Shown here piece after piece: positions 1 through 53,079 of a DNA stretch of 53,079 nt. Each line of letters starts with the position of its first letter. Position 1 is the stretch's first letter. The notes beneath the pieces were generated by a model. That model ran no database searches and was not told where the DNA came from. It saw nothing but the letters and a program-made list of their open reading frames with translations. The DNA is from a virus, in the IMG/VR virus record IMGVR_UViG_3300027801_001299, positions 1-53,079 of that record; one strand, written 5' to 3'. The position numbers and the translations under genes were made by a program.

Positions 1-573
1 TTCGTAGATTACTGGGGTTCGGGAGAAACTTGGGGTGGAGACCTAGATGGGAACTCTAATACACTACACTTAGAACAAAGTGGAACTGGTTCTAAGAACG
101 ATATAGGATTCCACATAATAGGAAATACCAATGCTGTTCGATGGGGTCAAGGAACAGTACTCTCAAATTCATCCGACACCACATTCGATTCTGCCTCATA
201 TGTCGCAGACGATGGTGGTCATAAACTAAACCTAGACATCCATGGAAGTGATAACACACTCATAGGATATCAGAAATCCACAACAGGTGGAGACCACACT
301 GCAACGGTATATCTTTACAGCGATAATAACACTGCATGGTTACGGCAACAAGGTGCTGGTGATAAGACTCTCTATCTGAGAACGAACAACGATGATAACG
401 TAGTAAACAGTAATCAAAAAGGAAGTGGGTCTCATGCGACATCCATTACACTTGGTGGTTCATACGGAACTACACTCAACCTAATACAAAATAGTTCATC
501 AAACCAGTCATACAACCTTACACAAAGCTGCGTAACAGCTGGTGGTTGCACACTAACAATAACTCAAGAGTAA
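1..573 (+). CDS. C-terminal part of a repetitive, curlin-like surface protein (5' truncated)
   Basis: The open frame runs from the first base of the window and ends at TAA 571-573, so the start lies outside; 190 residues are visible. The protein is rich in Ser, Thr, Gly, Asn and Gln and has no charged core. It shows a loose repeat of about 20-25 residues built from alternating hydrophobic and polar strands with regularly spaced Gln/Asn and Gly, as in LHLEQSGTGS, LNLDIHGSDN and LNLIQNSSSN. That pattern is like curlin (CsgA) repeats, which form stacked beta-strand amyloid. It ends with two cysteines (QSCVTAGGC). Curli-related genes have been reported in some marine T4-like phages, so a fibre or curli-like adhesin is possible. 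The repeat is degenerate, so a generic tail-fibre beta-solenoid remains an alternative. Confidence 0.5.
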   Translation, partial: FVDYWGSGETWGGDLDGNSNTLHLEQSGTGSKNDIGFHIIGNTNAVRWGQGTVLSNSSDTTFDSASYVADDGGHKLNLDIHGSDNTLIGYQKSTTGGDHTATVYLYSDNNTAWLRQQGAGDKTLYLRTNNDDNVVNSNQKGSGSHATSITLGGSYGTTLNLIQNSSSNQSYNLTQSCVTAGGCTLTITQE

Positions 574-580
574 TGTACTC

Positions 581-736
581 ATGACACCCGAAGAAAGAAT
601 TGAAAAGGAAGTCAACGAATACCGAATCAGTTATAGAAAAAAACAGATATCGGGAATTACTTCTGCTGTACTTGCATTGACATTACTAGGTATCTGTATT
701 TGGATATTCTTTTATGCAATGCCAGAGTTTGCATAA
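581..736 (+). CDS. Small single-span membrane protein (51 aa)
   Basis: This 51-residue frame starts with ATG seven bases after the surface protein stop. A basic and acidic N-terminal half (about residues 1-23) is followed by one strongly hydrophobic segment (about residues 24-46, rich in Leu, Ile, Ala, Phe and Trp) and a very short C-terminus. No family is recognised. Its position directly behind the repetitive surface protein and ahead of the membrane cyclase suggests an envelope-related role, but nothing more specific can be supported. The stop TAA overlaps the ATG of a tiny downstream frame. Confidence 0.5.
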   Translation: MTPEERIEKEVNEYRISYRKKQISGITSAVLALTLLGICIWIFFYAMPEFA

Positions 737-807
737 TGTATTGTAAAAGTAGGAAGTATAGATTCTTGGAGACACTCAAAGGAAACTTTGTAGACGTGTA
801 TGTATAG
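736..807 (+). CDS. Tiny frame coupling into the cyclase start (23 aa)
   Basis: ATG at 736 overlaps the stop of the previous gene (TAATG). The 23-residue basic peptide runs over the ATG of the cyclase at 800 and stops at 807, seven bases inside it. The cyclase has no well-placed ribosome binding site, so translation of this peptide could deliver ribosomes to its start (translational coupling). It may equally be chance. There is no recognisable domain. Confidence 0.25.
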   Translation: MYCKSRKYRFLETLKGNFVDVYV

Positions 808-2692
808 TTGGAAATCCGTATTAATAACAATAGGTTTATTATTCACACTTAAGATTTGGAACCCGATGTTCATCGAGAACATCTCTTGGTCTTGGTTCGA
901 TTACTTACATTCAACACATAGTGTCGAGGAATACAATCCCGATTCAGGTCTTCCTGAAATAGTATTGGTCGATATCGATGAGAAATCAGTAGAAGTCCAC
1001 GGTCAATTACCATTTCCAAGAACTATCTACGCAAACAAACTGTTAGAAGAACACTACAGTAACACTTATGTGTTCACTCAAGTGTTTTCCGAACCCGATA
1101 GATTCGGTGGAGACGAAGAATTTGCAGGGGCTTTGGTTAATAGATTATCAATTTTAGCGTCAGCACCTACTATTCAGACCGAAAAAGGGTCTAGTCCCTT
1201 TGTCGGAACTAGTACTTTGGGTGGGGGAGACGTTAAAAACGCAGTGTGGGGGACTCTAGGAGTCCTCAGTCCCATTCCTGTACTAGAGGGAAACACCTAT
1301 GGAGTAGGGGTAACTACTGCAACTCCTAGTATTTCAGGTACACCAAACTTTGATGGAACTATCCGTTCTGCACCATTACTGATGCAGGTTAACGGAGATG
1401 TGTATCCATCACTTGCAGTTGAAGTGTTAAGAGCATATACAGGTGAAGAATCATATCAACTTAAGGTCACCGATGAGGTGGGAGTTGAATGGGTTCGAAT
1501 AGGAAGACAACCCCCAATCGCAACAACACCTCAAGGTGACTTGATGATTTCATATTGGAATAAATTCAAGAGATATTCCTTTACTGATACATTACCTGAA
1601 AATGTTATTCTCGTGTTTGGTGTGACTGCTGAAGGATACAACAATCCAGTTTCAACCCCAATGGGTGTAATGTATCCTCACGAAGTGCAAGCGAACCTAA
1701 TCCAAACCGCTTTGACAGGAGTTCAAATACAGCAATCCTACTTTCTTGAATTCGTAGAAACTGTTCTTCTTCTGTTAGTTCTTTTAATAGTGTTGGTAAT
1801 GGTTTATAGGCTTCCCACAGCTCTTTCGGGGTCATTGAGTTTAGGACTCGTAGGACTTCAGGTGGGTGGGAGTTTCTATATGTGGTCTTCAAGTCTCGTT
1901 CTTTTCGATACCTTCTTTTCATCTATGGCCTCCTTGATTGTGTTTGGTCATGCTTCTTTCAACAAATACTACATCACATTCCAAGAAAAACAACAAATTA
2001 AGAAGCAATTCCAAAAGTATTTATCACCCGACATGATTGAAGAACTCCAAAAGCACCCCGAAAAATTAAAACTTGGTGGAGATAGAAAAGAACTTTCTTT
2101 CTTATTCGCAGACATTGTAGGTTTCACCCCCATAAGCGAAGCTTACATGAAAAATGATGACCCTGAAGGTCTAGTGTTACTCATCAATAGATTCTTAGAT
2201 GGGATGTCAAAGATAGTTCTTGCAAATGGTGGAACTATTGATAAATTTATGGGCGACTGTTTAATGGCATGGTGGGGAGCTCCACTAGATTGTCCGAACC
2301 ATGCAGAAATGGCAATGAAATCTGCAATGGAAATAGAACTACTTACAGAACAAATGAACAAAGATATTAAAGAAGAAGGAATTGATTTACCACCAGTGGT
2401 CATAGGCACTGGAATAAACACTGGTCAGTGTATCGTGGGTAACATGGGTTCAGAAGAAAGGTTCGATTACTCAGTGGTTGGTGATGCAGTTAACCTTGCA
2501 GCCAGACTTGAAGTGCAAACTAGAACTTACGATACTCCAATCCTATTTTCAGAGTTTACCAAAAACCAAATTGATATTGACTGGAAATACATCGATGAAA
2601 TTAATGTTAAAGGTAAGGAGATACCAGTTAAGATATATGCACCACTTTTCGGTGCAGAGAAAGAATTGAGAAAATTACAAAAAACCTCTTGA
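800..2692 (+). CDS. Membrane-bound CHASE2-type class III adenylate cyclase
   Basis: The 630-residue protein should make cAMP from ATP at the inner membrane. An N-terminal membrane anchor (about 4-18) precedes an extracytoplasmic CHASE2-like sensor domain (about 30-300, with the typical EIVLVDIDEKS opening). A cluster of three membrane spans follows (about 315-385), then a cytoplasmic cyclase catalytic domain (about 420-610). Catalytic motifs are intact: metal-binding Asp438 in FADIVGFT and Asp486 in DKFMGD, adenine-selecting Lys482, and transition-state Asn565 and Arg569 in DAVNLAARLE. The second substrate-selecting position is Ser558, where class IIIa enzymes have Asp. Thr or Ser there marks class IIIb cyclases, of which the cyanobacterial CyaB1 type is stimulated by bicarbonate. 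Domain order matches bacterial CHASE2 cyclases, but the flanks are phage. No SD is obvious at this ATG. Confidence 0.92.
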   Translation: MYSWKSVLITIGLLFTLKIWNPMFIENISWSWFDYLHSTHSVEEYNPDSGLPEIVLVDIDEKSVEVHGQLPFPRTIYANKLLEEHYSNTYVFTQVFSEPDRFGGDEEFAGALVNRLSILASAPTIQTEKGSSPFVGTSTLGGGDVKNAVWGTLGVLSPIPVLEGNTYGVGVTTATPSISGTPNFDGTIRSAPLLMQVNGDVYPSLAVEVLRAYTGEESYQLKVTDEVGVEWVRIGRQPPIATTPQGDLMISYWNKFKRYSFTDTLPENVILVFGVTAEGYNNPVSTPMGVMYPHEVQANLIQTALTGVQIQQSYFLEFVETVLLLLVLLIVLVMVYRLPTALSGSLSLGLVGLQVGGSFYMWSSSLVLFDTFFSSMASLIVFGHASFNKYYITFQEKQQIKKQFQKYLSPDMIEELQKHPEKLKLGGDRKELSFLFADIVGFTPISEAYMKNDDPEGLVLLINRFLDGMSKIVLANGGTIDKFMGDCLMAWWGAPLDCPNHAEMAMKSAMEIELLTEQMNKDIKEEGIDLPPVVIGTGINTGQCIVGNMGSEERFDYSVVGDAVNLAARLEVQTRTYDTPILFSEFTKNQIDIDWKYIDEINVKGKEIPVKIYAPLFGAEKELRKLQKTS

Positions 2693-2726
2693 TTTTTTAA
2701 AGTTCCTTTGTTATACTGTATAAATA
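2689..2726 (+). promoter_or_regulatory. Tandem sigma70-type and T4-type late promoters for Hsp20
   Basis: TTGATT (2689-2694), 17 bases, then TATACT (2712-2717) forms a sigma70-type promoter. Directly behind it the octamer TATAAATA (2719-2726) is the exact T4 late promoter consensus. Both point into the Hsp20 gene, whose leader carries a good SD (AAAGGAG). The gene is therefore likely expressed both early and late. Confidence 0.65.
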
Positions 2727-2786
2727 CTACTGTAATGCCCATTTGGGGTTACATAACATTAACTTGCTTAATAAAGGAGAAAAACT

Positions 2787-3212
2787 ATGACACATTTCAA
2801 TGATGTCTTCGGGAAATTTTCAACAGACTTCCCATTCGCAATCGGGTTCGACAGAACTCTTCAAATATTAGAACGTGCAGACACGTCTAATGTAACCAAC
2901 TATCCACCTTACAATATTGTAAAACACGATGAAGAGAACTTCTCCATCGAACTTGCAGTTGCTGGATTTAGTAAAAAGGAAATCGTAATCTTAAAAGTGA
3001 AAGAATCCCTTTCTATTGAAGGCGTACAAGAGGAATTGGATAACAGGGAATTTGTCCACAAAGGACTTGCTTCAAGAAACTTTAAAAGAAAATTTACACT
3101 TGCAGACGATATTGTCGTTAAGGGTGCAGATATGAAAGATGGTATCATGATTATATCACTGGAAAGGATTGTAGCAGAAGAAGACAAACCCCAAGAAATT
3201 AAAATTTCTTAA
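2787..3212 (+). CDS. hsp20: Small heat-shock protein, Hsp20/alpha-crystallin family
   Basis: This 141-residue protein is an ATP-independent holdase chaperone of the IbpA type. The alpha-crystallin domain covers roughly residues 40-132, including the beta-strand segment FSIELAVAGFSKKEI typical of bacterial Hsp20 and the later KFTLADDIVVKGADMKDGI region. It begins at ATG 2787 behind a strong SD (AAAGGAG, 7 bases upstream). Hsp20 genes are widespread in marine T4-like phages, where they may aid virion assembly or protect host proteins. It stands alone between its own tandem promoters and a hairpin. Confidence 0.93.
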   Translation: MTHFNDVFGKFSTDFPFAIGFDRTLQILERADTSNVTNYPPYNIVKHDEENFSIELAVAGFSKKEIVILKVKESLSIEGVQEELDNREFVHKGLASRNFKRKFTLADDIVVKGADMKDGIMIISLERIVAEEDKPQEIKIS

Positions 3213-3221
3213 AAAAACCCC

Positions 3222-3266
3222 TTACGGATACACCTATTATGATGTATAATAGGTGTATCCTTTATT
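3222..3266 (+). promoter_or_regulatory. 14-bp perfect hairpin with an embedded sigma70-type promoter
   Basis: A perfect inverted repeat (arms 3226-3239 and 3247-3260, 7-base loop) followed by a T-rich stretch can end Hsp20 transcription. The same DNA holds TTACGG (3222-3227), 17 bases, TATAAT (3245-3250), a promoter for the peroxiredoxin. The -10 box lies in the loop and right arm. The right arm, TATAATAGGTGTAT, recurs at the primase promoter near 28890. Confidence 0.6.
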
Positions 3267-3282
3267 ATATTATGGAGAAAAA

Positions 3283-3837
3283 ATGAGTGATAATAATGCA
3301 GAAATGGGCCTACCCATTGAAGTCGGACAACAAGTCCCCAATGTATCCTTCCCAGTTCGAATAGAACAAGATGGAGAAATTGTATGGGGGTCATTAAACA
3401 CAACTGAAGAGTTTGCAGGAAAACGAGTAATATTATTCGGATTGCCTGGAGCATTCACACCAACTTGTTCATCACAACAAGTGCCTGGATTTGAAGGTAA
3501 TTACAAGAAATTCCAAGCATTAGGAATTGATGAGATTTATTGTTTATCAGTTAATGATTGTTTTGCAATGAAAGAGTGGAGAAGTAACTTACAAATTGAG
3601 AATATTGTATTTCTACCTGATGGAAACGGTGAGTTTACTCATAAGTTTGGTGCAGAGGTCAGGAAATCAAATCTTGGTTTTGGAATGAGGTCATGGAGAT
3701 ACGCTTGTATCCTTAATGATGGCAAAGTCGAAAAGATGTTCATCGAAGATGGATTCGAAGACAATTGTGAATCAGACCCATTTGAAATATCAAATGCAGA
3801 AACAGTAATGCAATACTTGGGTAACCAAGAAGGGTAG
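3283..3837 (+). CDS. Peroxiredoxin (Prx5-like thiol peroxidase)
   Basis: The 184-residue enzyme should reduce hydrogen peroxide and alkyl hydroperoxides through a catalytic cysteine. The peroxidatic Cys62 sits in PGAFTPTCSSQQVPGFE, the classic Prx5/AhpC-TSA active-site motif. A second Cys in EDNCESDPFEISNA may be a resolving residue. An upstream in-frame GTG (3253) falls inside the hairpin, so ATG 3283 with SD GGAG 7-8 bases upstream is preferred. Its stop overlaps the GTG of the next gene (TAGTG). Peroxide defence in a phage fits protection of the host or of iron cofactors during infection. Confidence 0.9.
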   Translation: MSDNNAEMGLPIEVGQQVPNVSFPVRIEQDGEIVWGSLNTTEEFAGKRVILFGLPGAFTPTCSSQQVPGFEGNYKKFQALGIDEIYCLSVNDCFAMKEWRSNLQIENIVFLPDGNGEFTHKFGAEVRKSNLGFGMRSWRYACILNDGKVEKMFIEDGFEDNCESDPFEISNAETVMQYLGNQEG

Positions 3838-4952
3838 TGGAATTAAGTAGGGAAGATACTTTTTGGGCAGCAGGAAAACTTGTTACCTATTTTGCAGACT
3901 TCAATAGAATTGACGATTACTTTCGTGCAAGGAAAATTGAACGAGTAAAAGACTTACCTGCTCCATTATTTGGATTCGGTCTTGAGGATGATATGTTTCA
4001 AAATTATGACATACATCCCCAAGATATGAATTTCTCTATAACTCAAATACCAAACGAAACATTCGATGCAATGTTAGAAAAAACTGCATCATTTTCGCCA
4101 GAGACATCAATTCCTGGCAAATCATTAAAACTTGTAGTTAAAGAAACTACGACAAATACAGTAGTGGGATTTATTAGATATGGTTCACCACTAATCAATA
4201 GTAAACCAAGGAATGATTATCTTGGTCATACACCCGACTTAGAAATCTTCAACAAACGTGCAATCATGGGATTCAATATAGTTCCAATTCAACCATTCGG
4301 ATATAATTATTTGGGTGGTAAATTACTTGCGGCCATATGTTGTTCTCATGAAACAAGAAGAATGTTGAACGAGAAATACAATACAGAGTTTTGTTTATTT
4401 GAAACTACATCTTTATATGGAAACATTAAAGGGTCAAGTATGTATGATGGAATGAGACCATTTTTAAGATACAAAGGTGACACTCAAAGTAAGTTTCTAT
4501 TGACACTAGGTGAAGATATATACTTCGAACTAAGAGATTGGTTTACAGAAAAGAATGATGGAGAAGACCTAATACACAAGGGTGCTTCATCCCGTAAACT
4601 TAAGATGCAAACTAAGATGATTGGTTTGGTCAAACAGAATTTAAAAAGACTTGATACAGTTGGTTATAATCATTTTGTTAAAGCAATGGAGAAAGCAACT
4701 GGTGTCACAACGCAGAAAAGATTTTATATGTCTGAATGGGGATACTCTAACACTAGAGAGGTGATACTAGGTAACACCGATAAACTAATCAAAGCAGAAA
4801 ACTTTGATAGATTTGAAATGGATGGAATACTTGCATGGTGGAAAAACAAAGCAAGTAAGAGATTTGATAATGTAGTTGCACAAGGAAGAAAAAGAACTGA
4901 ATTGGAAGTATGGAATCAGAACACTATGAACACTATTGATATTATAAGATGA
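3837..4952 (+). CDS. DUF4338-like protein (related to DruA of Druantia)
   Basis: A 371-residue protein with a GTG start overlapping the peroxiredoxin stop. Its central region (about residues 95-240) follows the DUF4338 pattern: a conserved RYGSP...KPRNDYLG stretch, an FNKRAIMGFNIVPIQPFGYNYLGGKLLA stretch (given here by its ends at about residues 138 and 165), a CLFETTSLYG motif and a later GDTQSKFL. DUF4338 includes DruA, a core protein of the Druantia anti-phage system, but related proteins also occur in marine T4-like phages with no known role. The C-terminal 130 residues are basic and unassigned. The assignment comes from pattern recognition, not a search. Confidence 0.5.
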   Translation: MELSREDTFWAAGKLVTYFADFNRIDDYFRARKIERVKDLPAPLFGFGLEDDMFQNYDIHPQDMNFSITQIPNETFDAMLEKTASFSPETSIPGKSLKLVVKETTTNTVVGFIRYGSPLINSKPRNDYLGHTPDLEIFNKRAIMGFNIVPIQPFGYNYLGGKLLAAICCSHETRRMLNEKYNTEFCLFETTSLYGNIKGSSMYDGMRPFLRYKGDTQSKFLLTLGEDIYFELRDWFTEKNDGEDLIHKGASSRKLKMQTKMIGLVKQNLKRLDTVGYNHFVKAMEKATGVTTQKRFYMSEWGYSNTREVILGNTDKLIKAENFDRFEMDGILAWWKNKASKRFDNVVAQGRKRTELEVWNQNTMNTIDIIR

Positions 4953-5353
4953 AGATAGGATTTACTTGTGGTGCATTTGACCTCTTACACGCAGGTCATG
5001 TTGTCATGTTAAAAGAAGCACGACAGAATTGTGACCATCTTATTGTTGGATTACAGACCGACCCATCTATTGATAGACAATCAAAGAATCAACCAGTACA
5101 AAATGTATATGAAAGGTTCATACAATTATCCTCTTTACAATTTGTGGACGATGTGATACCATATGATACAGAACAAAGTTTAATGGACTTACTTGAATCA
5201 ACTCCTATCGATATTAGATTCGTTGGAGAGGATTACAAAGACAAACAATTTACGGGTGATAATTTACCAATAGAGGTATTTTACACAAACAGAAAACATT
5301 CTTTCTCAACAACAAATTTGAGAAGACAAGTAACAAAAGCGGGTATCGTATAA
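4949..5353 (+). CDS. Cytidylyltransferase-family nucleotidyltransferase (TagD/RfaE-like)
   Basis: The 134-residue protein is a compact HIGH-superfamily nucleotidyltransferase that joins CTP (or ATP) to a small phosphate such as glycerol-3-phosphate or a sugar phosphate. GAFDLLHAGHVVML near residues 8-21 holds the HxGH motif, and RKHSFSTTNLRR near the C-terminus corresponds to the RTxGISTT signature. Length matches glycerol-3-phosphate cytidylyltransferases. ATG overlaps the previous stop (ATGA). Two glycosyltransferases follow, so it may make an activated donor for them. Its last 15 bases also form the 5' end of tRNA-Gly. Confidence 0.85.
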   Translation: MKIGFTCGAFDLLHAGHVVMLKEARQNCDHLIVGLQTDPSIDRQSKNQPVQNVYERFIQLSSLQFVDDVIPYDTEQSLMDLLESTPIDIRFVGEDYKDKQFTGDNLPIEVFYTNRKHSFSTTNLRRQVTKAGIV

Positions 5354-5413
5354 TGGTTATTACAAGAGGTTTCCAACCTTTTGATGGGAGTTCGATTCTC
5401 TCTACCCGCTCCA
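5339..5413 (+). tRNA. tRNA-Gly (anticodon TCC)
   Basis: The 75-base cloverleaf has acceptor arm GCGGGTA (5339-5345) pairing with TACCCGC (5403-5409). Discriminator T is followed by an encoded CCA (5411-5413). The anticodon loop is TTTCCAA, reading GGA, and the T-arm contains GTTCGATTC. It overlaps the 3' end of the cytidylyltransferase gene by 15 bases, so RNA processing would cut into that message. Confidence 0.9.
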
Positions 5414-5419
5414 TTTCTT

Positions 5420-6754
5420 ATGTTAGATAAATTCTATTCAGAGCAAGACCTCGCAAAAACAATTCGGATACTAGTATATCCCAATATCACTTGGCAAAAA
5501 GACTTAGAGAAAGATTCATATGTCCAAGTATTAAAGAATATGATAAGGGAAACTCAAGAAAAAAACTTCTTTTGGCATATCATATCCCCGATTCATATTG
5601 AAGGTCTAACATTTCCTAATACAGAACAGTTGATGGTTCCAGTCCCTTCCTATCCACCTGCAATGAGGAGTCATTTTGACGTTTCATATATCAAATCATT
5701 GCTTGGTCATGAAAAAGATTTTGATATTATCATGTCTCACTTACCCGAACATACTCATCAACTTGTAAACACAATGTATAATCTTACACATCATACACCT
5801 AAAGTTATGGGGTATACACATTGGTTCGATTTCAATCATATTGTTTCATGGTATAAGGGTGCATTCAATCAGAATATGTTGGGACTATTAGAATACGAGA
5901 ATTGCTATATCAATACCTATGCACAAAAAGAAATGGTGTTGCAACAAGCAAAGGAAGTATTTAATTCTGCAACAGTTACTAAGTTAGATATGAAACTTGA
6001 AGTTCAACATCTAGGTGTCTTTGAAGAAGATATCGTCGCCCCTAATGAAAGTCCCGAAAAGATAATTGTCTTCAATCATAGATGCGAAAAGTATAAACAC
6101 TTTGATGAGTTTGTGTCTCTTATGGATTCATTATATGAAAAAAGACAAGACTTTAAAGTATGGGTTCCTCTCTTCGAAGGAGAAGTACCAAGACCATACA
6201 TGACTAATGAAAAGTTCAACAAGAAAGGTTACTACGAAAAACTAAGAAACTGTTTGGTTGGATTTGCACCAAAACAGAAGTATGGTGGTTGGAGTGTCGC
6301 TGCTACAGATGGTCTTATGAATGGATGTCCATACATTTTCTTTGATGGTTCTTACTATCACGAATTGCAGGATAATGCAGAGTTCTTTAAAACAGATTAT
6401 GAAGCACTTACATTACTAAACACTTACTTGGATAATCCCGACCATAGAGACGACCAGTCTAAAATTGCACAACAATCTCTTAGAGACAATCTTCTATACA
6501 AAAACGAAATGACAAAGATGGTGGATAACATTAATACCATTGTAGACGGAACACATAAGATGGGTCAGTCTGAAAAATTAGAAGAGTTAATTAATATCAT
6601 AAAAGAACATGGGTCTATTACAAAGATAGAACTGTTCTCTAAAATGGGATGGGGACGAGGAATCAAATGGACTCCTTACAGACGTGCATTGCTATCTCAT
6701 CCAAACATCTATGACACTATGAGTGTTGAACCAACATACAATTGGAAAGAATGA
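5420..6754 (+). CDS. GT-B-like glycosyltransferase with a C-terminal winged-helix-like domain
   Basis: A 444-residue protein. An in-frame ATG at 5381 lies inside tRNA-Gly, so ATG 5420, just after the tRNA CCA, is preferred. The arrangement suggests a GT-B glycosyltransferase: an N-terminal Rossmann-like half (about 1-200, with MGYTHWFDFNH) and a C-terminal half with FNHRCEKYKHFDEFVSLM and a GGWSVAATDGLMNGCPYI segment. That segment resembles the donor-binding region of GT4-like enzymes. The last 75 residues (EELINIIKEHGSITKIELF onward) look like a winged helix. DNA-modifying glucosyltransferases of T4-type phages are one possible role, and the C-terminal fold would fit DNA binding, but the substrate is unknown. 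Confidence 0.6.
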   Translation: MLDKFYSEQDLAKTIRILVYPNITWQKDLEKDSYVQVLKNMIRETQEKNFFWHIISPIHIEGLTFPNTEQLMVPVPSYPPAMRSHFDVSYIKSLLGHEKDFDIIMSHLPEHTHQLVNTMYNLTHHTPKVMGYTHWFDFNHIVSWYKGAFNQNMLGLLEYENCYINTYAQKEMVLQQAKEVFNSATVTKLDMKLEVQHLGVFEEDIVAPNESPEKIIVFNHRCEKYKHFDEFVSLMDSLYEKRQDFKVWVPLFEGEVPRPYMTNEKFNKKGYYEKLRNCLVGFAPKQKYGGWSVAATDGLMNGCPYIFFDGSYYHELQDNAEFFKTDYEALTLLNTYLDNPDHRDDQSKIAQQSLRDNLLYKNEMTKMVDNINTIVDGTHKMGQSEKLEELINIIKEHGSITKIELFSKMGWGRGIKWTPYRRALLSHPNIYDTMSVEPTYNWKE

Positions 6755-7557
6755 GAATATACATCCCAACATATAAAAGAGTTGACTCACAAATTACTTT
6801 TGAGAACCTTCCTTCTGATATACAAAAAAATGTTATCATGGTAGTTCAAGACCAAGAGAGAAAACACTATACATATGATTGTGAGTACCTTGTTGTAGGA
6901 AACGAAATTGGTATAGCAAAGACAAGAGAGTTGATATATCATCACGCTGGAACAAATCACTTTGGTATGATGGATGATGATTTAAGATTCTATAGAAGAA
7001 ATTCAAAGTACTATGGTGAAGAATCAAATATGGATACTTCAAAAAGACTAATGACACTTGAAGATTGGAATGACTGGTTCAATAGAGTTGAGACTTGGTT
7101 TAAAGAAGACAACATAATGCACATTGGACATAGGGATAGATTTCTACCACCTTACGGTGAGAACCACTATTTCAATAAACTATTCATTGCTACTCATTGG
7201 ATTGATGGCAGTAAACTAAATAAGTTTGTAGATGAAGTGGATTGGAACTTAGCACAAGTTGGAGAAGATAATGTCCTAGCAATTGAATGTGCAATGAGAG
7301 GTCATAAGAACATAACTTCAGATGAGGTTTGTATGGATAGGTGGTTAACTGCTTTTGCAGAAGGTGGATGTGCAGAGTTTAGAACTGCAGAAGTAAATGA
7401 AATAGAACATATGAAGATATGCAAAAAGTATCCATTCTTAACATTGACTAACAAATTCGATGAATGGGAAAACATAGGTAGAATAAGAAGATTCAAATGT
7501 GATATTAAATCTGCATATGAGTCATACAATTCATCTTCTTTGGAGAACTTTTTTTAA
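6751..7557 (+). CDS. GT-A-like glycosyltransferase
   Basis: A 268-residue protein. A TTG nine bases upstream is also in frame, but ATG 6751 overlaps the previous stop (ATGA), has GGAAAG just upstream and gives the natural N-terminus MRIYIPTYKR. That opening and the acidic motif GMMDDDLRF near residue 75 (a DXD-type metal/nucleotide-sugar site) are typical of GT-A enzymes. It is translationally coupled to the GT-B-like gene, so the two probably act on the same pathway, either virion or host glycans or modified DNA bases. The acceptor cannot be deduced. Confidence 0.65.
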   Translation: MRIYIPTYKRVDSQITFENLPSDIQKNVIMVVQDQERKHYTYDCEYLVVGNEIGIAKTRELIYHHAGTNHFGMMDDDLRFYRRNSKYYGEESNMDTSKRLMTLEDWNDWFNRVETWFKEDNIMHIGHRDRFLPPYGENHYFNKLFIATHWIDGSKLNKFVDEVDWNLAQVGEDNVLAIECAMRGHKNITSDEVCMDRWLTAFAEGGCAEFRTAEVNEIEHMKICKKYPFLTLTNKFDEWENIGRIRRFKCDIKSAYESYNSSSLENFF

Positions 7558-7886
7558 TGACAATGATATTTGATTCGGGAATATACAGGGTTGTAGAGAA
7601 TCCTGATGTGAAGGATGCAGCCATAGAACTAAAAGAACATTCTAAATGGAATGGTTTGGTTTATCAATATGGTAAAGTCCAAATGGAAGACGGTAAACCC
7701 AATTTAAACTTCCAAAGAACAATAAGAAGAGTCCCTCACGACATGGAACCAACAGAACTTAACCTTGAGGAACTCCTAAATAATGATGAATTAAACACAC
7801 TCATGGGTGAGATTTTAGTAGAACTTATCCAACAACAAGCAGACAGGGAACAAAATGAACAAAGAGATACTAAAAGAACAGATTAA
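7557..7886 (+). CDS. Hypothetical protein
   Basis: A 109-residue soluble protein with an acidic, Gln-rich C-terminus (VELIQQQADREQNEQ) likely to be helical. ATG overlaps the previous stop (TAATG). Its 3' end overlaps the lysozyme gene by 32 bases in another frame. No family is recognised. It belongs to the same tightly coupled transcription unit as the glycosyltransferases. Confidence 0.6.
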   Translation: MTMIFDSGIYRVVENPDVKDAAIELKEHSKWNGLVYQYGKVQMEDGKPNLNFQRTIRRVPHDMEPTELNLEELLNNDELNTLMGEILVELIQQQADREQNEQRDTKRTD

Positions 7887-8313
7887 ACGCCACGAAGGTG
7901 AAGTACTAGAAGTCTATGCAGATTCACTAGGATATTTGACACTAGGTGTTGGACATCTCATTAAAGAAGGTGATGCAGAACATGGTCAATCAGCAGGAAC
8001 ACCAGTAAGTCAAGAAGTGTGTGATGCATATTATGAAGACGACTTTGACAAACACGTTGATGAATGCATTCATGTATTTGAATCAAAAGGTGGAGAAGAC
8101 TTTTACAGTCTTCCCGAAGACATACAACACGTTCTAGTCAACATGACATTCAACTTAGGTGGTGGTCGTTTTGGTAAATTTAATAATATGTGGAAAGGAG
8201 TAATCTCAGAAGACTGGAATAAAGTTGCAGTTGAGATGGAAGATTCGAAATGGTTTAGACAAGTTGGTAGACGAAGTGTAGAACTACAAGACTTGGTTAA
8301 AGCCTGTGCTTAA
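7855..8313 (+). CDS. e: T4-type lysozyme (endolysin, GH24)
   Basis: The 152-residue enzyme hydrolyses the glycan backbone of peptidoglycan for host lysis. The catalytic triad of T4 lysozyme is present with the same spacing: Glu14 in KRHEGE, Asp23 in VYADSLG and Thr29 in YLTLGVGH (T4: Glu11, Asp20, Thr26). The rest, including the WFRQVGRRSVE C-terminal region, matches the family, and length is close to T4 gene e (164). There is no signal peptide, so a holin must release it. No holin could be identified with confidence in this window. Confidence 0.93.
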   Translation: MNKEILKEQIKRHEGEVLEVYADSLGYLTLGVGHLIKEGDAEHGQSAGTPVSQEVCDAYYEDDFDKHVDECIHVFESKGGEDFYSLPEDIQHVLVNMTFNLGGGRFGKFNNMWKGVISEDWNKVAVEMEDSKWFRQVGRRSVELQDLVKACA

Positions 8314-8359
8314 AACCTCAAACATTAAAGCACTAAAACTTTTAGGTGGAGAAGTCATT

Positions 8360-8584
8360 ATGGGAATAGTGACTGAATCTAAACTAAATGGGAGTGTTCA
8401 TATATCTGAAGCACAACAATTAATTTCAGGTGTAGAAGATGGACGAATGGAAGTTAACCTTGCACCATGGTTACCATATGCAAGAGAATACGATTTTAAC
8501 ATACCGAAGAGTCAGATAGTTACTATATTTTCAGTAAGACCTAACTTGGAGACGAACTACAAAATCGCAACAGGGAATAAATAA
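8360..8584 (+). CDS. Conserved small phage protein (74 aa)
   Basis: The frame is open from GTG 8306, but ATG 8360 has an SD (AGGTGGAG, 8344-8351) at proper spacing and is preferred. The short, soluble protein has a central acidic-hydrophobic motif (GRMEVNLAPWLPYAREYDFN) that I associate with small conserved proteins of marine T4-like phages. Function is unknown. TAA overlaps the next ATG. Confidence 0.6.
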   Translation: MGIVTESKLNGSVHISEAQQLISGVEDGRMEVNLAPWLPYAREYDFNIPKSQIVTIFSVRPNLETNYKIATGNK

Positions 8585-8805
8585 TGGCAGATATATTAGG
8601 TGCATTAGTAAAGAAATACGAAGGTGATATCGCAGTACACACTGCAAACATCTCAGTTTATCAATCAAACCCAGCAGGTATCGGAGAACATCCCGATGTC
8701 GTAGCTGCAGTTGATGAACTCGTTGGACAACTTGCAGATGCACAAGACAAACTCAAATCAGTAAAAGAATTACAGCATCCAAGCAAAAAAACACTTGTAG
8801 AATAG
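8584..8805 (+). CDS. Small helical protein (73 aa)
   Basis: A 73-residue, mostly helical protein (AAVDELVGQLADAQDKLKS looks amphipathic). ATG overlaps the upstream stop in TAATG. No recognised family. It is the last gene before the DNA polymerase promoter. Confidence 0.6.
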   Translation: MADILGALVKKYEGDIAVHTANISVYQSNPAGIGEHPDVVAAVDELVGQLADAQDKLKSVKELQHPSKKTLVE

Positions 8806-8823
8806 ACATCTTTCTGTTATAAT
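8795..8823 (+). promoter_or_regulatory. sigma70-type promoter of gp43, predicted leaderless
   Basis: TTGTAG (8795-8800), 17 bases, TATAAT (8818-8823). Exactly six bases separate the -10 box from the polymerase ATG at 8830, so the expected +1 is the A of ATG. There is no SD. The -10 lies in the palindrome CTGTTATAATAACAG. Confidence 0.7.
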
Positions 8824-8829
8824 AACAGT

Positions 8830-11340
8830 ATGGATTTTTATACTAACGTATGTCGTACTCGTGATAAAATACTCGTAAAGGGTTATCAAGGTAAAAAACA
8901 GGTAAAACTATCTGTTGCATATCGTCCCAATCATTACGTCCTTTCTAAAAAAGGTGACACTGCATACAGGTCATTAGATGGAAGACCACTAGAGCAGGTC
9001 AATCTTGACACTATGGGTGGTGCAAGAAAATTCAGAGAACAATATCAAGGAACTCAAGGTTTTGAGATTCATGGATATGACAAATACATTTACACTTACA
9101 TCGCTGATAAATTTCAGGGTAATGTAAAATGGGATTACAAAACAACTAAAATTGCAACACTTGATATCGAGTGTGAGTCAGAAAACGGATTCCCCGAACC
9201 TACTCTTGCAGAAGAAAAAGTAAACGCAATCACAATCAAACCATTTCGATTTATGGCACATACTTTCGGTATTGGGCCTTGGGATGCACCTGCGAATGTG
9301 ACTTATCATGAATGTGTTGATGAAGCACAACTACTAACTGAGTTCATTAAGTATTGGAGAAAGGAATCTTTTGACATTGTTACAGGATGGAATGTTGATG
9401 CATTTGACATGACGTATCTTTGTAATCGTGTAGATAAACTATTCGGTGAAGGACATCATAAGAAGTTCTCACCTTGGAATATGTCTGATGTCAGAGATTA
9501 CACAAACAACTATGGTCAGAAGGTTATGGTGTTTAATCTATACGGGGTTAACATCGTTGACTATATGGCACTTTACAAAACTAGAACATTCGTCAATCAA
9601 GAATCCTATTCACTCAATCACATTTCACACGTTGAGTTGGGTAAAGCAAAGATTGATTATTCCGAATACGGTTCCCTGCATACACTTTACCAACAGAACT
9701 ATCCATTGTTTTTAGAATACAATGTTAAGGATGTAACACTTGTAGAAGACCTCGAAGATAAACTCGGTCTATTGGAATTGACCATGACCATGGCATACGA
9801 TGCCAAGTGTAATTACTTGGATACATTTGGTATGGTTAAGTATTGGGAAACAATCATATACAACTTCCTCAAAGAACAGAACATCCAAACACCACCTCAG
9901 AAATTAGATAGAAGTAAAACGCATTCTATTGTCGGTGCATATGTTAAAGACCCTATTGTGGGTAAACATGATTGGGTTATGTCATTTGACTTGAACTCAT
10001 TGTATCCTCATATCATTATGCAGTATAATATTTCCCCCGAAAAGATGATTAAGGGTGATATCAAAACTCTCAATATTGATAAGTTACTGAACAACGAACA
10101 TGACCTATCCGACCTAAAGACAACTAATAGAACTATCGCTGCCAATGGAGTCCAGTTCAAAAGAGACAAACAAGGATTCCTTCCCGAACTTATGGAAAAG
10201 TTTTACACTGAACGTAAAGAGTGGAAGGGTAAGATGATTGAGTATCAGATTGAGAAAGAATCATGCGATGATAAGAAACGACTGAATGAACTCGATGGAC
10301 TAATCAAACGTGCATATAACAATCAACAGGTTAGAAAGATTGCACTTAACTCTGCTTATGGTGCTCTTGCAAATCAATACTTTGCATTCTTTGACCCTAA
10401 CCTTGCAGAAGCAATTACTATGTCGGGTCAGTTGATTATTAAAACTGCAGAAAACACCATCAATGATTACATGAACAAGGTTCTTAATACTGATAATGAA
10501 GACTATGTGATTGCAATGGATACCGATTCGATTTATGTGTCTTTTGATAAAATGGTACAGAAGGTATTTCCTGAAGGTACACCCAAAAATAAGATTGTAG
10601 ATTTCCTTGATACCGTTGGTCAAGATAAGATTCTAGACGTGTTAACTGGGGGTTATGACGACCTTGCAGAATACACCAACGCCTTCCAACAGAAGATGGT
10701 TATGGGTCGGGAGATTATTGCAGACCGTGGAATATGGACTGCGAAAAAAAGGTACATACTCAATGTAATGGATAACGAAGGGGTAAGACTCAGAGAACCT
10801 AAACTTAAAATGATGGGGATTGAAACTGCAAAGTCATCAACTCCTGAATGGGTTCGTAAACAATTAACTGATGTCTTGAAGGTTGTCATGAACGGGACTG
10901 AAGAAGAAGTTTGGGACTTCGTAGAGAACGCACGAAGAGACTTCAGACGATTGCCAGTAGAAGAAATGTCATCACCAAGAGGTTGTAATAACCTTGCACA
11001 ATATTCGGATGCAACTACAATCTACGGTAAAGGAACACCTATTGCAGTTCGTGGTGCATTACTATACAACCATCTTCTCAAGAAAAAGAACGTACATAAA
11101 CGATATGAGAACGTAAAGAATAGTGACAAGATAAAGTTCACTTACCTCACACTTCCAAATCCAATCAATGAGAACGTGATATCATTTATCAATGTTCTCC
11201 CAAAAGAATTTGACTTAAACAGTTATGTGGATTATGATATGCAATTTGATAAGTCATTCATCGAACCACTTAAGAACATCATAACATTAATTGGTTGGAA
11301 CGTAGAACCAGTTGCATCATTGGATAGTTTTTTCGCATGA
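8830..11340 (+). CDS. 43: DNA polymerase, family B (T4 gp43-like)
   Basis: The 836-residue replicative polymerase has a 3'-5' exonuclease. Exo I is TLDIECE (Asp112, Glu114). Polymerase motif A is SFDLNSLYPHI (Asp387), motif B is KIALNSAYGALAN, and motif C is AMDTDSIYV (Asp564, Asp566), so all catalytic acids are intact. The N-terminus MDFYTNV is the usual start of marine T4-like gp43. It ends in EPVASLDSFFA, the short tail that in T4-type polymerases binds the gp45 clamp. That tail is duplicated downstream of the next gene (see 11801-11842), which indicates an insertion event at the polymerase 3' end. The stop overlaps the next ATG (ATGA). Confidence 0.97.
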   Translation: MDFYTNVCRTRDKILVKGYQGKKQVKLSVAYRPNHYVLSKKGDTAYRSLDGRPLEQVNLDTMGGARKFREQYQGTQGFEIHGYDKYIYTYIADKFQGNVKWDYKTTKIATLDIECESENGFPEPTLAEEKVNAITIKPFRFMAHTFGIGPWDAPANVTYHECVDEAQLLTEFIKYWRKESFDIVTGWNVDAFDMTYLCNRVDKLFGEGHHKKFSPWNMSDVRDYTNNYGQKVMVFNLYGVNIVDYMALYKTRTFVNQESYSLNHISHVELGKAKIDYSEYGSLHTLYQQNYPLFLEYNVKDVTLVEDLEDKLGLLELTMTMAYDAKCNYLDTFGMVKYWETIIYNFLKEQNIQTPPQKLDRSKTHSIVGAYVKDPIVGKHDWVMSFDLNSLYPHIIMQYNISPEKMIKGDIKTLNIDKLLNNEHDLSDLKTTNRTIAANGVQFKRDKQGFLPELMEKFYTERKEWKGKMIEYQIEKESCDDKKRLNELDGLIKRAYNNQQVRKIALNSAYGALANQYFAFFDPNLAEAITMSGQLIIKTAENTINDYMNKVLNTDNEDYVIAMDTDSIYVSFDKMVQKVFPEGTPKNKIVDFLDTVGQDKILDVLTGGYDDLAEYTNAFQQKMVMGREIIADRGIWTAKKRYILNVMDNEGVRLREPKLKMMGIETAKSSTPEWVRKQLTDVLKVVMNGTEEEVWDFVENARRDFRRLPVEEMSSPRGCNNLAQYSDATTIYGKGTPIAVRGALLYNHLLKKKNVHKRYENVKNSDKIKFTYLTLPNPINENVISFINVLPKEFDLNSYVDYDMQFDKSFIEPLKNIITLIGWNVEPVASLDSFFA

Positions 11341-11792
11341 AGATAATGACTCTATGGGGTGAAGAAGAACTCAATATTCCATCAAAGATGTGTAGGGAGT
11401 GTAAAGAAGTACTGCCTTTCACATCATTTGGATATAGAAATAAGACAAAGAATAAACCCGAACTACTCAACACTTGCAAGAAGTGTAAATCGACACATGA
11501 TAAAGTAGTAAGGGATTGGAAGAAGTATAATCCACGACCAAACGCTGACTATAGATGTCCTGTATGTAAAGAAACATCTGCTGAGATAAAATCAAAAGGT
11601 GGTTTCCATGAACATCAACCCAAAGACGTATGGGCAGTAGATGTAGACCATGCAACAATGACGGTAAGAGGATGGATGTGCGACTATTGTAACAATATGA
11701 TAGGACGTAGTTTAGATAGAGATTGGGTTATGGAGAGGGGCGCAAGATGGGTAAATGATTATAAATCTATGTTAGCGGAAACAAATGTCTAA
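11337..11792 (+). CDS. Recombination endonuclease VII-like (HNH-type) nuclease, probable mobile insertion
   Basis: A 151-residue zinc-binding nuclease. A CRECK...CKKCK zinc site near the N-terminus is followed by YRCPVCKE and by the endonuclease VII/HNH core VDVDHATMTVRGWMCDYCNNMIG (residues about 108-130). In T4, endonuclease VII (gp49) resolves Holliday junctions, and related genes in phages also behave as homing elements. The gene begins inside the gp43 stop (ATGA) and is followed by a second copy of the last codons of gp43. That is the footprint expected when a homing gene inserts near the end of a host gene and brings its own replacement tail. Confidence 0.85.
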   Translation: MKIMTLWGEEELNIPSKMCRECKEVLPFTSFGYRNKTKNKPELLNTCKKCKSTHDKVVRDWKKYNPRPNADYRCPVCKETSAEIKSKGGFHEHQPKDVWAVDVDHATMTVRGWMCDYCNNMIGRSLDRDWVMERGARWVNDYKSMLAETNV

Positions 11793-11800
11793 GAGTTCTA

Positions 11801-11842
11801 GATTTTGAACCAGTTGCATCATTGGATAATTTCTTTGGTTAA
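11801..11842 (+). pseudogene. 43: Remnant of the original gp43 3' end
   Basis: Fourteen codons including a stop read DFEPVASLDNFFG, against VEPVASLDSFFA at the end of the intact polymerase. Bases 11807-11828 are identical to 11305-11326 (22 of 22), and similarity continues to the stop. The fragment has no start codon. It is best explained as the displaced clamp-binding tail of the ancestral polymerase. Confidence 0.75.
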
Positions 11843-11847
11843 ATTAC

Positions 11848-11855
11848 ACTAAATA
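11848..11855 (+). promoter_or_regulatory. T4-type late promoter, predicted leaderless (iscU)
   Basis: ACTAAATA ends five bases before ATG 11861. T4 late promoters start transcription about six bases beyond the octamer, so the expected +1 is the A of ATG. No SD is present. Confidence 0.6.
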
Positions 11856-11860
11856 GATAT

Positions 11861-12430
11861 ATGGCATATAGTAAAGAAGTAGTACAACGGTTCGAAGCCG
11901 TATTAGAAAATCCTCAAAAACATTCCGTTGGAAGTTTAGATAGGAAAGACCCGAAGGTTGCAACAGGCCTTGCAGGCGCACCTGCTTGTGGTGATGTGAT
12001 GCAACTACAATTGTTACTGGATGACAATGAAAAGATTATCGATGTAAAATTCAAGACTTACGGATGTGGAAGTGCAATTGCATCTTCATCATTGTTCGTA
12101 GACTTAATGATGGGTAAGACTATCGCAGAAGCAAAATTAATCAAAGATAAAGACATTGCAGATGCACTTCAACTTCCACCAATCAAATTACACTGTAGTG
12201 TACTAGCAGAAGATGCTATCAAACAAGCAATGGTAGACTATGAGACAAAACAGACAGAAGGTTATTCTCATCCAATTTTAGACCAAATAGATGAGACAGC
12301 AACGTCTTATCATCCAACTGAACATGACGAGTCTGATGATTTGGAAGACTCTAAGAGAGTTGAAGAAACATCATCAATGGTCGGCCATAATTCATTGCCT
12401 GGTTTGGCAAGAGAAGACTTCATAGAGTGA
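11861..12430 (+). CDS. iscU: Fe-S cluster assembly scaffold IscU
   Basis: The 189-residue protein carries the full IscU scaffold for building [2Fe-2S]/[4Fe-4S] clusters. The three ligand cysteines Cys43 (PACGD), Cys69 (YGCGSA) and Cys112 (LPPIKLHCSVLAEDAIK) have exactly the 26 and 43 residue spacing of E. coli IscU (37, 63, 106). The stabilising Asp in ACGD and the LPPxKxHC chaperone-interaction motif are also present. About 60 extra acidic C-terminal residues (from about 130) are absent from bacterial IscU and may be phage-specific. It is preceded by the gp43 tail remnant and a late-type promoter. An A-type carrier is encoded at 51763. Confidence 0.93.
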   Translation: MAYSKEVVQRFEAVLENPQKHSVGSLDRKDPKVATGLAGAPACGDVMQLQLLLDDNEKIIDVKFKTYGCGSAIASSSLFVDLMMGKTIAEAKLIKDKDIADALQLPPIKLHCSVLAEDAIKQAMVDYETKQTEGYSHPILDQIDETATSYHPTEHDESDDLEDSKRVEETSSMVGHNSLPGLAREDFIE

Positions 12431-12445
12431 TAGGAATCACCTAGG

Positions 12446-12453
12446 GATAAATA
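12446..12453 (+). promoter_or_regulatory. T4-type late promoter, predicted leaderless (nuclease)
   Basis: GATAAATA ends five bases before ATG 12459, the same geometry as at 11848. A small hairpin-like TAGG/CCTA pair lies just upstream. Confidence 0.55.
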
Positions 12454-12458
12454 ATATT

Positions 12459-12911
12459 ATGTATGAATATAAGGTAACAATTACCAAAGTGGTAGACGGC
12501 GACACGGTTGACGTAGATATAGACCTAGGTTTCGGAATGGTTTATAAGAAACAAAGAGTACGCTTACTAGGAATCGATACACCTGAATCTAGAACAAGAG
12601 ATTTGGTCGAGAAACTATTCGGTAAAGCATCAAAAGCACACCTCAAAACTATCTTAGAAGAAGGTAATATATCTCTTATCTCTCACGATAAAGGAAAATT
12701 CGGAAGAATCCTTGGTGAGTTATTCATAAATGACCCTGAAAACCCACAAGAAAATAGGATATCTGTAAACCAACAACTGATTGACGACCATCATGCAGTA
12801 GAATACACTGGTGCTAATAAAGACACTACTATACTACAACATATGGAAAACCGAGAATTTTTATTAAATATTGGAACCGTCACTCAGGAACAAATAGATA
12901 AAGTATCATGA
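12459..12911 (+). CDS. Thermonuclease-like (SNase fold) endonuclease
   Basis: A 150-residue staphylococcal-nuclease-type protein. The catalytic pattern is visible: KVVDGDTVDVDID (metal Asp), RVRLLGIDTPES (Arg and Glu), and GKFGRILGEL (second Arg). There is no signal peptide, so it acts in the cytoplasm, for example in host DNA degradation or DNA processing. The C-terminal 30 residues are outside the core fold. Its stop overlaps the ATG of the next gene (ATGA). Confidence 0.85.
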   Translation: MYEYKVTITKVVDGDTVDVDIDLGFGMVYKKQRVRLLGIDTPESRTRDLVEKLFGKASKAHLKTILEEGNISLISHDKGKFGRILGELFINDPENPQENRISVNQQLIDDHHAVEYTGANKDTTILQHMENREFLLNIGTVTQEQIDKVS

Positions 12912-13093
12912 TTATAACAGCCATGGATTGTTTTTACATATTCATGATTGCGTTCATAACAACCTTTCTAGTGGTAATTGAGATTCAGTTACACACAATG
13001 AAATCTACAATGGAACAATACATTGATATTCGTCTCAATCCAAAAAAGATGAAAGAATCTTCAGAAAACTCCGAAAAACCTCTTACAAAATAA
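12908..13093 (+). CDS. Small single-span membrane protein (61 aa)
   Basis: Residues about 6-27 form one strong transmembrane segment (FYIFMIAFITTFLVVIEIQL), followed by a charged, Lys/Ser-rich cytoplasmic tail. It is coupled to the nuclease by an ATGA overlap. No family is recognised. A holin-like or envelope function is possible but unsupported. Confidence 0.6.
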   Translation: MIITAMDCFYIFMIAFITTFLVVIEIQLHTMKSTMEQYIDIRLNPKKMKESSENSEKPLTK

Positions 13094-13111
13094 CTCTAAG
13101 TATAGTATACT
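13083..13111 (+). promoter_or_regulatory. sigma70-type promoter of uvsX
   Basis: TTACAA (13083-13088), 17 bases, TATACT (13106-13111). The leader contains GAGAGGTG, a good SD for ATG 13141. Confidence 0.6.
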
Positions 13112-13140
13112 AGAGTATACATTATGAGAGGTGTTAAATT

Positions 13141-14202
13141 ATGACAAGTATTTTAAAAGACCTGATAAAGGCAAGTGGAAATGAGTACGCAAGTATTGTT
13201 TCCGAAGGAGTATCCGCTGGGGATGTCGATGAATTCATCGATACAGGTTCCCACATTTTCAATGCTCTTCTAAGTGGTTCACTATATGGTGGACTTCCTT
13301 CAAACAAAATCACTGCAATCGCAGGTGAATCTGCAACTGGTAAAACCTACTTTGCATTAGGGATGGTAAAACAATTCCTAGAAGACCACAAAGATGCAGC
13401 TGTGATTTACTTCGAATCTGAATCTGCATTATCAAAAGATATGATTGAATCGAGAGGAATAGACTCATCAAGAGTTGTTATTGTTCCTGTTGTTACAGTA
13501 CAAGAATTCAGAAATCAAGCAATCAGTATACTGGATAAGTATGCAGAAACCCCACAATCCAAACGTCCTAAGATGATGTTCTGTTTAGATTCACTTGGTA
13601 TGTTATCAACTACTAAAGAAATCGAAGACACTGCAGAAGGTAAGGAAACTAAAGATATGACTCGTGCTCAAATCACCAAAGGTGCATTTAGAGTATTGAC
13701 ATTGAAATTGGGTAGAGTCGGAGTTCCGATGATAGTAACGAACCACACATATGATGTGATTGGTTCTATGTTCCCTCAGAAAGAAATGGGTGGTGGTAGT
13801 GGACTGAAATATGCAGCTTCATCAATCATATTCTTATCTAAGAAGAAAGAAAAAGAAGGTACTGAAATCATTGGTAACATCATTCATTGTAAGAATGCAA
13901 AATCAAGATTAACAGTTGAAAACAGAATGGTTGACGTAAGATTATCCTATGAATCAGGGTTGGATAGGTATTACGGGTTACTCGATATGGCATTAGCATT
14001 TAATGTCTTTACAAAAGAGGGAACTCGTGTTAAACTACCTAATGGTAAGACAGAATTTGGTAAGACCATTAACAACAACCCGACAAAGTTCTTTACTCCT
14101 GAAGTAATGGAAGAACTAGAGACACACGCACAAGGATATTTTAAGTATGGAACAAACGATAAGAATAGAACAGACAATACTGAAGAACCTTCTTCAGAGT
14201 GA
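13141..14202 (+). CDS. uvsX: UvsX RecA-like recombinase
   Basis: This 353-residue strand-exchange ATPase is used for T4-style recombination-dependent replication and repair. The Walker A loop GESATGKT covers residues 62-69, the Walker B-like strand is MMFCLDSLG near residue 145-150, and TNHTYD and [11 protein letters not shown] correspond to RecA L1/L2-region motifs. Length fits T4 UvsX (391) with a shorter N-terminus. It has its own sigma70-type promoter and SD. The last 56 bases overlap the gp41 gene in another frame, and the acidic C-terminus is encoded there. Confidence 0.93.
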
Positions 14203-15541
14203 TTCATTTGCACGGAAAGTGCTCCCCTTTGTAAAGTCGGAATACTTTACCGAGACCGATGAAAAGACTGTATTTGAGGGAGTAGTTGACTACTTCGAAA
14301 AATACACTAAGACTCCTACAATGGAGGCACTTCTCATAAATTTAGAGAACAATACTAGTCTACAAGACAATGTATTAAAATCCTCTAAATCTATTGTTAA
14401 GGAGATTGGGAACTCATCAGAAGAAACCCCACAAGAATGGTTAATAGACGAGGCAGAAAAATGGTGCAAAGATAGAGCTATCTACATCGCTGTCATGGAC
14501 TCTATTGAAGTACTTGATGAGAAGTCTAAAAGGTCTCGTGGAGATATTCCTGAACTACTTAAGGATGCACTTTCCGTGTCTTTTGATACTAATATTGGTC
14601 ACGACCAATTAGAAGATGCAGACGACAGGTGGGAATTTTACCATACTGAAGAAGAGAAGATTCCATTTGACTTGGAATACTTCAACAAAGTTACTAAGGG
14701 TGGCTTACCCAATAAAACCTTGAATATCTGCCTTGCAGGAACAGGTGTGGGTAAGTCCCTATTCATGTGTCATATGGCATCAAGTCATTTGATGATGAAC
14801 AAGAATGTATTATACATTACATTAGAAATGTCGGAAGAGAAGATTGCAGAAAGAATTGATGCAAATACCTTAAATATTCCTATACAAGATTTGGGTGATA
14901 TCACCAAGAATATGTTTGGTAAAAAGGTAGATAAACTTAAGGACAAGACAAAAGGTAAACTTATTGTTAAAGAATATCCTACTGCATCTGCTCATGTTGG
15001 TCACTTTAGACATCTATTACAAGAATTGGATATCAAGAAGGACTTCAGACCCGATATGATATTCATTGATTACTTAAACATATGTGCATCACATAGAGTG
15101 AAGCCAGGTGCTGGTGCGAACTCTTATACTCTTATTAAGAGTATTGCAGAAGAGTTGAGAGGACTTGCAGTGGAGTATAATGTTCCAATCATGAGTGCAA
15201 CTCAGACTACAAGAAGTGGTTATGGTTCAACAGATGTAGAACTTACAGATACCTCAGAGTCATTTGGATTACCTGCAACTGCAGACTTTATGTTTGCACT
15301 AATCTCCTCAGAAGAATTAGAAGAGTTAGACCAAATGGTAGTCAAACAGTTAAAGAATAGATACAACGACCCGACAATATTTAAGAGATTTGTTATCGGT
15401 GTTGATAGAAGTCGTATGAAACTCTATGATTGTGAACAAGAAGCTCAAGAAGAATTGATAGAGAACACTGGAATAGACGATTCTATCCCAGTCGCAGATA
15501 GAGGTAGAATGGGAAATAAATACGGAGACTTCAAAGTTTGA
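14147..15541 (+). CDS. 41: Replicative DNA helicase (T4 gp41, DnaB-like)
   Basis: The 464-residue hexameric 5'-3' helicase has Walker A GTGVGKS with Lys203, Walker B MIFIDYLN, and [12 protein letters not shown] matching DnaB motif H4. The N-terminal region ([14 protein letters not shown], about residues 21-34) aligns with the start of gp41 proteins. The ATG at 14147, which lies 56 bases inside uvsX, is therefore the likely start. No later ATG keeps this conserved segment. The C-terminus is acidic. It probably works with the gp61 primase at 28902. Confidence 0.93.
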
Positions 15542-15549
15542 CCTAAATA
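15542..15549 (+). promoter_or_regulatory. T4-type late promoter, predicted leaderless
   Basis: CCTAAATA begins at the base after the gp41 stop and ends five bases before ATG 15555. Confidence 0.55.
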
Positions 15550-15554
15550 GAAGT

Positions 15555-15731
15555 ATGAAGAAGAATTTAAAATCCCAAGAGGTTCTAGATTCGCTTTCGA
15601 GGAAAGTAGAATTAAAGATAGCACTAAGAGATGCAAAGAAATTGCACGATGACGAGAAGGTTGACATATTATCTAAAAAAATTGGTAAAATAGAGTCCAA
15701 ATTGTCCTCGACACCTTTGCAAAAAATATAA
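15555..15731 (+). CDS. Small charged helical protein (58 aa)
   Basis: A 58-residue, highly charged protein that is probably entirely helical (SRKVELKIALRDAKKLHDDE). It has no SD but sits behind a late octamer with leaderless spacing. No family is recognised. T4-like phages often carry a small gene after gp41, but I cannot assign it. Confidence 0.6.
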   Translation: MKKNLKSQEVLDSLSRKVELKIALRDAKKLHDDEKVDILSKKIGKIESKLSSTPLQKI

Positions 15732-15734
15732 ATA
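15727..15734 (+). promoter_or_regulatory. T4-type late promoter
   Basis: TATAAATA, the exact T4 late consensus, overlaps the stop of the small gene and lies 37 bases before ATG 15772, whose leader has an AGGAAA SD. Confidence 0.65.
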
Positions 15735-15771
15735 AACTTATAATCTCAAACAACACCATAGGAAATTAAGA

Positions 15772-16161
15772 ATGGCATTAAAAGAAGGGGTGACCCACAC
15801 ACAGGCAGATTGCGATACATATCTTGCTGAAATAACAAACTATCAAAACACCCATGATTGGATGTCGGGTGTATCTAAGACATACTCCATGACAAGAAAT
15901 GATTGGAATGGCACCGAATTAGTTTTCGAAAGTAACTATGACTACACTGGTGCAGGTGCTCTAGACTTCTATCCTGCATGGAGAGTTGAAAACCCTTCCG
16001 TAACTGAAGTTGGTTCAGACCAAGACTCTCATACATGGGAACAGTGGGACTACTTCACTAACAGACGTTCAGATTGGGATGCCGAAGCTGCCACATTAGG
16101 TGAAGACCTAGGGGAGATGAGAAATCATCACGCAGAAATGCTTGCGTCAATACCCGAATAA
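15772..16161 (+). CDS. Late protein of unknown function (129 aa)
   Basis: A soluble, acidic, aromatic-rich protein (many Trp, Tyr and Asp, as in DSHTWEQWDYF). It has its own late promoter with an SD leader and ends at a strong terminator, so it is a single-gene late unit. That usually means a virion or assembly protein made in quantity. No domain is recognised. Confidence 0.6.
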   Translation: MALKEGVTHTQADCDTYLAEITNYQNTHDWMSGVSKTYSMTRNDWNGTELVFESNYDYTGAGALDFYPAWRVENPSVTEVGSDQDSHTWEQWDYFTNRRSDWDAEAATLGEDLGEMRNHHAEMLASIPE

Positions 16162-16213
16162 CTTACACTAAGTAGTATACAACGCACCAAAACAAAACAA
16201 CCCAGTTGTTTCA

Positions 16214-16236
16214 GGGGTCTACAAGACCCCTTTTTT
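16214..16236 (+). terminator. Rho-independent terminator
   Basis: GGGGTCT (16214-16220), loop ACA, AGACCCC (16224-16230), then six T. This perfect 7-bp GC-rich stem ends the 15772 unit. Confidence 0.85.
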
Positions 16237-16257
16237 GTGTCCATACCTTTTTAATTA

Positions 16258-16265
16258 ACTAAATA
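16258..16265 (+). promoter_or_regulatory. T4-type late promoter
   Basis: ACTAAATA lies directly behind the terminator and 59 bases before ATG 16325. It is probably the main promoter of the 16.3-18.2 kb genes. Confidence 0.5.
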
Positions 16266-16324
16266 GTAGACAAACCTATAAAAAGGGTGTATACTTACAA
16301 TATTAATTGCAACAGACTAAACTT

Positions 16325-17530
16325 ATGGCTGGAAAGAACTTACATTTAGAACACCTCGAAGACGAAATCATTAACAATGGTATCGCAGGTGGTCGTGCAT
16401 CAATCAATTTCTTAAGAGAGTTAAGAGATATGATGAAAGGTAATGCATCGGGTCGTGTCAACATGACTGTTAAGTGGGACGGTGCTCCTGCAATTTGGTG
16501 TGGGCCTCATCCCGAAACAGACAAATTCTTTATCGCAAAGAAATCACTATTCAATAAAGGTGGTGGACTTTTCTATTCTAGTATAAAAGAAATCAACGAC
16601 ACTTCCGACCTAAACGGTACACTTAAAACAAAATTTACGGAAGCATTCAACGCCTTTTCAGGTGTCGGAATGAAAGAAATCCTGCAAGGAGACTTAATGT
16701 TTACTTCGGGGGACAAAAGTACCACTGCAATGGACGGACAAGATTACATTACATTCCAACCAAATACAATTGTGTACGCAGTTCAGAAGGAATCAAAGTT
16801 AGGAAAAGAAATAGATAAAGCAACACTAGGTGTAGTGTGGCATACAACTTATTCAGGGTCATCCATTGAAGGACTATCTGCATCATTCGGTGCAAAACTT
16901 CCACCTGCACCATCCAAAGTATGGCAAGATGATGCAACATATAAAGACCAAACTGGTTATGGAAACATGACTGCAAGAGAAACACTTAAACTTACACAAG
17001 CACTTACTAATACAGGTAAAGCATTTCATGGTATCTCAGCAAATAACCTCAAAAAGTTCAATGACGTACAGGGAGTTCTTAATTCAAAAGGAGCTGCAGG
17101 TGCATCATACAAAACGTATACTAATACCCTTATCCGTGCAGGTAAATGGAATCCAAATGGAGCAGACTACCTTAAACACGTTGAGACTTACTGGTCAGAT
17201 AAAATAGTCGCAAAAGTTAAGATGCAGAAGACTAAAGACATCAAGATACAGATTGGTAAAGATATAATGCGTGAACTAAAAAACATTAAGACGATGGTAG
17301 ATAATCTCGCAAAATTCCAAGGTTATCTAATTGAGTCGAAATCACTTATTGTCACCTCTCTAAATAGAATAAAGAGTATAGGAACCTTTGTAAAGACTGA
17401 TAATGGTTTCAAAGTAGTTAACCCCGAAGGTTATGTTGCAATCGATTCAGATGGAAGTGCAGTAAAACTTGTAGATAGAATGGAATTTAGTATGAACAAC
17501 TTCAACGCAGCTAAGGCATGGGATAAGTAA
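16325..17530 (+). CDS. Nucleotidyltransferase/ligase-like protein (DUF6267-like)
   Basis: A 401-residue protein. The frame extends to a TTG at 16307, but ATG 16325 gives MAGKNLHLEHLEDEIINNG, the start I associate with homologues in marine T4-like phages. TVKWDGAPAIWCG (about residues 48-60) contains a KxDG element like the nucleotide-accepting lysine of DNA/RNA ligases, followed by FFIAKKSLF and ILQGDLMF. These resemble ligase motifs III/IIIa and suggest a covalent nucleotidyltransferase fold. The substrate is not known. It lies at the head of the virion-related cluster and overlaps the next gene (TAATG). Confidence 0.55.
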   Translation: MAGKNLHLEHLEDEIINNGIAGGRASINFLRELRDMMKGNASGRVNMTVKWDGAPAIWCGPHPETDKFFIAKKSLFNKGGGLFYSSIKEINDTSDLNGTLKTKFTEAFNAFSGVGMKEILQGDLMFTSGDKSTTAMDGQDYITFQPNTIVYAVQKESKLGKEIDKATLGVVWHTTYSGSSIEGLSASFGAKLPPAPSKVWQDDATYKDQTGYGNMTARETLKLTQALTNTGKAFHGISANNLKKFNDVQGVLNSKGAAGASYKTYTNTLIRAGKWNPNGADYLKHVETYWSDKIVAKVKMQKTKDIKIQIGKDIMRELKNIKTMVDNLAKFQGYLIESKSLIVTSLNRIKSIGTFVKTDNGFKVVNPEGYVAIDSDGSAVKLVDRMEFSMNNFNAAKAWDK

Positions 17531-18033
17531 TGGATATTTACGACTTAGAAATCACTGAATCAGAATACGAAGGAAGAAAGGTTACACTTAACTCTCCTTT
17601 TCGATTACCTTCAGGTAGTAGTAAAAAATTCGGTGTCTATGTCATAAACGATAAGAAAAACGTAGTCAAAGTTACATTCGGTAGTTCAGAAATGGAAATC
17701 AAACGTGATGACCCTAAAAGACTAAAAGCATTCCGTTCAAGAATGGGTTGTGATACAGACCCAGGCCCAAAATGGAAAGCAAACTACTGGTCATGTTGGC
17801 AGTGGAGAAAGAACGCAAAGGTAGAGGACGATTTTAGAATGTCAACCTTTGGAGAGTTCCTAGGAGAAACAATTAGAGTTCCAATCAAGATTGGTGATAC
17901 AGTACTCGGTGGTAAGTTCAAGAACAAAAAAATAATAGTAAAATCAATCGAGAAAAACGAAAAGGGAGACATTACCATTAATGGTAAACCCTTTATGAAA
18001 TTTAGGACAATAGACCAAAATGAAAACCTTTAA
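17530..18033 (+). CDS. Conserved structural-region protein (167 aa)
   Basis: A 167-residue basic protein. Its middle (FGVYVINDKKNVVKVTFG to MGCDTDPGPKWKANYWSCWQW, about residues 35-98) is a module I recognise from hypothetical and prohead-associated proteins of T4-like marine phages, with paired Cys and a GPKxKAxYWSC signature that might bind metal. The C-terminal third looks like a small beta domain. Function is unknown. It is coupled to its neighbours by TAATG and a 14-base overlap. Confidence 0.55.
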   Translation: MDIYDLEITESEYEGRKVTLNSPFRLPSGSSKKFGVYVINDKKNVVKVTFGSSEMEIKRDDPKRLKAFRSRMGCDTDPGPKWKANYWSCWQWRKNAKVEDDFRMSTFGEFLGETIRVPIKIGDTVLGGKFKNKKIIVKSIEKNEKGDITINGKPFMKFRTIDQNENL

Positions 18034-18229
18034 CGAATTTTTAATAGAAAACTTCCCACCTTTTGCATTATCGGATTATCCTATGCAAAGAACAGATATC
18101 AAATATGTTGATGGAGACTGGGCAGTAGGAGAAGAAGATAAAGCATTCGAATACGATACCAGTAAAGACGGATACAAAAATATGAAATCTTTTGAAAATG
18201 AAGTTAAAAAGGATAGGAAAAAGAGATAA
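18020..18229 (+). CDS. Small protein with capsid-targeting-like N-terminus
   Basis: A 69-residue protein starting MKTFNEFLIE, nearly the same as the T4 capsid-targeting sequence MKTYQEFIAE of internal proteins, which the prohead protease gp21 removes after (L/I)xE. A protein of this kind would be packed in the prohead and matured to a peptide of about 59 residues. The remainder is charged and Tyr/Asp-rich and has no known fold. Confidence 0.6.
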   Translation: MKTFNEFLIENFPPFALSDYPMQRTDIKYVDGDWAVGEEDKAFEYDTSKDGYKNMKSFENEVKKDRKKR

Positions 18230-18233
18230 CGAG

Positions 18234-19535
18234 ATGAAGACATTCAAAAAATTTAACGAGGCAACACAAGATAAGGTCGTATTTACTTTTGGTAGATTCA
18301 ATCCACCTACTGTTGGCCACGGAAAATTAGTTGATGCATTGAAGAAAGCATCAAGTGGGGGATATGTTCCTCTAGTGTATATGTCTCACTCACAAGACCC
18401 GAAGAAAAATCCACTAGACCATGCAACAAAATACAAATGGATGAATAAGTTCTTTGGAAAAAAAGTTGGTATAGTGAACTCAAATTCAAGACAAGTGTTT
18501 CAAATTGTTACTGAGTTATATGAAAGAGGATACAGAGACCTGAGAATGGTTGTGGGTTCAGACAGAGTCAGAGAGTTCGATACTTTAATTAGAAAATACA
18601 ACGGTTCAAAGGGTAAACATGGTTATTATAACTTTACTAATATTGATATCATATCTGCAGGAGAAAGAGACCCCGACTCCGATGACCTAGTGTCAGGAAT
18701 GTCTGCATCTAAGATGAGAGAAGCTGCAGAGGAAGGGGACTTCGATTCATTTAAAAATGGTGTTGCATCTAATAATAAGAGAGACCAAGAATTACTTTAT
18801 AAAGCAGTTCGAAATGGTATGGGTATTAAAGAAGAGACCATGCCAAACTATATGTATGAGGACTTACTTTCAGAAGGTGTTTATGACCAAGGTATATTCA
18901 AAGCAGTGTTCTTAATGGGTGGGCCAGGAAGTGGTAAATCAACAGTGGTTGATGCACTTGCACTTAAAGTGTTAGGTCTTAAGATGATTAACAGTGACGT
19001 TCATTTTGAAAGACTTATGAAAGATGCAAATATGTCTATGAAAATGACCAAGACTGGTAGTGGGGAAGTCAACCCCGAAAGAGATGCACTCAGAAGTAAA
19101 GGAAAGAAGATTGCAGGGAAACAATTATCAATGCACGCTCCTGCTAGATTGGGATTAATCTTCGACACTACTAGTGCAAAAGCATCCAAGATTCAGAACT
19201 ACAAGAAAGAATTGGATAAACTAGGTTACGAATACAAAATGATATTTGTTAAGACTAGTCTATCACTTGCACAACGACTCAACTCAATGAGAGCAAGAGT
19301 AATACCCCCTGAAATTCTTATTAAAGAACATGAAATGGTCGCTAAAAATGCAGAAGGATTTAAAAGACTATTCAAAAAAGATTTCATAGAAATCCTAAAC
19401 GATGATACAGTTAAGTCACTAGAAGCAAAATCTAGTAGACTATACGGACAGATGCTAGGATGGACTTCAAAGTTCCCTACGAATAAAGTTGCACTCGACT
19501 GGAAACAGCGAGAGTTAACCTTAAAAAAGAGATAA
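18234..19535 (+). CDS. NadR-like bifunctional NMN adenylyltransferase / P-loop kinase with capsid-targeting-like N-terminus
   Basis: A 433-residue protein. The upstream in-frame ATG at 18192 overlaps the previous gene, and ATG 18234 gives MKTFKKFNEA, a capsid-targeting-like start. Residues about 13-190 form a nucleotidyltransferase of the NMNAT type: FGRFNPPTVGHGKL (HxGH-like), VVGSDRV and the late SGMSASKMREAA (the ISxTxIR equivalent). After a linker with LLSEG, a likely prohead-protease site, a P-loop kinase follows (GGPGSGKST near residues 229-237). This NMNAT plus kinase order is that of NadR, which makes NAD from nicotinamide riboside. The kinase is closer in look to zeta-toxin/AAA_33 kinases. 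It may be delivered with the virion. Confidence 0.75.
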   Translation: MKTFKKFNEATQDKVVFTFGRFNPPTVGHGKLVDALKKASSGGYVPLVYMSHSQDPKKNPLDHATKYKWMNKFFGKKVGIVNSNSRQVFQIVTELYERGYRDLRMVVGSDRVREFDTLIRKYNGSKGKHGYYNFTNIDIISAGERDPDSDDLVSGMSASKMREAAEEGDFDSFKNGVASNNKRDQELLYKAVRNGMGIKEETMPNYMYEDLLSEGVYDQGIFKAVFLMGGPGSGKSTVVDALALKVLGLKMINSDVHFERLMKDANMSMKMTKTGSGEVNPERDALRSKGKKIAGKQLSMHAPARLGLIFDTTSAKASKIQNYKKELDKLGYEYKMIFVKTSLSLAQRLNSMRARVIPPEILIKEHEMVAKNAEGFKRLFKKDFIEILNDDTVKSLEAKSSRLYGQMLGWTSKFPTNKVALDWKQRELTLKKR

Positions 19536-19538
19536 ATA
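19531..19538 (+). promoter_or_regulatory. T4-type late promoter, predicted leaderless
   Basis: GATAAATA overlaps the stop of the NMNAT/kinase gene and ends five bases before ATG 19544. Confidence 0.6.
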
Positions 19539-19543
19539 ACAAT

Positions 19544-20818
19544 ATGGATATATTAGACCAAATACTTACCGCCCAAAAAGGTTCTCGTGATGAGAAAATC
19601 GAAACTTTTAGGTCGTTGTTTGCAGAAGATGATAAACAAGATGGAGACCCTTGTTGGAAAGGATATAAGCAAGTTGGAATGAAGAAAAAGAATGGTAAAG
19701 ACGTTCCTAATTGTGTTCCTGAAGAAACAACCAATCCTATTAAGGAAGACAATGTTGCAGTTAAATCTGCAAATGCAAAGGCAAAACAGATTGACGAGTT
19801 GGAAAAACTCAAAACCAAACATGAGACAGAGATTGAAGCACTTAAAGACCGTCATGAGAGAGAAAATGATAGACTCAAAGGTGCAAAAGAAAAAGAATCA
19901 GAAGATGATGCAATCGGTAAGAAAAGAGACGCACTTAGAAAAGCAAATGAAGAATTTGGTCAGACTTTACATTCATTAGAAGATTCATTAGAAGAAGGTA
20001 AGTTAGTATCAAACATCCAACACGTCATTGATACGGTTATGCAAAAGATTAGTAAGCAAGTTGGAAAAGAGATTGCAAAGAACCAAGAAAAAGGTCTTGG
20101 TATGTTAAATACTTTGGGGTCATTTGTTGGTGCAACTGTTAGTGATAAAAAACAAGACCAAGGAAAGTTGTTCCTTAAGTTTGGTGAAGAGGTAGAATTA
20201 GGAGAACGACATTCAGATGTAATGAGAAAAAGAAATCAGTCTCAACAAAAGGCACATCAAAAAGCAATGATGAAGTCTGCAAAAAAGTCTATCAAAGACT
20301 ATGATGCAAAGAATAAGAACAAGAACGAAGAGTCTGAATTAGATGAAGCAAAAGACATAGACATCTCAGTACCTATGAGAGGTTTTATGCAAGATACTAG
20401 AAAAGAACTCTTCGGTTGGGCAAAGAAAGCAGGTCTAAATCCTAAAAAAGTTGGAAGTGGTTCTAGTGAAAAGATGGAATTAAAAGGTACTGCTCAACAG
20501 ATGAAAAAATATATAGAAATGATACCTGTTAAAGATGTTAAAGAAGGTAGAAATTACAAATCAGAGTATGAGAACTACCATAAAGACCCTGAACAAATTA
20601 AAAGACGTGCAAAGAGAAATGAAGCACGAAGAATGTTGAAAAATAGAAAAGATATTAAAGGGAAGGATGTTCATCATAAAGATAACAATCCTATGAATAA
20701 CGATAAGTCTAACTTATCAATTGTGTCGCAAAAGTTCAATAGAACTGAACCGAGACTTAGAGTAAATGCAGAATGGGTAAAAGCAGCTGCCAAGAACAAA
20801 AACAAGGGGAAAAAATAA
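19544..20818 (+). CDS. Probable internal virion protein with C-terminal HNH nuclease domain
   Basis: A 424-residue, Lys- and Glu-rich protein. In order it has: an N-terminal helix (MDILDQILTAQ); a DPCWKGYKQVGMKKKNGKDV module common in marine phage head proteins; a long coiled coil (about 75-145); a likely prohead-protease site LEEGKLVSN near residue 150; a second one, VKEGRNY, near residue 345; and a terminal HNH motif (DVHHKDNNPMNNDKSNLSIV, about residues 375-395). If cleaved as in T4 heads, the mature pieces would include a free HNH nuclease that could enter the cell with the DNA. No start SD is seen and a late octamer has leaderless spacing. Confidence 0.65.
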   Translation: MDILDQILTAQKGSRDEKIETFRSLFAEDDKQDGDPCWKGYKQVGMKKKNGKDVPNCVPEETTNPIKEDNVAVKSANAKAKQIDELEKLKTKHETEIEALKDRHERENDRLKGAKEKESEDDAIGKKRDALRKANEEFGQTLHSLEDSLEEGKLVSNIQHVIDTVMQKISKQVGKEIAKNQEKGLGMLNTLGSFVGATVSDKKQDQGKLFLKFGEEVELGERHSDVMRKRNQSQQKAHQKAMMKSAKKSIKDYDAKNKNKNEESELDEAKDIDISVPMRGFMQDTRKELFGWAKKAGLNPKKVGSGSSEKMELKGTAQQMKKYIEMIPVKDVKEGRNYKSEYENYHKDPEQIKRRAKRNEARRMLKNRKDIKGKDVHHKDNNPMNNDKSNLSIVSQKFNRTEPRLRVNAEWVKAAAKNKNKGKK

Positions 20819-22536
20819 TGTCAGACGGTAACAAAAACAATAACGGAGTTCATGAAGTGGGAACAGAGGAAACTCGTCTTGCATACCAAAATGATACTCC
20901 TGGCCAACAGGTTGAAAGATATCTCAATACAATCAATCAAGTGATTGAAGAAAAGAAAGAGAAACAAAAGAAAGCTTTCACTAAGGTATTCGATACCCCC
21001 CTTAAAGGATTCCCTTATAATGAACAGAATGATGCTAAGTCTATTGCTAAAATGACTGGAACTCGTGAAAAAGCAGTTCAACAGTTCATAGACTCCAATG
21101 ACATTCAAGGAGAAAAACTTCTCCAAAAAATAAAGAAAGATAAAAAACTTGCTAAAGACTTTGCAATGGCTCTATCAGGAAAGCCAGGAAATAAAATGAT
21201 GAAACAGTTTACAGAAGAAACTGTATCAGAAGCAATGAAGATAAAAGATATCTTCAAGAAACATAAAAGAGAACTTACAAAAGCATACAAAACTGGTGAT
21301 TTATCATTCTCAGGGTCGGCAGGTAAGAAAGCAGAATATGACCTAACAACATGGGCGATGGACAACAATGAAATTAAGACTGATGACCCCGATGAGTTTT
21401 TTGATTGGTTATCTCGTGACCTTGAAGATATAGTCAAAGGTAAAATTAGAGAAGAAACTATTACAGAAGCACCTAAGTTAAAGAACTTGATACCTGAATT
21501 TGAAAAGATTGTAAAGACTAAAGGTGCAGCTAAAGTTCAAGGTACTATGGTAGATATGTTTACTGCAAGTGTTATTGTAAAAGCATATGAACAAGTCAAT
21601 GATAAGAACAAAAAGAGAATGGAGACATCAAATGTATTCACTCTTATTAAACTTGCACAAAAAGTTATGGGTATGAAAGAAGAAACTGTTTCTGAAAAAG
21701 TAATGGGCGAAGAAGTTGCAGAAGCATTTTCAAAGACTCCAAAAAGTGGTGCAGAAGTTGCTAAGATGATGATGAAGAGTAAGACACTGAAAGGTTTTGC
21801 TAACAAAGTTAAGAAAATGAAAACAGTTACCGCTGTTCAGTTAGATAAAATGTTGCCAGATTATGTCTCAGGTGGAGATATTGGGGCAATGTTTGAAGAA
21901 GTATTAGACGAAGGGAAAATGAGTGAACTATTCCTAGACATTCAACAAGGTGCTACAGCAAAAGACATCGCAAGAGACTATCCAGTTACACTTGCACAAG
22001 CAAAAGACTTCCTTAAAGATTACTACGGTCAGAAGAAAAAACCTATGAATATGGGTGAAGGAATGCAAAGTTCTAAACTTACTGGACAAGAGATATCAGT
22101 ATACTTCAAGAGAAATAAAGTTAGAGATGCAGAAACAAGAAAGGCAGTTGAATTCGCACTTGACCATGGTGGTGCATACTCTTATGCAATCAAAGGTATT
22201 GAGAAGATGAAGAAAGGTCTCTCAAAGAATAAAGATGTCGTAAAAGCACTCAACTTTGCAAACTTTGGTGAATCAGTTAAGGTTCCTTCAGTAGGATTCC
22301 AGTTTAAGGAAGACTCACCTGTTGCAGGTAATATGCAAGTCGAAGGAGACCCATATATACCTCAGAAGAAAGGAGTTAACAAGAACATTGCGAACTACTG
22401 GAATAAAGAGATTAAAGGGTTAAAAGACAAAGAACTAGAAGCAATCCAATCCATGTACATGATAACAGACCATAGTGGTGTTGTTCAAATGTACAAGGCA
22501 GGTAAAAGAGACTTTATTAAGTCTATAAAATCCTAA
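20818..22536 (+). CDS. Multi-module internal head protein, probable protease-processed polyprotein
   Basis: A 572-residue, very lysine-rich protein. ATG 20818 overlaps the upstream TAA, so the in-frame ATG at 20773 inside the previous gene is not needed. Several short globular modules are separated by similar acidic linkers: EETVSEA, EETITEA, EETVSEK, EEVAEA, EVLDEG and NMGEG. Each contains an (L/I/V)xE site of the kind cut by T4-type prohead protease. Module KMSELFLDIQQGATAKDIAR, followed by TLAQAKDFLK, looks like a helix-turn-helix. Cleavage would give about six basic peptides packed with DNA. No homologous function is known to me; head packaging is inferred. Confidence 0.6.
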   Translation: MSDGNKNNNGVHEVGTEETRLAYQNDTPGQQVERYLNTINQVIEEKKEKQKKAFTKVFDTPLKGFPYNEQNDAKSIAKMTGTREKAVQQFIDSNDIQGEKLLQKIKKDKKLAKDFAMALSGKPGNKMMKQFTEETVSEAMKIKDIFKKHKRELTKAYKTGDLSFSGSAGKKAEYDLTTWAMDNNEIKTDDPDEFFDWLSRDLEDIVKGKIREETITEAPKLKNLIPEFEKIVKTKGAAKVQGTMVDMFTASVIVKAYEQVNDKNKKRMETSNVFTLIKLAQKVMGMKEETVSEKVMGEEVAEAFSKTPKSGAEVAKMMMKSKTLKGFANKVKKMKTVTAVQLDKMLPDYVSGGDIGAMFEEVLDEGKMSELFLDIQQGATAKDIARDYPVTLAQAKDFLKDYYGQKKKPMNMGEGMQSSKLTGQEISVYFKRNKVRDAETRKAVEFALDHGGAYSYAIKGIEKMKKGLSKNKDVVKALNFANFGESVKVPSVGFQFKEDSPVAGNMQVEGDPYIPQKKGVNKNIANYWNKEIKGLKDKELEAIQSMYMITDHSGVVQMYKAGKRDFIKSIKS

Positions 22537-22544
22537 CTAAATAC

Positions 22545-22805
22545 TTGGAGAAGTACTTGAAGGATATCTTGACGGAACAACACGGAACGGGTGTTAAATA
22601 TCTAATTAGGACGTTTAATGATTCGGTTCCTTTAGAGATTGTGAATGGCATGAAGAAGACTATGCACATTCTAAGTGGTAATGGGTGGTGTATGAGAGAA
22701 CGAGGTTATATGCCAATTGAACTAAAACTGGGTAAAGAATATACAATGAAGGGAAACCTTGAAAAAGGGGAATCTGAGTTGGTAGTTAGAATTCAAATAA
22801 CATAA
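22545..22805 (+). CDS. Small protein with TTG start (86 aa)
   Basis: The frame opens with TTG 22545, nine bases after the previous stop, giving MEKYLKDILTEQ, which resembles a capsid-targeting peptide ending in LTE. No upstream ATG is possible, and the first internal ATG (22650) would remove a third of the protein. An octamer CTAAATAC (22537-22544) touches the TTG, so transcription from it would begin inside the gene; read-through from upstream is more likely. The C-terminal half is a small beta-rich region. Function is unknown. Confidence 0.45.
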   Translation: MEKYLKDILTEQHGTGVKYLIRTFNDSVPLEIVNGMKKTMHILSGNGWCMRERGYMPIELKLGKEYTMKGNLEKGESELVVRIQIT

Positions 22806-22808
22806 ATA
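22801..22808 (+). promoter_or_regulatory. T4-type late promoter, predicted leaderless
   Basis: CATAAATA overlaps the previous stop and ends five bases before ATG 22814. Confidence 0.55.
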
Positions 22809-22813
22809 AAGAT

Positions 22814-23203
22814 ATGAGTCATAAAACAGAAAATTGGCAAGAAGCCTTACAAAGAGTTAGAGTTGGTCTCGCAGAGAACACTGAAACTCCTGTAACCGAA
22901 AAAACTAAAGACGAAATCATCAGTGAGGAAATTGATGCACTTATCGGGTTATTAGAAGACGATAAAAAGGATGCATTGAAAGATGTCCCTAGTGCTGGTG
23001 ATAAATTTGATGCAACTAAACTTAAAGACGCTGACGGTAAAAAGTTGTATGATACTGGTATCAAAGAAAATGCACTAGAAGGTATGTTAACTAAACTTAC
23101 CGAAAAAAATATGTTAGGTAGACTTGCAAAGTCAATGGAACTTAACGAAGAAAACAAACAAAAATTATTCGATTATTTCGAATCAGGAGAGTTAGAACAA
23201 TGA
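22814..23203 (+). CDS. Acidic head-cluster protein (129 aa)
   Basis: A 129-residue acidic, helical protein. It contains several LxE sites (GLAENTE, IISEEIDAL) and an acidic middle (LLEDDKKDALKDV), consistent with a prohead core or internal component. It is coupled to the next gene by a four-base ATGA overlap. No named family. Confidence 0.5.
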   Translation: MSHKTENWQEALQRVRVGLAENTETPVTEKTKDEIISEEIDALIGLLEDDKKDALKDVPSAGDKFDATKLKDADGKKLYDTGIKENALEGMLTKLTEKNMLGRLAKSMELNEENKQKLFDYFESGELEQ

Positions 23204-23667
23204 GTTTTACAGGATTTCAATTAGGTTTAACAGATTCTTTAATCGAAGCATCTAAAAAAGTTGTAGAGTCATCAGCAGAATATAAGAAGTTCTTTGATGG
23301 TGCATTAAAGAAATTTGGTGTTACATCCCCAGCAGAATTATCAGATGAGAAAAAGAAAGCTTTCTTTGATTACATCGATAAGAACTGGAATGGTGAAGAT
23401 GAGTCAGGAAAAGACGGTGCAAAATCAGAAGGAACACTTCCACCTGCTCTTCAAAAACACTTAGACAAGAAAAACGGCAAAAAAGACGATTCTAAAGACG
23501 AAGACAAAGAAGATGTCAAAGAAGGCGAATTACCACCTGCATTGCAAAAAGCAATAGACAAGAAGAACGGTAAAAAAACTGATGACAAAGAAGAAGAGAA
23601 AGACGAAGAAGAAGTAGAAGAATCTCCAAAACCATCGAAAAAATTCCTAAAAGCACGGTATAGTTAA
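23200..23667 (+). CDS. Prohead-core-like protein with duplicated basic/acidic repeat
   Basis: A 155-residue protein. Residues about 20-70 form a helical module (EYKKFFDGALKKFGVTSP then ELSDEKKKAFFDYIDKNW) that I associate with prohead-core proteins of marine T4-like phages. It is followed by two copies of an approximately 20-residue repeat: EGTLPPALQKHLDKKNGKK and EGELPPALQKAIDKKNGKK. Each repeat is preceded by SEG or KEG, possible protease sites, and followed by an acidic Asp/Glu/Lys tract. Alternating charge suits a scaffold that is degraded in the head. Confidence 0.6.
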   Translation: MSFTGFQLGLTDSLIEASKKVVESSAEYKKFFDGALKKFGVTSPAELSDEKKKAFFDYIDKNWNGEDESGKDGAKSEGTLPPALQKHLDKKNGKKDDSKDEDKEDVKEGELPPALQKAIDKKNGKKTDDKEEEKDEEEVEESPKPSKKFLKARYS

Positions 23668-23671
23668 TACC

Positions 23672-24061
23672 ATGAGTTTAGTTAGAGTCATCAAAGAACA
23701 TAATATCCTTGCAGAAGCAAGTAGAGATTATTACAAACAGGTAGATGCTCTTATTGGTAAACACGGGAATGAAACAGCATTCAGGTACAAGTCACCTATG
23801 CACAATAAAATGATTACAGATATCAAAAAATTGATGAAATCTGAAAAAGAGTTTCCTGAGTCACAAAAAGTTTCTACTAACATCATGAAGAACATGAATG
23901 CAGGTTTTGAGATGATGGGTTACGAAGAAACCATAGTTATGACTGAAAAACAACACAAATCACTGGACAAAGATTGGACAGGTGATACTGCATTTAGAGA
24001 AGACCTTGCAAGAATATTAATGCAAGACGCTATTATGTCACACGCAATATTTGGAGAGTAA
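23672..24061 (+). CDS. Head-cluster protein (129 aa)
   Basis: A 129-residue helical protein starting MSLVRVIKEHNILAEA, with a possible capsid-targeting cleavage after LAE near residue 15. The body contains conserved-looking KSPMHNKMITDIKKLMK and a hydrophobic C-terminal helix. No family is recognised. It follows the prohead-core-like gene by four bases and continues the same transcription unit. Confidence 0.5.
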   Translation: MSLVRVIKEHNILAEASRDYYKQVDALIGKHGNETAFRYKSPMHNKMITDIKKLMKSEKEFPESQKVSTNIMKNMNAGFEMMGYEETIVMTEKQHKSLDKDWTGDTAFREDLARILMQDAIMSHAIFGE

Positions 24062-24062
24062 C

Positions 24063-24371
24063 ATGAACTTATACGAAGCTTACAGAGATATGAAGCTTTC
24101 TGAAGAGATTGTAGATATTACTGTAGATAAGAACAATAAAATCGCATCGTCTTCAAAACAGAATTCGATGGCATTGTTGGTTCATAATGCAGGAAAGAGA
24201 ATGGGTCTTAAATCTTCAATGGTGGGTAAACACATTAGAGTTAAAGGTTCAAAGAAGATGATACAAGACTTCATGATGGTAGTCATAGGTAAATCATCTT
24301 ACGGTGACCCAACAGAACAAGACACATCAACACCTCAGATAGATAAGATGTTGTCAAAAGGATTAAGATAA
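24063..24371 (+). CDS. Head-cluster protein (102 aa)
   Basis: The frame extends to TTG 24051, but ATG 24063 has a GGAG SD seven to ten bases upstream and is preferred. A 102-residue basic protein, N-terminus MNLYEAYRDMKLSEE with a possible LSE cleavage site near residue 14. The core resembles a small alpha/beta domain (VDITVDKNNK, then HIRVKGSKKMIQDFMMVV). Function is unknown. Confidence 0.55.
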   Translation: MNLYEAYRDMKLSEEIVDITVDKNNKIASSSKQNSMALLVHNAGKRMGLKSSMVGKHIRVKGSKKMIQDFMMVVIGKSSYGDPTEQDTSTPQIDKMLSKGLR

Positions 24372-24372
24372 C

Positions 24373-24930
24373 GTGGAAAGAGTAGACGCTAGATTTAAAA
24401 CTTTTAAAGAGAAAATTAAAAAACTCGGTTATATGAAAGGTGAGGCGAAGAAAGTCGCACAAGTCATGGAAAAGGTTGCAGACTTCGGAATGATGTCTGA
24501 TGCAGGGAACCAAAAGGTTGCTCGTGCAGTATCTAAAGCAAAAAACGAGAAAGATTTGAGAGATGCGTTAAAGAAAATTGCTACGATGGCAAAAGGAAAG
24601 TACGCAGAAGCTGGTGAAGACGATGTAATCCAAAGAGCAATTTGGGCAATGGGTTCTTCAGCACAAGGTATGCAACTGAGACCTGATGCACAAGTACTAA
24701 TGCAATTCAAGAAATTGATTGACACTGGTAGAGACCAAGACATCAGAACAGATGATATGAAGACTATGAAGGTAAAGGCGAAGGATGCAGAAAAGGTTTA
24801 TGACGTTTTAATGCAACTTAAGACACCCGACAGGTCTAAATACCTTATATTATTACAGAAAGACATAAAGTCTTTCAAAACCAATTTTAATGGCATACTT
24901 AAGTTTGCCAATAAACAACTTAAAAAATAG
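24373..24930 (+). CDS. Basic helical protein (185 aa)
   Basis: A GTG start one base after the upstream stop gives a 185-residue protein. ATG 24433 is an alternative that would remove 20 residues. It is almost wholly helical and basic, with an Ala/Lys-rich first half (VARAVSKAKNEKDLRDALKK). It lies in the head cluster but carries no obvious targeting peptide. No family is recognised. Confidence 0.5.
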   Translation: MERVDARFKTFKEKIKKLGYMKGEAKKVAQVMEKVADFGMMSDAGNQKVARAVSKAKNEKDLRDALKKIATMAKGKYAEAGEDDVIQRAIWAMGSSAQGMQLRPDAQVLMQFKKLIDTGRDQDIRTDDMKTMKVKAKDAEKVYDVLMQLKTPDRSKYLILLQKDIKSFKTNFNGILKFANKQLKK

Positions 24931-24941
24931 GGGATAGAAAA

Positions 24942-25490
24942 ATGGCATTATGGGGACATAAATCGGGAACAGAGAGTAAACCTAACTGGTTATCTACTGC
25001 CGAAAAAGAAAAAACACAAGCAACTGCATCAGGTTGGGAACTTTCAACAGTTGTTGGTTCTAGAACTCGTAAAGAAGTTTTAGTATCAATCAATGGTTTG
25101 AATACTCTACTTGCAAATGCTAACATCACATCATTCTTATGGACTACTACTACAGTAGATAAATCTGAAGGATTTACACTTGGTTTAACTGCAACATTTA
25201 ATGAAGCAGTAGACGTAACAGGTTCACCTACATTTACAGTAGTTAATGACCAACGTGCAGACCATGTATTAACATACTTATCAGGTTCAGGTTCAAATGA
25301 GATTAAATTCGCACTTGCAATCGCAGCTGCTAACGCCGCTACTAACGCTGGTGACGTACTTTCAGTCGGTGCAAATCCAATCGCATTGAATAGTGGAACA
25401 ATTAAAGATGCAGGGACTTCAGTAGTATCAACTATTACTTCAGTCGCTTCAATCGGAGTCACTGCTGGAACTAAAACAGTAGTTGCATAA
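24942..25490 (+). CDS. Virion structural protein, Ig-like beta domain
   Basis: A 182-residue protein. Residues about 1-50 contain a KPNWLSTAEKEKTQATASGW module followed by RKEVLVSING, known to me from capsid or decoration proteins of marine T4-like phages. The rest is Ser/Thr/Val-rich with short alternating strands like a bacterial Ig-like domain (VTGSPTFTVV, LSGSGSNEIKFAL). Few Lys and no Cys, unlike its neighbours. It is probably exposed on the virion. Confidence 0.6.
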   Translation: MALWGHKSGTESKPNWLSTAEKEKTQATASGWELSTVVGSRTRKEVLVSINGLNTLLANANITSFLWTTTTVDKSEGFTLGLTATFNEAVDVTGSPTFTVVNDQRADHVLTYLSGSGSNEIKFALAIAAANAATNAGDVLSVGANPIALNSGTIKDAGTSVVSTITSVASIGVTAGTKTVVA

Positions 25491-25501
25491 GGTAGGTTAA
25501 T

Positions 25502-25765
25502 ATGAAAGTAAATGTACTAGGAACAGAAGCCGCTTGTGGAACAAGTTCAACGAACGGTTCAAACTTCGGTAGTGGAACTTGTGTTAGACTTCACAATAGT
25601 GGGTCTACTGCAAGATTAGTATCTGTAGAAACTTCTGCAGCTGCACTAATCGGAACATTTACACTAGGTGTAGGAAGTACAGTTAACTGTTCAAAGAACC
25701 CTACAGACGAAGTATTTGCAGCTCATGCTGAAGTGCTTGGAGTCTCAGTAGGAATAATAGGATAA
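25502..25765 (+). CDS. Small virion beta protein (87 aa)
   Basis: An 87-residue Ser/Thr/Gly-rich protein with an all-beta pattern (VRLHNSGSTARLVSVET, AALIGTFTLGVGSTV). The start MKVNVLGTEA and overall shape resemble small structural proteins that follow the Ig-like protein in related phages. It contains three Cys, unusual for this cluster. Confidence 0.55.
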   Translation: MKVNVLGTEAACGTSSTNGSNFGSGTCVRLHNSGSTARLVSVETSAAALIGTFTLGVGSTVNCSKNPTDEVFAAHAEVLGVSVGIIG

Positions 25766-25769
25766 TAAT

Positions 25770-26168
25770 ATGAAAAAATTTGCAGAATTTATAAACGAAG
25801 GAACTTCACACGATAGTGCAGGATTGTCATCTACTCATGTCCCCCATGATATCAATGACCCTGAAGTTAAAGCAAGGATTAATGCTATCCTTGGTCATTG
25901 TGCAGTAAGTGAATTCTTAAACCCAAGTGCCGCTATTGGAATAATCAATTCTAAACTAGGTCAACTTGGTATCGCACTTGACAGTGATGCTCCTGAGATA
26001 TCTGAAGGTGGTAACTACACTATTTCAATGAAGAGATACGGAGACCAGTTTGGTAAAACCGTAGACACTCCTCATGACGAATTTGATACTAAAACTGAAA
26101 CAGTTACATTAACACTTAAGGTCGAAAAACTCGCAACAGGTTCATTCAAAGTATACGGTTCAATTTAA
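25770..26168 (+). CDS. Head protein with capsid-targeting-like N-terminus (132 aa)
   Basis: A 132-residue protein starting MKKFAEFINEGTS, which matches the T4 capsid-targeting pattern MKxxxEFIxE with cleavage expected after INE. The mature part has a helical half and a beta half (TETVTLTLKVEKLATGSFKV). It is the last gene of the 19.5-26.2 kb head cluster. Function beyond packaging is unknown. Confidence 0.55.
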   Translation: MKKFAEFINEGTSHDSAGLSSTHVPHDINDPEVKARINAILGHCAVSEFLNPSAAIGIINSKLGQLGIALDSDAPEISEGGNYTISMKRYGDQFGKTVDTPHDEFDTKTETVTLTLKVEKLATGSFKVYGSI

Positions 26169-26171
26169 TCT

Positions 26172-26187
26172 CCTAAATACTTTTAGG
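26172..26187 (+). promoter_or_regulatory. Late octamer inside a small hairpin
   Basis: CCTAAATA (26172-26179) is also the left side of the palindrome CCTAAA/TTTAGG (26172-26187). It may work as a late promoter for 26215 and as an mRNA 3' hairpin for the head cluster. Confidence 0.4.
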
Positions 26188-26214
26188 ATTTTAAACATAT
26201 ATTATGGATAACAC

Positions 26215-26586
26215 ATGGGTCTATTTGACAAACTTACTGTAAAAAACTTTAGTGCATTCGCACTGCAAAACTACGATGACCCTCAATGTGCAGACATTGA
26301 GGAATTTCAAGAGGACTTGAGAAGGTTTAGATACCTCAAGAGACTTCTACATCGATATCATGAAGCAGGTGAACTTAGAGAACGTCTAATGTTAAATCAT
26401 CTCATTACCATATTCAATGTATTTGGATATGATTCATCAATGAGAATGTTAGAATTTAAAATCCAAGAACCAAACTACTGGTCATCCATCAAAACAATGT
26501 TATTATACCTAGGTTATATCGAGGATTCGTGGGAAACAGACATCCCAATTAACGATGAACTCGCACAAAAACTGAGGGATTTATAA
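26215..26586 (+). CDS. Conserved T4-like marine phage protein (123 aa)
   Basis: A 123-residue acidic helical protein (MGLFDKLTVKNF, then YLKRLLHRYHEAGELRERLM). I recognise the sequence type as a short protein conserved among T4-like marine phages, with no known function. Its TAA ends at 26586, and tRNA-Thr begins at the very next base, so the tRNA must be cut from this message. Confidence 0.6.
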   Translation: MGLFDKLTVKNFSAFALQNYDDPQCADIEEFQEDLRRFRYLKRLLHRYHEAGELRERLMLNHLITIFNVFGYDSSMRMLEFKIQEPNYWSSIKTMLLYLGYIEDSWETDIPINDELAQKLRDL

Positions 26587-26662
26587 GCTCCCATAGCTCA
26601 GCTGGTAGAGCAACTGATTTGTAATCAGTAGGTCAACCGTTCGAATCGGTTTGGGAGCTCCA
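26587..26662 (+). tRNA. tRNA-Thr (anticodon TGT)
   Basis: Acceptor GCTCCCA (26587-26593) pairs with TGGGAGC (26652-26658). Discriminator T and an encoded CCA (26660-26662) follow. The anticodon loop TTTGTAA reads ACA, a codon frequent in this AT-rich genome. The T-loop is GTTCGAATC. Confidence 0.95.
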
Positions 26663-26681
26663 TATTAGGGGGTTTAAAAGA

Positions 26682-26689
26682 CCTAAATA
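26682..26689 (+). promoter_or_regulatory. T4-type late promoter, predicted leaderless
   Basis: CCTAAATA ends five bases before ATG 26695. The twelve bases from CTAAATA through the spacer are the same as at 11849-11860. Confidence 0.6.
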
Positions 26690-26694
26690 GATAT

Positions 26695-27255
26695 ATGCGT
26701 ATAGTAGACACATTAATAGTATTCCGAATTCTGAAGATGTTAACAACACCTTGGAAGAAGTTTGAAGCTCATAAGTTGGGATTAATCGATGATAAAGGAA
26801 CTCGACTAAAAGACAAGAAAGTAGAAACCTCAGCTGAAAAAGAATCATACTCATTACTTCATAGGTTAGTATTCAATCTAAAAAGAATTCTGAACAAAGT
26901 CCCATTTGGTAAAACTGCATTTGCATCTTATGCTGTTGCATTACTTTTACTGAAGGAAGAAACTAAACTTAACGGAGAACAGATGGACGAACTTTGCGAG
27001 AAGTTCTACAGACTCCTAAAGACCGAAGGTGTCTTACAATCAGAGATGATTACAGAGACCACTCAGGTTCCCGAACTCATGGTCGGATGTAAATACCGTC
27101 TAAAGAGACAATTACATGAACAGAACAATACAACCTATCTCGCAAAAACGGAAGTAGATGTTATTTCAGAACATAGTTTGGTGTTCGGATTAAAAGTTTA
27201 TGTTGCATATATTAACAACGATAGAATACTGGTAACTGGCGATGACTTATATTAA
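26695..27255 (+). CDS. Conserved T4-like phage protein (186 aa)
   Basis: A 186-residue protein with a pattern conserved across T4-like phages: an N-terminal IVFRILKMLTTPWKKFEAHK-type helix, then GLIDDKGTRL, then LLHRLVFNLKRILNKVPFGK and a C-terminal beta region. The function is not known to me. It is followed, with a 14-base overlap, by the basic protein at 27242 that usually accompanies it. No SD; leaderless late promoter geometry. Confidence 0.65.
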   Translation: MRIVDTLIVFRILKMLTTPWKKFEAHKLGLIDDKGTRLKDKKVETSAEKESYSLLHRLVFNLKRILNKVPFGKTAFASYAVALLLLKEETKLNGEQMDELCEKFYRLLKTEGVLQSEMITETTQVPELMVGCKYRLKRQLHEQNNTTYLAKTEVDVISEHSLVFGLKVYVAYINNDRILVTGDDLY

Positions 27256-27397
27256 AAAACAACAGTTAAAGGTATGGGAAGATGCAGCCATGAATTCGAC
27301 TGGTGTTGGAATGTCCTTACCAGTAGATGCAGTAAAGAAAAAAAAGAAGAAGAGAATGCCAGATGAGGTATTCAAGGTATTAAAGCGAAAACTTTAA
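27242..27397 (+). CDS. Small basic protein (51 aa)
   Basis: This 51-residue frame starts at ATG 27242 inside the previous gene. It has a short N-terminal helix, then VGMSLPVDAVKKKKKKR, a run of six lysines and an arginine, and a basic C-terminus. The conserved order after the 26695 protein suggests a real gene. It probably binds nucleic acid or an acidic partner. Confidence 0.6.
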   Translation: MTYIKKQQLKVWEDAAMNSTGVGMSLPVDAVKKKKKKRMPDEVFKVLKRKL

Positions 27398-27407
27398 CGG
27401 TTACATT

Positions 27408-28592
27408 ATGAAATATTTGAATTGGTTAGCATTGATAACCTCAGTCGCAATTGCAGGAATAGCTGCATACTTTTCCGTATTAGGACTTGCAACAATATTT
27501 GCAGGTGCATTCATGGGAATTGTTATCATGGCAGGTGCATTAGAATTTGGTAAAATTGTTAGTGCCGCCTACTTACATCTCTTTTGGGATAGACTCAATT
27601 ATCAAAAATGGATAATGGCATTCATGGTCTTTGTCCTAATGTTAATCACATCACTAGGTATATTCGGATACCTATCAAAAGCACATTCAGAACAAACAGG
27701 TGATACTGCACAAGCACAATCAATTGTTACCCGAATTGAGAATCAAATTCTCCGAGAAGAAAATAAAATCAAAACCTACGAAGGCCGTATAAAAACACTA
27801 GGTGTATCAAACATCGATGTAAGTGAGTCTATATCCCAACAGGAAACCATACGAGATGGTGCATGGGATAGAGTCAAGGGAGATATCAACTATGCACAAG
27901 GTCAGATAGAATCATTAAGAGTCGAATTAAGTACACTTAATGAAACATTGTCAACTTTAAGAAACAAAGGAGTGGCAACTATAACAGTTCAAGAGGGTGG
28001 AATATTCTCTCAAGATGATGTAGAGGTCATTGATTACGTTGCACAAGCGAATGAACTATTCATCCAACAGGGTGACTATAGAACTCAAATAAGTGATGAC
28101 ATTGCAGAACAACAGGGTAATATAGATAGGTACAGAACACAAGCACAAGACACTATAAACGATGCTAACAAAGAAATAAAGAGATTACAACAATCATCCA
28201 CTGGAGATGTAGATGAGATGATTGCAAAAACAGAAGAATTCAACTTGTTGATTGATGGGTCTTATGATATAATAGATGGGTATAAGGATGATATGTTCAA
28301 TTCAAAACAAATTATCCTTACACTAGAACGAGAAGTTGGCCCGATTAAGTATATTGCAGAGGTAATGTACGGTCAAGAAGAGTCTGTCAAGTACCTTGAC
28401 AACGCAGTTAGATGGGTCATTTATATGCTTATCTTTGTGTTCGACCCACTTGCAGTGTTACTATTGATTAGTAGTGTAGGACAAGTCGCAAGAGAGAAGG
28501 AGATAATTGAAGAGAAAAAACCACCAGTTATCGAACAAAGATATGTGTTACAAGTACCAAAAAATCGTATTAAGAACATGGAAAAAGACTAA
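27408..28592 (+). CDS. Coiled-coil membrane protein (394 aa)
   Basis: Three N-terminal membrane spans (about residues 5-24, 28-46 and 69-88) are followed by a long coiled-coil domain (about 100-320) and a final membrane span (about 335-360) with a short charged tail. The layout puts the coiled coil on one side of the inner membrane, anchored at both ends. I recognise similar proteins only as unnamed coil-containing proteins of marine phages. A role in membrane remodelling, superinfection exclusion or lysis timing is possible but unsupported. Confidence 0.6.
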   Translation: MKYLNWLALITSVAIAGIAAYFSVLGLATIFAGAFMGIVIMAGALEFGKIVSAAYLHLFWDRLNYQKWIMAFMVFVLMLITSLGIFGYLSKAHSEQTGDTAQAQSIVTRIENQILREENKIKTYEGRIKTLGVSNIDVSESISQQETIRDGAWDRVKGDINYAQGQIESLRVELSTLNETLSTLRNKGVATITVQEGGIFSQDDVEVIDYVAQANELFIQQGDYRTQISDDIAEQQGNIDRYRTQAQDTINDANKEIKRLQQSSTGDVDEMIAKTEEFNLLIDGSYDIIDGYKDDMFNSKQIILTLEREVGPIKYIAEVMYGQEESVKYLDNAVRWVIYMLIFVFDPLAVLLLISSVGQVAREKEIIEEKKPPVIEQRYVLQVPKNRIKNMEKD

Positions 28593-28595
28593 ATA
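28588..28595 (+). promoter_or_regulatory. T4-type late promoter
   Basis: ACTAAATA overlaps the upstream stop. ATG 28630 follows 35 bases later behind the SD AGGAG, so this late mRNA has a normal leader. Confidence 0.5.
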
Positions 28596-28629
28596 AACAT
28601 AAGAATAAAACCAATCATAGGAGAAACTG

Positions 28630-28842
28630 ATGGCATTCGTAGAAAAAACAATAGCTGAAATGGAAGCAATGAGTCGTGTAGAGAAGAAAGCATATTTCGA
28701 AGGTGACGGAAAACCACCTAAACCTACAGGATACGATGCAATGGCAGCAGACGACAGTAACAAACTTGCATACGATGAAAGTATTGCACAAAACTTACGT
28801 CAAATCGCTGGTATTGATGACGCTATAGCTAACGCAGAGTAG
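28630..28842 (+). CDS. Small late protein (70 aa)
   Basis: A 70-residue acidic protein rich in Ala and Asp (KAYFEGDGKPPKPTGYDAM). It has its own late promoter and a good SD and is isolated from neighbours, a pattern seen for abundant virion or assembly proteins. No family is recognised. Confidence 0.55.
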   Translation: MAFVEKTIAEMEAMSRVEKKAYFEGDGKPPKPTGYDAMAADDSNKLAYDESIAQNLRQIAGIDDAIANAE

Positions 28843-28866
28843 TATTAAAAACTAACCCAAACCCCC

Positions 28867-28900
28867 TTGTATAAAAGCATCACCTATAGTATAATAGGTG
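28867..28900 (+). promoter_or_regulatory. sigma70-type promoter of primase within a hairpin, predicted leaderless
   Basis: TTGTAT (28867-28872), 17 bases, TATAAT (28890-28895), then exactly six bases to ATG 28902. CACCTAT (28881-28887) and ATAGGTG (28894-28900) make a palindrome around the -10, matching the element near 3231-3256. Confidence 0.7.
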
Positions 28901-28901
28901 T

Positions 28902-29939
28902 ATGCTTTGGTTAGAGAAAAAATATTTATCGATGGTCGTGTCCAACTTGGACAACGCCAAATGGAAGGGTGACACCACCCTGAATCATAGATGTCCCTAT
29001 TGTGGGGACTCATCCAAAAACGAACATAAAGCACGTGGTTATCACTTTGTGATAGACCAATCGTATGTCTATAAGTGTCATAATTGTGGTAAATCTACCT
29101 CATCTATCAACTTCTTGAAAGACCATTTCTCAGTCATATATAAAGAGTATATGAAAGAGTGGTTAACCGAAAAAGGTTTCAAACCAAAGGGAAAAAAGAT
29201 GCCAAGTGCTAACGCATTTAAGTTCCGACCAACCCAAGAATCCCTAAATAAAAATGATATTATGACCGTTGAAAATCTTAAGTTTCTAATGAAACCTTGT
29301 TCTGAGGTCTCAGTTGCTAGAGATTATCTGATGGAAAGACAGATACCTGAAGTCCATTATAAAGACTTATGGTACACTTCAACTCCTCAGAGTTTATCAA
29401 TGTTGTGTGAAAAATATAAAGATAGAGTCTTAGGAACAGACCCAAGAATAATAATACCATTTTATAATGTAAACAATCAGTTAATTGGTTTGAGTGGTCG
29501 TGCAATGAACAACAGTCCATTGCGATATATGACCATGAAATTTGACGACAATGAACCGTTAATTTACAACCTACATAAAGTGGACAAAACAAAACGTATC
29601 TATGTGACCGAAGGCCCAATAGATTCAATGTTCCTACCAAATGCAATTGCTGTTGCAGGAAGTGACTTCACAAAACTAGACGATAGTATTAAAGAAAATG
29701 CTGTATTAGTCTATGATAATGAACCACGAAACGCAGAAATACTTAAGAAGATTGAACACGTTATCAACTTAGGATTTACCGTTTGTATTTGGGGTGACCG
29801 AAGAGTGAATGAATTGAAAGATGTCAATGATATGGTATTAAACGGATTGACAGAACAAGAAATTGTTAGTATAATAGAGGACTGTTCCTATAGTGGACTC
29901 AGTGCAAAAGCAAAATTTATGGAGTATAAAAAGGTATGA
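28902..29939 (+). CDS. 61: DNA primase (T4 gp61-like)
   Basis: The 345-residue protein makes RNA primers for lagging-strand synthesis together with gp41 helicase. The N-terminal zinc finger has CPYCGDSS and YKCHNCGK. A central linker is followed by a TOPRIM-type catalytic region with YVTEGPIDSMFLPNAIAVAG (about residues 225-245) and VLVYDNEPRN (metal-binding acids). Length equals T4 gp61 (342). There is no SD; the start matches leaderless promoter geometry. The stop overlaps nrdA ATG. Confidence 0.92.
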   Translation: MLWLEKKYLSMVVSNLDNAKWKGDTTLNHRCPYCGDSSKNEHKARGYHFVIDQSYVYKCHNCGKSTSSINFLKDHFSVIYKEYMKEWLTEKGFKPKGKKMPSANAFKFRPTQESLNKNDIMTVENLKFLMKPCSEVSVARDYLMERQIPEVHYKDLWYTSTPQSLSMLCEKYKDRVLGTDPRIIIPFYNVNNQLIGLSGRAMNNSPLRYMTMKFDDNEPLIYNLHKVDKTKRIYVTEGPIDSMFLPNAIAVAGSDFTKLDDSIKENAVLVYDNEPRNAEILKKIEHVINLGFTVCIWGDRRVNELKDVNDMVLNGLTEQEIVSIIEDCSYSGLSAKAKFMEYKKV

Positions 29940-32251
29940 ATTCCCCGATGTTAGTAGTTAAGTCAGATGGTTCTAAGGTTACCATAGACCTAGATAAAAT
30001 TCATAAAATGGTTCATAAGGCGTGTAAAGGTATTACAGGTGTATCAGAGTCCCTAGTAGAAATGAACAGTGGTCTTCAGTTTTCTGAAGGTATCTCAACA
30101 ATAGACATACAAAAGATTTTAGTTAAATCTGCATCAGATTTAATCTCATTAGAAGCACCCAATTACCAATATGTTGCAGCCCGACTGTTACTATTCGGAG
30201 TTCAGAAACAAGTGTTCAACACTAAGTGGAAGGACTCGACCATTTACCCACCATTGAATGAAATCATTGAAAAGAATATCACGAAAGGTGTATACGACCC
30301 TGAGATTCTTAAAATGTATTCTCTAGAAGAGATAAGAGAATGCGACAAATACATTAAACATAGTAGAGACTTAACATTTACATATGCAGGTCTACAACAG
30401 ATTGTAGACAAATACCTAGTCCAAGACAGGTCAACTAATGAAGTGTTTGAGACACCTCAGTTCATGTATATGTTAATCGCAATGACTCTATTCCACAATT
30501 ATGACCAAGAGACGAGATTAGATTATGTCAAAAGATACTACGATGCAATATCAACTTTTAAAATCAGTATACCCACACCTATTATGGCAGGGGTCAGAAC
30601 CCCCTTACGACAATTCGCATCGTGCGTACTCGTTGATGCCGATGATTCCCTCGATTCAATCTTTACGAGTGACATGGCAATCGGAAGATATGTTGCACAA
30701 AGAGCTGGAATTGGAATTAACGCAGGAAGAATACGAGGACTTGGTTCTAAGATACGAGGTGGAGAAGTCCAACATACAGGAGTCATCCCTTTCCTTAAAA
30801 AGTTTGAAGCAACAGTTAGAAGTTGCACACAAAACGGAGTACGGGGTGGAAGTGCCACGGTACATTTTCCAATCTGGCATCAAGAGGTCGAAGACATCCT
30901 TGTTCTCAAGAACAATAAGGGAACAGAAGACAACAGAGTAAGAAAACTGGATTACAGTATTCAGATATCTAAACTATTTTACGAAAGATTTTTAAAGAAC
31001 GAGGACATAACATTGTTTAGTCCTCACAATGTACCTAAACTTTATGATGCATTTGGAACACCTGAGTTTGACGAACTATACGAAAAGTATGAACGTGCAA
31101 CCTCAATTCCAAAAACCAAGGTTAGTGCAAGAGAATTGTTTACGGATATGTTGAAAGAACGTGCTGAAACAGGACGTATCTATATTATGAATATCGACCA
31201 TTGCAATTCTCATAGTAGTTTTACAGACAAGGTGAACATGAGTAATCTTTGTCAAGAAATTACACTACCAACTGCACCACTAACGCACATCGATGGAGAT
31301 GGCGAGATAGCGTTATGCATCTTAAGTGCAATCAATGTTGGTATCATCAAGATGGATGAATTATCAAACCTATGTGACCTTGCAGTGAGAGGACTCGAAG
31401 AACTTATTGATTTCCAAGAGTATCCTGTAGAAGCTGCGAAGAGGTCAACCCTCGCAAGAAGGTCACTGGGTATTGGTTATATTGGTCTTGCACATTTCCT
31501 TGCAAAGAATAGAGTTAAATATGACGACCCTGCAGCACATCGATTAGTGCATGAACTTACAGAGTCATTCCAGTATCATTTACTATGTTCATCCAATCAG
31601 ATTGCATCCGAGAAGGGTGCCTGCGATTGGTTTGACAGAACAAAATATGCAGAGGGTTCATTACCTATTGACCATTACAAAAAAGATGTCGATAGTATTA
31701 CCCCTCATGTATTGAAACATGATTGGGAAAAATTAAGAACGTGTATTAAGGTTCATGGGTTAAGACACTCTACCCTTACTGCACAAATGCCGTCAGAGTC
31801 CTCTAGTGTCGTTTCTAACGCAACAAATGGTGTTGAACCACCTAGAGATTACCTTAGTGTCAAGAAGAGTAAGAAGGGAACACTTAAACAAGTAGTACCT
31901 CAGTACTCAATGTATAAGAACTTTTATACCTTACTATGGGATATGCCAGACAATGATGGTTACATAAAAACTATTGCAGTGATGCAGAAGTTCTTTGACC
32001 AAGCAATAAGCGGTAACTGGTCTTACAACCCTGAGAATTTTACGGATGGAGAAGTCCCCGTATCAGTTCTTGCAGGAGATATGTTGAAGACATATAAGTA
32101 TGGATGGAAAACATCATACTACCAAAATACAATGGATGGGAAAACAGAAGACGTAATTAAGGATGAGAATTCAGCAATGAATGAATACATCCCACCTATG
32201 ATGTCTTCACCCGATAGTGATGAGGAAGATTGCGATGCCTGTGCAATATGA
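29936..32251 (+). CDS. nrdA: Ribonucleotide reductase class Ia, large subunit
   Basis: The 771-residue catalytic subunit reduces ribonucleotides to deoxyribonucleotides. The key residues of class I enzymes are present: FASCVLVDADDSLDS (E. coli Cys225), NLCQEI (Cys439 and Glu441), ALCILSAINVG (Cys462), the C-terminal tyrosine pair region, and a terminal CDACAI with the redox cysteines that pass electrons from glutaredoxin. The N-terminal ATP-cone-like segment is shortened or divergent. ATG overlaps the primase stop. nrdA, an oxygenase, nrdB and grx form one tightly overlapping unit. Confidence 0.95.
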   Translation: MNSPMLVVKSDGSKVTIDLDKIHKMVHKACKGITGVSESLVEMNSGLQFSEGISTIDIQKILVKSASDLISLEAPNYQYVAARLLLFGVQKQVFNTKWKDSTIYPPLNEIIEKNITKGVYDPEILKMYSLEEIRECDKYIKHSRDLTFTYAGLQQIVDKYLVQDRSTNEVFETPQFMYMLIAMTLFHNYDQETRLDYVKRYYDAISTFKISIPTPIMAGVRTPLRQFASCVLVDADDSLDSIFTSDMAIGRYVAQRAGIGINAGRIRGLGSKIRGGEVQHTGVIPFLKKFEATVRSCTQNGVRGGSATVHFPIWHQEVEDILVLKNNKGTEDNRVRKLDYSIQISKLFYERFLKNEDITLFSPHNVPKLYDAFGTPEFDELYEKYERATSIPKTKVSARELFTDMLKERAETGRIYIMNIDHCNSHSSFTDKVNMSNLCQEITLPTAPLTHIDGDGEIALCILSAINVGIIKMDELSNLCDLAVRGLEELIDFQEYPVEAAKRSTLARRSLGIGYIGLAHFLAKNRVKYDDPAAHRLVHELTESFQYHLLCSSNQIASEKGACDWFDRTKYAEGSLPIDHYKKDVDSITPHVLKHDWEKLRTCIKVHGLRHSTLTAQMPSESSSVVSNATNGVEPPRDYLSVKKSKKGTLKQVVPQYSMYKNFYTLLWDMPDNDGYIKTIAVMQKFFDQAISGNWSYNPENFTDGEVPVSVLAGDMLKTYKYGWKTSYYQNTMDGKTEDVIKDENSAMNEYIPPMMSSPDSDEEDCDACAI

Positions 32252-33248
32252 AGATAAGAAAGTAAAAGTCGAATTATATGATAAACCTGAAGGTGCCGAA
32301 GTTAAGACTAATGACGGTAAAATTTCAACTAAAGGGTGGACTAATCGATTAACAAAAGATTTCCAAGATAATGGTTATGTTGTTTTAAGGAATTTCATTC
32401 CCAAAGAAATCATTGATATGACCATGGATGCATGGAAATGTATCGAAAATAGACCTGAGTGGAATGATACATTCTTTGCAGTGGAAGATGATATCATTCA
32501 TGATTCACCTAAATCATCCTTAAGAAAAAGTCAAGGATGTTATTCCTTTCCACCTTCAGTTTCCCTACATAGATGGTTAAGAGATAATCTAGACAAAGTT
32601 ATTGATATGCAACTCGTAGAGACTTATGCATATTCTCGTAAATACGAAAGAGGTGCATACCTCAAGGCACATAGTGACCGACCTTCATGTGAAGTTAGTG
32701 CAACCATTTGTCTAAAGTATAAAACTGATGATAACACTCCTTGGAAGATATGGGTTCAGAAAGATAAGAACTATATCAATCATGCAAGAGGTGAAGGTCA
32801 AGAGATATTTTTTGAGGAGATGCAAAACATTCCTCATAGGGATAGAAAAGGAACACCTATATCATTAGAAGTAGGAGACCTCTTACTTTATCAAGGGCCG
32901 AATGCAGTTCACTGGAGAGACACTCTTCTAGGTGACCATTCATATCATATGTTTTTACACTTCATCAATCATGGTGGACAGATAAATTCATTTGATAAGT
33001 TCCATCAACCATGGACTAGAAAAAGGTCAGACGGAAGACCTCATAATGTATTTGCATATGATGGCAGACTTGATAGATATTCACATGAACAACAAGATTA
33101 TTTTAAAGATGCAATGAAATTTTGGAATGAATGGTGTGGTGGCGGCCACGATTGGTTCGACCCATCAGATTATATAAACAACTACAAGAACCTACAAGAA
33201 CTTGAGTTAACCGACAGAGATAAGAAGACACTAGATGACAGTATTTAA
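32235..33248 (+). CDS. 2OG-Fe(II) dioxygenase-like protein
   Basis: A 337-residue protein. ATG 32235 has the SD GAGGAAG (32222-32228) and is preferred over in-frame GTG 32217. A double-stranded beta-helix oxygenase is indicated by YLKAHSDRPSCEVSATICL (HxD iron ligands) and by LLLYQGPNAVHWRDTLLGDHSY, which holds the distal His and a nearby Arg. It overlaps nrdA by 17 bases and nrdB by 14, so it is coupled to ribonucleotide reductase. Possible substrates are a protein residue or a nucleic-acid base, but nothing in the sequence decides this. Confidence 0.75.
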   Translation: MPVQYEDKKVKVELYDKPEGAEVKTNDGKISTKGWTNRLTKDFQDNGYVVLRNFIPKEIIDMTMDAWKCIENRPEWNDTFFAVEDDIIHDSPKSSLRKSQGCYSFPPSVSLHRWLRDNLDKVIDMQLVETYAYSRKYERGAYLKAHSDRPSCEVSATICLKYKTDDNTPWKIWVQKDKNYINHARGEGQEIFFEEMQNIPHRDRKGTPISLEVGDLLLYQGPNAVHWRDTLLGDHSYHMFLHFINHGGQINSFDKFHQPWTRKRSDGRPHNVFAYDGRLDRYSHEQQDYFKDAMKFWNEWCGGGHDWFDPSDYINNYKNLQELELTDRDKKTLDDSI

Positions 33249-34332
33249 TAAAAAGAAAGTAGATTTCACTAAGGAACAGATGTTCTTTGGCGAACCCCTA
33301 AACACTCAAAGATTTGATGAGTTCAAATACCCAGTATTTGATAAACTTACTCAGAAACAATTAGGATTCTTTTGGAGACCTGAAGAGGTGTCCTTACAGA
33401 AAGATAGAAGTGATTATCAACAACTTAATGATGCACAAAAACACATCTTCACATCTAATCTAAGATATCAAACACTACTAGATAGTGTTCAAGGTCGTGC
33501 TCCATCAATTGCATTCTTACCATTCGTAAGTATTCCTGAATTAGAGTCATGTATCATTACATGGGATTTCATGGAGACCATACATTCACGAAGTTACACT
33601 CACATTATAAAGAATATCTATAGTGACCCTAGTGATGTGTTCGACACTATCCTAGAAGAACCAGCAATCCTTGCTCGTGCAGAAACGGTGACACAAAAGT
33701 ACGATGAGTTTATCAATATCGGAAGACGTAAATTGATGGGTCATAAAATAGATGATTACGATTTATATAAGGCACTTTACCTTGCATTGATATCAGTTAA
33801 CATCTTAGAAGGGATTAGATTCTTTGTTTCATTCGCCTGTTCATTCGGATTTGGTGAATTGAAAATGATGGAAGGAAGTGCAAAAATCATATCTCTAATT
33901 GCAAGAGATGAGTCACAACATCTTGCAATCACAACACACATATTGAAGTGTTATCAGAAACACGAGAACAACAAAACAATGAACAAGGTCATGAAGGATT
34001 GTGAACCTGAAGTGTATCAGATGTTTGAAGATGCAGTCAACCAAGAGAAAGATTGGGCAGACTTCTTATTCCAACACGGGTCAATGATTGGTCTATCTAC
34101 TCAGTTACTTGGACACTATGTCGAGTACACTGCAAACAAAAGATTAAGAGCTATCGGACTCAACCCTATATACGACAGAAGTTCAACCAACAATCCATTA
34201 CCATGGACTGAACATTGGTTCAACTCAAGAGGATTACAGAACGCACCCCAAGAAACAGAAATCGAATCATATGTGATTGGTGGTATTAAACAAGATGTTG
34301 ATGATGATTCGTTTACAGGATTTAAATTATGA
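33235..34332 (+). CDS. nrdB: Ribonucleotide reductase class Ia, small subunit
   Basis: The 365-residue radical-generating diiron subunit. METIHSRSYTHI holds two iron ligands (Glu, His) and the radical tyrosine at the E. coli Tyr122 spacing. TWDFM supplies another ligand position, and ARDESQHLAI the second Glu/His pair. The iron site therefore looks complete, making a standard tyrosyl-radical class Ia enzyme rather than a metal-free type. It needs iron loading, which fits the phage Fe-S and 2OG iron theme. ATGA couples it to glutaredoxin. Confidence 0.95.
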   Translation: MTVFNKKKVDFTKEQMFFGEPLNTQRFDEFKYPVFDKLTQKQLGFFWRPEEVSLQKDRSDYQQLNDAQKHIFTSNLRYQTLLDSVQGRAPSIAFLPFVSIPELESCIITWDFMETIHSRSYTHIIKNIYSDPSDVFDTILEEPAILARAETVTQKYDEFINIGRRKLMGHKIDDYDLYKALYLALISVNILEGIRFFVSFACSFGFGELKMMEGSAKIISLIARDESQHLAITTHILKCYQKHENNKTMNKVMKDCEPEVYQMFEDAVNQEKDWADFLFQHGSMIGLSTQLLGHYVEYTANKRLRAIGLNPIYDRSSTNNPLPWTEHWFNSRGLQNAPQETEIESYVIGGIKQDVDDDSFTGFKL

Positions 34333-34547
34333 TTGAGATATGGGGAAAAACACAATGTCCTTATTGCGACATGGCAAAGACATTATGTGAAAATAAGGGA
34401 ATTGAATACACTTACAAACAATTAGGTGAGGACTTTACAAGAGAAGATTTAATGGAAAAGTTTCCAACTGCAAGAACCTTTCCACAAATAAAAGTGGATG
34501 GTGAGTCGATTGGTGGATTTGATAACCTAAAGGACATGATTGCATGA
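34329..34547 (+). CDS. grx: Glutaredoxin
   Basis: A 72-residue dithiol glutaredoxin with CPYC at residues 10-13, the cis-Pro loop TFPQIKV and the glutathione-binding GGFDNL near the C-terminus. It is the likely electron donor for NrdA, with which it shares an operon (ATGA overlap with nrdB). Slightly shorter than T4 NrdC (87). Confidence 0.93.
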   Translation: MIEIWGKTQCPYCDMAKTLCENKGIEYTYKQLGEDFTREDLMEKFPTARTFPQIKVDGESIGGFDNLKDMIA

Positions 34548-34795
34548 ACAGATGGTGGCAAGTGTTATGGGGTAGTCAAGAAGAGAAAGACCTCGAACAG
34601 AAGATTGCAAACAAGGTTGTCAAGGAGATTAATCTCAAACAACATGAAATTGGAACTCCCGACCCCGATGATTTAACAATAGAAAATGCATATAAGACTA
34701 GGTGGATATGGTATCACACTATACTTGCAGGACTTATGTTCCTAATAGTTATTGTCCAACTTGGTATATTCATATTACTCGCAGTTAAGTTATGA
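34544..34795 (+). CDS. Small C-terminal-anchored membrane protein (83 aa)
   Basis: An 83-residue protein with a charged N-terminal half (KDLEQKIANKVVKEIN) and one membrane span near the end (about residues 57-80, ILAGLMFLIVIVQLGIFILL). Coupled by ATGA overlaps on both sides. Function is unknown. Confidence 0.6.
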   Translation: MNRWWQVLWGSQEEKDLEQKIANKVVKEINLKQHEIGTPDPDDLTIENAYKTRWIWYHTILAGLMFLIVIVQLGIFILLAVKL

Positions 34796-35037
34796 TTATT
34801 CACGCATACATTTTTAATGATGCACAACAGGGTGTCCAAGATATGAGGATTCAACATATGTTGAAGACCCTAGACCCCAAAGAACACGAAGTCCGAATTT
34901 TTATTCTAGGACAGGATTTCCATCAATCAGATGTAGAACATCCGTTGCCATTTGCAACACTGGATGGTAAGAAGAAATCATTTGATAATTTATGGAAAGA
35001 AGTAATAGGAGAAAAAGTACATGATAAAGATATTTAA
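34792..35037 (+). CDS. Hypothetical protein (81 aa)
   Basis: An 81-residue soluble protein (MIIHAYIFNDAQQGVQDM, then EHEVRIFILGQDFH) with a possible alpha/beta fold. It lies in the RNR-downstream string of small genes and overlaps the next ATG by 17 bases. No family is recognised. Confidence 0.55.
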   Translation: MIIHAYIFNDAQQGVQDMRIQHMLKTLDPKEHEVRIFILGQDFHQSDVEHPLPFATLDGKKKSFDNLWKEVIGEKVHDKDI

Positions 35038-35182
35038 AATACATTGCAATAGTTGTAAGAGTGAATTGGATATTCATCATGAGATGGACTCACACCAATA
35101 TGACATAGAGTTTTGCCCTTTTTGTGGGGAAGACATTGATGAGGATGAAGTAGAATTTGTCGATGAAATTGAAACAGAATAA
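35021..35182 (+). CDS. Small zinc-ribbon protein (53 aa)
   Basis: This 53-residue frame has CNSCKS near residue 9 and FCPFCGEDI near residue 31, two CxxC pairs 22 residues apart that should bind one zinc. The C-terminus is strongly acidic. It overlaps both neighbours by 17-20 bases. Small zinc ribbons in phages often bind nucleic acid or RNA polymerase, but there is no direct sign here. Confidence 0.6.
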   Translation: MIKIFKIHCNSCKSELDIHHEMDSHQYDIEFCPFCGEDIDEDEVEFVDEIETE

Positions 35183-35756
35183 GAGAGTATTATTACTCGA
35201 TAATTCAGATGCATTTACTAACAACATTGCACAACTCTTCATCAACGCAGGTGCAGAAGTATTGGCATCGAGAAATGATGAACTCACTATCGAAGATGCA
35301 AAAGAACTAAACCCAACACACCTTTTCCTAACGCCTGGCAATGGGACTTACGATATTCATGGACTTAGACATCAAAAGTTTGTCCATGAGTTTCATCAGG
35401 ACATTCCGATATCAGGAGTATGTTTAGGTCACCAGTGCATTGCAGCCTATTTTGGTGCAAAGATAGATTCTAATGTCGTCCCATTACGAGGAATTGAAAC
35501 AGAATGTCAACATGATGGAGAAGGACTCTTTTCAGGAATTCCTACCCCATTTAATGTCGGTAGATATCACAATGATGTGGTCAATCCTGATTTAAAAGGA
35601 ACTCCACTGGTTGTATCTGCATGGTCAGATGGATTGGTAATGGCAATTCGACACACTACACTACCCATAGAATCATTCCAAATACACCCTGAGTCATCCT
35701 TCACAAGGAACGGACATGGGTCAACTCTTATAGAAAACTTCCTAAAAACCCCTTGA
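35163..35756 (+). CDS. Class I glutamine amidotransferase (TrpG/PabA-like)
   Basis: A 197-residue glutaminase domain. The nucleophile is Cys87 in GVCLGHQ, the oxyanion strand is FLTPGNG, and the triad is completed by His175 and Glu177 in QIHPES. It most resembles the ammonia-producing subunit of anthranilate or aminodeoxychorismate synthase. No synthase partner is in the window, so it may serve a host partner (folate or tryptophan synthesis) or a phage enzyme elsewhere. ATG 35163 is chosen over TTG 35157. The N-terminus KRVLLLDNSDAFTNNIA is typical of the family. Confidence 0.85.
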   Translation: MKLKQNKRVLLLDNSDAFTNNIAQLFINAGAEVLASRNDELTIEDAKELNPTHLFLTPGNGTYDIHGLRHQKFVHEFHQDIPISGVCLGHQCIAAYFGAKIDSNVVPLRGIETECQHDGEGLFSGIPTPFNVGRYHNDVVNPDLKGTPLVVSAWSDGLVMAIRHTTLPIESFQIHPESSFTRNGHGSTLIENFLKTP

Positions 35757-35782
35757 CGTAGACCCCCTTCTTATGTTATACT
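35753..35782 (+). promoter_or_regulatory. sigma70-type promoter
   Basis: TTGACG (35753-35758), 18 bases, TATACT (35777-35782). The predicted +1 is near 35789, six bases before ATG 35795. Confidence 0.6.
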
Positions 35783-35794
35783 AGATGTATAGTT

Positions 35795-36256
35795 ATGAGA
35801 AAGGTAAATAATTTTATGGTCAATGTCGGAATAATTGGTCAAATTGCAAGAAAAAGGGAAATCTACGGATACATCCAAGACACCATTTACCACTTACACC
35901 CCAACTTAAGACGAAATGTAGACCTAGAGTTGTCTATTACGTCATATAAGATAGAAAACGGTGACTACTCGTATGCAACTTGTTCAGGTAACAGAGGACA
36001 AATAGACATCATACTCAATAGATTAGATGAAGACGGTATTAAATTTACCCATAATCAAATGATGCTCAATCTTGCACATGAATTAGTCCACGCAAAACAG
36101 TTTATCAAGGGTGAATTATCTCCAAAACTACAGAGATTTAAACGCAAATACCATGGAAAAACTCCTTATTCGAGACAACCATGGGAGAAAGAAGCATACA
36201 AGTTAGAGAGTAAATTATACAATATGTTTTGGGTCGGAAGAGAAAACTTTATATAG
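35795..36256 (+). CDS. Putative zinc metallopeptidase, SprT-like (HExxH)
   Basis: A 153-residue protein with HELVH at residues 95-99 (LAHELVHAKQFIKGEL) and a downstream PWEKEAYKLE that could provide the third zinc ligand, as in SprT/gluzincin-type domains. Its size fits a minimal SprT-like domain. ATG 35795 has almost no leader; ATG 35816 (MVNVGIIGQ) has a GAGAAAGG upstream and is a possible alternative start. The substrate is unknown. Confidence 0.65.
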   Translation: MRKVNNFMVNVGIIGQIARKREIYGYIQDTIYHLHPNLRRNVDLELSITSYKIENGDYSYATCSGNRGQIDIILNRLDEDGIKFTHNQMMLNLAHELVHAKQFIKGELSPKLQRFKRKYHGKTPYSRQPWEKEAYKLESKLYNMFWVGRENFI

Positions 36257-36263
36257 AAAGTAC

Positions 36264-36293
36264 TTGACAATGACTCTCACTTTTTGTTATAAT
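36264..36293 (+). promoter_or_regulatory. Strong sigma70-type promoter for a non-coding RNA
   Basis: TTGACA (36264-36269), 18 bases, TATAAT (36288-36293), with the extended TTGACAATG -35 found at five other places in the window. About 350 bases without a convincing gene follow. Confidence 0.7.
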
Positions 36294-36636
36294 ATACATA
36301 TAGTCGGAAAAGAAAACGACTTTAAAACCTTCTCGAAAGAGATAACCAAAGATTCTTATATCCATTTGGAGATTTTAACTACCAGTTAAGTGTTTCAGAT
36401 AGTTGGATAGTGCCGTGTAATACACCAGCCAATTCCAACCCCTGCGTGAGTAGACGAAAGTTGAAGCGGTAACGGAGACCTGAATTAATATTGATGAATA
36501 ACGGCTGATGTACTTGGGCTTATATAGGAGACAATCCTTGACCCCCTAATAGTTAGATTTTTTATGGACAGGTGGTGTGAAACGACTCTAGAAGTAGACA
36601 CTCAAGTATCACTCCTGCAAATCTCCACCTTTTTTA
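36294..36636 (+). ncRNA. Probable structured non-coding RNA
   Basis: A consensus promoter is followed by about 350 bases with no convincing gene. A stem closes GTTGGA (36402-36407) on TCCAAC (36434-36439) with GTGT/ACAC inside. A GAAA-tetraloop hairpin lies in GTAGACGAAAGTTGAAG (36450-36466), a sequence repeated with one change at 43071. The region ends with AGGTGG and CCACCT followed by six T (ending near 36636), a long-loop terminator-like element. No known class (tRNA, tmRNA, RNase P, group I intron) matches by eye. RNA ends are approximate. An ORF reading into the next gene from 36564 is judged spurious. Confidence 0.45.
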
Positions 36637-36656
36637 AATGTTCCAACGAGGTAATT

Positions 36657-36845
36657 ATGGAATTTAATGATTTTACAACAAAGATGTATACTGAGAATTG
36701 TGTCGAACGAAGACAACATGGTGAAGACCAATACAAAACAGTATCAGAGTATGTTGCAAATGGAACAAACATGGTATTTCTAAAACAGAAGTATCAAGAG
36801 TATTTGGATAACCCTACGGATTTCTTTTACAAGATTCAGAAATAA
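36657..36845 (+). CDS. Small protein (62 aa)
   Basis: ATG 36657 has a GAGG SD at five-base spacing and follows the ncRNA terminator. An in-frame ATG at 36564 would translate the ncRNA 3' region and is rejected. The 62-residue charged helical protein (ERRQHGEDQYKTVSEYV) has no recognised family. Confidence 0.5.
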   Translation: MEFNDFTTKMYTENCVERRQHGEDQYKTVSEYVANGTNMVFLKQKYQEYLDNPTDFFYKIQK

Positions 36846-36848
36846 GGG

Positions 36849-36878
36849 TTGACAATGCATACCTATTATTGTTATAAT
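36849..36878 (+). promoter_or_regulatory. sigma70-type promoter
   Basis: TTGACA (36849-36854, extended TTGACAATG), 18 bases, TATAAT (36873-36878). The leader has TAAGGA as SD for ATG 36904. Confidence 0.75.
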
Positions 36879-36903
36879 ATATCAGTAATAAGGAAATAAG
36901 ATT

Positions 36904-37404
36904 ATGAATATAAAGAGAATATTTATCGACATGGACGGAGTCCTTGCCGATTTCAACACTGGGGTGGAGACACTCACTGGAACACCTTTCCCGAATACGG
37001 ATAAGGGTCATAACGATTATGACCTGAGAAAGGAAGAATTGACCAATAAAAGATTGTTCAGAAACTTACCCCCATTGCCAGATATGTATGAACTGGTTGG
37101 GTATGTTAGACACACAAATCTTCCTTGGGAAATCCTAACTGCTGCTGGTGTTATCAACAGAGAGTTAGTAGTGTGGGACAAGAACGAATGGATTAAAGAA
37201 TACATTAGTCCGACAGTTGTAGTTACCTGCACAATGACTGGTAGTCAAAAAGGTATGTTTGCCTTTGAGGGAAGTGTCCTCATTGACGATAGAATTAAGA
37301 ACATTGAGTCTTGGGAAGCAAATGGTGGGATAGGTATCCTTCACACAAGTGCTGCTGAGACTATAAAAGAATTGAAGACTCTCAGAAATGGGAGTGCTTC
37401 TTAA
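36904..37404 (+). CDS. 5'(3')-deoxyribonucleotidase-like HAD phosphatase
   Basis: A 166-residue HAD-superfamily enzyme. IDMDGVLADF near residues 8-17 is motif I (nucleophile and acid/base Asp). ILTAAG is the motif II region and VLIDDRIKNIESW motif IV. The overall pattern and length match NT5C-type 5'(3')-deoxyribonucleotidases, which dephosphorylate deoxynucleoside monophosphates. It would tune dNTP pools with RNR. Own promoter and SD; a TTCAAC/GTTGAA hairpin (37409-37426) follows its stop. Confidence 0.85.
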   Translation: MNIKRIFIDMDGVLADFNTGVETLTGTPFPNTDKGHNDYDLRKEELTNKRLFRNLPPLPDMYELVGYVRHTNLPWEILTAAGVINRELVVWDKNEWIKEYISPTVVVTCTMTGSQKGMFAFEGSVLIDDRIKNIESWEANGGIGILHTSAAETIKELKTLRNGSAS

Positions 37405-37475
37405 CAAATTCAACAATCAAGTTGAATGAATAGATGGACATGGGAATGTATCATCGCTTATATGGAGAAAATATA

Positions 37476-37733
37476 ATGGCTTTATCTAAAACGCAAAAAG
37501 TGTTAAACCTACTTTCAAAAGGTAAAAATGTAAAATGGACTACAATCCGTAACCGTTTCGATTTACAATCACCAGCAAGAACTGTTGGAAAATTGCAATC
37601 AATGGGTCATGTAATCTATACTAATGTTAGTTCAGCAGGAACTTCATATAGAATGGGTACTCCTTCACTCGCAATCTTGGCAGCAGGTCAAGCAGCGATG
37701 AACGGTGGGTCACTCTTTACATACGAAAGCTAA
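37476..37733 (+). CDS. Small winged-helix/HTH DNA-binding protein (85 aa)
   Basis: ATG 37476 with SD GGAG gives MALSKTQKVLNLLSKGKNV; in-frame ATG 37434 lacks an SD. Residues about 7-48 look like a winged helix (KWTTIRNRFDLQSPARTVGK recognition region, GHVIYTN wing), as in small conserved HTH proteins of marine phages. It could be a transcription regulator. The C-terminus is Ala/Gly-rich. Confidence 0.65.
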   Translation: MALSKTQKVLNLLSKGKNVKWTTIRNRFDLQSPARTVGKLQSMGHVIYTNVSSAGTSYRMGTPSLAILAAGQAAMNGGSLFTYES

Positions 37734-37750
37734 GAGATACTTTTTAGTTG

Positions 37751-37786
37751 ACTAAATAATAGACACACTTCGGTGTGTCTATTTGT
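37751..37786 (+). promoter_or_regulatory. Late octamer plus CUUCGG hairpin
   Basis: ACTAAATA (37751-37758) precedes the perfect hairpin AGACACAC / GTGTGTCT (37761-37780) closed by a UUCG tetraloop, a very stable form common at T4 transcript ends. A weak T stretch follows. It probably separates 37476 from 37801 and gives the latter a capped 5' leader. Confidence 0.6.
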
Positions 37787-37800
37787 AAGAGGATACATAT

Positions 37801-38037
37801 ATGATAAAACGAAAATTAACACAATGGTTCAATGCTATAAAGTATTGGTTCCTTCCCGAATACGAAATCACCGTTTTTAGAACGCAGGATTTGACGGGCA
37901 ATGTTTATAAGGACGAATACGTCTCAAAGAAAATCCTCATCCAAAAAGAAAAACATCTCAAATTCAGAGATAAAGAAAAACGTATAGTCGAACTTAGAAG
38001 TGCTAAGGGATTAGACTATAGAATTAAGGAGCTATAA
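37801..38037 (+). CDS. Small basic protein (78 aa)
   Basis: A 78-residue basic protein with an amphipathic, Trp-rich N-terminus (LTQWFNAIKYWFLPEYE) that could sit at a membrane surface, and a charged C-terminal half. It lies directly before the spanin pair behind a late promoter, so a lysis-related role is possible, but no family is recognised. Confidence 0.55.
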   Translation: MIKRKLTQWFNAIKYWFLPEYEITVFRTQDLTGNVYKDEYVSKKILIQKEKHLKFRDKEKRIVELRSAKGLDYRIKEL

Positions 38038-38038
38038 T

Positions 38039-38422
38039 ATGCAACAACTTTTAATAGGAGTAATACTTGTCCTTGGGATGGGTTCATATTACCTCTACAA
38101 TCAAAATCAAACACTAAGTGCAAATAACATTGCATTAGAATATGCAGTCGAAGAACAGAAGGCGACCATGACTGCACTCAGAGAAAACTTTGAGAAACAA
38201 ACAGCTGCACTTCAAAATATGTCTCGTAAAAACGCAGAGATTGAAGAAGACAAAGCACGGTATCTATCCATCCTATCAAAACATAACTTTGAAAGACTTG
38301 CAACCGTCAAGCCAGGGTTAATGGAGAATAGATTTAATAAAGGAACGGTTGAAGTAATTGAGGGAATAGAAAATGACACTAAAGACATTAGCAATCTTGA
38401 GTCTCCTAATACTAACGACTAG
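38039..38422 (+). CDS. Inner-membrane spanin-like protein (i-spanin)
   Basis: A 127-residue protein. One N-terminal membrane anchor (about residues 3-21, LLIGVILVLGMGSYYLY) is followed by a long coiled coil (about 28-85) in the periplasm. This is the architecture of Rz-type i-spanins, which link to an outer-membrane lipoprotein and fuse the membranes at lysis. The next gene, overlapping by 50 bases, encodes a lipoprotein, the expected partner. Assignment rests on topology and gene order. Confidence 0.65.
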   Translation: MQQLLIGVILVLGMGSYYLYNQNQTLSANNIALEYAVEEQKATMTALRENFEKQTAALQNMSRKNAEIEEDKARYLSILSKHNFERLATVKPGLMENRFNKGTVEVIEGIENDTKDISNLESPNTND

Positions 38423-38870
38423 TTGTTCGTTAATACCTGAAAGAAAGGTAGAGATAATAAGTAAACCGATTGAGATAGAAATCATTCAACCTACATTACC
38501 ACGTCCCTTAGACCTACAAGCACCAAAATGGTATGTAGTATCTGAAGCGAGAATCGCCAATCCATGTAAGAAGGTTACACTAGAAGATGGAACAGAGAAG
38601 AGACCAAAGACTTGTGACCAAGACATGAAAACTAACCCCGAATGGAAAGAGGGTTACACTTACCTAGATAGATTCTTAGATGAAATGAGAGACCTGAACA
38701 GTGGTGATGTTGTATTTGTTGCAACAACTGTTGGTGACTACAAGGTCATGATAAAGAACAACCAAGAGATTAAGAGATACATCAAACAACTCGGAGAAGT
38801 GATTGTTGTATACAGAGACGTAACTATGTCAGATGGACAAAAAGGAATAGTTGCAGAAGTAGTAAAGTAA
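38373..38870 (+). CDS. Outer-membrane lipoprotein, spanin-like (o-spanin)
   Basis: A 165-residue protein with a clear lipoprotein signal: hydrophobic stretch then lipobox LTTSC with lipid-modified Cys18. A Pro-rich periplasmic segment follows (PTLPRPLDLQAPKWYVV), as in Rz1-type spanins, then an extra globular domain (about 70-165) that is longer than classical Rz1. The start lies inside the i-spanin gene in another frame, the usual overlap of spanin genes. Similar lipoproteins occur in marine phages. Confidence 0.7.
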   Translation: MTLKTLAILSLLILTTSCSLIPERKVEIISKPIEIEIIQPTLPRPLDLQAPKWYVVSEARIANPCKKVTLEDGTEKRPKTCDQDMKTNPEWKEGYTYLDRFLDEMRDLNSGDVVFVATTVGDYKVMIKNNQEIKRYIKQLGEVIVVYRDVTMSDGQKGIVAEVVK

Positions 38871-38889
38871 CTTAACAACAGGATATATT

Positions 38890-39864
38890 ATGAAACCAAT
38901 TGTGATGGAAAACCGAGTCATAGGGATTAAAGGCAGTACTCCTACTAAAGAAATGGACGAAGGAATTGTCCATAGGAAAGACATGGAACTTATTTCTGAT
39001 GTCCATGTACCTGAAGACCAAGTCCCTGAAGAAATTCGAAATAAATTAATTAATGAACAACAGATACATGATGCTATCGTAGAAGCACGTCCTAACCCCG
39101 TAGATGAACAACAGATACCTGAAGGATATCAACCTGCAGAGGCAGAAGTTCTGCAACTATTTTCCATACCTTTTTTAAGAGGTCAACTTAACTTAGATAC
39201 AGATGAGATTGCACAATCATGTCGTGACCTGTTATCAGAGGTTGAACAAGGTGATGTTGGACAAGAATACACTACCTATTTCAATGAAGATGCACGAATA
39301 AAAATGCATGACACTGAATGGTTCAAAGACTTCTCAAACAAAATCAAAGACTCGTATATCACATTCATTGCGAATATGTTTCAAACACCAGTAGCACATC
39401 TTTCAAGAAATGATATCCATCTATTCGCATGGGTAAATCGTTACACTGGGCCACATCAACATTCCAGTCACAATCATGTCAACTCGCACATCAGTGGTAC
39501 TTACTATGTCAAGACAGAGAAGTCAGACCAACCTATAAAGTTTTACTCACCTAATTTGATGTCTAATGCTAATCACCTTGCAGTGGATAGAGGAATGCAA
39601 AAGGAAGGATTTCCAAATATGGTATTTGAGGGTGTCGCAGGTGTTGACTCTTCAATCCAAGTTCATCCAATCGATGATGAGTTCTTATTCTGGCCTTCTT
39701 ATATCCTGCATTCAGTTGAACCTACTCATTCCTTTATAGAGGATTACGAGAGAATATCAATCTCATTCAACCTTAAATACAGAGACAAAATCGACAATAA
39801 CCTTACAGGTAACGATATGTCATATAGTTTTATGGAAGAGGATACAGAACATAATCGTGGTTAG
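38890..39864 (+). CDS. Putative 2OG-Fe(II) oxygenase (PF13759-like)
   Basis: A 324-residue protein. The first 90 residues are charged and likely flexible. The catalytic domain (about 95-305) includes HQHSSHNHVNSHISGTYYV with His-rich iron-ligand motif, IKFYSPNL, and PSYILHSVEPTHSFIEDYER with distal His and Arg followed by ISISFNL. This set matches the 2OG-Fe(II) oxygenase family common in marine T4-like phages. The substrate is unknown. Followed by two more genes of similar fold. Confidence 0.8.
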   Translation: MKPIVMENRVIGIKGSTPTKEMDEGIVHRKDMELISDVHVPEDQVPEEIRNKLINEQQIHDAIVEARPNPVDEQQIPEGYQPAEAEVLQLFSIPFLRGQLNLDTDEIAQSCRDLLSEVEQGDVGQEYTTYFNEDARIKMHDTEWFKDFSNKIKDSYITFIANMFQTPVAHLSRNDIHLFAWVNRYTGPHQHSSHNHVNSHISGTYYVKTEKSDQPIKFYSPNLMSNANHLAVDRGMQKEGFPNMVFEGVAGVDSSIQVHPIDDEFLFWPSYILHSVEPTHSFIEDYERISISFNLKYRDKIDNNLTGNDMSYSFMEEDTEHNRG

Positions 39865-39973
39865 TTGGATACTCAGGAAAATATCAAAAGAATTTGATAG
39901 ACTCATAGAGAGAAGTTGGCAGAAGAAAGCAAACAAAATGCATGAAGAAATTACAAGGAAATATAAGAAATGA
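39857..39973 (+). CDS. Small basic peptide gene (38 aa, GTG start)
   Basis: A GTG start overlaps the oxygenase stop, and the frame ends in TGA overlapping the next ATG (ATGATG). It fills the gap exactly and encodes a helical basic peptide (WILRKISKEFDRLIERSW). The tight coupling on both sides supports it; there is no SD and no homologue known to me. Confidence 0.4.
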   Translation: MVSWILRKISKEFDRLIERSWQKKANKMHEEITRKYKK

Positions 39974-40671
39974 TGAATAAAACATATGTGATGGACGAAC
40001 TATTTAAATTCAGTGCTGGATTTGATGCAGAATTTGACGGTGAGGTATTGACCATCGACAACTTCTATGAGAACCCTGAAATCATCCACGACTACCTAGA
40101 ACATAGAAGTTACCCCATGTGGAAATACTCTCAGGATAGACCTTCACGCAACGGGGTGGACTACAATGACTGTAGGATAACCGATAAGGTTGCTCATCCT
40201 ACTCGCACATATTTCAATGAGATGGATAGAGTTCTAGGTCTTTGCAGAAATTACTGGCACAAGGGTAACTATGAATGGGACATGATTGAGGAATGGAATT
40301 GTTTCCAAACAATCAATCAGTTTGACACTAAGATGCAACACTACCCACATACAGATTCGACACTAGATTGTCCTGATGATGAATCCGTACTCAATATGAT
40401 TGTCTACATGGATAAACAAGAGAGTGGTGGAACTGCATTCTATGATGGGACATGGTTATCTAATGATGAACATCAGAACTTACTCTTTCCAGTGTTAGAT
40501 AGATTCGAATTACAGAGAGTAATCCCTGCAAAATTCAACAGGTGTGTTATATTTCCTGGCAACCGTATCCACGGAGCATGGGTTGATGACTACCATAAAT
40601 ATATGGGTAAAGACTGGAGATATTCACAAGTCCAGTTTCTAAAACCCGTGAGAGAATGGAGAAATACATAA
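39970..40671 (+). CDS. 2OG-Fe(II) oxygenase-like protein (DUF6445-like)
   Basis: A 233-residue protein. HYPHTDS supplies an HxD pair, NMIVYMDKQESGGTAFYDG is the core beta strand with Gly turn, and RCVIFPGNRIHGAWVDD gives the distal His. This layout matches DUF6445, a group related to prolyl hydroxylase-type oxygenases. Start at the first of two ATGs (39970), with AAGGAAA upstream. It overlaps the next gene by TAATG. Confidence 0.65.
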   Translation: MMNKTYVMDELFKFSAGFDAEFDGEVLTIDNFYENPEIIHDYLEHRSYPMWKYSQDRPSRNGVDYNDCRITDKVAHPTRTYFNEMDRVLGLCRNYWHKGNYEWDMIEEWNCFQTINQFDTKMQHYPHTDSTLDCPDDESVLNMIVYMDKQESGGTAFYDGTWLSNDEHQNLLFPVLDRFELQRVIPAKFNRCVIFPGNRIHGAWVDDYHKYMGKDWRYSQVQFLKPVREWRNT

Positions 40672-41279
40672 TGAGAAACCCCCCCGTAATAATAGTCGCT
40701 CATGCGGCCCTACCTGACGATTTGTGTTATGCACTTATCGATGCACATTGCAACGCTGAAGAAGACCTAATCGAAATCGATGAGTACGGTGTTCAAACGT
40801 ATGCACTCATAGAAGGTAACAATGACCACAGCGATTGCATGGAATGGATAGAAGAATTTATACCATGGGACGAAGACTTTGGAAAGATTTGCAATATAAG
40901 AATATTAAAGTATGGAATGGAATGCTTTAGACCTTGGATGTGCGATGACCCCGAAGGTGGCGACACTGGTAAAGTGATATTCAATCTCAATGAAAGTTTT
41001 GTTGGTGGTAACCTATCCGTAGATGGACATAAATTTGTTCCGTTCACTGGAAGTATGGTTGCATTCAATAATCCTACAGAGAGATGGCATGGGATAGAAC
41101 CCGTGTTGACGGGAGAACGATTCAGTCTTGTACTAAGATTTACAAGGCCAGATGACTTCGTGGAACCCGAAGACGATATGGCACAACAAGAACTTCAACA
41201 ATTGTTGAATGACGATGTCATAGCATCAAATGACGATGCAGAAGAACGAGTATTCCCAAAGGTAATACTTAAAAACTAA
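40671..41279 (+). CDS. 2OG-Fe(II) oxygenase-like protein, possibly iron-site defective
   Basis: ATG 40671 overlaps the previous TAA and has GGAG upstream; in-frame ATG 40656 is an alternative. The 202-residue fold follows prolyl-hydroxylase-like proteins: VIFNLNESFVGGNLSV, then FTGSMVAFNNPTERWHGIEP with distal His, then RFSLVLRF. In the position of the usual HxD there is WMCDD, so the first iron-ligand His appears replaced by Cys or lost. It may be an inactive relative or bind metal differently. The C-terminal 40 residues are acidic. Confidence 0.55.
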   Translation: MRNPPVIIVAHAALPDDLCYALIDAHCNAEEDLIEIDEYGVQTYALIEGNNDHSDCMEWIEEFIPWDEDFGKICNIRILKYGMECFRPWMCDDPEGGDTGKVIFNLNESFVGGNLSVDGHKFVPFTGSMVAFNNPTERWHGIEPVLTGERFSLVLRFTRPDDFVEPEDDMAQQELQQLLNDDVIASNDDAEERVFPKVILKN

Positions 41280-41287
41280 TAATAAGA

Positions 41288-41497
41288 ATGTACAATCAGA
41301 CCATGAAATGTTTCGAATGCTTAACCGTAGTTAAGGTTGAAGACATTAAATATCATACCCAAGATGGTGGTAAGATATTTTGTGGGCCAAAGTGCAGTCT
41401 AGATTTTCATCAAAGGAAAAATAATGAGAAAACAAATAACAATATTGAAGATTTTAACAACACTAACAGCAATAGCACTACTGGTTCAAGTAGTTGA
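41288..41497 (+). CDS. Small zinc-finger protein (69 aa)
   Basis: A 69-residue protein with KCFECLT and FCGPKCSLDFH, two Cys pairs 24 residues apart as in treble-clef or MYND-like fingers. The last 30 residues are low complexity (Asn, Ser, Thr). A second, hydrophobic peptide is encoded in another frame over that low-complexity tail. ATG 41303 is an alternative start. Confidence 0.55.
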   Translation: MYNQTMKCFECLTVVKVEDIKYHTQDGGKIFCGPKCSLDFHQRKNNEKTNNNIEDFNNTNSNSTTGSSS

Positions 41498-41510
41498 ACT
41501 GTTCATATAG
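41424..41510 (+). CDS. Tiny transmembrane peptide overlapping the zinc-finger gene (28 aa)
   Basis: AAGGAAAA at proper spacing precedes ATG 41424. The 28-residue peptide has a basic start (MRKQ) and one continuous hydrophobic helix (ILKILTTLTAIALLVQVVEL). The SD and the coherent membrane helix in an otherwise low-complexity region favour a real out-of-frame gene. Function is unknown. Confidence 0.45.
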   Translation: MRKQITILKILTTLTAIALLVQVVELFI

Positions 41511-41522
41511 GAAGAAAGACGG

Positions 41523-41771
41523 ATGCCAGTAAAATTTAAACAATCTCAAACCGTAAGGGCTAGAGGTTCAAACAAATCTACAACAACACACTATTGGATG
41601 AAAGGTCAACTGATAGAGGTGTTGGAGAAGGAACTTGAGGCCTGTAAAGATACAGACCTTGAAGGAAGAGTGACTACCAAGAAAGGTAAGGGAAAATTGA
41701 AACAGAAGATTCTAAACGAATTGGTTCGAAGAGAAACTAAACCTTACAAAACACTATTCAAGGTAGTTTAA
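41523..41771 (+). CDS. Small basic protein (82 aa)
   Basis: An 82-residue Lys/Arg/Thr-rich protein (RARGSNKSTTTHYWMKGQ, then TKKGKGKLKQKILNELVRR). It is likely to bind nucleic acid by charge. I have seen such small basic proteins in marine T4-like phages without a name. Function is unknown. Confidence 0.55.
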   Translation: MPVKFKQSQTVRARGSNKSTTTHYWMKGQLIEVLEKELEACKDTDLEGRVTTKKGKGKLKQKILNELVRRETKPYKTLFKVV

Positions 41772-41794
41772 TAATAATGAAAGAAGGAGAATAT

Positions 41795-42448
41795 ATGAGA
41801 AATATATTAACAGGATTGTTAATTTCAATCCTATCTGTCCCTGCATTCGCAGGTTCAGTATCAGGTGGTGTGAACTATGGTTCGGACTACATTTTTAGAG
41901 GAGTATCTCAATCGGGTCAACCGACTGCAGGTGCATGGTTGCAGTTAGATTCCGATTTAGGATTTTACACTGGTGTATGGGGTAGTCAAGTAGACTTCTC
42001 TAGTACCAACGACTCAGAGACCTCAAGGGAAGTAGACTACTTTGGTGGATACAACCTACAAGTAAGTGACAGCGTTAAAGTTGACTTAGGATACGTTAGA
42101 TATACATTCGATGGAATGACACCTAGTGTTGAAGAGTTCTACTCAAAAGTTAGCGTTGGAAATCTTGGTGTTCATTTATACCAAGACCTAGAGACTAACG
42201 ACAACTATGGAGAAATTCATTACTCATTCGGATGGTTATTCGATGATAAATTTGATGCATCTCTAATGTATGGTACTCACGATAGAAAAGGTGAGGACTC
42301 ATTCACTATGTTGAGGTTAGGTAAATCATTTGGTTCACAAGACCAATTTAACTTTGGAGTGTTGGTCGGTCAGAATGTCTTTGAAGGACAAGTTGCTGAC
42401 TCAATCACTGCAAGAATATCTTATAATTTTAAGAGGAGTAACTCATAA
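41795..42448 (+). CDS. Outer-membrane beta-barrel protein (TIGR02001/Gcw_chp-like)
   Basis: A 217-residue exported protein. ATG 41795 has SD GAAGGAG; an in-frame ATG at 41777 lacks one. The signal peptide MRNILTGLLISILSVPAFA is followed by a barrel starting GSVSGGVNYGSDYIFRGVSQ, the hallmark of TIGR02001 (Gcw_chp) proteins, with alternating beta strands to a C-terminal aromatic strand (ARISYNF). Bacterial members are outer-membrane proteins of unknown transport role. A phage copy could alter host surface permeability or block superinfection. Confidence 0.75.
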   Translation: MRNILTGLLISILSVPAFAGSVSGGVNYGSDYIFRGVSQSGQPTAGAWLQLDSDLGFYTGVWGSQVDFSSTNDSETSREVDYFGGYNLQVSDSVKVDLGYVRYTFDGMTPSVEEFYSKVSVGNLGVHLYQDLETNDNYGEIHYSFGWLFDDKFDASLMYGTHDRKGEDSFTMLRLGKSFGSQDQFNFGVLVGQNVFEGQVADSITARISYNFKRSNS

Positions 42449-42630
42449 TGGGTTGGTGGAATAGCGTAACAGACTTCTTCGGATTTGAATGGGTCAGAGC
42501 AAGAGACGACAAAGGTCGTTTCGTTGCAGATGACAAGTCAACACCCGATATAGACGAGTCTAAAAAGAAGGTCTATAAGAGTAGAAAGACAACTACTCCT
42601 AAGAAAAAAACTACAACCAAGAAAAAGTAA
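42448..42630 (+). CDS. Small basic-tailed protein (60 aa)
   Basis: A 60-residue protein, MGWWNSVTDFFGFEWVRARD followed by DDKGRFVADDKSTPD and a Lys/Thr-rich tail. The RARDDKGRFVADDKSTPD stretch is a motif I know from small conserved genes of marine T4-like phages. It overlaps the barrel stop (TAATG). Function is unknown. Confidence 0.6.
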   Translation: MGWWNSVTDFFGFEWVRARDDKGRFVADDKSTPDIDESKKKVYKSRKTTTPKKKTTTKKK

Positions 42631-42640
42631 CTGTTTTTTT

Positions 42641-42716
42641 GGGGTCTTAGCTCAGTTGGGAGAGCGCTTCCCTTGCACGGAAGAGGTCGCAGGTTCGACC
42701 CCTGTAGACTCCACCA
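42641..42716 (+). tRNA. tRNA-Ala (anticodon TGC)
   Basis: Acceptor GGGGTCT (42641-42647) pairs with AGACTCC (42706-42712). Discriminator A, then encoded CCA (42714-42716). The anticodon loop CTTGCAC reads GCA. D-arm and T-arm (GGTTCGACC) are canonical. Confidence 0.95.
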
Positions 42717-42726
42717 GTTTCTAATT

Positions 42727-42816
42727 GGAAGATTGGCAGAGTGGTTGAATGCACTGGTCTTGAAAACCAGCAAAGGGTCAAACCTTTCGAAGGTTCGAAT
42801 CCTTCATCTTCCGCCA
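42727..42816 (+). tRNA. tRNA-Ser (anticodon TGA)
   Basis: A 90-base class II tRNA with a long variable arm. Acceptor GGAAGAT (42727-42733) pairs with ATCTTCC (42806-42812). Discriminator G and encoded CCA (42814-42816). The anticodon loop CTTGAAA reads TCA. Confidence 0.95.
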
Positions 42817-42841
42817 CCTTTAAATCCATAAGGAGAATTGA

Positions 42842-43021
42842 ATGGATAAGATGACATTTATAGATTATAAATTTTATCTAAATGAGGATGGGAATGTATC
42901 GTTTGACGATGACCCCGACCTCGGAAACAGAATAGGTATTAAAGAAGGTGACTTATTAAGAGTCACTACGGATGCGAAGGGTCGGTTGACCCTGCAGAGG
43001 TTCGGGTTTTTCAACGAATAA
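42842..43021 (+). CDS. Small acidic protein (59 aa)
   Basis: ATG 42842 follows a strong SD (AAGGAG). The 59-residue protein has an SpoVT/AbrB-like or SH3-like feel: NRIGIKEGDLLRVTTDAKGR then LTLQRFGFF, but it is too short to assign. It lies between tRNA-Ser and a structured leader. Confidence 0.6.
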   Translation: MDKMTFIDYKFYLNEDGNVSFDDDPDLGNRIGIKEGDLLRVTTDAKGRLTLQRFGFFNE

Positions 43022-43128
43022 CTTGTTGATAAACATATATACTTATGTGACATTTATGTGACAAGACAAAGTAGACGAAAGTCGAAGTGCAGTTCACGGA
43101 TAGTCAATAACAACTTAAGGAGATAACA
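43022..43128 (+). promoter_or_regulatory. Structured leader with the GAAA-hairpin motif shared with the ncRNA
   Basis: A 107-base gap without a gene. It holds GTAGACGAAAGTCGAAG (43071-43087), 16 of 17 identical to 36450-36466, where GAC-GAAA-GTC forms a GNRA-capped hairpin, followed in both copies by ACGGA a few bases on. TATGTGACA is repeated in tandem just upstream, and CTTGT/ACAAG could pair around it. It precedes the SD (AAGGAG) of a 37-residue peptide, so it may be a cis-regulatory RNA. Confidence 0.4.
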
Positions 43129-43242
43129 ATGCAATATTACGCATCATTGTCTGCCTCGTATATATCACGATTCGCAGACAACTTTCATATCATTATGAAG
43201 AGTGGAAGACTACATAAAGTAGTTAAATTAATGGAAAATTAA
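43129..43242 (+). CDS. Short peptide gene (37 aa)
   Basis: ATG 43129 with a strong SD (TAAGGAG). The 37-residue peptide (YYASLSASYISRFADNFHII) is aromatic and basic at the end. There is no family. The structured leader before it suggests regulated expression. Confidence 0.5.
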   Translation: MQYYASLSASYISRFADNFHIIMKSGRLHKVVKLMEN

Positions 43243-43253
43243 TCAAAACCCTC

Positions 43254-43318
43254 TTGATTTTATTCATAACCTCTAGTAAAATAGGGGTATGGATTTGAAC
43301 TAAATACATTTATAAATA
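43254..43318 (+). promoter_or_regulatory. Tandem sigma70-type and late promoters
   Basis: TTGATT (43254-43259), 17 bases, TAAAAT (43277-43282), then late octamers ACTAAATA (43299-43306) and TATAAATA (43311-43318). This is the same early-plus-late layout, with the same CTCTTGATTTT -35 region, as in front of Hsp20. Confidence 0.6.
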
Positions 43319-43348
43319 AATTGAATTATATTATTATAGGAAACTAGA

Positions 43349-44200
43349 ATGGCAACGAATATTATCATGCATCAAAAGGATGGAGTCTCATCCGAAACTA
43401 TAAACGACTCGTTCGTAAGACTACTAAAATACAGAATTAAAACCGTCTCCGCTGGATACAATGAAGTCAAATTCTATTGTCTAACGAAAGATGCGAAAGG
43501 TCTCTTACCCGAAATCATCCAAATCCCTATCAGAGAAGATGATAATGTCGTGAATGAGGATTGGTATATCCTACAATTGTTCGATAACCAACCCTCTTTA
43601 GCGATAGACCATTGTACTAATATTCTTTGGAGTCCTAACCTAATGCCGCTTGACCTATGTCAAACTGCAATACTACAATCCATCCCTTCAAAAGGAAAGA
43701 CAGACGGTCTACCTGTAGGACATGGATTGGATGTAGAGACCCGTGCAACTATCGAAGAACAAGGATTACCTTACATCTCAACACCAACTAAATGGTGGGA
43801 CGATGGTAAAGACAATGACTTCCTTGCACATTGGTATATGGGATGGGTAGGAGATGACATCAGAAGTCTTCAAATTCACTCAGAAGACACATCAGGTTCC
43901 GTATGGGAATACATAGAGAAATCTTTCAAAGGAGTGGTATTACCCACTAAACTTGCTCAGTTCAGTCCTTACTATTTGAATGACAAGGATAAGAACATTG
44001 ACCTTAATGCACAATACGAAGAGAAGGTCAGACCTTTCTATCCTTTAGAATGGTATCCACCACAAATAGAAGAGATGGATGCAGAACTATTCTCATATGA
44101 CCATGAGTGGAGAGACGTTGCAAAACAAGTCCGCTTCATATATCTTGATGGGGAAGATGACCCAAAGACTGATATGTATGCAAGACTATGGTTCCTGTAG
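43349..44200 (+). CDS. Unknown protein upstream of the oxygenase/synthase fusion (283 aa)
   Basis: A 283-residue soluble protein with no family I recognise. It has many Trp, Asp and Pro residues, an N-terminal beta-alpha region (NIIMHQKDGVSSETINDSF) and an acidic C-terminus. The strong tandem promoters, an SD, and a 13-base overlap with the fusion gene at 44188 indicate co-expression with it. It may be a partner enzyme in the same modification pathway; this is inferred from context only. Confidence 0.6.
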   Translation: MATNIIMHQKDGVSSETINDSFVRLLKYRIKTVSAGYNEVKFYCLTKDAKGLLPEIIQIPIREDDNVVNEDWYILQLFDNQPSLAIDHCTNILWSPNLMPLDLCQTAILQSIPSKGKTDGLPVGHGLDVETRATIEEQGLPYISTPTKWWDDGKDNDFLAHWYMGWVGDDIRSLQIHSEDTSGSVWEYIEKSFKGVVLPTKLAQFSPYYLNDKDKNIDLNAQYEEKVRPFYPLEWYPPQIEEMDAELFSYDHEWRDVAKQVRFIYLDGEDDPKTDMYARLWFL

Positions 44201-45573
44201 GATTTAATGAACACCTAGTGTTTGATGACTTCCTCGGTAGTGAGGAAGCATTGCATATCGCAAAGATTTTAAAACGAGACGAACACAAAATACTCTCAAT
44301 CCCTAATACCTCTTCAACGGGGTATAAGGGAACAACTGCACAATATTCCGTATATAATCTACTCACTCATCCCGATATTCGACCATTGAATATACCCGAT
44401 AGGATATTTGAGTTACCCTTTTTCCAACCCACCAAAGAGAACTGGTATTCTGAACTATGGGTGCAATGTTGGGGTAACGTACTCCATCAAGGACAAAATC
44501 TACCCGTCCATTGTCATGCAGAGAAAGACCAACCCGTCACCAACGATTTAATTGCGTGTTCTATCTACCTAGACGGTAAAGACCCCTGTTATACGCATTG
44601 GGAAGATGGGAAACAAATCAACCAACGAGGTACACTACACGTTGCTGGGAAATTTCATGAACACGAAGTCAAGACCAACGTATTCACTGAACCACGCATC
44701 TCAATGGCATTCGATATCTACTGGAACACGGACGAAGTGCTCAAAAATACCCATAGACGATTTCTACACATACATAGACCCACTCATAAATCAACCGACC
44801 ACCTGCGTAGACACTCAAACTTCAAGGAAAACAAAGAAACCCTAGTCTATGAATCAGACTTTGAGGGTATGCCCATTGTCGTTAAGACATCCAGTATGCA
44901 CACCAAACTGTATTTCGCTCATGAGACTGAGGAAGTACAAACCATTATCCTTAACAACAACCCCACAACACTATGGTACACCTATGTGCAACAACTATGT
45001 GGAGTCACCAAATACGTCAAAGAACCAAACAACGCATTAGTATTAGGACTTGGGGGTGGAGTCATGCCGTCATGGATAAAGGAAAACACCAAGAGTACGG
45101 ATATAGACGTGGTAGAGATTATTCCTGAACTAGAAACCATCGCAAGACAACACTTCCATATGCCAGAGTCAATCAATGTCATCATAGACGATGCATTCAA
45201 ATTCGTGCATACCACCACTAAGAAATACGATATTATTATAGTAGACGTATCCGACATGACACAATTCACCGATGAGTTTTACCAAGGACTTCATAGTATA
45301 CTCACAAAAACGGGATGTGTCGCAATCAATTACTTCGCTTGGAAGGATAGTCCTGAACACAACAGACACTTAAAACAACTTCACAATCACTTTAACTGGG
45401 TAGAGAACAACATCAACTACCTTAACAATAACTGCATAACCTATTGCAGTCAAACCAAACCCACCGACCATGGTATACCAAACGCTGCTACGTCCTTCGT
45501 GACTAAACTTCGTCAGTTTCCCAAGTCAAAACAAATAGACTCTAACGCTACTTGGGGCCCATTAGGAGAATAG
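44188..45573 (+). CDS. Fusion: 2OG-Fe(II) oxygenase-like domain plus spermidine-synthase-like domain
   Basis: A 461-residue protein. The N-terminal half (about 1-190) looks like a 2OG-Fe(II) oxygenase: GQNLPVHCHAEKDQP with metal-ligand candidates, ACSIYLDG, and LHVAGKFHEHEV then PRISMAFDIYW at the distal side. The C-terminal half (about 225-440) is an aminopropyltransferase-like Rossmann domain: ALVLGLGGGVMPSWI (dcSAM/MTA-binding Gly loop), VVEIIPELE (acidic strand), INVIIDDAFKFV and YDIIIVDVSD (catalytic-Asp region). I know of no named family with this fusion. Polyamine-like modification is possible but unproven. Confidence 0.65.
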   Translation: MVPVGFNEHLVFDDFLGSEEALHIAKILKRDEHKILSIPNTSSTGYKGTTAQYSVYNLLTHPDIRPLNIPDRIFELPFFQPTKENWYSELWVQCWGNVLHQGQNLPVHCHAEKDQPVTNDLIACSIYLDGKDPCYTHWEDGKQINQRGTLHVAGKFHEHEVKTNVFTEPRISMAFDIYWNTDEVLKNTHRRFLHIHRPTHKSTDHLRRHSNFKENKETLVYESDFEGMPIVVKTSSMHTKLYFAHETEEVQTIILNNNPTTLWYTYVQQLCGVTKYVKEPNNALVLGLGGGVMPSWIKENTKSTDIDVVEIIPELETIARQHFHMPESINVIIDDAFKFVHTTTKKYDIIIVDVSDMTQFTDEFYQGLHSILTKTGCVAINYFAWKDSPEHNRHLKQLHNHFNWVENNINYLNNNCITYCSQTKPTDHGIPNAATSFVTKLRQFPKSKQIDSNATWGPLGE

Positions 45574-45578
45574 AACAC

Positions 45579-45953
45579 ATGGAATTTTCAAAAGATAACC
45601 CGAAGGTACTCATCAACTTCGAACCCAACAACGAATTCACCAAGGGGTTCTTCGTATACCTACAAGACAAGGTGCCGTTCATGGATTGCGTAGACCACGA
45701 CCAACCAATAGACGGATACGAAAACTGGGTGGAACATACACAACGCCACGGGACATTCGACCTCTATTTCCACCTAATAGACAACGACCATGCGATGCTA
45801 GACGCTCCCATATACCATCAAGGATACTATATCGACACAAAAGGGATAGAAAAGGAAAGGGATAACACCTCAGTGATATATGAAAATACCTATGAGGAAC
45901 TATGGGATAGGGTGAAGGACAAGTATCTAAACTCGTCAGTTAACCCCTCTTAG
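45579..45953 (+). CDS. Hypothetical protein (124 aa)
   Basis: ATG 45579 with SD TTAGGAG is preferred over in-frame TTG 45552. A 124-residue acidic, aromatic protein (DYDLYFHLIDNDH-like composition). It follows the fusion gene by five bases, so it belongs to the same unit. Its end overlaps the convergent minus-strand gene by 14 bases. No family is recognised. Confidence 0.6.
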   Translation: MEFSKDNPKVLINFEPNNEFTKGFFVYLQDKVPFMDCVDHDQPIDGYENWVEHTQRHGTFDLYFHLIDNDHAMLDAPIYHQGYYIDTKGIEKERDNTSVIYENTYEELWDRVKDKYLNSSVNPS

Positions 45954-46161
45954 AGAACCATCTACGAATCGTATATACTCTCGTGTATGCAACCAACGTC
46001 ATCAATGCTGTTATGGATGTACCTATATGAAATGGGTTCGTCCAATCTAACACCTGCATGAACAGATAGAGGAGTGTAAGGTTTAACGGATAGTTAATTA
46101 ACAGACCCGTACCTACCGTAGTGGCGACTTCTCGGTGTAACTTTCTTGATTCTTTAGACAT
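45940..46161 (-). CDS. Minus-strand small membrane protein (73 aa)
   Basis: A 73-residue protein with two membrane spans (about residues 18-37 and 48-65) and a positively charged end (RRWFSKRG). ATG at 46161 is preferred over the in-frame GTG at 46176, which would lie in the -10 region. TATAAT sits at 46173-46168 on the minus strand, six bases before ATG, so the mRNA is predicted to be leaderless. It converges with 45579 and overlaps its 3' end by 14 bases. Function is unknown. Confidence 0.65.
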   Translation of the reverse strand: MSKESRKLHREVATTVGTGLLINYPLNLTLLYLFMQVLDWTNPFHIGTSITALMTLVAYTRVYTIRRWFSKRG

Positions 46162-46184
46162 AACTCTATTATACACCTCTGAGA

Positions 46185-46206
46185 CCCCTTTGTATAGGGG
46201 TTTTTA
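46185..46206 (+). terminator. Rho-independent terminator
   Basis: CCCCT, a short loop, AGGGG (46196-46200), then five T on the plus strand. It ends plus-strand transcription arriving from the 43-46 kb unit and isolates the islet. Confidence 0.7.
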
Positions 46207-46389
46207 ATATAATCTAAGGACTGCGTAGGTGATGGTTAATATAATGTGTGGGGATGTGGGTAATTGTGTGTAATAATAATGGAAATCGAAGGGAATGGAG
46301 AGATGTGGAATAAAGTGGGATTAGGTGGTGTTGTTCGGGGATGCAAACACGAGTTTTAGTCGGGAGTCAAGGGCCCTCGGAGGCGTTTC
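46207..46389. other. Gap without a supported gene
   Basis: Bases 46207-46389 hold no convincing frame on either strand; only a 13-codon ATG frame (46232) is seen on the plus strand. The DNA has G-rich runs (GTGTGGGGATGTGGG) unlike the rest of the genome. It lies between the terminator and the 3' end of a minus-strand unit. Confidence 0.5.
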
Positions 46390-46587
46390 CTATTCGACTT
46401 CCCACGTCATCGCCATTGGATACAGCACGATATCAATGGGTTTCTCTCTGTCTATCTTAAGCGCATCGTACTCCTCTTGTGTGATGAACGTAGCGTCTTC
46501 CGTCCATTCTTTGTCCGTCCAGTTCTCTAGTGTCTCTCCTAGACGGTGGGTTTGTGCAATCCAGTTGTTATATCCTTCTAGTGACAT
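46390..46587 (-). CDS. Minus-strand protein (65 aa)
   Basis: A 65-residue acidic protein (ENWTDKEWTEDATFITQEEYD), plausible in composition, with ATG at 46587 overlapping the stop of the upstream minus-strand gene. Both belong to one minus-strand operon driven from 46807-46778. No family is recognised. The overlapping plus-strand frame at 46325-46627 is judged spurious. Confidence 0.55.
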   Translation of the reverse strand: MSLEGYNNWIAQTHRLGETLENWTDKEWTEDATFITQEEYDALKIDREKPIDIVLYPMAMTWEVE

Positions 46588-46745
46588 GATACATAGGCCT
46601 CGTCTGAACTCATGGGAGAGCGGTTGAGTGCAATTTGTATGTTGACCTTCTCTGCGTACTCATGAGCGGCCATCTTTGTCTTGAATATCTTTGCACATAG
46701 GGGTCGGTGAGTGTGTAAGCAGCTGATTCGGTAGTAAAATTTCAT
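46578..46745 (-). CDS. Minus-strand small basic protein (55 aa)
   Basis: This 55-residue frame starts at ATG 46745 behind an AAGGAAAG SD. It is basic with four Cys/His-rich positions (SCLHTHRPLC) that could bind zinc. Its 3' end overlaps the 46390-46587 gene by ten bases. Own promoter upstream. Function is unknown. Confidence 0.55.
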   Translation of the reverse strand: MKFYYRISCLHTHRPLCAKIFKTKMAAHEYAEKVNIQIALNRSPMSSDEAYVSCH

Positions 46746-46984
46746 GTTTCTTTCCTTTCTTCTCTCAGTGAAGTAGTATTATCTCATAAATGGGGGGTCA
46801 TTGTCAACACTTTTCTGCACCTATATTCGTTTTCTTTGCACACTTATCTGCACCACGCAGCGCTTTGAGTTTCCCACGGAGAATGTATGCTTCATTGTCG
46901 GGTCTTTGTTCCTGAAACCCTTACCACCACTGGGTTTCAGAGGGGTTGACAATGGGTACGATAATTTGGTATACTATGTATATA
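46746..46984. promoter_or_regulatory. Divergent regulatory region of the islet
   Basis: About 240 bases between divergent genes. Minus strand: TTGACA (46807-46802), 18 bases, GATAAT (46783-46778). Plus strand: TTGACA (46946-46951), 18 bases, TATACT (46970-46975). Between them lie two direct repeats of CACTTWTCTGCACC (46808-46821 and 46841-46854), 33 bases apart, the first abutting the minus -35, so they look like operator sites. A CTGAAACCC/GGGTTTCAG hairpin precedes the plus promoter. The plus frame 46801-47001 is not supported. Confidence 0.6.
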
Positions 46985-47080
46985 ATGAGAAAGATAATTA
47001 AAAAACACGACCTACTTTGCCCTGACTTTCTGATGGGGATGGGTCTGATGTTAATTCCCTTGGTGATTAAGATGATATAG
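46985..47080 (+). CDS. Tiny membrane peptide (31 aa)
   Basis: ATG 46985 lies nine bases after the -10 box at 46970-46975. The 31-residue peptide has a basic N-terminus and a hydrophobic C-terminal half (FLMGMGLMLIPLVIKMI). There is no SD. It is probably real given the consensus promoter, but function is unknown. Confidence 0.45.
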   Translation: MRKIIKKHDLLCPDFLMGMGLMLIPLVIKMI

Positions 47081-47139
47081 TATTGTAACGGTTATGACAC
47101 ACGGCCGTAAGTGCAAGTAGACCCAATTTAAAACGAGAC

Positions 47140-47160
47140 CCCACTTTGATGTGGGTTGTT
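47140..47160 (+). terminator. Hairpin terminator-like element
   Basis: CCCAC (47140-47144), six-base loop, GTGGG (47151-47155), then TTGTT. It follows the 46985 peptide gene. Confidence 0.5.
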
Positions 47161-47220
47161 GGTATGTACGGTGTTCGTCGCCCTGCTGAAACCCTTATAG
47201 ATAAGGCGTCTCAGAGGTAC

Positions 47221-47250
47221 TTGACAATGGGCCGCATAAAATGGTATAAT
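47221..47250 (+). promoter_or_regulatory. sigma70-type promoter (TTGACAATG family)
   Basis: TTGACA (47221-47226), 18 bases, TATAAT (47245-47250), nine bases before ATG 47260. A CCTTA/TAAGG hairpin is just upstream. Confidence 0.7.
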
Positions 47251-47259
47251 AGCTATATA

Positions 47260-47436
47260 ATGGAGAAGTATGTGCAGAAAAACCCCGACCGCCGCCATGG
47301 CAATTCGGAGACGCAATGGGCAGCCGCCTATACATGGGTGGATTACATGAAAGAAATAACACCTAGTGTACTTGACAATGACCCCCCACTAATGGTATAC
47401 TATGTACATAGAATGAAAAATAGAGGAAACAAATGA
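47260..47436 (+). CDS. Small protein (58 aa)
   Basis: The frame is open upstream to 47146, but ATG 47260 directly follows the promoter and is the likely start. The 58-residue charged protein (MEKYVQKNPDRRHGNSETQW) carries the next promoter inside its last third. ATGA overlap with 47433. No family is recognised. Confidence 0.5.
   Translation: MEKYVQKNPDRRHGNSETQWAAAYTWVDYMKEITPSVLDNDPPLMVYYVHRMKNRGNK
47372..47401 (+). promoter_or_regulatory. sigma70-type promoter inside a coding region
   Basis: TTGACA (47372-47377, TTGACAATG form), 18 bases, TATACT (47396-47401), inside the 47260 gene and pointing to 47433, whose SD is AGAGGA. Confidence 0.6.
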
Positions 47437-47654
47437 CAGAAATGAGAATGACATATGAAGGATTAGCACAGGCAATAGCCGATGAAGTTAATGAGGACAT
47501 CAGGTTTAATAACAATTTATCTGATGGTGATGTATATAACGATACAGTTTTAGACAGGGTGATAATGGACAGAGCAAGTTCAGTGTGTCCTGATTACCTA
47601 GATCACTACGATGTTGCTGATCTTGCAAGAGGAATGGTAGAGATAACATGGTAA
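47433..47654 (+). CDS. Small acidic protein with the only GATC sites seen (73 aa)
   Basis: A 73-residue acidic protein (EGLAQAIADEVNEDIRFNNN) with SD AGAGGA. It holds both GATC tetranucleotides that I found in the window (47601 and 47619), which may mean it was acquired recently. No family is recognised. TGGTAA overlaps the next ATG. Confidence 0.55.
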   Translation: MTEMRMTYEGLAQAIADEVNEDIRFNNNLSDGDVYNDTVLDRVIMDRASSVCPDYLDHYDVADLARGMVEITW

Positions 47655-47914
47655 CGATTACAACACCAAACAAGAATACGTTTGACAGGTATGCATTATC
47701 GGATGAGAACACCCTCGAAGGGATTCATCTTGCAACCTCGTATCCGTTCCTATGTCGATTGACCCGCCAAGAGGCAGTACTCGCACAAGGTAAGACCAAT
47801 GAGGATTGGAACGCCATGTGTAAGTTGATTGCATCTCGAACAGGTCACGTCATACAGGGACAGATACAGATAGACTACATGACTATCAATGGAAACAAAC
47901 GAGAATTCCACTAG
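47648..47914 (+). CDS. Small protein (88 aa)
   Basis: An 88-residue protein, neutral and mixed alpha/beta in look (CRLTRQEAVLAQGKTNEDW). Its start overlaps the previous stop by seven bases. No family is recognised. Confidence 0.5.
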   Translation: MVTITTPNKNTFDRYALSDENTLEGIHLATSYPFLCRLTRQEAVLAQGKTNEDWNAMCKLIASRTGHVIQGQIQIDYMTINGNKREFH

Positions 47915-47998
47915 ACAGATAGGATACTTTGTAGTATAATAGAGTATAGGTAACACGATAGTACCTGCGAAAGTATCGTGTGGTGACGGCGGAACGTC
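47912..47998 (+). promoter_or_regulatory. Promoter with a two-hairpin leader
   Basis: TAGACA (47912-47917), 17 bases, TATAAT (47935-47940). The predicted leader contains ACACGATA/TATCGTGT (47953-47981, 13-base loop with GCGAAAG) and GACG/CGTC (47985-47998). It precedes the 48078 gene by about 130 bases and may be a regulatory or stabilising 5' RNA. Confidence 0.55.
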
Positions 47999-48077
47999 TT
48001 TAATGTTTCTGATAGGGACAGAGTGGAGTCGTCTGAGATGGCGACCCCCCTTTACTATTAGATTGGAGTATGATATA

Positions 48078-48269
48078 ATGAAAGAGAACATACAAGCGAC
48101 ATGGAATACTGTAGATGTATACAGTATTAATAAGCGTGAGACACGAGTCGCAGGTGCATCTATGTTAGAAATGCGTACAGAGACCCCTATAAGTCTCTCT
48201 GAGGGATTAAACCTATGTCGGAGACTAGAGGATGAGGGTCATGTCGTAGAGTTGCGTAGAGTGACGTAG
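48078..48269 (+). CDS. Small protein (63 aa)
   Basis: An in-frame ATG at 48003 would read leader sequence; ATG 48078 follows a TTGGAG SD. The 63-residue protein has a beta-alpha pattern (ETRVAGASMLEMRTET, LNLCRRLEDEGHVVELRR). No family is recognised. Confidence 0.5.
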   Translation: MKENIQATWNTVDVYSINKRETRVAGASMLEMRTETPISLSEGLNLCRRLEDEGHVVELRRVT

Positions 48270-48394
48270 GAGAGGGAGCGAATAAAACAGTGCCGTGGGA
48301 CTCCTAAGAGAGCTGAGAGCTGACCTAGACCCCCACCCTGTTTATTAACGAAGATTTTTTAAAGACTCTTCCAAATTTTTTTTAGAGGAAAATT
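48270..48394 (+). other. Non-coding gap with long imperfect hairpin
   Basis: AAACAG (48285-48290) and GTGGG (48295-48299) pair with CCCAC (48332-48336) and CTGTTT (48338-48343), with AGCT repeats at the tip. Next comes GAAGA/TCTTC followed by eight T, a plausible terminator for the islet. The SD of 48395 lies at the end. No gene is seen. Confidence 0.5.
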
Positions 48395-48625
48395 ATGACC
48401 AAACAACAAAAACGTAACAGAGAGAAAATCAAAGATATCTTTCTGCAAATCAAGCACGAGAAACCTTGGAGTAGCACTTCGAGATTTTATGTTGCACTTC
48501 ATCTAACTCTCTTTACACTCATATGGGGTTTCGCACTCTATGTGTTGAGTGACAGACAAGAGATGGATAAGATGTATTTGGATACACCCCCCAGTGTTTT
48601 AGATGACACTACAAAGGTGGGTTAG
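48395..48625 (+). CDS. Small single-span membrane protein (76 aa)
   Basis: A 76-residue protein with SD AGAGGA. A basic N-terminus (KQQKRNREKIK), one membrane span (about residues 31-51, ALHLTLFTLIWGFALYVL) and a short acidic tail. Function is unknown. Confidence 0.6.
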   Translation: MTKQQKRNREKIKDIFLQIKHEKPWSSTSRFYVALHLTLFTLIWGFALYVLSDRQEMDKMYLDTPPSVLDDTTKVG

Positions 48626-48630
48626 AGACT

Positions 48631-48945
48631 ATGAGTTTCTTCTACGGTTCTATGACTCATTCTTACAGTGGTAGGAAGCGTAAGACTTCTGCATATAAGA
48701 CTGCACCCCGTAAGCGTGTTGTGTTTGTACCGATGGAGATTGCACCCAGTAACCGTATGAAGGAGATTAGCGACCACTATGATAAGTATCCTTCTTATAC
48801 GGGTTCGTCCTCTACAGGGACGTGTGGTGTGTCTACGGAGACTTATAAGATAGAGGAGTCAAAGAAGTTTACCATTGCACCTGCATATAACAAAGGTGCG
48901 TATCAAGTTATAAATAAATCCAACATAAAGGATATTGGCAGATGA
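48631..48945 (+). CDS. Hypothetical basic protein (104 aa)
   Basis: A 104-residue Ser/Thr/Tyr/Lys-rich protein with low hydrophobic content, probably partly disordered (GRKRKTSAYKTAPRKRVVFV). ATGA overlap with the next gene. No family is recognised. Confidence 0.55.
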   Translation: MSFFYGSMTHSYSGRKRKTSAYKTAPRKRVVFVPMEIAPSNRMKEISDHYDKYPSYTGSSSTGTCGVSTETYKIEESKKFTIAPAYNKGAYQVINKSNIKDIGR

Positions 48946-49112
48946 GAGTGGATTTTAAAGTCATTAAACACGCACTCGGTTCATTTGGTGAACAAGATGG
49001 GTATGATAAAAGACGTGAAGACGATATTGCGATGGTTCGTATGTTTGTAGTGGGGACTAACCTTCTATGTGGGTGGATTATCATCCTGAATATTGTAATT
49101 GGGTGGTTTTAA
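48942..49112 (+). CDS. Small C-terminal membrane protein (56 aa)
   Basis: This 56-residue frame is coupled by ATGA upstream and TAATG downstream. A charged N-terminal half is followed by one membrane span (about residues 34-55, GTNLLCGWIIILNIVIGW). Function is unknown. Confidence 0.55.
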   Translation: MRVDFKVIKHALGSFGEQDGYDKRREDDIAMVRMFVVGTNLLCGWIIILNIVIGWF

Positions 49113-49285
49113 TGGAAAACAGTGACCAGTGGCAAGAAAATAGTGACGGTTGGGTTAAAACTATGAATGAATCTAAAGAAATGAAAGAAAAGTACGACAT
49201 CTACCTGAAAGAACAACTCCAAGAGAGAAATGGTGAAGTATTATCCTATAGAAAATGGTTAAGGAGAGAAAAGAATGGCTCATAG
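49112..49285 (+). CDS. Small acidic protein (57 aa)
   Basis: ATG 49112 overlaps the previous TAA and is preferred over ATG 49067, which would overlap the previous gene more. The 57-residue charged helical protein (KEMKEKYDIYLKEQLQERNG) has no recognised family. Confidence 0.5.
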   Translation: MENSDQWQENSDGWVKTMNESKEMKEKYDIYLKEQLQERNGEVLSYRKWLRREKNGS

Positions 49286-49550
49286 TGCAATGTTTGAAAA
49301 TATTAAACGAGAAAAAGTAGCTTGGTATCTTAAATGGTGTGCAAGTGTATCTCTAGTGTTAGGAATGAGTGTTCGTGCATCGGGCATACCTGAACTCGCA
49401 ATATTCGACTTAGGATTTTCCTTCGTGGGTATATGTGGTTGGTTGATGGTGAGTCTGATTTGGAATGACCGTGCATTGATATTATTAAATGCAGTTGGAT
49501 TCCTTATTTTATTGACGGGTTTAATTAAACACTTTTTCGTGGGAGTCTAA
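49275..49550 (+). CDS. Multi-span small membrane protein (91 aa)
   Basis: A 91-residue protein with about three membrane segments after KREKVAWYLKWCASVS: roughly 18-35, 43-62 and 67-86. The sequence type (KWCASVSLVLGMSVRASG) is one I have seen among small uncharacterised membrane proteins of marine phages and bacteria. Start overlaps the previous gene by 11 bases with an AGGAG SD. Confidence 0.6.
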   Translation: MAHSAMFENIKREKVAWYLKWCASVSLVLGMSVRASGIPELAIFDLGFSFVGICGWLMVSLIWNDRALILLNAVGFLILLTGLIKHFFVGV

Positions 49551-49553
49551 ATA
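49546..49553 (+). promoter_or_regulatory. T4-type late promoter, predicted leaderless
   Basis: TCTAAATA overlaps the previous stop and ends five bases before ATG 49559. Confidence 0.5.
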
Positions 49554-49558
49554 ATACC

Positions 49559-49720
49559 ATGATAGATTTTATTTCAAATATTTTAACATTCCCTTGGTGG
49601 GTCTTTTTCAACTTCTTTGTTTATGCGTTTGGTGTACTCGTGTATTACCTCATTTACAAAGCGTTAGAAATGTATGTCCCATGGTCAGATATCGTAGAAC
49701 GATTTAAAGGGAGAAAATAA
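49559..49720 (+). CDS. Small single-span membrane protein (53 aa)
   Basis: A 53-residue aromatic-rich protein with one membrane segment (about residues 10-35, FPWWVFFNFFVYAFGVLVYY) and a basic tail. No SD; late octamer with leaderless spacing. A holin-like function cannot be excluded. Confidence 0.55.
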   Translation: MIDFISNILTFPWWVFFNFFVYAFGVLVYYLIYKALEMYVPWSDIVERFKGRK

Positions 49721-49722
49721 AT

Positions 49723-49893
49723 ATGTCAGATTTTTTAATAGCAATACACATAGGGTATGTCGTTGCATTAGTGTGGTTCGTGTGGAGAAGTGGTTTCAAA
49801 GCAGGACGTAAAGACTTAGTCGAAGAGTTGTTGGATGCAAATCTAGTCTCTGAAGATACTCTTATTAAACACTATGCACCTAAAGACTCTTAA
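49723..49893 (+). CDS. Small membrane-anchored protein (56 aa)
   Basis: ATG 49723 follows the previous stop by two bases, with AAAGGGAG upstream as SD. One N-terminal membrane segment (about residues 3-22, DFLIAIHIGYVVALVWFVW) is followed by a charged cytoplasmic part (KAGRKDLVEELLDANLV). Function is unknown. Confidence 0.6.
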   Translation: MSDFLIAIHIGYVVALVWFVWRSGFKAGRKDLVEELLDANLVSEDTLIKHYAPKDS

Positions 49894-49920
49894 GGTAATA
49901 ACAACAGGAACAAATAGATT

Positions 49921-51171
49921 ATGAACAAAGCGAATCATATCGAGAATACTATACTCGCAATTAATATTTCTCATGACACCTCAATCGCAATCATTAAAAA
50001 TGGTGAAGTGGTTGATATCTTCGAGGAAGAAAGAAGCAGACGTAGTAAATATTATGCACCCAAGTGTGACGAGGAGTCTTTCCTTCAGGTCATACAATCA
50101 AAAATAAACATTGACGATATTGACGAAGTGGTTTTCAGTTCTTTCGATAGACGTATGTATGATGTTGAGATTTCGCCAGAACTCCCACAAGACCGTTTAA
50201 GGTCTAGAGAGTTCATTGCATCAGTTAAGTCCGAATGTCTCTCTAGGGGACGTATAGACACACTGGTGGACGAATATGAAGAGTTGACGGTACGCAAACA
50301 GTATGGTGACGAAGACAAAATGATTATGGACGACATTGCAGTCAATCAACTTGACTTACCCAAAGGTGAGTATCTTTATAACATCGCACATCACGAACAT
50401 CATGCCTATTGTGGGTTTGGTCTGAGTGACATGGACGAAGCTCTTATTATAGCGATGGACGGTGGTGGTTGTCGCAAGAAATGGCAGACACATCCTACTC
50501 ACCAAGAAATAGAAACAATTTATTACGGGAATAAATCCGAACACGAGATTTATACTCTATATCAAAAATTAAGTAATCATAGATTTGTCAATGACATGGG
50601 TCAATACTTTCCGAACGAACTCTATGGTGCCTTTATGAGTGGAGAGGATTTCGAAGAAACCGAGGATGGAGTGGACTATTGTTACACTTCAAATCCTAGT
50701 GCAGGAATGAATTTCTCAAACGTATCGAGTGCATTAGGAACCGACAAGTTAGGTCGTGCAGCTGGGAAGGTCATGGGAATGGCATCTTACGGTTCACATC
50801 AACCTGATGTCTATAACAAATATAATATTGCACATGAGTTAGAATTAAGTTCGTTTGAATATACTTGTCAATTAATTCAACGTGCAATCGATTATAAACC
50901 TGAGTGTAAGAATATAATACTAACAGGTGGATTTGCATTAAACTGTACTAACAATTATAAGTACCTTTCACGTTTCCCCGATTATCAAATATTCGTAGAC
51001 CCTGTTCCTCATGATGGTGGAACGGCTGCAGGTGCAGGATTACAGATGTATCAGTTTATGTTAGAAGGAGAGGTTGACCCCGAAGAGAATGGAGACGAAG
51101 ATTATTGCAAACCAAGTGCGTGGATTGAAACTACGCCTACTGAATGGACAAGGAGTATTGACCCATCATGA
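49921..51171 (+). CDS. Carbamoyltransferase, N-terminal (Kae1/YrdC-associated) part, split gene
   Basis: A 416-residue protein matching the N-terminal ASKHA-fold domain of NodU/TobZ-type carbamoyltransferases: ISHDTSIAIIKNGEVVDIFEEER at the start (strand pattern), HHEHHAYCGFG (metal-binding His motif), AMDGGG, and NIILTGGFALNCTNNYK with PVPHDGGTAAGAGL (nucleotide-binding region). In bacteria this domain and the C-terminal domain form one protein that transfers carbamoyl groups onto sugars or antibiotics. Here a stop and ATGA overlap separate them. The last 40 residues look like a new linker. Confidence 0.88.
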   Translation: MNKANHIENTILAINISHDTSIAIIKNGEVVDIFEEERSRRSKYYAPKCDEESFLQVIQSKINIDDIDEVVFSSFDRRMYDVEISPELPQDRLRSREFIASVKSECLSRGRIDTLVDEYEELTVRKQYGDEDKMIMDDIAVNQLDLPKGEYLYNIAHHEHHAYCGFGLSDMDEALIIAMDGGGCRKKWQTHPTHQEIETIYYGNKSEHEIYTLYQKLSNHRFVNDMGQYFPNELYGAFMSGEDFEETEDGVDYCYTSNPSAGMNFSNVSSALGTDKLGRAAGKVMGMASYGSHQPDVYNKYNIAHELELSSFEYTCQLIQRAIDYKPECKNIILTGGFALNCTNNYKYLSRFPDYQIFVDPVPHDGGTAAGAGLQMYQFMLEGEVDPEENGDEDYCKPSAWIETTPTEWTRSIDPS

Positions 51172-51788
51172 TTACACAAATTATTAGAGACCAAGACGAG
51201 ATACTAGATTTAATTATCGATGATGCTCAGATTATTGCAATCTTCCAAGGGGAAGGAGAATGGGGCCCAAGAGCATTAGGGAATAGAAGTATTTTATTTG
51301 ACCCGACTCATCCCGAAGCCAAACAGATTGTAAATCATGTAAAGAAGAGAGAAGTGTATCGTCCGTTTGCAGGTAGTGTCATGTTAGAACACGCAGACGA
51401 ATACTTTCATATGCTTCAACTAAAAGAATCTCCGTGGATGTCCTTTGCTATTCAAGCAAAAGATATTGCGTACGAGAAGGTTCCGACATTGGTTCATGCA
51501 GATGGGACTTGTAGAATTCAGACCGTTACACATGAACAGAATAAAAACTATTATAATTTAATTAAAGGATTTTATGAACGTACAGGAGTCCCGATGATTT
51601 TTAATACATCATTTAATCTAGGTGGTGAAGCACTGGTCGATACAATTGAAGATGCGATTGACACTTGTAACCGTTCTGAAATTAATTACTTGTATGTACC
51701 TGAAGACCAAGACATACATATTCCTGAATATCTATTAAGATTTAAAAAACTAGAGGATGTCAATGTTAACGATAACGCCGACGGCTGA
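51168..51788 (+). CDS. Carbamoyltransferase, C-terminal domain, split gene
   Basis: A 206-residue protein equal to the carbamoyltransferase C-terminal domain (PF16861 type): FQGEGEWGPRALGNRSIL (signature GxxExGPRALGxRSIL), YRPFAGSVML, and GVPMIFNTSFNLGGEALVDT near the end. It begins by ATGA inside the end of the N-terminal gene, so equal amounts of both chains are expected and a two-chain enzyme is likely. A possible substrate is a sugar or modified base made by other phage enzymes. Confidence 0.9.
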   Translation: MITQIIRDQDEILDLIIDDAQIIAIFQGEGEWGPRALGNRSILFDPTHPEAKQIVNHVKKREVYRPFAGSVMLEHADEYFHMLQLKESPWMSFAIQAKDIAYEKVPTLVHADGTCRIQTVTHEQNKNYYNLIKGFYERTGVPMIFNTSFNLGGEALVDTIEDAIDTCNRSEINYLYVPEDQDIHIPEYLLRFKKLEDVNVNDNADG

Positions 51789-52314
51789 AGATTGGATTGC
51801 AACTACAGGAATTAATCCTATACGATTTGGTGCAAGACCTAATAAAGGTTGTGCAGGATATGAATATATTTGGGAGAGAGGAACTTATATTGAAGGTAGA
51901 GATTATCAGCTTAATATAAATGATAGATTTACTATATTAGTTGGTGTTAATCATAAAAGATATGTTGACTGTTGTGAGATAGATTTAAAAACTCAGGACG
52001 ATGGTCTCTTAACAAAGGTTGAATTTAAAAACGAGAAGACCAAAGTAGTTTGTGGTTGTGGTGAGTCGTTAGACTTCGAAGAAAACATCGCCGATAATCC
52101 TGATGAAATATGGGCTATGGGACGAATGATAAACTACAGAAGTTTTGGGCCGCATAACGACCCTTGGAAAAAAGTAGAACCAAACGAGGATGGTGAGTTA
52201 GTTGTTCGTCCATCAATTGAAGTTGTGAAACCCGAACTCCTGCAAAGAGATACAGTAAAAGAAGTTACTCCAAATACACTTACTAATAAATACAAGAATT
52301 GGAGAAAGGTATGA
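51763..52314 (+). CDS. A-type Fe-S cluster carrier (IscA/HesB-like) with C-terminal extension
   Basis: A 183-residue protein. ATG 51763 has a GAGG SD; ATG 51757 is an alternative. Residues 1-105 match A-type carriers: ARPNKGCAGYEYIWE with Cys30, and VVCGCGESL with Cys97 and Cys99, the three cluster ligands of IscA (35, 99, 101). An unrelated 80-residue tail follows. It would receive clusters from IscU (11861) and pass them to target proteins. It overlaps the carbamoyltransferase C-domain by 26 bases. Confidence 0.85.
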   Translation: MLTITPTAEDWIATTGINPIRFGARPNKGCAGYEYIWERGTYIEGRDYQLNINDRFTILVGVNHKRYVDCCEIDLKTQDDGLLTKVEFKNEKTKVVCGCGESLDFEENIADNPDEIWAMGRMINYRSFGPHNDPWKKVEPNEDGELVVRPSIEVVKPELLQRDTVKEVTPNTLTNKYKNWRKV

Positions 52315-52694
52315 AGACTTCCAGTGCAAAAGCAAAAGGAAGAAAACTCCAACAGTGGTTTACTCAAAAATTAATTGAGGGTCTCAATCTAAATGAAGAA
52401 GATTTAGAATCTAGACCGATGGGGTCACAAGGTGAGGATATCATTATGGGACGAGAGTCTCGTGAGAAGTTCCCCTACTCCATCGAGTGTAAAAACCAAG
52501 AAGCAGTAAACGTGTGGAAGGCCTACGAACAGGCAGAAACAAATTGTAAAGGGTATGAACCCTTAGTGGTAATTAAACGTAACCGAAGTAAACCTTTGGT
52601 TCTTGTAGATGCAGAACATTATATCTCATTACATAAACAAAAAATGACACCACTAGAACAACAAGCAATGGAAGTAGGATTAAACAAGTTATGA
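52311..52694 (+). CDS. Putative PD-(D/E)XK-type nuclease (127 aa)
   Basis: ATG 52311 overlaps the previous stop (ATGA). A 127-residue protein with GEDIIMG and FPYSIECKNQE, which give the D-(x)n-ExK pattern of a PD-(D/E)XK nuclease, then a helix VWKAYEQAETNC and a strand LVVIKRNR. The size resembles Holliday-junction-resolvase-like or phage-type small nucleases. Function is not certain. Confidence 0.6.
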   Translation: MKTSSAKAKGRKLQQWFTQKLIEGLNLNEEDLESRPMGSQGEDIIMGRESREKFPYSIECKNQEAVNVWKAYEQAETNCKGYEPLVVIKRNRSKPLVLVDAEHYISLHKQKMTPLEQQAMEVGLNKL

Positions 52695-53079
52695 GAAGTT
52701 TTGCAGATATAACAGAAGTAAGGAAAACCGACAAACCACCTATACGGTTGTTAATCGTGTCTGCAAAGAATAGTAGTAAGAAACCATTTATCACTGCAGG
52801 ACGATTACAAGAAGAGTGTAAGAAGAAAGGACTAGACTCCTACATTGCTCATATTGAAGAAGCAGTTATCAATAAAGAAAAAGATGTTACTACCATTAGT
52901 AATCACGGTTCAGATGTTGATTGGGTCTTGGACGAAAATGTAATTGCAATCGTTCGTGGTTCAGCTGCAAGTAAAGATTCCTACATGGATTTAGTTTCTC
53001 AGTTAGAGAAGATGAATATCCCATGTGTCAACAATCGTGAAACTGTTAGTATGTGTGCAGACAAATACTGGAGTTCAAT
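52691..53079 (+). CDS. N-terminal part of an ATP-grasp ligase (RimK-like), 3' truncated
   Basis: The 129 visible residues begin with a Rossmann-like pre-ATP-grasp domain (LLIVSAKNSSKKPFITAGRL) and reach NIPCVNNRETVSMCADKYWS. That is the segment found just before the ATP-grasp domain of RimK/glutamate-ligase-type enzymes, where the last residues contact ATP. The rest lies outside the window. Products could be a peptide tag or a modified small molecule. ATGA overlap with the nuclease gene. Confidence 0.7.
   Translation, partial: MRSFADITEVRKTDKPPIRLLIVSAKNSSKKPFITAGRLQEECKKKGLDSYIAHIEEAVINKEKDVTTISNHGSDVDWVLDENVIAIVRGSAASKDSYMDLVSQLEKMNIPCVNNRETVSMCADKYWSS

Follow-up and report, generated by a model that had tools for sequence, protein, structure and literature searches.

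How did a replication gene of a phage come to be followed directly by a nuclease gene and, beyond that gene, by a second copy of its own last codons? The question was addressed in a window of 53,079 nt, that is, the whole stretch of DNA analysed; the record comes from the IMG/VR virus collection and belongs to a T4-like marine phage.

The doubled end of gp43

The gp43 gene (8830..11340, + strand) was found to encode a complete T4-type family B DNA polymerase of 836 aa ending in EPVASLDSFFA, with Pfam DNA_pol_B and exo domains, matches to the RB69/T4 gp43 structures (E 9e-129) and a match to cyanophage gp43 with 47% identity across the full length. Its C-terminal stretch reads GWNVEPVASLDSFFA. 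The last 11 codons and the stop (11305..11340, + strand) constitute the upstream copy of a direct repeat, which is translated in frame with gp43, is conserved in relatives and resembles the clamp-binding tail known from T4/RB69 (PMC3012046). The gp43 stop codon TGA (11338-11340) lies inside an ATGA overlap (GC-ATGA) with the start, at 11337, of a free-standing Endonuclease VII-family gene of 151 aa (11337..11792, + strand), which was assigned by PF02945 (E 8e-9), a PHROG endonuclease VII match, a fold match to Hpy99I, alignment with relatives and highly similar copies at other loci. Its stop codon occupies 11790-11792, and 14 nt separate the ORF from the downstream tail copy (11807..11842, + strand; GAACCAGTTGCATCATTGGATAATTTCTTTGGTTAA), which spells EPVASLDNFFG followed by TAA, is apparently untranslated and was found in no ORF of at least 20 aa. 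Homology to gp43 begins exactly at GAACCAG (11807), and the 21 bases directly 5' of this point (TGTCTAAGAGTTCTAGATTTT) are not gp43-like. These bases (11786..11806, + strand) include the nuclease stop and fill the space from the point where nuclease-gene homology stops to the second tail; no match for them was found in IMG/VR or in the examined loci, also when they were read as the beginning of a donor gene (MSKSSR). The downstream copy is followed by CTAAATA (11849..11855, + strand), a putative leader motif found at the same position, as [CA]TAAATA, at most gp43 stops of relatives, with no enrichment of TAAATA-type motifs across the window as a whole, and, 18 nt from the end of the copy, by an iscU/NifU-like gene (11861..12430, + strand; NifU_N, E 9e-39).

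An earlier note on this DNA had claimed that the gp43 tail is repeated around the nuclease gene, that the polymerase keeps its clamp-binding tail and that neither an intron nor an intein is involved, and the analysis bore out each of these points. The two copies have 22 identical bases (11305-11326 and 11807-11828) within an extended repeat of 29 nt with 27 matches, and the gap between them was 488 nt as measured for a two-tail pattern search. When the whole window was searched with up to 3 mismatches, the tail sequence occurred at these two sites only, with 0.00 occurrences expected from shuffles. The last 14 nt of the copies contain 6 differences, part of this divergence arising because the upstream copy ends within the ATGA that it shares with the nuclease gene. 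Both copies match the tail of the nearest relative at 29/36 nt, and at the Ser-Leu codons they are closer to each other (TCATTG) than to that relative (AGTTTA in L001). No intron family was detected in 10800-12500, and the nuclease is a separate ORF with its own stop in which no intein domain was found.

Empty alleles and other copies of the nuclease gene

The closest gp43 loci in IMG/VR (L001 and L002, with 88-89% aa identity to the window gp43) present the uninserted state, with WNVEPVASLDSFFG-TAA followed by iscU (ATG 9 nt past the stop) and no gene between; in these and other uninserted alleles the order is gp43 tail, TAAATA, iscU. Among 47 distinct gp43 ends (identity of at least 66%, the window included), iscU was directly next in 16 and a gene of 75-77 aa starting with M[TR]KEEL in 14, the rest being followed by other genes or not classable. 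The earlier note had placed the nuclease gene as an insertion at the gp43 3' end and had set, as its check, that uninserted relatives should run from gp43 into iscU, which is what was observed. It had also named relatives carrying both tail copies and no nuclease as the refuting case; a second nucleotide-level tail copy was found in 0/93 other gp43 ends, the window being the only case among 94 distinct ends. In these sequences the second tail goes with the nuclease insertion, although simultaneity is not demonstrable from one inserted allele. The gp43-iscU junction was additionally observed to be a hotspot of accessory genes, including GT25 glycosyltransferases, a Mom-like protein, a DNA methylase and the MTKEEL gene, among others (L009, L013, L017, L021, L022, L024, L026, L027, L029 and L321). 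The M[TR]KEEL gene has no Pfam or PHROG match and differs in locus between phages (L013 4521-4754, L081 3327-3554, L180 2662 onward, L258-L333); the gene before it may be gp43, a late 54-aa gene or another gene, and the M[TR]KEEL ATG typically lies across the end of that gene or right next to it.

The gp43-like in-frame tails of genes beside gp43 in L321 and L027 were considered as captured old gp43 tails and rejected, their nucleotide similarity being low (16-19/33). An intrinsic clamp-binding motif is likelier for them, both on account of that low similarity and because a similar ending occurs in Mom-like proteins away from gp43 (Melnitz, L083). Endings of this type were noted in DNA-modification enzymes in the window (6742-7557) and in L321 (1632-2504), L027 (4744-5541), L083 (40-510) and L339 (2498-3307), namely SSSLENFF in a TAGT glycosyltransferase, DTSTLEEFFG in an N6/N4 methylase and NASLDSFFT, GTATLDSFF and GTATLEGFF (Melnitz) in Mom-like proteins. 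Such endings suggest that base modification at the replication fork may be coupled to the sliding clamp.

The nuclease gene itself was recovered on three contigs at two loci unrelated to gp43, with 98% nt identity in L081/L082 and 92% in L083. In L081 and L083 identity runs from the ATG to 11785-11786, and the flanks are unrelated to gp43 and contain no tail sequence; identity is confined to the ORF, and the mobile unit is therefore the ORF itself. The left neighbour of the L081 copy has a counterpart in the window (49112..49285, + strand; 70% aa identity, with 76% nt identity between the L081 left flank and window positions 49110-49275), where no nuclease gene is present. The empty form of the L081 site was found in the relatives L180 and L183, in which GAGAAAACAA is directly followed by ATGAGAAAAGAAGA, where the stop of a 54-aa gene overlaps the start of the MRKEEL gene. 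In L081 the nuclease lies exactly at that overlap, the sequence running from GAGAAAACAA into ATGA...GAAACAAA and then ATGAGAAAAG, and the flanking gene is not duplicated. The comparison of L081 with L180 and L183 therefore reveals one nuclease gene that entered cleanly elsewhere and is accompanied by a doubled tail at gp43. Scans for this nuclease at gp43 in other phages found none, leaving the window copy as the sole one at gp43, and a search for relatives of the nuclease in cellular genomes was also negative. The idea that Endonuclease VII genes generally have flanking repeats was rejected, since among 17 loci examined only the window was clearly above its null, L081/L082 showing a marginal 12-nt match. 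An unannotated Endonuclease VII-like stretch was also observed in Synechococcus phage S-CBP2 (L090, 3001-3354), in the space that separates the genes annotated as DNA polymerase and exonuclease.

The Endonuclease VII motif spans residues 70-138 of the 151-aa protein, with the zinc-binding pairs C74/C77 and C115/C118 (CX2-4C and CX2C), kept in all aligned relatives, and the Arg and Asn of the motif (R111 and N119) present. The closest solved structure was found to be Hpy99I (PDB 3fc3; sequence profile E 1e-21, fold search E 4e-6). The nuclease reads DVDH for DHDH, with V103 in the window, L081 and L083, whereas the first His is kept in the other 12 aligned relatives; this residue (Endonuclease VII H41, F-CphI H102) is invariant in 313 family sequences and essential in F-CphI (PMC6083498). 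A shift of the motif register to D104-H105 is possible, and the AlphaFold model (pLDDT 71), which matches Hpy99I, is too weak to settle it. The dN/dS between the nuclease copies was 0.12-0.18, an estimate from few changes of which most are synonymous, and the protein therefore appears to be under constraint. Since V103 is common to the copies at all three loci, the relocations most simply took place after the His was lost, in which case either the Val form still works or another agent moved the gene; with the catalytic His missing, self-mobilisation of the nuclease is uncertain.

Origin of the arrangement

The tail duplication, the uninserted alleles, the confinement of the mobile unit to the ORF and the occurrence of that unit at unrelated loci were all demonstrated here. 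The arrangement is probably the outcome of a transposition-like relocation of a free-standing, homing-endonuclease-like Endonuclease VII-type gene to the gp43 3' end, in which the tail was doubled, the upstream copy staying functional and the downstream copy being left as a fossil. Transposition-like moves of such nuclease genes have been described in T4-like phages (PMC2988022). The nuclease start codon would have been fused to the gp43 end in such a way that ATGA both terminates gp43 and starts the nuclease, and the nuclease is probably made via translational coupling through this overlap, a mechanism also put forward for T4 mobE (PMC2988022). The right junction would have been irregular, with about 21 nt of filler and then a join exactly where the last 11 gp43 codons begin, as a result of which the tail is present twice; both junctions may have been made by break repair or recombination. 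The upstream copy, translated, is predicted to keep gp43 able to bind the clamp, and with this clamp-binding-type tail (L[DE]xFF) complete in gp43, the insertion should spare the polymerase. The downstream copy would be a remnant of the empty allele, presumably untranslated, that has kept the native stop and the leader of iscU. Were the 22-nt repeats to recombine, the nuclease would be expected to be lost and a gp43 ending in FFG-TAA restored.

The upstream tail may be of donor type rather than the native tail doubled at insertion, for which there is a weak signal: 15/18 ATGA-type gp43 tails were closer to the upstream copy, as were 5/16 iscU-type tails, a comparison that is only suggestive and turns on about three sites in related sequences. 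Tentatively, this tail could have been brought in together with the nuclease through a crossover inside gp43, and a donor with the order gp43, nuclease, MTKEEL would explain an FFATGA-type upstream tail together with an FFG-TAA-type downstream tail; a search for the direct donor found none. A foreign upstream tail was also sought by sliding identity; the 36-nt tail of L021 is identical to the upstream copy at 35/36 positions, but this candidate was rejected as not significant, the end window ranking 14th of 730 at one of 36 loci tested.

The earlier note had gone further, reading the locus as homing targeted to a conserved replication motif. Under this explanation the clamp-binding tail is the site at which the nuclease cuts gp43, and a replacement tail supplied by the element heals the gene, as in the mobile ORFs of mitochondria; the placement exactly at the tail, the empty alleles in relatives, the same anatomy in the mitochondrial elements (PMC3630166) and the donor-type signal in the upstream tail speak for it. 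Nevertheless, it was judged unlikely, and the claim of targeting was not sustained: the other nuclease copies sit only at unrelated sites devoid of tail sequence, a second phage with this nuclease at gp43 was not found, the catalytic His is replaced by Val, and the gp43 and L081 sites have no common target sequence. The similarity between these two sites (TGGTTAA...ATGGCNNATAG) was picked post hoc and rejected as a shared target, since 13-23% of window gene-start pairs score as high in local alignment. What the two sites do have in common is the ATGA overlap and an M[TR]KEEL gene as right neighbour, after gp43 in 14 relatives and after the nuclease in L081. No evidence was found that the nuclease is aimed at gp43. 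A still broader proposal, that the locus is the first phage member of the mitochondrial type of tail-replacing nuclease elements, settling at coupled ATGA overlaps and supplying a new C-terminus each time, which would let an essential replication gene outlive the invasion, is likewise doubtful.

The tail could also have been doubled first, by an unrelated local duplication, with the nuclease entering between the copies later. A duplication within the lineage is made possible by the Ser-Leu codons, at which the copies are closer to each other than to L001; the explanation is nonetheless improbable, none of the 93 other gp43 ends being an uninserted allele with two copies. Similarly improbable is an assembly artefact in which two phage alleles or two phages were misjoined via the short repeat. 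The inserted gp43 allele is known from one example (n = 1) on a single metagenomic contig, the insert is bounded by an exact repeat of 22 nt and another phage carries a 98% identical nuclease gene, but the junctions bear the marks of a real history, namely the ATGA overlap, a filler absent from both parent types found and substitutions between the copies. It is very improbable that the downstream tail is functional through a -1 frameshift near the nuclease end, adding ...LRVLDFEPVASLDNFFG and giving the nuclease a clamp-binding peptide. Relative to the nuclease end, the -1 frame does stay open through the downstream copy, and similar terminal motifs occur in genes next to gp43 in relatives and in DNA-modifying enzymes of these phages, but the overlap has no classical slippery heptamer and the L081 and L083 nuclease copies lack such an extension.

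The relocation favoured here provides a phage case, at nucleotide resolution and with empty alleles, showing how an essential gene can accept a mobile nuclease gene at its end and remain intact. The L001-type empty DNA and the inserted allele constitute a directly testable pair, and the occurrence at three loci of nearly the same nuclease, its catalytic His lost, allows movement by the gene itself to be tested against movement by other nucleases.

Comparison with known systems

Nuclease genes are known to cluster near essential phage genes (PMC10448857). The free-standing nuclease genes T4 mobE, Aeh1 mobE and phage 25 seg43 (PMC2988022) resemble the present one in their location in a replication gene region and their transposition-like relocation, and in T4 mobE the nuclease start likewise overlaps the upstream stop. 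However, those genes encode HNH or GIY-YIG enzymes and split their host gene, whereas in the window the host protein is whole and a tail copy is left. The F-CphI and DHHRN homing endonucleases (PMC6083498) are similar in having a C-terminal Endonuclease VII motif with zinc Cys, Arg and Asn, in being free-standing and in their T4-like marine phage setting; they differ in that the window nuclease has Val for the invariant first His of DHDH, has no nearby intron and is only a putative cleaving enzyme. Hpy99I is a restriction enzyme of the beta-beta-alpha-Me type rather than a mobile gene, and it keeps the His where the window nuclease has Val.

A search of open-licence papers returned no phage gene described as having its C-terminus doubled around a nuclease, and the layout is known in kind from fungal mitochondria, where mobile ORFs with C-terminal duplication have been described in atp6 of Allomyces macrogynus and in atp6, atp9, cox2 and nad3 of Glomus (PMC3630166). 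The window differs from these elements in its phage host, in an Endonuclease VII-type rather than a LAGLIDADG/GIY-YIG enzyme whose endonuclease activity is predicted, in a tail of only 11 codons and in two nearly identical copies instead of one clearly foreign and one native. The likeness extends to the endonuclease ORF following the host gene, the complete C-terminus before it, the displaced second C-terminus after it, the empty relatives and the lack of any intron or intein.
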